Below, piece after piece: positions 1-44,415 of a stretch of DNA of 44,415 nucleotides. The first letter of the stretch is position 1, and each line of letters starts with the position of its first letter. The stretch is from assembly GCA_937873175.1 (NCBI GenBank), contig CALMVT010000153.1, positions 1-44,415 of the forward strand, given 5' to 3'. A program made the translations under genes and the position numbers. This DNA comes from an uncultured Acetobacteraceae bacterium (GTDB taxonomy: Bacteria > Pseudomonadota > Alphaproteobacteria > Acetobacterales > Acetobacteraceae). The notes below the pieces were generated by a model that saw only the letters and a program-made list of their open reading frames with translations, did no database searches and was not told the DNA's origin.

Positions 1-2
1 GC

Positions 3-410
3 GGCACGGCGGCGCAGGTGCTGTTGCCGCCCACGCGGTCGCTGGTGCGGGCGAAGCGCAGCCTGGCCGGGCTGCCCGGCGGCGGCGGCACGCCGTTGGC
101 GGCCGGGATCGACGCGGGCTTCCTGATGGCGGACGGCATCCGGCGCCGGGGCGGCACGCCGACAATCGTGCTGCTGACGGACGGGCGGGCCAACGTGGCG
201 CAGGACGGCAAGGGCGGGCGGGCGCGGGCGGAGGCGGACGCGATGGCCGCAGCGCAACAGGTCCGCGCGGCGCGGCTGGCGGCTTTGCTGGTCGATACCT
301 CGCCGCGTCCGCACCCGGCCAGCCAGCGCCTGGCCGCCGCGATGGACGCGCGCTACGTGCCACTGCCCTATGCCGACGCGGCGGCGCTGTCCCGGGTGAT
401 CCGGGCGTGA
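3..410 (+). CDS. bchD: Magnesium chelatase subunit D, C-terminal part (5' end outside window)
   Basis: This is the last ~135 residues of the BchD subunit of magnesium chelatase, which inserts Mg2+ into protoporphyrin IX at the first committed step of bacteriochlorophyll synthesis. What is visible is the C-terminal von Willebrand factor A (integrin I-like) domain. It includes a glycine-rich GGGGTPLAAGID stretch and the strand PTIVLLTDGRAN, whose TDG is a MIDAS-type metal-site motif. The AAA+ and acidic linker parts lie upstream of the window. Its stop overlaps the GTG start of bchO by 4 bp (GTGA), the usual bchD-bchO linkage in purple bacteria. The frame is open from the window edge, so the gene is cut by the window and need not be broken. 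BchD is preferred over other VWA proteins because of the bchO neighbour. Confidence 0.9.
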   Translation, partial: GTAAQVLLPPTRSLVRAKRSLAGLPGGGGTPLAAGIDAGFLMADGIRRRGGTPTIVLLTDGRANVAQDGKGGRARAEADAMAAAQQVRAARLAALLVDTSPRPHPASQRLAAAMDARYVPLPYADAAALSRVIRA

Positions 411-1294
411 GCGACCGGCGCGGCTGGGCGCGCGACGGGCGGGACTGGCCGAACCGGGAAGCCAGCCGCTTCGTGCGCGCCGCTGGGCTGATGTGGCATG
501 TGCAGGTGATGGGATCGGGGCCGGCGCTGCTGCTGGCGCACGGCACCGGGGCGGCGACGCACTCCTGGCGGGCGCTGGCGCCGCTCCTGGCCCGGCATTT
601 CACCGTGGTCGCGCCCGACCTGCCGGGCCATGGGTTCACGGAAAGCCCGGCCACGGCGCGGCTGTCCTTGCCCGGGATGGCGAAGTCGCTGGGTGGGCTG
701 CTGCACGCGCTCAACCTGCGGCCCGTGCTGGCGGCGGGGCATTCGGCCGGGGCGGCGGTGCTGGCGCGGATGGCGCTGGACGGGCAGATTGCGCCGCGGG
801 GCCTGGTCAGCCTGAACGGGGCCTTCGTGCCGCTGGAAGGGGTGCCGGGCCAGATCTTCTCGCCCTTGGCGCGGCTGCTGGTCGGCTTGCCGCTGCTGCC
901 GCAGCTTTTCGCGTGGCGGGCCAAGGACGATGCGGCGATCCGGCAAATCCTGGACGGCACGGGGTCGCGCATCGACGCGCGGGGCGTTTCGCTTTACGGC
1001 CGGGTGATCCGCAACCCCGCCCATGCCGCGGCGGCGCTCGGCATGATGGCGCGGTGGGACCTGGCCCCGCTGATGCGCGACATGCCCCGGCTGAAGGTGC
1101 CGTTGCTGCTGATCGTCGGCGCAAACGACCGGGCCGTGCCGCCCGCCCAGGCCGAGCGGGTCTGCGAGGCCGTGCCCGGGGCGTCCCTGGTCGCCATGCC
1201 CGGCCTCGGCCACCTTTCGCACGAGGAACGGCCGGAGGACACGGCGGCGCTGATCCTCGATTTCGCCCAGAGAGTAGCGGGAGTGCCCGCGTGA
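407..1294 (+). CDS. bchO: Magnesium chelatase accessory alpha/beta hydrolase BchO
   Basis: A 295-residue alpha/beta-hydrolase-fold protein of the BchO family, encoded with magnesium chelatase genes in phototrophic proteobacteria. Its exact biochemical role is not settled. Visible features are an oxyanion-region HGTGAATHSW, the nucleophile elbow GHSAG with Ser at about residue 113, the acid-loop IVGANDRAVP and a C-terminal GLGHLSHEE with the likely catalytic His. The start is the GTG that overlaps the bchD stop. The next in-frame ATG would leave only a short leader before the fold. The stop overlaps the GTG start of the DUF3422 gene by 4 bp, so translation of the three genes is probably coupled. 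The identification rests on fold, length and adjacency to bchD. Confidence 0.88.
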   Translation: MSDRRGWARDGRDWPNREASRFVRAAGLMWHVQVMGSGPALLLAHGTGAATHSWRALAPLLARHFTVVAPDLPGHGFTESPATARLSLPGMAKSLGGLLHALNLRPVLAAGHSAGAAVLARMALDGQIAPRGLVSLNGAFVPLEGVPGQIFSPLARLLVGLPLLPQLFAWRAKDDAAIRQILDGTGSRIDARGVSLYGRVIRNPAHAAAALGMMARWDLAPLMRDMPRLKVPLLLIVGANDRAVPPAQAERVCEAVPGASLVAMPGLGHLSHEERPEDTAALILDFAQRVAGVPA

Positions 1295-2574
1295 CCGTCA
1301 CCCTGCCCGCCGACCACCCGCTGCGCATCCAGCTCAACGACGAGGTGCACGCCCGCCCGCCCGAATCGCTGGTGGCGCCGACCCGGTTGACCTACCTCGC
1401 CCTGTTCTCCGACACGGAAGCGCGGGAAGGCGGGTTTAAGGCCGTTTGCGCGCTCGCGGAACGCTTCGGCGCGGTGCCGCCGGCCCCGGGCGCCAACCAT
1501 TACAGCGCCGACCTCGGCCCGTTCCGCCTCAAGTGGGAGCGGCACGCCGAGTTCCACCGCTACAAGTTCATCGTGTCCGGCACCGGGACGGACCCGTTCG
1601 ACGACCCGGCCATCGCCGCCGTGCCCGCGGATTGGCTGGCCAGCCTGCCCGGCCAGGTGATGGTCGCCACCCACGTAGCGCTGCTGCCGCAGGATGCCGA
1701 CGAGCCTAAATCCCTTGCCGCGGCGCGGCGGCTGTTCCCGGGCGTGCTGGTGGGGTCGGCGGTCAGCAGCGGCGCCGCGGCGGCCTTTGCCGATTTCCGG
1801 GTGCGTGCGGACGGGTTCAGCCGCGTGCTCGTGCAGGACCGCAGCATGACGCCGGCGCAGGCCGGGCGCGTGGTGCAGCGCCTGATGGAGATCGACACCT
1901 ACCGCATCATGGCGCTGCTCGCCCTGCCGGTCGCCCAGGCCCTGGCGCCCGAGATCGCCCGGTGCGAGCGGGAAGTGGCCGAGATCACCGCCGCCATGGT
2001 CACGGCGCCCGACCAGGACGAGCCGGTGCTGCTGGAACGCCTGACCCGCCTCGCCGCCGAGATCGACAGCCGCCAGGCCGACAACCTGTTCCGCTTCAGC
2101 GCCGCCTTCGCCTATGACGGCCTGGTGCAGCGCCGGGTGCAGGACCTGCGGGAGGTGCGGCTTCCGGGGCTGCAGACCATGCAGGATTTCACCGCGCGGC
2201 GGCTGGCCCCGGCGATGAACACCTGCCGCTCGGCGGCGGCCCGACAGGAGGAGTTGTCGCGCCGGGTCGCGCGGGCGACGCAGTTGCTTGCCACCCGGGT
2301 CAGCGTGACACGGGAACGGCAGAACCAGTCGCTGCTGGAAGCGATGAACCGCCGGGTGCGGCTGCAGTTGCGGCTGCAGTCCACGGTGGAGGGATTGTCG
2401 ATCGCGGCGGTGACGTACTACATCGTCGGCCTCATCGGCTACGCCGCCAAAGCGTTCAAGGCGGCAGGCGGGCACATCGACCCGGAGCTTGCCATGGGCC
2501 TCAGCATCCCCGTAGTCGCCGGGCTGATGGCGTTGGGTTTGCGCAAGATGCACCAAGCCGTGGCGCATGAGTGA
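1291..2574 (+). CDS. DUF3422 family membrane protein
   Basis: A 427-residue protein matching the DUF3422 family of uncharacterised proteobacterial proteins. It has the typical N-terminal signature HPLRIQLNDEVHARPPE, followed by a soluble region with FRLKWERHAEFHRYKF. The middle is rich in Arg and Glu (about residues 210-350) and is likely helical or coiled. Two hydrophobic segments near the C-terminus, around SIAAVTYYIVGLIGYAA and LSIPVVAGLMALGL, resemble a membrane hairpin. The GTG start at 1291 overlaps the bchO stop, and the family signature begins a few residues later. The reading frame stays open far upstream through bchO, but that part is an out-of-frame shadow. No function is known. 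Co-transcription with bchO is likely but does not prove a role in pigment synthesis. Confidence 0.85.
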   Translation: MTVTLPADHPLRIQLNDEVHARPPESLVAPTRLTYLALFSDTEAREGGFKAVCALAERFGAVPPAPGANHYSADLGPFRLKWERHAEFHRYKFIVSGTGTDPFDDPAIAAVPADWLASLPGQVMVATHVALLPQDADEPKSLAAARRLFPGVLVGSAVSSGAAAAFADFRVRADGFSRVLVQDRSMTPAQAGRVVQRLMEIDTYRIMALLALPVAQALAPEIARCEREVAEITAAMVTAPDQDEPVLLERLTRLAAEIDSRQADNLFRFSAAFAYDGLVQRRVQDLREVRLPGLQTMQDFTARRLAPAMNTCRSAAARQEELSRRVARATQLLATRVSVTRERQNQSLLEAMNRRVRLQLRLQSTVEGLSIAAVTYYIVGLIGYAAKAFKAAGGHIDPELAMGLSIPVVAGLMALGLRKMHQAVAHE

Positions 2575-2602
2575 CGCCGTGGCGCGCGGCTAGGCGGCGT
2601 CG

Positions 2603-2866
2603 GTGGCGGAGCTGTTCGCAAGCGGGCGGGTGCTCGACTTTATTCTGGCCGGCATGGCTGCGGAGGCATTGGGCCTGATCGTGCACCACCGGGCCACTGG
2701 CCGCGGCGTGCGCCCGGCGCGGCTGCTGCCCAACCTGCTGTCCGGCATGTGCCTGCTGTTGGCGATGCGGGTGGGCGCGGGGGGAGCGTGGTGGGGCTGG
2801 GTGTCGCTCGCTCTGCTGGGCGCGCTGGCGTTCCACTTGCTGGACCTGGGGCGGGCATGGCGATGA
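2603..2866 (+). CDS. Small hydrophobic membrane protein, unknown function
   Basis: An 87-residue protein with two or three predicted membrane helices (around residues 8-24, 42-60 and 65-80) separated by short basic loops such as HHRATGRGVRPARLLPN. I do not recognise a family. The GTG start at 2603 includes the first hydrophobic helix. An ATG at 2654 would give a shorter form and is the main alternative. The stop overlaps the start of the MFS gene, which suggests translational coupling and perhaps a role with that transporter. This is inference from position only. Confidence 0.62.
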   Translation: MAELFASGRVLDFILAGMAAEALGLIVHHRATGRGVRPARLLPNLLSGMCLLLAMRVGAGGAWWGWVSLALLGALAFHLLDLGRAWR

Positions 2867-4311
2867 GCGGCGCAATCCCGGAGATCGTGCCGGGGGACGG
2901 CTTGCCGCCGGGCGCGCAGGAGGGTCTGCCGCCGGAGCGACAAGACGGCCTGCCGCCGAGCGCGCAGGAAGGTCTGCCGCCGGGCCGGCGGGGTTGGGCG
3001 GTGGCGGCCCTCGTGCTGGCGGTCGGCATGGCGTCGCTCGACACCTCCATCGCCAACACCGCGCTCCCCACCATCGCGGCCGACGTGCAGGCCAGCCCGG
3101 CATCGTCGGTCTGGGTGGTGAACGCCTACCAGCTCGCCTTGGTGGTGTCCCTGCTGCCGTTCGCCTCGCTCGGCGAGATCTACGGCTACCGCCGGGTTTA
3201 CACCGTGGGGCTTGCGGTGTTCACCGTGGCGTCGCTGTTCTGCGCCGCCAGCTGGTCGCTGCCGACGCTGACCGCGGCGCGGGTGCTGCAAGGTCTCGGC
3301 GCCAGCGGCATCATGAGCGTGAACACCGCGCTGGTGCGCTACATCTACCCGGCGCGGATGCTGGGCCGCGGGGTCGGGTTCAACGCGCTGGTGGTGGGCG
3401 TGTCCACGGCGCTCGGCCCCAGCGTGGCCGCGGCGGTGCTGTCGGTCGCATCCTGGCAATGGCTGTTCGCGGTCAACGGCCCGGTCGGCGTGGCTGCCCT
3501 GGTGCTGTCGGTGCGCTTCTTGCCGGAAACGCCGCGCGCTTCGCACCGCTTCGACGCCGGCAGCGCTCTGCTCAACGCGGCCACCTTCGGGCTGCTGATC
3601 TTCGGCATCGGGGAAGCGGCGCACAGCGCGCCCGGCCCGGTCATCGCCGCGGTGCTGGCGGGGGCGGCGGTGTCGGGGTTCTTCCTGATCCGGCGCCAGC
3701 TCGGGCTGGCCGCGCCGATGCTGCCGGTGGACCTGTACCGGCGGCCCATGTTCGCGCTGTCGTCGCTGACCTCCGTTTGCTCCTTCGCGGCGCAGGGCCT
3801 CGCTTTCGTGTCGCTGCCGTTCTACTTCCAAACCGTGCTGGGGCGCAGCGCGGTGGAAACGGGGCTGTTGCTGACCTCCTGGCCCGTGGTCACGGCCGCC
3901 ATGGCGCCGGTCGCCGGTCCGCTGTCGGACCGCCACCCGCCGGCGATCCTGGGCGGCATCGGCATGGCGACGCTGGCGGCGGGCCTGTTCCTGATGGCGA
4001 CGCTGCCGGCGCACCCGGACGACCTGAGCTGCGTGTGGCGCTTGATGGTGTGCGGCGCCGGGTTCGGCTTATTCCAATCGCCGAACCTCAAGGCGATCAT
4101 GTCGAGCGCGCCGCCGGAGCGCAGCGGCGGCGCCAGCGGCATCGTCGCGACCTCGCGCCTGGTGGGGCAGGCGGTCGGCGCGGCGTTGGTGGCGCTCTGC
4201 TTCGGCGTCTCGGTCCTGCACGGCCCGGCGCTGGCGGTCACTTTGGGCGCGGGCTTCGCCGCGGCGGCGAGCCTGATCAGCTTTTCCCGCCTGGCCGCAT
4301 CGCGGGCTTAG
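2857..4311 (+). CDS. MFS transporter, DHA2-type drug/metabolite exporter
   Basis: A 484-residue major facilitator superfamily protein of the 14-helix DHA2 (EmrB/QacA/SmvA-like) type, predicted in the inner membrane and driven by proton exchange. After a ~45-residue N-terminal tail, helix 1 carries the typical MASLDTSIANTALPTIA motif. It is followed by WVVNAYQLALVV, the loop motif GEIYGYRRVY and motif C-like VGVSTALGPSVAA. The substrate cannot be predicted. ATG 2857 and ATG 2863 are both possible starts, and both overlap the previous gene's stop. The N-terminal tail contains four copies of an octapeptide starting GLPP (separate entry), which is unusual for this family. It is the last gene of the bchD-bchO strand run and converges with a minus-strand gene 5 bp away. 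Confidence 0.9.
   Translation: MAMSGAIPEIVPGDGLPPGAQEGLPPERQDGLPPSAQEGLPPGRRGWAVAALVLAVGMASLDTSIANTALPTIAADVQASPASSVWVVNAYQLALVVSLLPFASLGEIYGYRRVYTVGLAVFTVASLFCAASWSLPTLTAARVLQGLGASGIMSVNTALVRYIYPARMLGRGVGFNALVVGVSTALGPSVAAAVLSVASWQWLFAVNGPVGVAALVLSVRFLPETPRASHRFDAGSALLNAATFGLLIFGIGEAAHSAPGPVIAAVLAGAAVSGFFLIRRQLGLAAPMLPVDLYRRPMFALSSLTSVCSFAAQGLAFVSLPFYFQTVLGRSAVETGLLLTSWPVVTAAMAPVAGPLSDRHPPAILGGIGMATLAAGLFLMATLPAHPDDLSCVWRLMVCGAGFGLFQSPNLKAIMSSAPPERSGGASGIVATSRLVGQAVGAALVALCFGVSVLHGPALAVTLGAGFAAAASLISFSRLAASRA
2899..2991 (+). repeat. In-frame 24-bp tandem repeat in the MFS N-terminus
   Basis: Four direct copies of a 24-bp unit, the last one 3 bp short, encode GLPPGAQE, GLPPERQD, GLPPSAQE and GLPPGRR. 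The copies differ at several third positions (ggc/ggt, ttg/ctg), so the array is not freshly made. It lies entirely in the cytoplasmic tail before helix 1 of the transporter. Confidence 0.85.
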
Positions 4312-4316
4312 AACGG

Positions 4317-4592
4317 CTACACCGGTTCCAGCACGCGGACGCGCTGCGGCGCGTCGGCGCGCGGCAGCGCCATCGGCTTCGGGATCAGGCAGTCCGGCAG
4401 GGGCTTGAGCGGCTTGAAGCTTTCCGGCGAGAGATCGGGCGGGGGCGGCGTCGGCGCCGGAGGGGGCGGGCCGTCGCCGCCCCACGATCCCCGCGGCGGG
4501 CGCCGGGCGATCAGCAGCTCCCGGCAAGCAAAGGCCAGGGGCACGCCGAAAGTCAGGACACCGCTCAGGATGACCTGCGTAGAAGACTCCAT
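4317..4592 (-). CDS. Small proline-rich single-pass membrane protein, unknown
   Basis: A 91-residue protein with one N-terminal membrane segment (about residues 7-24, VILSGVLTFGVPLAFA), then ARRPP and a proline-rich stretch containing PPPPAPTPPPP. A conserved-looking tail, CLIPKPM...RVLEPV, ends the protein. The likely topology is a membrane anchor with a proline-rich cytoplasmic or periplasmic arm. The ATG at 4592 is preceded on the minus strand by a good ribosome-binding site (GGGGGA, about 6 nt away), which supports it as a real gene. It converges with the MFS gene. Function is unknown. The 174 bases between this gene and the next one (4593-4766) show no further gene. Confidence 0.72.
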   Translation of the reverse strand: MESSTQVILSGVLTFGVPLAFACRELLIARRPPRGSWGGDGPPPPAPTPPPPDLSPESFKPLKPLPDCLIPKPMALPRADAPQRVRVLEPV

Positions 4593-4766
4593 GGCTGTCC
4601 CCCGTCAAACCGCACCAAAGCACTCACGCGAGCTGGTGGCGATGCGGCTCCGGAATCCGAGCTTTCTCGCACGCAAGCCGTTGGGGAAATCTAACGCCGC
4701 AGCGGCCCGCGCTGCAAGGATCGCCTGCAACAAAAGCGTGTAATTTCAGTCGGTGCGAGGGAGAGG

Positions 4767-5609
4767 CTAGGGCGCCACCACCCGCTGTGTCTGTTCGCCC
4801 AAGCCCTCAATGCCGAGTCGCATCGTTTCGCCCCCCTTGAGGAACACCGGCTCCGGCTTCCTGCCCATGCCGACGCCCGGCGGCGTGCCCGTGCTGATGA
4901 TGTCGCCGGGGTGCAGCGTCATGAAGTGGCTCACGTAGCTCACCAACTTCCGCACGTCGAAGATCATCGTTTTCGTGCTGCCGTCCTGCATGCGGTTGCC
5001 GTCCACGTCCAGCCACATGTGCAGGCTCTGCGGGTCCGGCACCTCGTCCTGCGTCACCAGCCACGGCCCGGTGGGTCCGAAGGTGTCGCAGCCCTTGCCC
5101 TTGTCCCAGGTGCCGCCGCGCTCCGTCTGGTACTCGCGTTCGCTCACGTCGTTCACCACGCAATACCCGGCGACGTGCCGCATCGCGTCGTGCTCCGGCA
5201 CGTAGCTGGCGCGCTCCCCGATGACGATGCCGAGTTCCACTTCCCAGTCCGTCTTCTTCGACCCGCGCGGCAGGCGCACGTCGTCGTTTGGCCCTTGGAA
5301 CGCGCCGAGCGACTTCAGGAACACGATCGGCTCCTTGGGGATCGGCGCCCCGGTCTCCGCCGCGTGGTCCGCGTAGTTCAGCCCGATGCAGACGAAGTTG
5401 ACCGGGCGCGGCACGCAGGGGCCGATGCGCCCGGGCGGCACCACGGGCAGGCTCGCCGGGTCCAGCGCGGCGAGGCGGGCCAGCCCGGCGGGCGACAGCG
5501 CCTCCGCATCGAAGTCCCGCACGGTGCCCGACACGTCCCGGTATTGCCCGTCCGGCCCGACCATGCACGGCCTCTCGGCGCCCGGGGCGCCCACGCGCAG
5601 CAGCTTCAT
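4767..5609 (-). CDS. Fumarylacetoacetate hydrolase family protein, probable diketo-deoxy-sugar-acid hydrolase
   Basis: A 280-residue member of the FAH superfamily, which cleaves C-C bonds in diketo acids using a divalent metal. The FAH core starts near residue 70 with FVCIGLNYADHAAE. Likely metal ligands are E123 and E125 in DWEVELGIVIGE and D154 in VVNDVSERE. STGTPPGVGMG and the FLKGG loop near the C-terminus are also typical. The neighbouring SDR and IlvD/Edd genes point to 2,4-diketo-3-deoxy-L-fuconate (or a related sugar acid) as substrate, giving pyruvate plus a hydroxy acid; this is inferred from context. Ureidoglycolate lyase, a common automatic name for such proteins, has no supporting neighbours here. 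The gene is the last of a three-gene minus-strand operon, 41 bp after the SDR gene. Confidence 0.88.
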   Translation of the reverse strand: MKLLRVGAPGAERPCMVGPDGQYRDVSGTVRDFDAEALSPAGLARLAALDPASLPVVPPGRIGPCVPRPVNFVCIGLNYADHAAETGAPIPKEPIVFLKSLGAFQGPNDDVRLPRGSKKTDWEVELGIVIGERASYVPEHDAMRHVAGYCVVNDVSEREYQTERGGTWDKGKGCDTFGPTGPWLVTQDEVPDPQSLHMWLDVDGNRMQDGSTKTMIFDVRKLVSYVSHFMTLHPGDIISTGTPPGVGMGRKPEPVFLKGGETMRLGIEGLGEQTQRVVAP

Positions 5610-5650
5610 CCTTGTGTCCTCCGTCCTGCGGCCCGGCGGGCCGCGCTATC

Positions 5651-8222
<2,572 letters not shown>

Positions 8223-8244
8223 GGGGCGTTTCCTGGGGTCTCTC

Positions 8245-8282
8245 GTTGGCGCCAACCTGCGCAAGTCGTTGAAGGGTGTCAA
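8245..8282 (-). promoter_or_regulatory. Candidate -35 box and operator palindrome upstream of the dehydratase operon
   Basis: A perfect 12-bp palindrome, GTTGGCGCCAAC, at 8245-8256 lies 22 bp before the dehydratase start. Its central CG fits LacI-family-type operators. On the minus strand a consensus -35 hexamer TTGACA occupies 8282-8277. No good -10 is seen at 16-18 bp, but the expected -10 position overlaps the palindrome, as expected for a repressible promoter. The motifs are seen directly; the regulatory role is inferred. Confidence 0.45.
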
Positions 8283-8340
8283 TGTTATCAAGCCCTGGGT
8301 AGCATCCCGGCTGAGCCGTTGGCGCTGAAGCGGGGCAGGA

Positions 8341-9048
8341 ATGGTTCGGGTGCTGGCTGAGTGGGGCATGGCCGGCCTGGAGGCCTTGCGGGACAGGGTG
8401 GCCGTGCTCGTCATCGTGGACGTGCTGTCCTTCTCGACCGCGGTGGACGTGGCAGTTTCGAGAGGTGCAGGGGTACATCCATTCCGTTACGGCGACAAGG
8501 CTGCTGCGCAAGCCGCGGCGGATCGCGTCGGCGCGGTGCTGGCCCGGTCGCGACGGGCCTCCGGTGGGCAGTTCAGCCTTTCCCCGGCCAGCCTCTTGAC
8601 CCTCTCCGCCGGGACGAAGCTGATGCTTCCCTCCCCCAACGGTTCAAGGCTTTCGCTCGCCTGCTGTGACCGATTGGTTTTGGCGGGCTATCTCCGCAAC
8701 GCCGTTGCCGTGGCGCGGGCAGCGCAGGAGAGGGCCAATGGGGGCGCAATCGGCGTGATCCCGGCGGGGGAACGCTGGCCGGATGGGAGCTTGCGTCCGG
8801 CGATTGAGGACCTGTTGGGCGCCGGCGCCGTGATCCACCATCTGGCGCTGTCCTGTTCGCCGGAAGCGCAGGTCGCGCGGGACGCATTTCTGACGGCTGG
8901 GGACAACGTGGCGCACCTGATTCGAGCATCGGTTCCAGGCTGGGAATTGGTGGACGGCGGCTTTGCCGATGACGTGGACCTCGCGGTAGAAGGGGAAGTA
9001 AGCCCGTGCGTGCCGGTTTTGACCGAAGGCGCCTATTGGGCCGGTTGA
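8341..9048 (+). CDS. ComB-like 2-phosphosulfolactate phosphatase family protein
   Basis: A 235-residue protein of the ComB family. The characterised archaeal member removes phosphate from 2-phosphosulfolactate in coenzyme M synthesis. Family features visible are VIVDVLSFSTAVDVAVSRGA near residue 24, PSPNGS near 99, the IPAGERWPDGSLRPAIEDLLGAG region near 140, and a C-terminal acidic DVDLAVEGE. In a bacterium without evident coenzyme M genes the true substrate is unknown; it may be sulfolactate-related or another phosphate ester. The ATG at 8341 follows GGGGCAGGA. It is divergent from the sugar-acid operon, with a 118-bp shared spacer, and converges with the antitoxin fragment. Confidence 0.8.
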   Translation: MVRVLAEWGMAGLEALRDRVAVLVIVDVLSFSTAVDVAVSRGAGVHPFRYGDKAAAQAAADRVGAVLARSRRASGGQFSLSPASLLTLSAGTKLMLPSPNGSRLSLACCDRLVLAGYLRNAVAVARAAQERANGGAIGVIPAGERWPDGSLRPAIEDLLGAGAVIHHLALSCSPEAQVARDAFLTAGDNVAHLIRASVPGWELVDGGFADDVDLAVEGEVSPCVPVLTEGAYWAG

Positions 9049-9055
9049 AAGCGTC

Positions 9056-9193
9056 TCATTCAAAGAAATCGAGTGCCGGACGCTCCTGCTCTTTTGGTTT
9101 CTCAGCCACAGCCGACGCGAAATCTTCGTCAAAGGGTTCAACCAACGCATCAAGCCAAACCCAACTGTCGGCGGTCTGTTCCGGCTCACACAT
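9056..9193 (-). pseudogene. VapB/AbrB-type antitoxin C-terminal remnant or 45-residue small protein
   Basis: A 45-residue reading frame ends in PFDEDF...EKPKEQERPALDFFE. That acidic tail pattern (DDF, then QER, then LDFF) is typical of the toxin-binding C-terminus of VapB-like antitoxins. The N-terminal AbrB/SpoVT DNA-binding domain is missing, and no PIN-domain toxin is nearby. The ATG overlaps the stop of the upstream dehydrogenase (TGATG), so it could still be translated by coupling. Upstream the frame only continues as a shadow inside the dehydrogenase. The antitoxin assignment rests on motif memory, so it is tentative. Confidence 0.5.
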
Positions 9194-10197
9194 CAAAACA
9201 TCTCCGGCGTGATCACGTTCTGCGGATGGTTGCTCATCAGCGCCGCCCGCATTGTTTCTGCCGACTTCACCCGGATGTCCCAATGCGCTTCGGGCGTGAG
9301 ATACGCCGAGTGCGGCGTGATGATCAGGCGGCCCTCCACCCAAGCTTCCCGCGCGCGGTAGGCCCGCAGCAGCTCCGGCACCGGCTCCACCGGCGGCTCC
9401 ACCGGCAGCACGTCCAGCCCGGCGCCGGCCACCTGCCCGTTGCGCATCGCCTCCGCCAAAGCCTCGACATCCAGCACCGGGCCGCGCGCCGTGTTCACCA
9501 CCACGGCGCCGGGCGGCAGCAGCGCAAGCTCGGCCGCGCCGATCATCCCCGCCGTGTCCGGCGTCAGCGGCACATGGAGCGACAGCACGTCCGCCCGGCG
9601 CAGCAGGTCCGGCAAGGTCGGCGCCCGCGCGACGCCCAGCGCCAGCTCCGTCCCGTTGCGCAGGCCGGGGTCGTAGAACGCCACCTGAAAGCCGAGCGCC
9701 TTGGCCCGCAGCGCCACCGCCGTGCCGATGCGCCCCAGGCCCACGATGCCGAACCCCTGCGTCCCCGTGCGGCGCAGCAGCGGGTCGTCCACCGCGCGCC
9801 ACGGCGCCGGCGGGCTGCGCCGCTGCGCTTCGTGGTGCAGCAGCAGCCCCCGGCGCAGCGCCAAGGCGAGGGCAATGGCGTGGTCCGCCACCTCCGTGGT
9901 GCCGTAGTCCGGGACGTTGCACACCAGCACGCCGCGCTCGGCCGCGGCGGCGCGGTCGATCCGGTCATAGCCGACGCCCATGCGGACCACGGCGCGCATC
10001 CGGGTGAAGCGCAGGAGGTCGGCCGCGGTCAGGAATTGGCGGAACAGCATCAACCCATCTGCCGCGGCGCAGTCGGCGTCCGACAGGTCCGCCAATGCCT
10101 TGGTGTCCCGGCGCAGGATGGTCGCCTCCGGGCCGAAGATGCGGCGCTCCTCGCTGTCGTCGGGATACATGGCCTCGGGATACAGAATGGTGGTCAC
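9193..10197 (-). CDS. D-2-hydroxyacid dehydrogenase, CtBP-like
   Basis: A 334-residue NAD-dependent D-isomer-specific 2-hydroxyacid dehydrogenase resembling C-terminal-binding-protein-type enzymes. It interconverts a 2-keto acid and a D-2-hydroxy acid in the cytoplasm. The nucleotide-binding motif GLGRIG is at about 153-158. The catalytic triad is R238 (NTARGPV), E267 (LPVEPP) and H296 (TPHSAY). The substrate cannot be read from the sequence. The ATG at 10197 starts MTTILYPEAM. The gene faces away from the exported hydrolase across a 110-bp spacer, which probably holds divergent promoters, though I see no clear hexamers there. Confidence 0.87.
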   Translation of the reverse strand: MTTILYPEAMYPDDSEERRIFGPEATILRRDTKALADLSDADCAAADGLMLFRQFLTAADLLRFTRMRAVVRMGVGYDRIDRAAAAERGVLVCNVPDYGTTEVADHAIALALALRRGLLLHHEAQRRSPPAPWRAVDDPLLRRTGTQGFGIVGLGRIGTAVALRAKALGFQVAFYDPGLRNGTELALGVARAPTLPDLLRRADVLSLHVPLTPDTAGMIGAAELALLPPGAVVVNTARGPVLDVEALAEAMRNGQVAGAGLDVLPVEPPVEPVPELLRAYRAREAWVEGRLIITPHSAYLTPEAHWDIRVKSAETMRAALMSNHPQNVITPEMF

Positions 10198-10307
10198 GGG
10201 CTGGGTTCCTCCGCGATGACTGGTTTTGGACAGTGGGGGGCAGCCGTTTGAGCCGCCTCCATGGTTCCGTCAAGCTGGTGCGCAATGGCCGGCATGGGAG
10301 CAGCATC

Positions 10308-11465
10308 GTGAACATCAACCTGCCGGCTCTCGCCCTGACCTTGCTTCTGGCGTGCCCGGGCGGCGCGCGTGCCGCGGACGAGCCGGCCGCGCCGGTCGAT
10401 GTGGTCGAGGATGCCGCGCGCCTCCCCGTGACGATCGGCGGCAAGGATTACGCGCTTCATGCGCTGGTCGTGCGCCTGCCCGGCGAGAACAAGCTGCCGG
10501 TTGCCCTGATCACGCACGGCGCCAGCCCCGGGAAGCCGAAGGCCGCGACCATCGACGGGCTGCGCGGATGGGCGCATGACCTTGCCCACCGCGGCTGGCT
10601 TGCAGTCGCGGTCATGCGCTGCGGCTACGGCGGGTCGGACGGCGAGGTGGCCGACCACGGCGGCACCTGCACCAGCCCGGAAGTGGGGCGCTACCTTGAC
10701 GCCCATGCCGATGACCTGGAAGCGGCGCTGCGCAGCGTCGGGCGGCGGCCGGACGCGGACATGGACCGCGTGCTTGCAATGGGGCACTCCGCGGGCGGGG
10801 CTGCCGTCATGGCGCTCGCCGCGCGTCCTTCGGCGCGGCTGGCCGCCGCGGTCAACATTTCGGGCGGCCTCACCCCGCTCGGGCCATTCCAGCGTGATCC
10901 CGCGTGCGCCCCCTACGAGGCTGACCTGGTGTGGAACTTCGCCCGTTTCGGCAGAACCGCGCATATGCCGACCCTGTGGCTGTATGCCGAGAATGACGGC
11001 TTGTTCCGGCCCGGGCTGGTCAGCCGGATGCGCGTCGCGTTCACCGGCACGGGCGGCCGGGCCGAACTGGTCATGCTCCCGCCGTTCCGGGACGACGGGC
11101 ACGCGCTGTTCTTTGCGCCGGGCGGCAAGCGGCGGCTGCTGCCCGAGTTGGACCGCTTCCTGCGGGCAAACAAGCTGTCGACCTGGGACGAAACCGCGTT
11201 TGATCCCCTGCTCGCCCGCTTGCCGTTTGCCGACGCCGAGGCGGTCCAGCAATACCTGCAGTCGCTCACAGCCGAAAAGGCGCTGGCCCTCGCGCCCGGC
11301 GGCGGCGTGCATTGGTGGCAAGGCGCGCCAACGGCCGCGGAAGCGCGAAGCAGCGTGCTGGCCGATTGCAGGACGAAACGAGGGGTGGACTGCATGCTCG
11401 CGGCCGAGAACTTCCGCCTCCTGGTCCAAGCGCCCCCGGAGGCCGCGGCCCGCCCTAGCCCATGA
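10308..11465 (+). CDS. Exported alpha/beta hydrolase (dienelactone-hydrolase/peptidase-like)
   Basis: A 385-residue protein with a probable Sec signal peptide (MNINLPALALTLLLACPGGARA, cleavage after ARA). An alpha/beta-hydrolase domain follows, with nucleophile Ser161 in GHSAGG, the acid in LYAENDGLF and the His in DDGHALFF. The last ~80 residues form a separate region, AEKALALAPGGGVHWW ... EARSSVLADC, with two cysteines. It resembles small DUF4189-like domains, but that is a weak impression. The GTG start at 10308 is chosen because GGGAG precedes it and the signal peptide begins there. Earlier in-frame starts run back into the divergent spacer. The substrate is unknown. The stop lies 68 bp before the ThDP-enzyme start. 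Confidence 0.8.
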   Translation: MNINLPALALTLLLACPGGARAADEPAAPVDVVEDAARLPVTIGGKDYALHALVVRLPGENKLPVALITHGASPGKPKAATIDGLRGWAHDLAHRGWLAVAVMRCGYGGSDGEVADHGGTCTSPEVGRYLDAHADDLEAALRSVGRRPDADMDRVLAMGHSAGGAAVMALAARPSARLAAAVNISGGLTPLGPFQRDPACAPYEADLVWNFARFGRTAHMPTLWLYAENDGLFRPGLVSRMRVAFTGTGGRAELVMLPPFRDDGHALFFAPGGKRRLLPELDRFLRANKLSTWDETAFDPLLARLPFADAEAVQQYLQSLTAEKALALAPGGGVHWWQGAPTAAEARSSVLADCRTKRGVDCMLAAENFRLLVQAPPEAAARPSP

Positions 11466-11533
11466 CCCCGGCGTGTTGCCAACCGGCCGGGCCCGGAGGC
11501 AGTCTGGCGCCCCAGTTCAAAAGGACACCGCAG

Positions 11534-13072
11534 ATGAACGGCGCCGAAAGCCTCGTGCACACCTTGCTGGCCTGCGGGGTTGATACCTGCTTCTCCAACC
11601 CCGGCACCAGCGAGATGCACTTCGTGGCCGCGCTCGACCGCATCCCCGGGATGCGCTGCGTGCTCGGCTTGTTCGAGGGCGTGGTGACGGGCGCTGCGGA
11701 CGGCTATGCCCGCATGACGGACCGCCCGGCGGCGACGCTGCTGCATTGCGGTCCCGGCCTGGCCAACGGCCTCGCTAACCTGCACAACGCCCGGCGCGCC
11801 CTTTCCCCGGTCGTGAACCTGGTGGGCGACCAGGCGACGTTTCACCGCCCGCTCGACGCGCCGCTCACCGCGGATACCGAGGGCTGGGCACGACCGGTGT
11901 CCGCCTGGACCCGCACGGCGACCCGCGCCGCCACCGTGGGCAGCGACTGCGCCTCCGCCGTGCAGGCGGCCCGCAGCGCGCCCGGCGGCATCGCCACGTT
12001 GATCCTGCCGTCCGATACCTGCTGGGACGAGGGCGGTGTCGTCGGCACGCCGCTGCCGGTGCCGGCCGCGCCCCAGGTCTCGCCCGACGCGGTTGCAAGG
12101 GCCGTGCGCGCCTTGCGGTCCGGGGAGCCGACCCTGCTGCTGCTGGGCGGCCGGGCGCTGCGGGCGGATGCGTTGGACGTTGCGGGCGGCATCGGCGCCG
12201 CCACGGGCGGGCGCATGATGGCGCAGACCAGCAACGCCCGCATCGCCCGGGGCGCCGGGCGCACGCCGATCAGCCGGGTGCCGTATCCCGTGGATCAGGC
12301 CGTGGCCGCGCTGGCCCCGTTCCGGCAACTGATCCTAGTGGGCGCGCCGCCGCCGGTCGGATTCTTCGCCTACCCGAACAAGCCGGGCTTCATGGCGTCG
12401 TCCGAATGCCAGGTGCACGTGCTGGCCCGGCCCGAGCAGGACGCTCTCGACGCCCTGGCCCGCGTGGCGGAGGAACTCGGCGCAGCACCCGTCCCGCATC
12501 GCCCCGCCGCCCCGCGACCAGCGCCTACCCGCGGCGCCGTCACGTCGGAGTCGGTGGCGCAGACCCTGGCCGCGCTGCTGCCGGAGGACGCGATCATCGT
12601 GGACGAGAGCGTCACGGTCGGCCGCGCCTTTTTCCCCGGCACTCAGGACGCGGCCCCGCATGACTGGCTGCAGCTCACCGGCGGCGCCATCGGCGAAGGC
12701 ATTCCCATGGCGACCGGGGCGGCCATCGGCGCGCCGGGCCGCCGGGTGGTGGGGCTGCAGGCGGACGGCTCGGCGATGTACACGCTGCAGGGCCTGTGGA
12801 CACAGGCGCGGGAACGCTTGGACGTGACCACGGTGATCCTGTCCAACCGCAAGTATGCGATCCTGCTGGGCGAGTATCAGGGCGTGGGCGCCAACCCCGG
12901 GCGCACCGCGCTCGACATGATGGACCTCGGCAATCCCGACCTGGATTGGGTGCGGCTCGCGGCTGGCATGGGCGTCGAGGCGGGACGCGCCGACACGATG
13001 GAAGCCTTCGCCGACCTGTTCAGCCAGGCCAACGCCCGGCCTGGCCCCTTCGTGATCGAGCTGGTGGTCTGA
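11534..13072 (+). CDS. Acetolactate synthase-like ThDP-dependent enzyme
   Basis: A 512-residue thiamine-diphosphate enzyme of the acetolactate synthase/benzoylformate decarboxylase superfamily. The N-terminal Pyr domain has CFSNPGTSEMHF and the cofactor-activating Glu (E48 in GLFEGV). The C-terminal PP domain has the ThDP-Mg motif beginning QADGSAMYTLQGLWTQ and ending SNRKYAIL. It is shorter than true IlvB (~570 residues), and no small regulatory subunit gene (ilvH) is nearby, so it is probably not the branched-chain biosynthetic enzyme. The substrate is unknown. The ATG at 11534 follows AAAAGGACACCG. It is likely co-transcribed with the exported hydrolase. Confidence 0.85.
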   Translation: MNGAESLVHTLLACGVDTCFSNPGTSEMHFVAALDRIPGMRCVLGLFEGVVTGAADGYARMTDRPAATLLHCGPGLANGLANLHNARRALSPVVNLVGDQATFHRPLDAPLTADTEGWARPVSAWTRTATRAATVGSDCASAVQAARSAPGGIATLILPSDTCWDEGGVVGTPLPVPAAPQVSPDAVARAVRALRSGEPTLLLLGGRALRADALDVAGGIGAATGGRMMAQTSNARIARGAGRTPISRVPYPVDQAVAALAPFRQLILVGAPPPVGFFAYPNKPGFMASSECQVHVLARPEQDALDALARVAEELGAAPVPHRPAAPRPAPTRGAVTSESVAQTLAALLPEDAIIVDESVTVGRAFFPGTQDAAPHDWLQLTGGAIGEGIPMATGAAIGAPGRRVVGLQADGSAMYTLQGLWTQARERLDVTTVILSNRKYAILLGEYQGVGANPGRTALDMMDLGNPDLDWVRLAAGMGVEAGRADTMEAFADLFSQANARPGPFVIELVV

Positions 13073-13098
13073 CGCCGCCCGGCCTGGGCGCCCGGCTG

Positions 13099-13335
13099 TC
13101 AGTGCGAGGACGGGACCGCGGGGTCGCTCTTGGTCGGCGCCGGGTCGGCGTTGGCAGCGCCGGTAGCCGGCGTGTGGCTGTAGTCCAGGTAGGCCAGGCG
13201 CACCGCCCGGAACGGGTTGCCGGTCACCAGAGTGGCCCCGATCACCGCGATCACCGCCGAGGCGACGATGGCCTGGGCCGTCGGGTTGAAGCGGGTAGCC
13301 TTGTTCTTGGGCGTCATTGAGGGCTTCATGGCCAT
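13099..13335 (-). CDS. Small membrane protein, unknown function
   Basis: A protein of about 78 residues with a basic N-terminus (PKNKATRFNP), one membrane helix (AQAIVASAVIAVIGATLV) and a polar tail rich in Pro, Ala and Asp. I do not recognise a family. The start is uncertain: ATG at 13335, 13329 or 13317, or TTG at 13353; none has a strong ribosome-binding site. It occupies the place where secE-nusG would be expected before rplK, but it does not resemble SecE and lies on the opposite strand. Confidence 0.55.
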   Translation of the reverse strand: MAMKPSMTPKNKATRFNPTAQAIVASAVIAVIGATLVTGNPFRAVRLAYLDYSHTPATGAANADPAPTKSDPAVPSSH

Positions 13336-13400
13336 GGCGGTGCTCGCTTGCAAAGGAGGTGGGCCTGTATAGGCGATACGGCGAACAGGGCAAATAAAAC

Positions 13401-13429
13401 TTGACTTGCCAAGCTCCCGCCGCTAAATG
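13401..13429 (+). promoter_or_regulatory. Probable promoter of the rplKAJL-rpoBC operon
   Basis: TTGACT (13401-13406), a 17-bp spacer and TAAATG (13424-13429) form a sigma70-type promoter about 95 bp upstream of rplK. The same -35 hexamer recurs before rpsL and rpsM. Confidence 0.6.
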
Positions 13430-13524
13430 CCCGCCCTCACTCGGAACGCGGGAGATTGCCGGCTGCCGTAACGGCTGCCGCCAATCGGCATGACCGCGAT
13501 CCTCCGCTCCCAGGAGGCCCAGCC

Positions 13525-13959
13525 TTGGCTAAGAAGATCGTCGGCTACATTAAGTTGCAGATTCCGGCCGGGAAGGCCAACCCGTCCCCGCCTGTCGGCC
13601 CGGCGCTCGGTCAGCGCGGCCTGAATATCATGGCGTTCTGCAAGGAATTCAACGCCGCGACGCAGGGCATGGAGCCTGGAACGCCGACCCCGGTGGTCAT
13701 CACGGCCTTTGCCGACCGCACCTTCACCTTTATCACCAAGACCCCGCCCAACACCTACTTCCTGAAGAAGGCGGCGGGGATCGCCAAGGGGACGACCACG
13801 CCCGGCAAGGGCGCCGCCGTTGGCCGGGTGACCACATCGCAGTTGCGGGAAATCGCGGAAACCAAGATGAAGGATATGAACGCGAACGAAGTGGAGGCCG
13901 CGGTGCGGATGCTGGCCGGCAGCGCCCGGTCGATGGGCCTCAGCGTGGTGGAGGGCTGA
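13525..13959 (+). CDS. rplK: 50S ribosomal protein L11
   Basis: L11 (144 residues) binds 23S rRNA in the GTPase-associated centre at the base of the L7/L12 stalk. The N-terminal domain carries the conserved proline helix [15 protein letters not shown] (about residues 20-34), and the C-terminal RNA-binding domain carries the KGAAVGRVT...[13 protein letters not shown] region. The start is a TTG at 13525: the canonical [12 protein letters not shown] begins exactly there, CAGGAGG lies 7 nt upstream, and no in-frame ATG fits. This rare start may limit translation. It is the first gene of the operon, 2 bp before rplA. Confidence 0.97.
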
Positions 13960-13961
13960 CG

Positions 13962-14657
13962 ATGGCCAGCAGCGGCAAGCGCCTCAAGGCGGGCTACGAA
14001 ACGTTTGACAGCAGCAAATCCTACACGCTGGACGAGGCGATCCGGCTCGCCAAAGCCAACGCCCGGGCCAAGTTCGACGAGACGATTGAGTTCAGCATGA
14101 ACCTCGGCATCGACCCGCGCCACGCCGACCAGATGGTGCGCGGCCTGCTCAGCTTGCCGAATGGTACCGGCAAGACGCTGCGGGTCGCAGTGTTCGCCCG
14201 CGGCGCCAAGGCGGAGGAAGCGCTGGCCGCCGGCGCCGACGTGGTAGGCGCGGACGACCTGGCGGAGAAGGTGCAGGCCGGCGAGTTCGGCTTTGACCGC
14301 TGCATCGCGACGCCGGACATGATGGCGCTGGTCGGCCGGCTGGGCAAGATCCTGGGGCCGCGCGGCCTGATGCCGAATCCCAAGCTCGGCACGGTGACGA
14401 TGGACGTGCGCGGCGCGGTGACAGCCGCGAAGTCCGGCCAAGTGGAGTTCCGGGCAGAAAAGGCCGGCATCGTCCATGCCGGGATCGGCAAGGCGAGCTT
14501 CGAGGAAGGCAAGCTGGTCGAGAATATCCGCGCCTTTGTTGATGCCATCCAGAAGGCGAAGCCTGCCGGGGCCAAGGGCACCTATGTGCAGAAGGCGTCG
14601 GTCAGCTCCACCATGGGGCCGGGCGTCCGCGTCGACGTGGCCAGCCTTTCGGCTTAG
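13962..14657 (+). CDS. rplA: 50S ribosomal protein L1
   Basis: L1 (231 residues, normal length) forms the mobile L1 stalk that helps move deacylated tRNA from the E site. In several bacteria it also represses translation of its own rplKA mRNA. Conserved elements include [19 protein letters not shown] near residue 42 and the RNA-contacting [13 protein letters not shown] near 135. The ATG at 13962 is 2 bp after the rplK stop, so translation is probably coupled to the TTG-initiated rplK. Confidence 0.97.
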
Positions 14658-14993
14658 GCTCGTCTAAAGAATTCGCCGGCTTCAGCCGCAAACGCATTGC
14701 GTTTCGGCGGGACCGGTGGCTAGGAGCGGCGCGAGCCGTCCCGAACCTGTCCAAGACTGCACGTCGTCCTAACAGGGACAATAAAGGGCTTCGGCCCGCG
14801 CGCAGGAGACGGGGAAGCCGAGATGATCCGGGGCGGGCATGCTCGCTCCGGCCGATTGGCGGTTCCGGCTGAAGGGTTCACGGCGCGTCTGCGCACGGGA
14901 GTCCGGACAGGGTGACGGCATGGCTGCCCGGCCATGTCAGGGAACCCGTTCCGACGCGATCCAAACGCGCCGGGGCCAAGAGGAGTTTAGTGT
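14658..14993 (+). promoter_or_regulatory. rplA-rplJ leader region (candidate L10 autoregulatory leader)
   Basis: This 336-bp gap has no credible gene. It holds a 10-bp hairpin with one bulged C at 14685-14708 (arms AAACGC/GCGTTT extended by GCCG/CGGC, loop ATT), not followed by a T-run. Several GC-rich repeats and a ribosome-binding site AGAGGAG just before rplJ follow. In many bacteria the L10-L12 complex binds this leader to repress rplJL translation. The position and size fit, but I cannot fold it to confirm the L10-leader shape. No clear promoter is seen. Confidence 0.4.
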
Positions 14994-15518
14994 ATGGACC
15001 GTGCGGAGAAGCGGGAGTTCGTGGCCTCGCTCGGCCAGGTGTTCGCGGAAACGTCGATGGTCGTGGTGGCCCAGAACAAGGGCCTGACCGTGGCCGAGGT
15101 GTCCGACCTGCGGCGCAAGATGCGGGCGTCGGGATCGACCTACAGGGTCGCCAAGAACCGTTTGGCCGTGCTCGCCTTAGACGGGACCCGGTTCGGCGGC
15201 ATCAAGCCCATGCTGAAAGGCCCGACCGCGCTGGCTTGGTCGCAGGACCCAGTGGCGGTGGCGAAGACAGCCGTTGATTACGCCAAGACCAACGAGAAGT
15301 TCATCGTGGTCGGCGGCGCGCTTGGCGCCCAGATGCTTGATGCGGACGGGATCAAGGCGCTGGCGGACCTGCCGTCGCTCGATGTGCTGCGGGCCAAGCT
15401 GGTGGGGCTGATCCAGGCGCCTGCCACGCGGGTCGCCGGCGTGCTCGCGGCGCCGGCCGGGCAGCTCGCCCGGGTGTTCGGGGCCTATGCCAAGAAGGAC
15501 GAGGCGGACGCGGCCTGA
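14994..15518 (+). CDS. rplJ: 50S ribosomal protein L10
   Basis: L10 (174 residues) anchors the L7/L12 dimers to 23S rRNA next to L11. The N-terminal rRNA-binding domain includes [14 protein letters not shown] and the basic RVAKNRLAV near residue 50. The C-terminal helix that carries L12 dimers ends in [13 protein letters not shown]. The ATG at 14994 begins [13 protein letters not shown] and follows AGAGGAG. Its long leader and tight link to rplL are typical of the autoregulated rplJL unit. Confidence 0.97.
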
Positions 15519-15559
15519 CCCCATCCGGGGCCGGCCATGCGCCAAAAGCTGATGTGAAC

Positions 15560-15582
15560 GCAAGTCCCGGCATCGGGCTTGC
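15560..15582 (+). other. Hairpin in the rplJ-rplL spacer
   Basis: GCAAG-T-CCCG, loop GCAT, CGGGCTTGC: a 9-bp stem with a single bulged T in the 101-bp spacer. No T-run follows, so it is not a classic terminator. It could help set the excess of L12 over L10 by mRNA processing or stability. That role is inference. Confidence 0.45.
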
Positions 15583-15619
15583 ATGGAACCGCCCAAGGGC
15601 TAGATAAGGAAGGTACGAA

Positions 15620-15997
15620 ATGGCTGACATGGCAAGACTGGTGGACGAGCTTTCGGCGCTCACGGTGCTGGAAGCGGCAGAGCTGTCCAAAATGCTGGAG
15701 GAAAAGTGGGGTGTGTCCGCCGCGGCCCCCGTTGCCGCCGCCGCGCCGTCTGGCCCGGCCGTGGCCGCCGCCCCGGTTGAGGAGCAGACGGAGTTCACCG
15801 TCGTGCTGGCAAAGGTTGGCGACAAAAAGATCAACGTCATCAAGGAGGTCCGGACGATCACGGGCCTCGGGCTGAAAGAAGCCAAGGATTTGGTCGAGGG
15901 CGCGCCGAAGCCGGTCAAGGAAGGCGTGAACAAGGATGAGGCCGAGAAGCTGAAGAAGCAGTTGGAAGAGCAGGGCGCTTCTGTCGAAGTTAAGTAG
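15620..15997 (+). CDS. rplL: 50S ribosomal protein L7/L12
   Basis: L7/L12 (125 residues) is the multi-copy stalk protein that recruits EF-Tu, EF-G, IF2 and RF3. The dimerising N-terminal domain ([26 protein letters not shown]) is followed by an Ala/Pro-rich hinge at about residues 34-55. The C-terminal factor-binding domain has [25 protein letters not shown]. The ATG at 15620 follows AAGGAAGG. It is followed by tandem hairpins before rpoB. Confidence 0.98.
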
Positions 15998-16004
15998 CCA
16001 AATC

Positions 16005-16038
16005 GACCCGGCGCCGCTGCCAGCAACGGCGCCGGGTC
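16005..16038 (+). terminator. Strong hairpin after rplL (partial terminator or processing site)
   Basis: A 12-bp GC-rich stem, GACCCGGCGCCG / CGGCGCCGGGTC, with a 10-nt loop starts 8 bp after the rplL stop. It lacks a T-tract (ATTGAG follows), so it probably attenuates or is cleaved rather than stopping all transcription. That would keep rpoBC below rplL, as in enterobacteria. Confidence 0.55.
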
Positions 16039-16050
16039 ATTGAGCGGGAA

Positions 16051-16084
16051 AGCGGGTGGAAGCCAGGGTCGGTTTCCGCCCGCT
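16051..16084 (+). terminator. Second hairpin between rplL and rpoB
   Basis: AGCGGGTGGAA pairs with TTCCGCCCGCT (11 bp, one T-G pair) around a 12-nt loop, followed by ATTCTATTG, a modest T-rich tail. Together with the preceding hairpin it forms a tandem attenuator candidate before rpoB. A third weaker stem (CCCGATG/CATCGGG, 16151-16177) lies nearer to rpoB. Confidence 0.45.
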
Positions 16085-16206
16085 ATTCTATTGCTGCGCG
16101 CCGGGGCGTCCCGCCCCTGCACCACAAGCGCGCAGCGCCGAGCGACGAGGCCCGATGCGTGTGACGCCACCATCGGGCGTATAAAATCTCAGGTCAAGGA
16201 CGGGCG

Positions 16207-20379
<4,173 letters not shown>

Positions 20380-20401
20380 CGATCAATCCCGCATCACCCG
20401 G

Positions 20402-20434
20402 CGGCTCGTTTGCATGGACCATGCAAGCGGGCCG
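20402..20434 (+). repeat. 33-bp inverted repeat in the rpoB-rpoC spacer
   Basis: The arm CGGCTCGTTTGCATGG pairs with CCATGCAAGCGGGCCG around a single central A: 16 consecutive pairs, two of them G-T if read as RNA. As mRNA this makes a long hairpin that ends about 22 nt before the rpoC start. The inner TTGCATGG-A-CCATGCAA is a perfect DNA palindrome. No T-run follows. It may be a processing site, translational control element or protein site; the function is unknown. Confidence 0.7.
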
Positions 20435-20456
20435 GCCGCATTGGGGTCGCTGACAC

Positions 20457-24665
<4,209 letters not shown>

Positions 24666-24678
24666 CAAGGACTTGGCT

Positions 24679-24714
24679 GGAGGGGGCAGCAACCTGTGCA
24701 TTGCTGCTCCCTCC
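24679..24714 (+). terminator. Hairpin after rpoC
   Basis: A 14-bp stem (GGAGGGGGCAGCAA / TTGCTGCTCCCTCC, one G-T pair) with an 8-nt loop begins 13 bp after the rpoC stop. The T-run is short (TT). It is probably the main terminator of the rplKAJL-rpoBC unit or part of a tandem. Confidence 0.6.
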
Positions 24715-24716
24715 TT

Positions 24717-24736
24717 GGCCCGGTACAAGCCGGGTC
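24717..24736 (+). terminator. Second hairpin after rpoC
   Basis: GGCCCGG, loop TACAAG, CCGGGTC (7 bp, one G-T pair) lies 2 bp beyond the previous stem and just before the putative rpsL promoter. The tandem arrangement separates the rpo and str units. Confidence 0.45.
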
Positions 24737-24743
24737 CTAAGGC

Positions 24744-24772
24744 TTGACTAACATCGGGTGCGGACGTAGGTA
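24744..24772 (+). promoter_or_regulatory. Probable promoter of the rpsL operon
   Basis: TTGACT (24744-24749), 17 bp, then TAGGTA (24767-24772). The -10 is weak, but the -35 is identical to those before rplK and rpsM. It lies directly after the rpoC hairpins. The rpsL leader would be about 195 nt. Confidence 0.45.
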
Positions 24773-24974
24773 TCGCGCCCTCGGCCATCCTCAACTGCGA
24801 GGCGGTCGTCGCTAGAAAAGCACCGTGCACGGCGCCGCACCCGTTTTTGGGGGCCAAGGCCGCGCACAGCGAGGGTTCCAAGCGGCTCCATGGCCGCGTT
24901 GGGGCATTTCACGTTCCGGCGACGACGCAGCCAAAGCAGGCCGGGCGGGTCACACAAAGGATCGGAAGACGCGT
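24773..24974 (+). other. Long untranslated leader before rpsL
   Basis: This is the rest of the 309-bp gap between rpoC and rpsL. I see no credible gene and no tRNA. It contains GC-rich self-complementary stretches such as GTGCACGGCGCCGCAC and ends with AGGATCGGAAGA before the rpsL ATG. It could hold leader structures for r-protein feedback, but I cannot assign one. Confidence 0.35.
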
Positions 24975-25346
24975 ATGCCGACCATCAACCAGTTGATTGC
25001 CAATGGGCGCGAGCCTGCCGCGAAGCGCAACAAGGTCCCGGCGTTGCAGAACTGCCCGCAGAAGCGCGGCGTTTGCACGCGCGTCTACACGACAACCCCG
25101 AAGAAGCCGAACTCTGCGTTGCGCAAGGTGGCCAAGGTGCGCCTGACCAACGGGTATGAGGTGGTGAGCTACATCCCCGGCGAGGGCCACAACCTGCAGG
25201 AGCACAGCGTCGTGCTGATCCGCGGCGGGCGGGTCAAGGATTTGCCCGGCGTGCGCTACCACATCCTGCGCGGCGTTTTGGACACCCAGGGCCTTCCCAA
25301 GCGTCGCCAGCGCCGGTCGCTGTACGGCGCGAAGCGGCCGAAGTAG
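24975..25346 (+). CDS. rpsL: 30S ribosomal protein S12
   Basis: S12 (123 residues) lies at the decoding centre and affects accuracy. Both streptomycin-related loops are wild-type: [11 protein letters not shown] (Lys at position 43 by E. coli numbering) and [13 protein letters not shown] (Lys at 88). The ATG at 24975 gives the universal MPTINQLI; the frame is open further upstream but only as leader. It is 12 bp before rpsG. Confidence 0.98.
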
Positions 25347-25358
25347 GAGGAGCGGGCG

Positions 25359-25835
25359 ATGAGCCGACGCCGCCGTGCGGTTAAACGCGACATCCTGCCG
25401 GACGCCAAGTTCGGCGACGTGGTGATCACGCGCTTCATGAATGCGCTGATGTATGACGGCAAGAAGTCTGCCGCCGAGGGCATCGTCTACGGCGCGCTCG
25501 ACGTGCTGAAGAAGCGCGGGGGCAGCGCGGCCGATCCGGTTCGCATGTTCCACGAAGCGCTGGACAACGTGAAACCCGCCGTAGAGGTCCGCAGCCGCCG
25601 GGTCGGCGGCGCCACGTATCAGGTGCCGGTCGAGGTGCGGACGGAGCGTCGCCAGGCGCTGGCGATCCGCTGGATCATCGACAGCGCCCGCAAGCGCGGC
25701 GAACACACGATGGAGGACCGGCTGTCGCATGAGCTTCTGGACGCCGTGAACAACCGCGGCTCGGCGGTGAAGAAGCGCGAGGACACCCACCGGATGGCCG
25801 AGGCGAACAAGGCTTTCAGCCACTACCGCTGGTAG
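25359..25835 (+). CDS. rpsG: 30S ribosomal protein S7
   Basis: S7 (158 residues) nucleates assembly of the 30S head and contacts E-site tRNA. Visible are the start [15 protein letters not shown], the beta-hairpin region [19 protein letters not shown] and the C-terminal [20 protein letters not shown]. The ATG at 25359 follows GGAGGAG. In most proteobacteria fusA (EF-G) comes next; here the 105-bp spacer leads directly to tuf. Confidence 0.98.
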
Positions 25836-25940
25836 GCTTGAGACGGCGCTTTAATTCCTGCAAAGCTGTAAGCTGCGCAACGACTGCAACCCAACCTGCC
25901 CCCTAATCCCCATTGACCGGCGGGCGACGGAGATCTCACG

Positions 25941-27131
<1,191 letters not shown>

Positions 27132-27179
27132 GCCGGCCCACCTGACTGCAGCGGCACCGCGAACCTGGATTGAAGTATT

Positions 27180-27488
27180 ATGGACAACCAGAACATCCGC
27201 ATTCGCCTGAAGGCGTATGATCACCGTGTGCTGGACAACAGCACGCGGGAGATCGTGAACACGGCGAAGCGCACGGGTGCCCGGGTTCGCGGGCCGATCC
27301 CTTTGCCGACGCATATCGAGCGGTTCACGGTGAACCGCTCGCCGCATGTTGACAAGAAAAGCCGGGAGCAGTTCGAGATCCGGACGCACCGCCGGCTGCT
27401 CGACATCGTGGAGCCGACGCCGCAAACAGTGGACGCATTGATGAAGCTCGACCTCGCCTCCGGCGTGGATGTCGAGATCAAGCTGTAG
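27180..27488 (+). CDS. rpsJ: 30S ribosomal protein S10
   Basis: S10 (102 residues) is a 30S head protein and, as NusE, part of transcription antitermination complexes. [21 protein letters not shown] and the loop [29 protein letters not shown] are characteristic. The ATG at 27180 has only a weak ribosome-binding site. It is the first gene of the S10 operon, 48 bp after tuf, and may be co-transcribed with tuf. Confidence 0.98.
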
Positions 27489-27498
27489 GGCCGGGCCG

Positions 27499-28221
27499 AT
27501 GCGCACTGGATTGATCGCGAAGAAGCTGGGCATGACCCGGATGTTCAAGGATGACGGCACCCATGTGCCCGTCACCGTGCTGCATCTGGACCAAGTGCAG
27601 GTTGTGGACACCCGGACGGAGGAGCGGGACGGCTATACGGCCATCCAGCTCGGCTGGGGCAAAGCCAAGGTGAAGAACGTTTCCCAGCCCAACAAGGGGC
27701 ATTACGCCCGGGTCAAGGTGGAGCCGAAGAAGCGGCTGGTTGAGTTCCGGGTGGCGCCGGATGCCTTGCTGGAGTCTGGCCAGATCCTGACCGCGGCGCA
27801 TTTCGTGGTGGGCCAGAAGGTGGACGTGTGCGGCATCACTAAGGGCAAGGGGTTCGCCGGTGCCATGAAGCGCTGGAACTTCCGGGGTCTCGAAGCGAGC
27901 CACGGCGTGTCCGTCAGCCACCGCAGCCACGGCTCGACCGGCAACCGGCAGGACCCCGGCAAAACGTTCAAGAACAAGAAGATGGCGGGCCACCTGGGCG
28001 TTGAGCGGGTGACGACGCTGAACGTGGAAGTCGCCGGCGTCGATGCCGAGAAGGGCCTTATCATGGTCCGCGGCGCGGTGCCGGGATCCAAGGGCGAGTT
28101 CGTGCGCATCCGCGACGCGATCAAGAAGCCGCGCCCGGTGGAGGCGCCCTATCCCGCCGCGATCCTGGGGGTGCCTGGCGCCGCCGACGCCGCGGATACG
28201 CAGCCGACGGAGACCGCGTGA
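27499..28221 (+). CDS. rplC: 50S ribosomal protein L3
   Basis: L3 (240 residues) reaches the peptidyl transferase centre. It starts [16 protein letters not shown], and the central loop reads [34 protein letters not shown]-like, including the Gln that PrmB can methylate. A short C-terminal tail rich in Ala and Pro (after [11 protein letters not shown]) goes beyond the core. The ATG at 27499 is 10 bp after rpsJ. Its stop overlaps the rplD start by 1 bp (TGATG). Confidence 0.97.
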
Positions 28222-28838
28222 TGCAGGTCGATATCAAGACCCTGGACAACGGCTCGGCGGGTTCTGCCGACCTGCCTGATGCCCTGTTCGCCGCGCAGCC
28301 GAGGCGGGACATCATCGCCCGGGTGATCGAATGGCAGCTCGCCAAGCGGCGGGCCGGCACCCACAAGACCAAGGGCATGGGCGAAGTGTCCGGGACCACT
28401 AAGAAGCCGTATAAGCAGAAGGGCACCGGCAACGCCCGGCAGGGTAGCCTACGCTCGCCGCAGTTCCGCACGGGTGGCCGTGTGCACGGGCCGGTGGTGC
28501 GCAGCCATGCTTTCGACCTGCCGAAAAAGGTGCGGCGCCTGGGCCTGATCAGCGCATTGTCGTTGAAGCGGGCCGAAGGCAAGCTGATGGTGCTGGACAG
28601 CGTTGGTGGCGGCACGGGCAAGACCAAGGACCTCGCCGGCAAGGTCAAGGGGCTGGGCTGGACCTCGGCGCTGGTGATCGACGGCGCCGTGGACTCGGCG
28701 TTCCTGCGGGCGAGCGCCAACATCGTGGGTGTGGACGTGCTGCCCACGGTTGGCGCCAATGTTTACGACATCATCCGGCATGATTGGCTGGTCGTGACCA
28801 CGGCCGGGATTGAGGGTCTGAAGGAGCGCCTGTCTTGA
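28221..28838 (+). CDS. rplD: 50S ribosomal protein L4
   Basis: L4 (205 residues) lines the exit tunnel. In E. coli it represses the S10 operon at the leader. The long loop with [27 protein letters not shown]-type basic residues starts near 50, followed by [19 protein letters not shown] 28221 overlaps the rplC stop by 1 bp; GTG 28218, overlapping by 4 bp, is the alternative start and adds one residue. Confidence 0.97.
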
Positions 28839-29176
28839 GCGTGTCGCAAGTCCGCGCCGCCCGGAAGCGCGCGTCCACCATGTCGCGCGAAGCGATGTAT
28901 GAGACCATCCGCAGCCCGGTGATCACCGAAAAGGCCACCATGCTGTCGGAGCGGGGGCAGTTCGTGTTCCGCGTCGCCATCGACGCCACCAAGCCCGAGA
29001 TCAAGGCGTCGGTCGAGGCCCTGTTCGGCGTCACCGTGCTGGCGGTCAACACGCTGGTGCAGAAGGGCAAGACCAAGCGGTTCAGGGGCCGCCCGGGCGT
29101 GCGCTCCGATGTCAAGAAAGCATATGTGCAGCTCGCCGAGGGGCAGTCGATCGACATGTCCACCGGGCTGAGCTAG
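28835..29176 (+). CDS. rplW: 50S ribosomal protein L23
   Basis: L23 stands at the tunnel exit and is the docking site for trigger factor and SRP. The core [19 protein letters not shown]...[14 protein letters not shown] is clear, and [21 protein letters not shown] is the 23S-binding arm. The start is uncertain. TTG at 28835 overlaps the rplD stop and has AAGGAG 8 nt upstream, giving 113 residues with a basic leader. GTG 28841 is also in frame. ATG 28880 gives 98 residues, closer to family length, but with a poor site. I list the TTG form for its ribosome-binding site and coupling. Confidence 0.93.
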
Positions 29177-29193
29177 GCCAGGGATAGCGACGG

Positions 29194-30027
29194 ATGGCAC
29201 TCAAGCAATTCAACCCAGTCACCGCGAGCCTGCGCGGCACGGTGCTGATCGACCGCCGCGAGCTGTGGAAGGGCAAGCCGGTCAAGACATTGACCGAGGG
29301 CAAGAACAAGACCGGCGGGCGCAACAATCACGGGCGCACGACCTCCTTCTTCCGCGGTGGCGGGCACAAGCAGTCCTACCGCCACGTCGATTTCAAACGG
29401 CGCAAGTTCGATGTGCCGGCGACAGTGGAGCGCTTGGAATACGACCCGAACCGGTCGGCGTTCATTGCGCTCATCAAGTACGATGACAACGAGCTGTCCT
29501 ACATCATCGCGCCGCAACGCTTGCGCGCCGGCGACAAGGTGGTGGCGGGAGGCCGAGTCGATATCAAGCCCGGCAATGCCATGCCGATGGCGGCGATCCC
29601 TGTGGGTACCATCATCCACAACGTCGAGATGAAGATCGGTGCGGGCGGCAAGATGGCGCGGGCTGCAGGGACCTTTGCTCAGCTTGTCGGCAAGGACGCG
29701 GGCTATGCCCAAGTGAAGCTGCAGTCGGGCGAGTTGCGCTTGGTGCGGGCGGAGTGCATGGCGACGGTGGGCGCGGTGTCCAACCCGGACAACCAGAACC
29801 AGAGTATCGGCAAGGCCGGGCGCTCCCGCTGGCTGGGGCGCCGCCCGCACAACCGCGGCGTGGTGATGAACCCGGTGGACCACCCGCACGGCGGCGGCGA
29901 GGGCCGCACCTCCGGCGGACGCCACCCGGTAACGCCGTGGGGCAAGCCGACCAAGGGTTACAAAACCCGCGTCAACAAGCGCACGGACAGCTTGATCATC
30001 CGGCGCCGTCCGAAGGGGAAGCACTGA
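29194..30027 (+). CDS. rplB: 50S ribosomal protein L2
   Basis: L2 (277 residues) is a core 23S-binding protein needed for subunit association and peptidyl transfer. [21 protein letters not shown] begins the protein, and [18 protein letters not shown] is in the N-terminal arm. The C-terminal loop [20 protein letters not shown] holds the conserved His close to the catalytic centre. The ATG at 29194 lies 17 bp after rplW. Confidence 0.98.
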
Positions 30028-30029
30028 CC

Positions 30030-30308
30030 ATGGCGCGTTCCGTATGGAAAGGTCCCTTCGTGGACGGCTACCTGCTGGGCAAGGCGGAAACCGCCCGCGC
30101 GTCCGGCCGCAACGAGATCATCAAGATCTGGTCGCGCCGCTCGACGATCCTGCCGCAATTCGTGGGCCTCACGTTCGGCGTCTACAACGGCCACAAGTTC
30201 CTGCCGGTCCAGGTGTCGGAGAACATGGTTGGTCACAAGTTCGGCGAGTTCTCGCCGACGCGGACGTTCACCGGGCATTCGTCCGACAAGAAGGCGAGGC
30301 GGGGCTGA
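30030..30308 (+). CDS. rpsS: 30S ribosomal protein S19
   Basis: S19 (92 residues) binds with S13 in the 30S head near the A site. [46 protein letters not shown] and [13 protein letters not shown] are the family core. The ATG at 30030 starts 2 bp after rplB, and AGGGGAAG precedes it. Confidence 0.98.
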
Positions 30309-30309
30309 G

Positions 30310-30720
30310 ATGAGCAAGCCGAAAACTCCCCGGGCGCTGCCGGAGAATGAGGCGCAATGCGTGGTGCGCAACATCCGCATCAGCCCGCAGAAGCTGAATC
30401 TGGTGGCCGGGCTGATCCGCAACCAGCCGGCGAGCAAGGCGGTTGCGACGCTGACGTTCAGCAAGCGGCGGATTGCGCAGCAGGTGCGGAAAGCCCTGGA
30501 AAGCGCCATCGCCAATGCCGAGAACAACCATCAGCTTGACGTGGACCGCCTGGTGGTGACGCGGGCCGAGGTCGGCAAGTCCATCGTCATGCGGCGGTTC
30601 ATGGCGCGCGGCCGTGGCCGGGCGTCGCGCATCGAGAAGTGGTTCAGCCACTTGCGCATCGTGGTGTCCGAGCAGCAGCAGGTGCCCGAAGCGCCCGCGC
30701 CACAGCAGAAGGCGGCATAA
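30310..30720 (+). CDS. rplV: 50S ribosomal protein L22
   Basis: L22 (136 residues) contacts all 23S domains and its beta-hairpin lines the exit tunnel constriction. The core [33 protein letters not shown] is followed by the hairpin tip [21 protein letters not shown]. The last ~18 residues, rich in Gln, Pro and Ala, form a short tail. The ATG at 30310 is 1 bp after the rpsS stop. Confidence 0.97.
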
Positions 30721-30723
30721 GCC

Positions 30724-31401
30724 ATGGGTCACAAAGTCAATCCGATCGGGCTGCGCGTCGGCATCAACCGCACTTGGGACAGCCGCTGGTATGCCGGCGC
30801 CGACTACTCGAAGCTGTTGCTGGCCGATCTTGAGCTGCGCACGCACCTGCGCGCCAAGCTGTCCGGCGCCGGCGTGTCCCGCGTGGTGATCGAGCGCCCG
30901 GCGAAGAAGCCGCGCGTCACCATCTACGCGGCGCGGCCCGGCGTGGTGATCGGCAAGAAGGGCCAGGACATCGAGGTGCTGCGCAAAGACCTGGCCCGGA
31001 TGGCCAAGTCCGAAGTGTCGCTGAACATTGTCGAAATACGCAAGCCGGAGATCGACGCGACCCTGGTGGCCGAGAACATCGCGCAGCAGTTGGAGCGCCG
31101 GGTGGCATTCCGCCGTGCGATGAAGCGGGCGGTGCAGTCGGCGATGCGGCTGGGCGCCCAGGGCATCCGGATCAACTGCGGCGGCCGGCTTGGCGGCGCG
31201 GAGATCGCACGGACGGAGTGGTATCGCGAGGGCCGGGTGCCGCTGCATACGCTGCGGGCCGACATCGACTTCGGCACGGCGACGGCCAAGACCACCTACG
31301 GCACCTGCGGCGTGAAGGTCTGGATCTTCAAGGGCGAAATCTTGGCCAACGATCCGCTCGCGCAGGACCGCCGCGCCGCCGAGCAGGCGCCGCAGCGCTA
31401 A
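30724..31401 (+). CDS. rpsC: 30S ribosomal protein S3
   Basis: S3 (225 residues) lies at the mRNA entry channel and has helicase-related function. [25 protein letters not shown] starts it. The KH domain has the GxxG-type loop [13 protein letters not shown]. The C-terminal domain shows [27 protein letters not shown]. The ATG at 30724 is 3 bp after rplV. Confidence 0.98.
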
Positions 31402-31415
31402 GAGGAACCACGACC

Positions 31416-31832
31416 ATGATGTCTCCCAAGCGGACGAAGTACCGCAAGGCCCATAAGGGCCGCATTCACGGCCTGGCGAAGTCGGGCACCAGCCTGAACT
31501 TCGGCGCTTTCGGCCTCAAGGCGCTGGAGCCGGAGCGGATCACCGCCCGGCAGATCGAGGCGGCGCGCCGTGCCATCACGCGCTCGATGAAGCGCGCGGG
31601 CCGGGTGTGGATCAGGATGTTCCCGGATGTCCCCGTGTCGCAGAAGCCAGCCGAGGTCCGCATGGGGTCCGGCAAGGGCAGCCCGGAGTTCTGGGTGTGC
31701 CGGGTGAAGCCGGGCCGCATCATGTTCGAGATCGACGGCGTGGCGCCGGAACTAGCGCGCGAAGCGCTGACCCTAGGTGCGGCCAAGCTGCCGATCCGCA
31801 CCAAGTTTGTGACCCGGCTTGGGGAGGCCTAA
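31416..31832 (+). CDS. rplP: 50S ribosomal protein L16
   Basis: L16 (138 residues) helps position A-site tRNA. It reads [19 protein letters not shown], with [22 protein letters not shown] in the C-terminal half. Two adjacent ATGs (31416 and 31419) are possible; the first aligns with the common MLSPKRTK start and has AGAGGAA at 8 nt. Confidence 0.97.
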
Positions 31833-31834
31833 GC

Positions 31835-32056
31835 ATGACCAAGCCAGCCGACATCCGTGCCAAGGGGACGGACAACCTGCCGTCCATGCTGCTCGACCTG
31901 CGCAAGGAGCAGTTCAACCTGCGTTTCCAGCGCGCGACGGGGCAGACGGAGAGCGTGGGCCGCGTCCGCCAGGTGCGGCGCGACATCGCCCGCGTCAAGA
32001 CGATCATGACGGAGCAGAAGCGGTCCGCCGCTCCCTCCGCGAACGCGAAGGAGTAG
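31835..32056 (+). CDS. rpmC: 50S ribosomal protein L29
   Basis: L29 (73 residues) is a helical protein by the tunnel exit, next to L23. The core [39 protein letters not shown] is standard. The last ~14 residues are a low-complexity tail. The ATG at 31835 follows GGGGAGG, 2 bp after the rplP stop. Confidence 0.97.
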
Positions 32057-32060
32057 GGCG

Positions 32061-32444
32061 ATGCCGAGGCGCGTCCTGACCGGGCGGGTAACGAGCGACA
32101 AAATGGACAAGACCATCACGGTTCTTGTTGAGCGTCGCGTCATCCATCCGCTGTACAAAAAGTTCATTCGCCGCTCGAAGAAGTATGCAGCGCATGACGA
32201 CCTGAACATCTGCAAGATCGGCGACACCGTGCGGATCGAGGAATGCCGCCCGATCAGCAAGCGCAAGACGTGGCTGCTCATGGAGCGCAACGGGGAGGCC
32301 GTGCCGCCGCCGCCGGGCTTCTCCTTTGCCGTGCGGGTGCCGCATGCCAAGGACGTGCAGGCCGGCGGCTTGCATGGTGGCGACTTGCCTTCCGGCGGCA
32401 TGGCGGCTGAGGCCGACCAGGTTGCCGAGCAGGCGCCGAGCTGA
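32061..32444 (+). CDS. rpsQ: 30S ribosomal protein S17 with long C-terminal tail
   Basis: S17 binds 16S rRNA early in 30S assembly. The OB-fold core is clear: [35 protein letters not shown], then [21 protein letters not shown]. At 127 residues the protein is about 45 longer than usual. After [15 protein letters not shown] it carries a Gly/Ala/Glu-rich extension that does not look like an S17 domain. The ATG at 32061 is 4 bp after rpmC. Confidence 0.96.
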
Positions 32445-32455
32445 GGGGCGATTAA

Positions 32456-32824
32456 ATGATCCAAGTCGAATCTAACCTGGAGGTCGCCGACAATTCCGGC
32501 GCGCGCCGGGTTCAGTGCATCAAGGTGCTGGGCGGGTCCAAGCGCAAGACGGCGTCCGTGGGCGATGTCATCGTGGTGTCCATCAAGGAAGCCATCCCGC
32601 GCGGCAAGGTGAAGAAGGGCGACGTGCACCAGGCGGTGATCGTGCGGACTTCCTTCCCGGTGCGCCGGGCCGACGGCAGCGCCATCCGCTTCGACCGCAA
32701 CGCGGCCGTGCTGATCACCAAGCAGCAGGAGCCGATCGGCACCCGTATCTTCGGACCCGTGGTGCGCGAGCTGCGCGGGCGCAAGTTCATGAAGATCATA
32801 TCGCTCGCGCCCGAGGTGCTCTGA
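32456..32824 (+). CDS. rplN: 50S ribosomal protein L14
   Basis: L14 (122 residues) sits at the intersubunit bridge and is the site where RsfS silences ribosomes. [27 protein letters not shown] and [24 protein letters not shown] are characteristic. The ATG at 32456 begins the spc-type gene group. The stop overlaps the rplX start (TGATG). Confidence 0.98.
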
Positions 32825-33144
32825 TGGCCGCGCGTATCCGCAAGGGCGACACGGTGGTGGTGATCACCGGCGCCGACAAGGGCAAGCGCGGCGAGGTCCT
32901 GCGCGTGCTGCCGAAGGACGACCGCGCCGTGGTGAAGGGCGTGAAGATCGCCAAGAAGCACACCAAGCCGCAAGGCATGAACAAGCCCGGCGGCATCGTC
33001 GAGCAAGAAGCGACGATCCACCTGTCGAACGTCATGCTGGTTGATCCGAAGACAGATAAGCCGACGCGCGTCGGGTTCCGGGTACTGGAGGACGGCCGCA
33101 AGGTCCGCGTCTCGAAGCCTGGCGGCGCCGTGATCGAGGGTTGA
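32824..33144 (+). CDS. rplX: 50S ribosomal protein L24
   Basis: L24 (106 residues) initiates 50S assembly at the 5' end of 23S rRNA. The KOW motif is [30 protein letters not shown]-like [19 protein letters not shown] follows. ATG 32824 shares one base with the rplN stop, so translation is likely coupled. Confidence 0.97.
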
Positions 33145-33148
33145 AGCC

Positions 33149-33742
33149 ATGGGCGAGACAATGATTGAAGCGGGCGCGCCCGCCGCCGCCCCGCGCGAAG
33201 CGCCGCGGATGCAGCAGCGCTACAACTCAGAGATCAAGGCGAAGCTGCAGGCGGAGTTCGCCTACACGAACCCGATGCAGGTGCCCAAGCTTGAGAAGAT
33301 CGTCATCAACATGGGCGTCGGCGAGGCTGCAGGCGACCAGAAGAAGCTTGATGCGGCTTTGGCCGAACTGACGCTGATCGCCGGGCAGAAGCCGGTCAAA
33401 ACGCTGGCCAAGAAGGCCATCGCCGGGTTCAAGATCCGCGAGGGCCTGCCGATCGGCTGCAAGGTGACGCTGCGCAAGTCGCGGATGTTCGAGTTCCTGG
33501 ATCGGCTGGTGACGATTGCCCTGCCGCGGGTGCGCGACTTCCGCGGCATCCCGTCCGGCAAGGGCTTCGACGGCCGGGGCAACTTCGCCATGGGGTTGAA
33601 GGAGCAGATCATCTTCCCGGAGATCGACTACGACAAGGTGACGGACATCCGCGGCATGGACATCGTGTTCGTGACCACGGCCAAGACCGACGCCGAGGCG
33701 AAGGCGCTGCTCAAGGCGTTCGACGTGCCGTTCGCCGCTTAA
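33149..33742 (+). CDS. rplE: 50S ribosomal protein L5
   Basis: L5 (197 residues) binds 5S rRNA and contacts the P-site tRNA. The core begins [14 protein letters not shown] and continues [42 protein letters not shown] and [20 protein letters not shown] complete it. About 20 residues of Ala/Pro-rich leader precede the core. The ATGs at 33149 and 33161 are both possible starts; 33149 is taken since it is 4 bp after rplX. Confidence 0.97.
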
Positions 33743-33774
33743 AGCCAGATTTCAACGCGTTGGGAAAACCGCCG

Positions 33775-33793
33775 GCGCCCCCGACCGGGGCGC
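33775..33793 (+). other. Hairpin in the rplE-rpsN spacer
   Basis: GCGCCCC, loop CGACC, GGGGCGC: a perfect 7-bp stem in the 75-bp gap, the longest gap inside the spc gene group. It lies about 25 nt before the rpsN start and has no T-run. It could affect rpsN translation or be a protein-binding site. Low certainty. Confidence 0.35.
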
Positions 33794-33817
33794 GGCAGGT
33801 TCCGAGGAGTGCAGCAC

Positions 33818-34123
33818 ATGGCCAAGACATCCGCGGTGAACCGCAACCTGAAGCGGGAGCGCATGACGTCCCGCGACAAGTCGAAGCGTTCCGAACTCAA
33901 GGCCCAGGTCATGGATCGGTCGGCGCCGGTCGAGGAGCGGTTCGACGCGTCGCTGAAGCTGGCGCAGTTGCCGCGCAACGGGGCGGCGGTGCGGGTGCGC
34001 CTGCGTTGCGCGCTCACTGGCCGGTCGCGCGGCAACTACCGGAAATTCAAGCTGTCCCGCAACATGCTGCGCGCCCTGGCGAGTTCCGGCCAGTTGCCCG
34101 GCATGGTCAAGGCGAGCTGGTAA
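33818..34123 (+). CDS. rpsN: 30S ribosomal protein S14
   Basis: S14 (101 residues) is in the 30S head. It is the long, zinc-independent form: no CxxC pairs are present, and the core is [38 protein letters not shown]. The ATG at 33818 ([10 protein letters not shown]) follows GAGGAG at 8 nt. Confidence 0.97.
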
Positions 34124-34135
34124 GGGAGCGGCGCC

Positions 34136-34534
34136 ATGTCGATGTCCGATCCGCTGGGTGACATGATCACCCGCATCCGCAACGCGCAGCGCAGCCGCCA
34201 CACCGTTTGCGTGGCGCCTGCATCCAAGCTGCGGGCCAACGTGCTTGAAGCGCTGAAGCGCGAGGGTTTCATCCGCGGCTACGCTGCCGAGGAGCTGCGT
34301 CCCGGCGTCGCGCAGCTTCGCATCGAGCTGAAGTACAGCGAGGGCGAGCCGGTAATCAAGGAGATCACCCGGGTGTCCAAGCCGGGCCGCCGGGTATACT
34401 CCAAGATCAAGGAGCTGCCCCGGGTATATGCCGGGCTGGGCGTCTCGATCCTGTCCACGCCGCGCGGCGTGCTGAGCGACGGCGAGGCCCGTGCCGCCAA
34501 TGTCGGCGGCGAAGTCCTGTTCCGCGTCTTCTAA
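34136..34534 (+). CDS. rpsH: 30S ribosomal protein S8
   Basis: S8 (132 residues) binds the 16S central domain and in enterobacteria represses the spc operon. [16 protein letters not shown] and the C-terminal [33 protein letters not shown] are diagnostic. ATG 34136 gives MSMSDPL; ATG 34142 is an equivalent start two codons later. Confidence 0.98.
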
Positions 34535-34547
34535 GGGGGGACACACG

Positions 34548-35081
34548 ATGTCTCGCGTAGGCAAGTATCCCGTCGCCGTGCCGAGCGGCGTCGATGTGGC
34601 GGTGGTGGACCGGGTGCTGACCGCCAAGGGCAAGCTCGGCGCCATGTCGCTGCCGCTCACCGACCACGTTGATGCGGTGGTCGAGGGCAATCAGGTGACG
34701 ATCAAGCCGCGGACCAACGAGAGCCAGGCGCGCATGATGTGGGGCACCACGCGCGCCCTGCTCGCTGCCATGGTGCAGGGCGTGTCGGTTGGCTACACCA
34801 AGACGCTGGAGATCACCGGCACCGGGTTCCGCGCCAGCGTGCAGGGCAAGAACCTGGTGATCAACCTGGGGTTCTCGCATGACGTGGTGTATCCGGTGCC
34901 GCCGGGCATCACGGTGACGACGCCGCGGCCCACGGCCATCACGCTGACCGGGGTAGACAAGCGCCAGGTGGGGCAGGTCGCCGCGGAAATCCGCCGCTAT
35001 CGCCCGCCGGAGCCGTACAAGGGCAAGGGCGTCAAGTACGAGGGCGAGCAGATCCGGCGCAAGGAAGGCAAGAAGAAGTAA
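34548..35081 (+). CDS. rplF: 50S ribosomal protein L6
   Basis: L6 (177 residues) lies near the sarcin-ricin loop. [17 protein letters not shown] begins it, and the C-terminal signature [34 protein letters not shown] is complete. The ATG at 34548 follows AAGGGGGG. Confidence 0.98.
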
Positions 35082-35082
35082 G

Positions 35083-35445
35083 ATGAGCGCTCCACAGGAT
35101 CTCAAGGCACGGCGGCGCGAGCGCCTCCGCTACCAGTTGCGGCAGAAGGGCGCCGGGCGCCCGCGCTTGTCGGTGTTCCGGTCGGGCAAGCACATCTATG
35201 CCCAGGTGATCGACGACGCGACCCATAGCACCCTTGCCGCGGCGTCGAGCCTCGACAAGGACTTGCGCGCCACGTTGCAGACTGGCGCGGACAAGGACGC
35301 GGCGGCGGCGGTGGGCCGGCTGGTGGCCGAGCGGGCCATGGCGGCCGGGGTGAGCATGGTCGTGTTCGACCGCGGCGCTTATCTGTATCACGGCCGCGTC
35401 AAGGCGCTGGCCGACGCCGCCCGCGAGGGCGGGCTGGCGTTCTGA
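35083..35445 (+). CDS. rplR: 50S ribosomal protein L18
   Basis: L18 (120 residues) carries 5S rRNA with L5 into the central protuberance. [36 protein letters not shown] and the ending [26 protein letters not shown] are standard. The ATG at 35083 is 1 bp after the rplF stop. Confidence 0.97.
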
Positions 35446-35456
35446 GGGAATGAATC

Positions 35457-36026
35457 ATGGCACGTGAAGCACGGGACGGCGGGCGCGACCGGCGGGACCG
35501 CGACCGGGACGGCGACGACCTGATCGACAAGCTGGTCACCATCAACCGGGTGGCCAAGGTGGTGAAGGGCGGGCGGCGCTTCGCCTTTGCCGCGCTGGTG
35601 GTGGTCGGCGACCAGAAGGGCCGTGTCGGCTACGGCGCCGGCAAGGCGCGCGAGGTGCCAGAGGCGATCCGCAAGGCGACCGAGCGTGCCAAGAAGAAGA
35701 TGATCCGCGTGCCGATGAAGGAAGGGCGCACCCTGCATCACGACGTGGAGGGGCATTTCGGCGCCGGGCACGTGGTGCTGCGGTCCTGCACGGCGGGCAC
35801 CGGCATCATCGCCGGCGGGCCGATGCGGGCGGTGTTTGAGACGCTGGGCATCGGCGACGTGGTGGCGAAGTCGCTCGGCAGCCGCAACCCGCACAACATG
35901 GTCAAGGCCACCTTCGCCGCGTTGGAACGGTGCGGCAGCCCGCGCAGCGTGGCGGCCCGGCGCGGCAAGAAGGTGTCCGATATCCTCGGCCGCCGCGACG
36001 CGGTGCAGGAGACAGCCGATGTCTGA
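35457..36026 (+). CDS. rpsE: 30S ribosomal protein S5
   Basis: S5 (189 residues) acts at the decoding site and mRNA entry. The first ~25 residues form an Arg/Asp-rich tail ([20 protein letters not shown]) before the S5 core [40 protein letters not shown] and [16 protein letters not shown] follow. The ATG at 35457 starts MAREARDGG. The 3' end overlaps rpmD by 8 bp. Confidence 0.97.
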
Positions 36027-36216
36027 CCTGTCAACGCCAAAGGCCACGGTCCGGTTCACGCAGATCGCGTCCGGCCTGGGCCGCAAGAAGGATCAGATTC
36101 AAACGTTGACCGGATTGGGCCTGGGCAAGCTGCGGCGGACCCGGGAGCTTGAGGATACGCCCTCGGTCCGCGGCATGCTCCGCAAGGTGGCCCACCTGGT
36201 CCAGGTGGAGAAGTAA
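36019..36216 (+). CDS. rpmD: 50S ribosomal protein L30
   Basis: L30 (65 residues), a small 50S protein. [54 protein letters not shown] matches the whole family core. The ATG at 36019 lies within the last codons of rpsE. The next gene, rplO, starts 2 bp after. Confidence 0.97.
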
Positions 36217-36218
36217 CC

Positions 36219-36710
36219 GTGAAGCTGAACGAGATACGGGATAACCCCGGCGCGCACCTCAAGTCGAAGCGGCTGGGCCGCGGCATCGGGTCCGGCAAGG
36301 GCAAGACCTCCGGCAAGGGCGTAAAAGGCCAGAAGGCGCGGGAAGGCGTCGCGCTGAACGGGTTCGAGGGCGGGCAGTTGCCGATCTACCGACGCCTGCC
36401 GAAACGCGGTTTCCACAACATGTTCCGCAAGGAATACGCCCCGGTGAACCTGGGCGCCATCGAGAAGGCGCTGGAGTCGGGTCGGCTTCCGGCGGATCAG
36501 CCGATCACAGCGGAGCTGCTGGAAGCGGCGGGACTTGCGCGGCTGAACAAGGTGGATGGCGTGCGGCTGCTGGCCACGGGCACGGTGACGCGGGCGATCA
36601 CCATCACCGTGTCGGGCGCGTCGGCGGCGGCGGTTGCGGCGGTGGAGGCCGCCGGCGGCTCGGTCACCCTGCTGCGCCCGGCGGAGCCGCCCGCCAGCCC
36701 GACTGCATAG
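36219..36710 (+). CDS. rplO: 50S ribosomal protein L15
   Basis: L15 (163 residues) binds 23S rRNA late in assembly. It reads [43 protein letters not shown], with [19 protein letters not shown] following. The start is a GTG at 36219, supported by the exact family N-terminus and GGTGGAG upstream. A 118-bp spacer with a TATAAG box (36812-36817) but no clear -35 separates it from secY. Confidence 0.97.
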
Positions 36711-36828
36711 AAGTTCGATGAAGGGCTTGCTTCCCTAAGCCGGCCGGCTGCACAGTTTGGTCAATGGTGGTGCCCTGGCCCCGCAAGGGTCCGTTTCAGG
36801 CACCGCGACTGTATAAGGGGGACGGTTC

Positions 36829-38172
36829 ATGGCCTCAGCGGCCGAGCAGCTTGCGGCAAACCTCAGTCTCGGCACGCTCGGCAAGGCCACCGAGCTCAAG
36901 TCGCGCATCTGGTTTACCCTGGGCGCCCTGTTGGTATACCGAATCGGCACTTACATCCCGGTGCCCGGCGTCGATGCCTCGGTGATGGGCGAACTGCTGG
37001 CGCAGCACGGCGGCGGCATTCTGGGCATGTTCGACATGTTCAGTGGCGGCGCGCTGGGCCGCATGACCGTGTTCGCCCTCAACATCATGCCCTACATCAG
37101 CGCCAGCATCATCATCCAGTTGATGTCGGCCGCGGTGCCGTCTCTGGAAACCCTCAAGAAAGAAGGGGAAAGCGGGCGCAAGAAGCTCAACCAATATACC
37201 CGCTACCTGACGGTGCTGATCGCCCTGGTGCAGTCCTACGGCATCGCGGTGGGGCTGGAAGGGATGCACGGCAACTTCGGCTCCGCGGTGATCGACCCGG
37301 GCCTGTTCTTCCGCCTGTCCTGCGTGATCACGCTGGTGGGCGGGACGATGTTCCTGATGTGGCTCGGCGAGCAGATCACGGCGCGCGGCGTCGGCAACGG
37401 CACCAGCCTGATCATCTTCGCCGGCATCGTCGCCAACCTGCCGCACGCCTTGGCGAACCTCTTGGAACTCGGGCGGACCGGCGCCCTGTCCCTGGTGTTC
37501 ATCCTGGCCTTTTTGGTGATCGCCGTCGCGGTGATCGCCTTTGTGGTGTTCATGGAGCGGGCGCAGCGCCGGGTGAACATCCAGTATCCGAAGCGCCAGG
37601 TCGGCCAGCGCATGTTCGGCGGTGACAGCACGCACATGCCGCTGAAGGTGAACACGGCCGGGGTGATCCCGCCGATTTTCGCCAGCTCCATCCTACTGAT
37701 CCCCGCGACCATCGCCGGGTTCTCGCAAAGCAATCCAAACTCCTGGCTCGCCTGGATCGGGCAGAAGCTGGGTCATGGCGAGCCGCTGTATATGCTCGCC
37801 TACGCCGGGATGATCATCTTCTTCTCGTATTTCTACACGGCGGTGGTGTTCAACCCGCAGGAAACCGCGGACAACCTGAAGAAGTATGGCGGGTTCATTC
37901 CGGGCGTGCGGCCCGGTGCCAATACCGCGGACTACTTCGACCGCATTCTTGCCCGGCTGACCACGGTGGGCGCGCTTTATTTGTGCCTCGTGTGCATGCT
38001 CCCCGAAATCCTCATCAGCCGCTACGGCGTGCCGTTCTACTTCGGGGGCACAAGCCTGATGATCATCGTGTCCGTGACCATGGACACGGTGACGCAGATC
38101 CAGTCGCACCTGCTGGCCCACCAATATGAGGGGTTGATACGCAAATCGCGGGTGAAGGGCCGCGCCCGATGA
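36829..38172 (+). CDS. secY: Protein translocase subunit SecY
   Basis: SecY (447 residues) is the channel subunit of the SecYEG translocon in the inner membrane, with ten predicted helices. Typical are [14 protein letters not shown] in helix 1, the plug region [26 protein letters not shown], and the cytoplasmic loop [23 protein letters not shown] that binds SecA and the ribosome. The ATG at 36829 follows AAGGGGGACGG. The stop overlaps adk by 4 bp (ATGA). Its partner gene secE is not in this window. Confidence 0.98.
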
Positions 38173-38843
38173 ACCTGATCCTGTTGGGGCCGCCCGGCGC
38201 GGGGAAAGGCACCCAGGCGAAGCGGCTGCAGCAAAAGCACGGCATCGCCCAGATCTCGACCGGCGACATGCTGCGCGCCGAGGTCAAGGCCGGCAGCGTG
38301 GTTGGGCAACGCGCCAAGGCGGTCATGGAGTCCGGGCAGCTTGTTTCGGACGACCTGATCATCGCCATGCTGGAGAAGCGCATCCAGCAGCCGGACGCGG
38401 CCTGCGGCTTCATCCTGGACGGCTTCCCGCGCACGGTGCCCCAAGCCGACGCGCTGGACCTGATGCTGGACCGCGCCGGCACGCCGATCGACGCGGTGAT
38501 CGAACTGAAGGTGGATGATGCCGCCTTGGTGGACCGGATTGCCGGGCGGTTCACCTGCGCGATCTGCGGCGCGGGCTACCACGACAATTTCCAGACGCCG
38601 CGCGTAGAGGGCACCTGCGACGTGTGCGGCGGCCACGAGTTCATCCGCCGGGCGGATGACCGGCGGGAAACCGTGGCGGCCCGGCTCGACGCCTATCATA
38701 CGCAAACCGCGCCAATCCTGCCGCACTACCGCAACACCGGCCGCCTGGTGACGCTGGACGGCATGGCGGACGTGGACACCGTGTCGCGGGAGATTGAGGC
38801 GGTATTGGCCCAAGTGCCGAAGCGGACTGTCACGATAAGTTGA
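38169..38843 (+). CDS. adk: Adenylate kinase with zinc-type LID domain
   Basis: Adenylate kinase (224 residues) converts ATP plus AMP to two ADP. The P-loop GPPGAGKGT is at 7-15. TGDMLRAEV binds AMP, and DGFPRT is the core motif. The LID domain holds four cysteines, C130, C133, C150 and C153 (CX2C-X16-CX2C), as in zinc-stabilised long adenylate kinases. The E. coli enzyme lacks them. ATG 38169 overlaps the secY stop; the secY-adk pairing is usual in alphaproteobacteria. A terminator-like structure follows. Confidence 0.98.
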
Positions 38844-38853
38844 TGTGAGCGCA

Positions 38854-38881
38854 TTGACTTGCGCTGATGCCTGCGTATATC
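38854..38881 (+). promoter_or_regulatory. Probable promoter of rpsM-rpsK-rpoA-rplQ
   Basis: TTGACT (38854-38859), 16 bp, then TATATC (38876-38881), ten bases after the adk stop. This is the best-looking promoter in the window. The -35 equals those before rplK and rpsL. The -10 overlaps the left arm of the following terminator-like hairpin. Confidence 0.65.
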
Positions 38882-38928
38882 ACCTGACCTTGCCTCGTGG
38901 CGCTTGCGCCGGGTGATTTCTATTTTTT
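38879..38928 (+). terminator. Terminator after adk, overlapping the rpsM promoter
   Basis: The outer stem ATCACC (38879-38884) pairs with GGTGAT (38912-38917). Inside is GGCG-CTTG-CGCC, a hairpin with a CUUG tetraloop (38899-38910). The tail TTTCTATTTTTT (38917-38928) is the strongest T-run seen in the ribosomal block. It would end transcripts coming from secY-adk. A transcript starting from the rpsM promoter lacks the left outer arm, so it could escape. Confidence 0.6.
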
Positions 38929-39012
38929 GGGCTTCCAGCGCGAAAGCGAGCAGGGCCTATCAAGGATCTTAGCCCCCTGTGCCGGGCGGCGAGATGGTGA
39001 GGAGTTATTGGC

Positions 39013-39390
39013 TTGGCCCGTATTGCCGGTGTGAACATCCCGACCAACAAGCGCGTGCTGATCAGCCTACGCTACATCTATGGTATTGGCCCGTCCAACG
39101 CCGTCGATATCTGCAAGAAGCTGGAAATTCCCGATGACCGCCGGGTCAACCAGTTGTCCGACGACGAGGTGCTGCGCATCCGCGAGCTGATCGACCGCGA
39201 TTACCGCGTCGAGGGCGACCTGCGGCGCGAGGTGGCGATGAACATCAAGCGGCTGATGGACCTCGGGTGCTACCGCGGCCTGCGGCACCGCCGTGGCCTT
39301 CCCGTGCACGGGCAGCGCACCCACACCAACGCCCGGACCCGCAAGGGCAAGGCCGTGGCCATCGCCGGCAAGAAGAAAGTCACCAAGTAG
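39013..39390 (+). CDS. rpsM: 30S ribosomal protein S13
   Basis: S13 (125 residues) makes head-to-50S bridges and touches P-site tRNA. The family N-terminus [26 protein letters not shown] begins at a TTG codon, with GAGGAG 8 nt upstream; no in-frame ATG fits. The C-terminal [22 protein letters not shown] is complete. It is the first gene of the alpha operon. Confidence 0.97.
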
Positions 39391-39450
39391 CCGCGCCGCG
39401 GCTGTCCCGATCGCCGCTCCGGCGGCGCAAGAATTGATAGGAACATCTGA

Positions 39451-39843
39451 ATGGCGAAGCCCGCCTCTTCGCGTCCCCGTAAGAAGGAACGCAAGAACAT
39501 CATCTCCGGCGTGGCGCACGTGGCCGCGACCTTCAACAACACCATGGTGACGATCACCGACGCGCAGGGCAACACCATCGCGTGGTCGTCCAGCGGCATG
39601 CAAGGCTTCAAAGGCAGCCGCAAGTCCACGCCCTATGCGGCGCAGGTGGCGGCGGAGGACGCGGGCAAGAAGGCGCGTGAGCACGGGATGGAGACGTTGG
39701 AGATCGAGGTGAGCGGCCCCGGCTCCGGGCGGGAAAGCGCATTGCGTGCCCTGCAGGCGGTGGGCTTCGCGATCACGGCGATCCGCGACATGACGCCCAT
39801 CCCGCACAATGGCTGCCGCCCACGCAAGCGCCGCCGGGTCTGA
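39451..39843 (+). CDS. rpsK: 30S ribosomal protein S11
   Basis: S11 (130 residues) forms part of the 30S platform near the Shine-Dalgarno helix. [45 protein letters not shown] and [18 protein letters not shown] are standard. The ATG at 39451 follows GATAGGAA. rpsD, which follows rpsK in gammaproteobacteria, is absent, as usual in alphaproteobacteria. Confidence 0.98.
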
Positions 39844-39863
39844 CCATCCATTTCGCCTTTGGC

Positions 39864-39900
39864 GCGGCGCCACCGTTGGGTGGCGTCGCTTGTTCTGTTT
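39864..39900 (+). terminator. Hairpin with T-rich tail between rpsK and rpoA
   Basis: An 11-bp stem, GCGGCGCCACC / GGTGGCGTCGC (one G-T pair), with loop GTTG, followed by TTGTTCTGTTT. It looks like an intrinsic terminator but lies inside the operon, 20 bp after rpsK. It may act as an attenuator that lowers rpoA relative to the ribosomal proteins. Confidence 0.55.
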
Positions 39901-39911
39901 GGAGATGATCC

Positions 39912-40931
39912 ATGGTCATCCAACGTAATTGGCAATCCTTGATCAAGCCCGACAAGCTCGATGTCGAGCCGGGGTCCGACCCGCACCGCATCGCCACCGT
40001 AGTGGCGGAGCCTCTGGAGCGCGGCTTCGGCATGACGCTCGGCAACGCCGTGCGTCGCGTGCTGCTGTCGTCCCTGCAAGGGGCGGCGGTGACGGCGGTG
40101 CAGATCGATGGCGTGCTGCATGAGTTCAGCAGCATCGCCGGTGTCCGGGAAGACGTGACCGACATCGTGCTCAACATCAAGCAGTTGGCGCTTCGGATGC
40201 ACGGAGAAGGCCCAAAGCGCATGGTGCTGACCGCCACCGGACCCGGCGAGATCACGGCCGCGCAGATCCAGACCGGCTCCGACATCGACGTGATGAACCC
40301 GGAACTGGTGATCTGCACCCTGGACGACGGCGTGAAGCTCGGCATGGAGTTCACGGTCAACCTCGGCAAGGGCTACGTCCCCGCGGCGAGCAACCGGCCG
40401 GAGGACGCGCCCATCGGCCTGATCCCGATCGACGCGATCTACTCGCCGGTGAAGCGGGTGTCCTATAAGGTCGAGCCGACCCGCGTGGGCCAGGTGACGG
40501 ACTATGACAAGCTGCTGCTGCAGGTGGAGACCAACGGCGCGGTGACGCCGGAGGACGCCGTGGCGCTCGCCGCGCGCATCCTGCAGGACCAGTTGCAGTT
40601 GTTCATCAACTTCGACGAGCCGCAGCTTGCCCGCGCCGACGACATCCACGACGACCTGCCGTTCAACCGCAACCTGCTGCGCAAGGTGGACGAGCTGGAA
40701 CTGTCCGTGCGCAGCGCGAACTGCTTGAAGAACGACAACATCGTCTACATCGGCGACCTCGTGCAGAAGACCGAGCAGGAAATGCTACGCACGCCGAACT
40801 TCGGCCGCAAGTCCCTGAACGAGATCAAGGAAGTGCTGACGGCGATGGGCTTGTCGCTCGGCATGAGCGTGTCCGGCTGGCCGCCGGAGAACATCGAGGA
40901 CCTGGCCAAGCGGCTCGACGAGCCGTTCTGA
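39912..40931 (+). CDS. rpoA: RNA polymerase alpha subunit
   Basis: The alpha subunit (339 residues) starts RNA polymerase assembly as a dimer and binds UP elements and activators. The N-terminal domain shows [26 protein letters not shown]. The C-terminal domain from about residue 260 reads [22 protein letters not shown], with the DNA-binding Arg in VRSAN, followed by [14 protein letters not shown]. The ATG at 39912 follows GGAGATGATCC. Confidence 0.98.
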
Positions 40932-40959
40932 ATCCTGAGAGAGTAGGAGCTTCATCACC

Positions 40960-41388
40960 ATGCGCCACGGTGTTTCCGGCCGCAAACTGGGCGTCACTTC
41001 GAGCCACCGTCAGGCCATGTTCCGCAACATGGCCGTGGCGCTGATCAAGCACGAGCAGATCACCACCACCCTGCCCAAGGCCAAGGAACTGCGCCCGGTG
41101 GCGGAGAAGCTGATCACCCTGGGCAAGCGCGGCGGCCTGCACGCCCGGCGCCAGGCCCATGCCCAGCTTCGGGACGAGACCATCGTCGCCAAGCTGTTCA
41201 CGGCGCTGGCCGACCGCTACCGTGCCCGCCCCGGCGGCTACACCCGTGTGCTCAAGGCCGGGGTGCGCTACGGCGACGCGGCGGACATGGCGGTGATCGA
41301 ACTGGTTGATCGCGACCCCGCCGCCAAGGGCCAGGACAGCGGCCCGCGTCCGGAGGTTGTGGAGGACGAGGAGCAGCAGGCCGCCTGA
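40960..41388 (+). CDS. rplQ: 50S ribosomal protein L17
   Basis: L17 (142 residues) lies near the tunnel exit. [54 protein letters not shown] is the family core. The last ~20 residues are an acidic/Gln tail. The ATG at 40960 follows AGTAGGAGC. It ends the ribosomal block; the 52 bp to rarA show no strong terminator. Confidence 0.98.
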
Positions 41389-41440
41389 GCACGGCGCTCC
41401 CTTCTCGTATCCGAGGGCTGGCCGCACCACTTCGCTCCTC

Positions 41441-42799
41441 ATGACGCGGCCCGTCCCCTCATCCCCCGACCTGTTCGGTTCGCCGCCTGCCGACCCAGCG
41501 AAATCAGCGAAATCGCTTTGCGATTTGCGCGGGCCTGCATCGTCCAGGCCGCTCGCGGAGCAACTGCGCCCGGCGACGCTGACCGAGGTGGTCGGGCAGC
41601 CGCATCTGCTGGGCGAGGACGGCGCCTTGACCCGCATGCTGGGACGCGGCGCCCTCGCCTCCCTGATCCTGTGGGGACCGCCCGGCGTCGGGAAGACGAC
41701 CATCGCCCGCCTGCTCGCCGACGGCGCCGGGCTGCACTTCACGGCGGTGTCGGCGGTGTTCTCCGGCGTCGCGGACCTCAAGCGCGTGTTTGAGGACGCG
41801 GCCCGGCGTCGGCAGCTTGGCGCCCGCACCCTGCTGTTCGTGGACGAGGTGCACCGGTTCAACCGGGCGCAGCAGGACAGCTTTCTTCCTGTTGTCGAGG
41901 ACGGCACGGTGGTGCTGGTGGGCGCCACGACCGAGAATCCTTCTTTTGCCCTGAACGGCGCGCTGCTGTCCCGCTGCCAGGTGCTGGTGCTGCGCCGTTT
42001 GGACGACGGTGCGCTCGACCTGCTGCTGGCCCGCGCCGAGCAGGCCGCCGGGCGGGCCTTGCCCATCGTGCCGGAGGCGCGCGGCGCCCTGCGCGCCATG
42101 GCGGACGGGGATGGGCGCTACCTGCTCAACATGGCGGAGCAGCTTCTCAGCCTGCCGGAGCAGCCTGTCCTGGATGCGTCGGGTCTTGCCGCCGTTATCG
42201 GCCGTCGTGCGGCGCTGTACGACCGCGACCGGGACGAGCATTTCAACCTGATCTCCGCTTTGCACAAATCCCTGCGCGGTTCCGACCCCGACGCGGCGCT
42301 GTATTGGTTCGCCCGCATGGTGGCGGGCGGCGAGGACGCCCGCTACGTTGCGCGCCGCTTGGTCCGCTTCGCGTCGGAGGATATCGGCATGGCCGACCCG
42401 GGCGCGCTTTCACAGGCGGTGGCGGCATGGGAGACCTTTGAACGCCTCGGCAGCCCCGAAGGCGAGCTGGCCATCGCGCAAGCCATCGTCTACCTGGGCA
42501 CCGCGCCCAAGTCGAACGCGCTGTATGTCGCCTACAAGCAGGCGCTGGCGGCGGCGAAGTCCACCGGCAGCCTGCCGCCCCCCGCCCACATCCTGAATGC
42601 GCCGACCCGGCTCATGCGGGATCTCGGCTACGGCAAGGGCTATGCCTATGACCACGACACGGAGGAAGCGTTCTCCGGCCAGAACTACTTCCCGGACGGA
42701 ATGGACCGCCCGGCCTTCTACCGCCCAGCGGACCGCGGCTTCGAGCGCGAAGTCGCGCGGCGGCTCGACCACTGGGCCAAGCTGAGGCAAGGGCCATGA
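41441..42799 (+). CDS. rarA: Replication-associated recombination protein A (MgsA/RarA AAA+ ATPase)
   Basis: A 452-residue AAA+ ATPase related to clamp loaders that acts at stalled replication forks. Walker A WGPPGVGKTT is at about 78-87 and Walker B LLFVDEVHRFN at 131-141. Sensor-1 region VGATTENPSFALN follows. The C-terminal half has the RarA tetramerisation signature HFNLISALHKSLRGSDPDAALYWFARM and LPPPAHILNAPT. The ATG at 41441 has a weak ribosome-binding site, and about 40 residues of variable leader precede RPATLTEVVGQ. The stop overlaps the next gene by 4 bp (ATGA). Confidence 0.94.
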   Translation: MTRPVPSSPDLFGSPPADPAKSAKSLCDLRGPASSRPLAEQLRPATLTEVVGQPHLLGEDGALTRMLGRGALASLILWGPPGVGKTTIARLLADGAGLHFTAVSAVFSGVADLKRVFEDAARRRQLGARTLLFVDEVHRFNRAQQDSFLPVVEDGTVVLVGATTENPSFALNGALLSRCQVLVLRRLDDGALDLLLARAEQAAGRALPIVPEARGALRAMADGDGRYLLNMAEQLLSLPEQPVLDASGLAAVIGRRAALYDRDRDEHFNLISALHKSLRGSDPDAALYWFARMVAGGEDARYVARRLVRFASEDIGMADPGALSQAVAAWETFERLGSPEGELAIAQAIVYLGTAPKSNALYVAYKQALAAAKSTGSLPPPAHILNAPTRLMRDLGYGKGYAYDHDTEEAFSGQNYFPDGMDRPAFYRPADRGFEREVARRLDHWAKLRQGP

Positions 42800-43806
42800 G
42801 CATGACCGTGCAGACCCGCGCAGTGACGGAGGACGAGTCCGACCTGCGCCTTGATCGCTGGTTCCGCCGGCATTTCCCCGGCGTCACCCAGGGCGCGATC
42901 CAGAAGCTGTGCCGCACCGGGCAGGTCCGCATCGACGGGCGCCGGGCCGACGCTGGAACTCGCCTCCTGCCGGGCCAGGCCGTCCGCGTGCCGCCGTTGC
43001 CGCCCGCCGCCGAGCCGCCCCCGGTCGTGCACGTGTTCAACCCCGAGATCGCCCGCGAGCTGGAGCGCTTGGTGCTGTATCGGGACGACGCCGTGATCGT
43101 GCTGAACAAGCCGCACGGCCTGGCGGTGCAGGGCGGCCCCGGCATCGCCCGGCACCTGGACGGCATGTTGGACGGGTTGCGCGGCGACAGCGAGCACCGG
43201 CCACGGCTGGTGCACCGGCTGGACCGCGACACGTCGGGCGTGTTGGTGCTGGCGCGCACGCCGGGCACGGCGGCGCGGCTGGCCGCGGCGTTCCGCGGGC
43301 GGGACGTGCAGAAAACCTATTGGGCCGTGGTCGCCGGCCGCCCGGTGCCGGTGGAGGGTCGGATCGACATGCCGCTGCTGCGCTACACCGGACCGCGCGG
43401 GGAGCGCAGCGTGCCGACGGCGCGGGACGACAAGGAAGGGCTGCGGGCGGTGACGGACTACCGGACGCTGGACCATGCCGGGCAGAAGCTCGCCTTGCTG
43501 GAGATGTCGCCGATCACCGGGCGCACGCATCAGCTCCGTGTGCACAGCGTCGGCATCGGCGCGCCCATCGTGGGCGATGTGAAATACCACGAACCCGACC
43601 ACAACGGCGCCGGCTCCGCTTTGGTGGAGGGCTTGTCGGACAAGCTGCATTTGCACGCCCGCGCGCTGGACCTGCCGCACCCGGCGGGCGGCCGGCTGGT
43701 GGTGGAAGCCGAGCTGCCGCCGCATATGCGTGAAACCTTTGCCACCCTGGGCTTCCACGCCGGGCGGCCCCAAGAACCCACCCGATCGCCGGCCCGTTCC
43801 CGATGA
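42796..43806 (+). CDS. RluC/RluD-type 23S rRNA pseudouridine synthase
   Basis: A 336-residue pseudouridine synthase of the RsuA/RluA superfamily. An N-terminal S4 RNA-binding domain (about residues 15-65, LDRWFRRHFPGVTQGAIQKLCRTGQVRIDG) precedes the catalytic domain. That domain has VLNKPHGLAVQGG, the active-site motif HRLDRDTSG at 140-148 (catalytic D143) and ITGRTHQLRVH. RluC is the likely closest type, but the exact uridines cannot be read from sequence. ATG 42796 overlaps rarA, and the stop overlaps the asmA-like gene by 4 bp. Confidence 0.92.
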   Translation: MSMTVQTRAVTEDESDLRLDRWFRRHFPGVTQGAIQKLCRTGQVRIDGRRADAGTRLLPGQAVRVPPLPPAAEPPPVVHVFNPEIARELERLVLYRDDAVIVLNKPHGLAVQGGPGIARHLDGMLDGLRGDSEHRPRLVHRLDRDTSGVLVLARTPGTAARLAAAFRGRDVQKTYWAVVAGRPVPVEGRIDMPLLRYTGPRGERSVPTARDDKEGLRAVTDYRTLDHAGQKLALLEMSPITGRTHQLRVHSVGIGAPIVGDVKYHEPDHNGAGSALVEGLSDKLHLHARALDLPHPAGGRLVVEAELPPHMRETFATLGFHAGRPQEPTRSPARSR

Positions 43807-44415
43807 CCCGCGCACGCCGCATCGGCCTGATTGTTGCCATTCTCGTCGTGCTGCTGCCCGTAGTGGTTCTCGCGGCGGCGGTGGCGTTGTTCGACGCCGA
43901 CGCGCTGAAGCTCCGGCTGGCCGACGCGGTGCGGCGCTCTACCGGGCGGGAGTTGACCATTGCCGGGCCGGTGGGCCTGACCTGGTCGCTGGTGCCCACG
44001 GTGGCGTTGCGCGACGTGTCCCTGTCCAATCCGCCGGGCTTGTCGCGCCCGGCGATGGCGCACGCGGCCCAGCTTGACGTGCGGGTCGCCCTGCTCCCGT
44101 TGCTGTCCCGCCGGGTGGAGGTGCGCGGCGTCACCCTGGTCAATCCGGACATCCTGCTGGAGCGCGACGCGGCGGGCCGGCCCAACTGGCAGTTCACGCC
44201 GCCCGCCATGCCCGCCTCGGCGCCGGGCGCCGTGGCCCGGCCGGGCACGCGGATGGAGGTTGCCGTGGATGCCGTGCGCGTCCTCGACGGCCGGATCGGC
44301 TGGCGCACCGGCACGGGCGTGGTCACGCTGCTGGCGCCGACGGTCGCGGCGGCCGCGCCGGGGCCGGGCGAACCGGTGGCGCTGTCGGGAACGCTGTCGT
44401 TCGGGGGTCTTGACC
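43803..44415 (+). CDS. AsmA family protein, N-terminal part (3' end outside window)
   Basis: The first ~204 residues of an AsmA-type envelope protein. One N-terminal membrane anchor (IGLIVAILVVLLPVVVLAAAVALF) is followed by the family pattern LADAVRRSTGRELTIAGPVGLTWSLVPTVALRDVSLSNPPGLS, then VRGVTLVNPDILLERDAAGRPNW. AsmA-like proteins form periplasmic bridges thought to move lipids towards the outer membrane. The ATG at 43803 overlaps the pseudouridine synthase stop. The frame is open to the window end, so the gene is cut by the window. Confidence 0.88.
   Translation, partial: MTRARRIGLIVAILVVLLPVVVLAAAVALFDADALKLRLADAVRRSTGRELTIAGPVGLTWSLVPTVALRDVSLSNPPGLSRPAMAHAAQLDVRVALLPLLSRRVEVRGVTLVNPDILLERDAAGRPNWQFTPPAMPASAPGAVARPGTRMEVAVDAVRVLDGRIGWRTGTGVVTLLAPTVAAAAPGPGEPVALSGTLSFGGLD

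Follow-up and report, generated by a model that had tools for sequence, protein, structure and literature searches.

A probable composite regulatory region upstream of the rpsM-rpsK-rpoA-rplQ operon in an uncultured Acetobacteraceae bacterium

Introduction

The leader of the alpha operon of Escherichia coli carries the S4 site described as Alpha_RBS (Rfam RF00140) and, like the region considered here, belongs to an operon starting with rpsM. Alphaproteobacterial housekeeping (RpoD-type) promoters combine a TTGAC -35 and a spacer of 16-17 nt with a TATA-type -10. In intrinsic (Rho-independent) terminators, a stem is directly followed by a U-run, and 5'-terminal stem-loops, such as that of ompA in E. 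coli, stabilise mRNA. The most abundant transcripts of Gluconobacter oxydans show the promoter motifs ttGnnn and Tatnnn in a description (Kranz et al. 2018, PMC5756330) whose main text does not contain the name rpsM. Passages of a second article (PMC2704228) hold nothing bearing on the adk-rpsM region, and open-licence literature yielded nothing on rpsM together with adk and a terminator, on terminator-promoter overlap, or on leader regulation.

Here, we analyse the gap between adk and rpsM in an uncultured Acetobacteraceae bacterium with a genome of 6.4 Mb, whose genus is represented by four genomes. The window, that is, the whole stretch of DNA that was analysed, has 44,415 nt. An initial annotation, made from the sequence of the window, had proposed that one short sequence both terminates the spc transcript (secY-adk) and starts the alpha operon (rpsM-rpoA). 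The locus has the same promoter architecture as RpoD-type promoters and adds to it an operator-like site fixed 8 bp upstream of the -35 and a hairpin whose distance from the -10 is fixed.

Materials and Methods

The family set of 64 loci, in which related loci are not independent of each other and one species may appear twice, as a genome entry and as a named record, consists of all of L002-L041 and L112-L135. L002 is the window, L003 the nearest species, and L004 and L005 are the remaining two genomes of the genus; L001 is a duplicate of L002. The family counts do not include a further 70 loci (L042-L111) that were also retrieved. The placement of L032-L041 inside and of L042-L111 outside the family was made by record titles and rpsM identity.

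Stems were counted as overlapping arms at a T-rich tail if they started in the -10 and ended at most 2 nt from a tail with at least 6 T in 9. The flank-swap and U-linker analyses used 58 of the 64 loci, with P1 of L002 and L003 set by hand as the inner hairpin and six loci dropped for a P1 weaker than -7. The survey of stem plus T-tract energies covered 57 of the 64 gaps (adk found, <450 nt). For one alignment, 25 rows were chosen by eye and used for that alignment only.

Results

The adk-rpsM gap

The genes secY, adk, rpsM, rpsK, rpoA, and rplQ were identified by NCBIfam. The gap between adk and rpsM spans 169 nt (38844-39012) and its features are collected in Table 1. The fold of 38840-38990 is ordinary (z 0.31), and a plasmid search with the gap as query gave no match. 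At the ribosome binding site of rpsM, AGGAGTTA is invariant in the four genus loci. Elsewhere in the window, a strong hairpin GCGGCGCCACCGTTGGGTGGCGTCGC followed by TTGTTCTGTT is found between rpsK and rpoA (39864-39889), and another strong hairpin (16052-16083, -25.4 kcal/mol) is followed by TATTCTATT, with a long ORF starting shortly after, at 16207.

Table 1. Features of the adk-rpsM region, in coordinates of the window
Feature	Coordinates	Strand	Basis or remark
adk, adenylate kinase, the upstream gene with read-through at issue	38169..38843	+	NCBIfam NF001380, 286 bits (cut-off 251)
Operator-like motif TCACGATAAGTTGATG	38830..38845	+	exactly 8 bp upstream of the -35; family conservation
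-35 element TTGACT	38854..38859	+	sequence; family-conserved
-10 element TATATC, predicted start near 38886-38888	38876..38881	+	element from sequence and family conservation; start predicted
Left outer arm AUCACCUG of the read-through hairpin, overlaps the -10	38879..38886	+	pairs with 38910-38917
P1, leader hairpin of the local RNA, with UUGCCU / GGGUGA flanking GGCG CUUG CGCC	38890..38916	+	-10.1 kcal/mol
Right outer arm CGGGUGAU, common to the read-through hairpin and P1	38910..38917	+	not kept in 2/4 genus genomes
T-run TTTCTATTTTTT, U-rich linker between P1 and P2	38917..38928	+	sole stretch with 10 T in 12 nt in the window
Leader element P2, stem around invariant CAGCGC-N4-GCGAGCA	38926..38961	+	covarying pairs, five sequences
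rpsM ribosome binding site AGGAG	39000..39004	+	sequence
rpsM, ribosomal protein S13, TTG start at 39013	39013..39390	+	NCBIfam TIGR03631, 177.7 bits (cut-off 130.45)

A conserved promoter in front of rpsM

That the alpha operon has a promoter of its own, as first proposed from the window, is borne out by comparison. TTGACT and TATATC are separated by 16 nt, as in a sigma70-type promoter, and the score of this promoter was equalled in 1/1000 shuffles of its own upstream sequence. A score of at least 16 was reached by 52 of the 64 family loci; among 640 shuffled upstream sequences, 1 did so. All 64 loci yielded a TTGAC -35, a count that is partly the result of selection because the search retains the top match sharing five or more of the six letters of TTGACT; the 16-nt spacer recurs in 52 loci and TATAGT in 38. 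The assignment to sigma70-type promoters follows from hexamers at a spacing of 15-18 nt that are conserved in orthologous position. These comparisons support an independent promoter of rpsM-rpoA, conserved in the Acetobacteraceae. A generic sigma70 scan found no promoter (0.8 expected); it needs a T at the last position of the -10, which is a C here.

Several family loci, including L007, L010, and L116, have a GC-rich stretch (GCGCGCC type) between the -10 and the predicted start. It is missing in L002, L003, and L005, and L004 has CCGCG. Such a stretch in this position is known from stringently controlled promoters.

An operator-like site upstream of the -35

The operator-like motif is centred near -51 from the predicted start and overlaps the 3' end of adk and its stop codon. 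Allowing at most three mismatches, TCACGANNANKTGATS occurs at a spacing of 8 in 36 of the 64 family loci from which the pattern was itself derived, at none of the other spacings from 0 to 39, and is missing in the remaining 28. Of these 36 sites, 20 are located within the gap and 14 overlap adk, and two belong to loci in which adk was not found; the position of the site, therefore, tracks the promoter and not adk.

Genome-wide counts were made with a looser pattern on two samples (120 and 96 genomes) that share part of their content with the loci used to derive the motif. The site followed by 8 bp and TTGAC gave exactly one match in 48 of the 120 family genomes, and the reversed control gave none. 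Thirty of these 48 matches were fetched: 29 of them precede rpsM by 113-240 nt on its strand, and the remaining one is at a contig end without rpsM. In the class sample of 96 genomes, two of them from the family, the composite pattern matched only the genome of the window. In that genome, with at most three mismatches allowed, there was one match, which is exact (two for the reversed control). The site alone, searched in 16 genomes, gave eight exact matches, every one placed at rpsM by its coordinates, and with one mismatch 16 matches, four of them at rpsM and 12 elsewhere (one for the reversed control). TTGAC does not follow any of these 12 at the 8-bp spacing, and 11 of them lie inside open frames of at least 266 aa, which is a weak sign in GC-rich DNA. 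Thus, a wider operator regulon is not supported by the genomes searched. The possibility that the motif acts as an RNA hairpin was rejected, as the outer left position varies (A in 16/36) while the opposite T is kept (32/36). Conserved as it is at a fixed spacing from the promoter, TCACGATAAGTTGATG is a candidate for a dedicated operator of the rpsM promoter.

The overlapping outer arm and the T-run

The initial annotation placed a 6-bp left arm of a terminator hairpin across the -10. The overlap is found as described and the arm extends to eight pairs, including one G-U, with the right arm immediately 5' of TTCTATTTTTT. Read-through RNA from adk can, as was also suggested, form a hairpin before the T-run: it is predicted to fold to -14.7 kcal/mol, with its stem ending directly at the U-run, in the manner of intrinsic terminators. 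It departs from these in several respects: A-U and G-U pairs make up half of the outer stem, there is an interruption on the loop side, the arm falls inside a promoter, and the structure is kept in only two of the four genus genomes. When the gap was shuffled with its dinucleotides preserved, a stem plus T-tract of -14.7 kcal/mol or stronger arose in 35/1000 cases and a stretch with 10 T in 12 nt in 4/1000; the stretch at 38917 is the sole instance on either strand of the window. A stem overlapping the -10 that is this good has p = 0.05 (300 shuffles). Overall, the feature is genuine and exceeds chance to a moderate degree. A generic terminator scan gave five sites where 4.1 were expected in 6 kb.

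The relatives divide. In the nearest species, the stem is longer (10 pairs, p = 0.003) and reaches -21.4 kcal/mol together with its T-tract. In L004 and L005, the right arm is not kept and the best stem plus T-tract amounts to just -0.4 and -3.1 kcal/mol. In an alignment of the genus, conservation covers the operator, the -35, and the first part of the -10, while the hairpin arms vary. Across the family, overlapping arms of at least eight pairs at a T-rich tail occur in two of the 64 loci (the window and the nearest species), compared with 6/3200 shuffled leaders; at least seven pairs are found in three (L011 added) against 13/3200 and at least six pairs in four (L039 added) against 29/3200. 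The resulting family excess is small, and the shuffle control on which it is based also breaks up the U-rich linker. Pairing between the flanks of P1 is no better for a locus's own flanks (-5.23 kcal/mol) than with right flanks swapped (-5.44 kcal/mol), 4119 of 5000 permutations being as good. On the flank-swap test and the locus counts, we rejected the overlapping arm as a family-wide device.

We read the overlapping arm as a lineage-specific addition, or as chance. The second of these, a chance pairing of the outer arm itself without any effect, is a distinct possibility although we lean against it; it would be compatible with the explanation that we prefer for the region as a whole. The marginal significance of the stem alone and the number of family loci with stems overlapping the -10 at p <= 0.05 (6/64, about three expected) are in its favour, while the rarity of the T-run and of stem plus T among shuffles, the presence in two species, and the excess of arms of at least six pairs at T-rich tails speak against it.

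Leader elements P1 and P2

The initial annotation further held that RNA started at the local promoter would lack the outer left arm (38879-38884), so that the spc transcript could be stopped and the alpha operon started independently. This discrimination is weakened because locally started RNA, too, can form a hairpin that ends at the T-run. The right arm has two partners, the second of which the initial annotation had overlooked, and a locally started RNA is, therefore, not free of hairpin: in RNA starting from about 38888, nt 38890-38895 pair with the right arm and form, together with the inner stem, P1 at -10.1 kcal/mol (an automatic search in the window favoured a different pairing at -10.3 kcal/mol).

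These observations bear on the model in which the hairpin is an intrinsic terminator of secY-adk with the -10 as its outer arm, read-through being stopped and the alpha operon starting independently. The eight-pair stem abutting the window's single 10-of-12 T stretch, the more stable fold of the read-through RNA relative to the local RNA, the longer stem in the nearest species, and the small family excess of such arms are in its favour. We, nevertheless, consider it unlikely: the structure is absent from the other two genus genomes, pairing of the flanks is not seen at the family level, the right arm has its alternative partner in the local RNA, and the stem of L002 and L003 shows no two-sided compensation because the arm differences sit on the left arm.

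P1 itself is shared more widely. Its start follows the -10 by 9 or 10 nt in 41/64 family loci, compared with 46/314 shuffled leaders and 30/177 upstream windows; this distance is fixed relative to the -10, the position of the start being a prediction. The median energy of P1 is -15.9 kcal/mol against -10.9 kcal/mol for shuffles and -13.6 kcal/mol for upstream windows, the excess over the latter being modest. The stem sequences differ from locus to locus. The 18 nt after P1 contain 33.8% T against 18.7% in the whole leader (58 loci). Because the family shares a P1 hairpin and a U-rich linker, the hairpin of the window is best regarded as a lineage form of the leader hairpin, and it looks mostly like a component of the rpsM operon mRNA and less like a terminator shared with adk. 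Lying a few nt from the predicted 5' end, P1 may resemble 5'-terminal stem-loops of the ompA kind. The L17 gene (rplQ) is the last gene of the operon in this genome, and the L17 transcript of G. oxydans is named among the abundant, long-lived ones in part of another report (PMC6191907).

P1 was rejected as a general terminator, since a tract of at least 6 T in 8 nt follows it within 30 nt in just 10 of 58 loci. As a side observation, the rpsM leader of L112 (minus strand of the locus) has a terminator-like hairpin AGCCC..GGGGCT followed by TTTTTT. That P1 and the U-run form an attenuator, stopping a share of the local RNA about 40 nt from its start, is very improbable: the local RNA does fold directly against the T-run, and some stem of -8 or stronger stands beside a T-tract in 9/57 family gaps, but the stem of P1 is weak and has G-U pairs, T-rich tails after P1 are as scarce as stated, and L004 and L005 have next to no stem with a T-tract.

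The stem of P2 follows the linker. In its outer part, five of seven pairs are changed on both sides among five sequences, a pattern matched by 0/500 shuffles for a structure that was drawn after seeing these five. The covariance model built from them finds just the four genus loci and L009 among 78 loci; in 40 genomes these five score 2.8e-9 or better and the next best 0.002, with weak matches in many genomes up to the limit of 0.5. P2 is possibly a protein-binding site. Membership in Alpha_RBS, the S4 site of E. coli, was rejected, with a weak match of 26.4 bits in the window and 28.1-29.9 in the three other genus loci compared with a gathering score of 38, and the best-matching part is the rpsM start region.

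Discussion

Taken together, we consider it probable that the gap serves the rpsM-rpsK-rpoA-rplQ operon as a composite regulatory region, and that the proposed terminator is the lineage form of P1. A sigma70-type promoter, recognised by its conservation, would start the operon near 38888. The operator-like site 8 bp upstream of the -35, likewise conserved, is probably bound by a protein that tunes this promoter. The new RNA would present, in order, a short unpaired end, P1, the U-rich linker, and, in the genus, P2, structures that are borne out by comparison of the loci. P1 most likely shapes the stability or the folding of the operon's own mRNA. In the lineage of the window, read-through RNA offers the 3' arm of P1 a second partner in the -10 region, and the linker has turned into an almost pure U-run. 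Some termination or pausing of read-through from adk may result from this arrangement, as a local extra that should hit the local RNA too. Weighing against this view of the region are the exceptional T-run, the longer stem of the nearest species, the slight excess of overlapping arms and of stems across the -10, the 9/57 gaps with a stem beside a T-tract, the weak P1 of the window and its different automatic pairing, the modest energy excess of P1 over upstream windows, and the 28 loci that lack the operator.

Of the proposal that one sequence serves as spc terminator and alpha promoter, the promoter part stands. An intrinsic terminator is possible in the lineage of the window and its nearest species. 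Terminator-promoter overlap as a general design is not supported, since two genus genomes have next to no stem with a T-tract and have not kept the right arm, and the loci's own flanks pair no better than swapped ones. If active, the overlap would show how the spc and alpha operons can, locally, be separated by a compact boundary, and it is of lesser importance than the operator.

One possibility, which we put forward tentatively and hold to fall somewhat short of likely, is that a dedicated DNA-binding protein of the Acetobacteraceae recognises TCACGANRANKTGATS 8 bp upstream of the -35, in an arrangement that occurs once per genome at the rpsM-rpsK-rpoA-rplQ promoter. Such a single-target switch would couple the supply of ribosomes with that of the RNA polymerase alpha subunit, with the leader hairpin and the U-rich linker acting downstream. 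Should the operator prove real, a single site per genome would govern the operon for S13, S11, L17, and RNA polymerase alpha, and growth control in acetic acid bacteria and their relatives could be approached cleanly through it.
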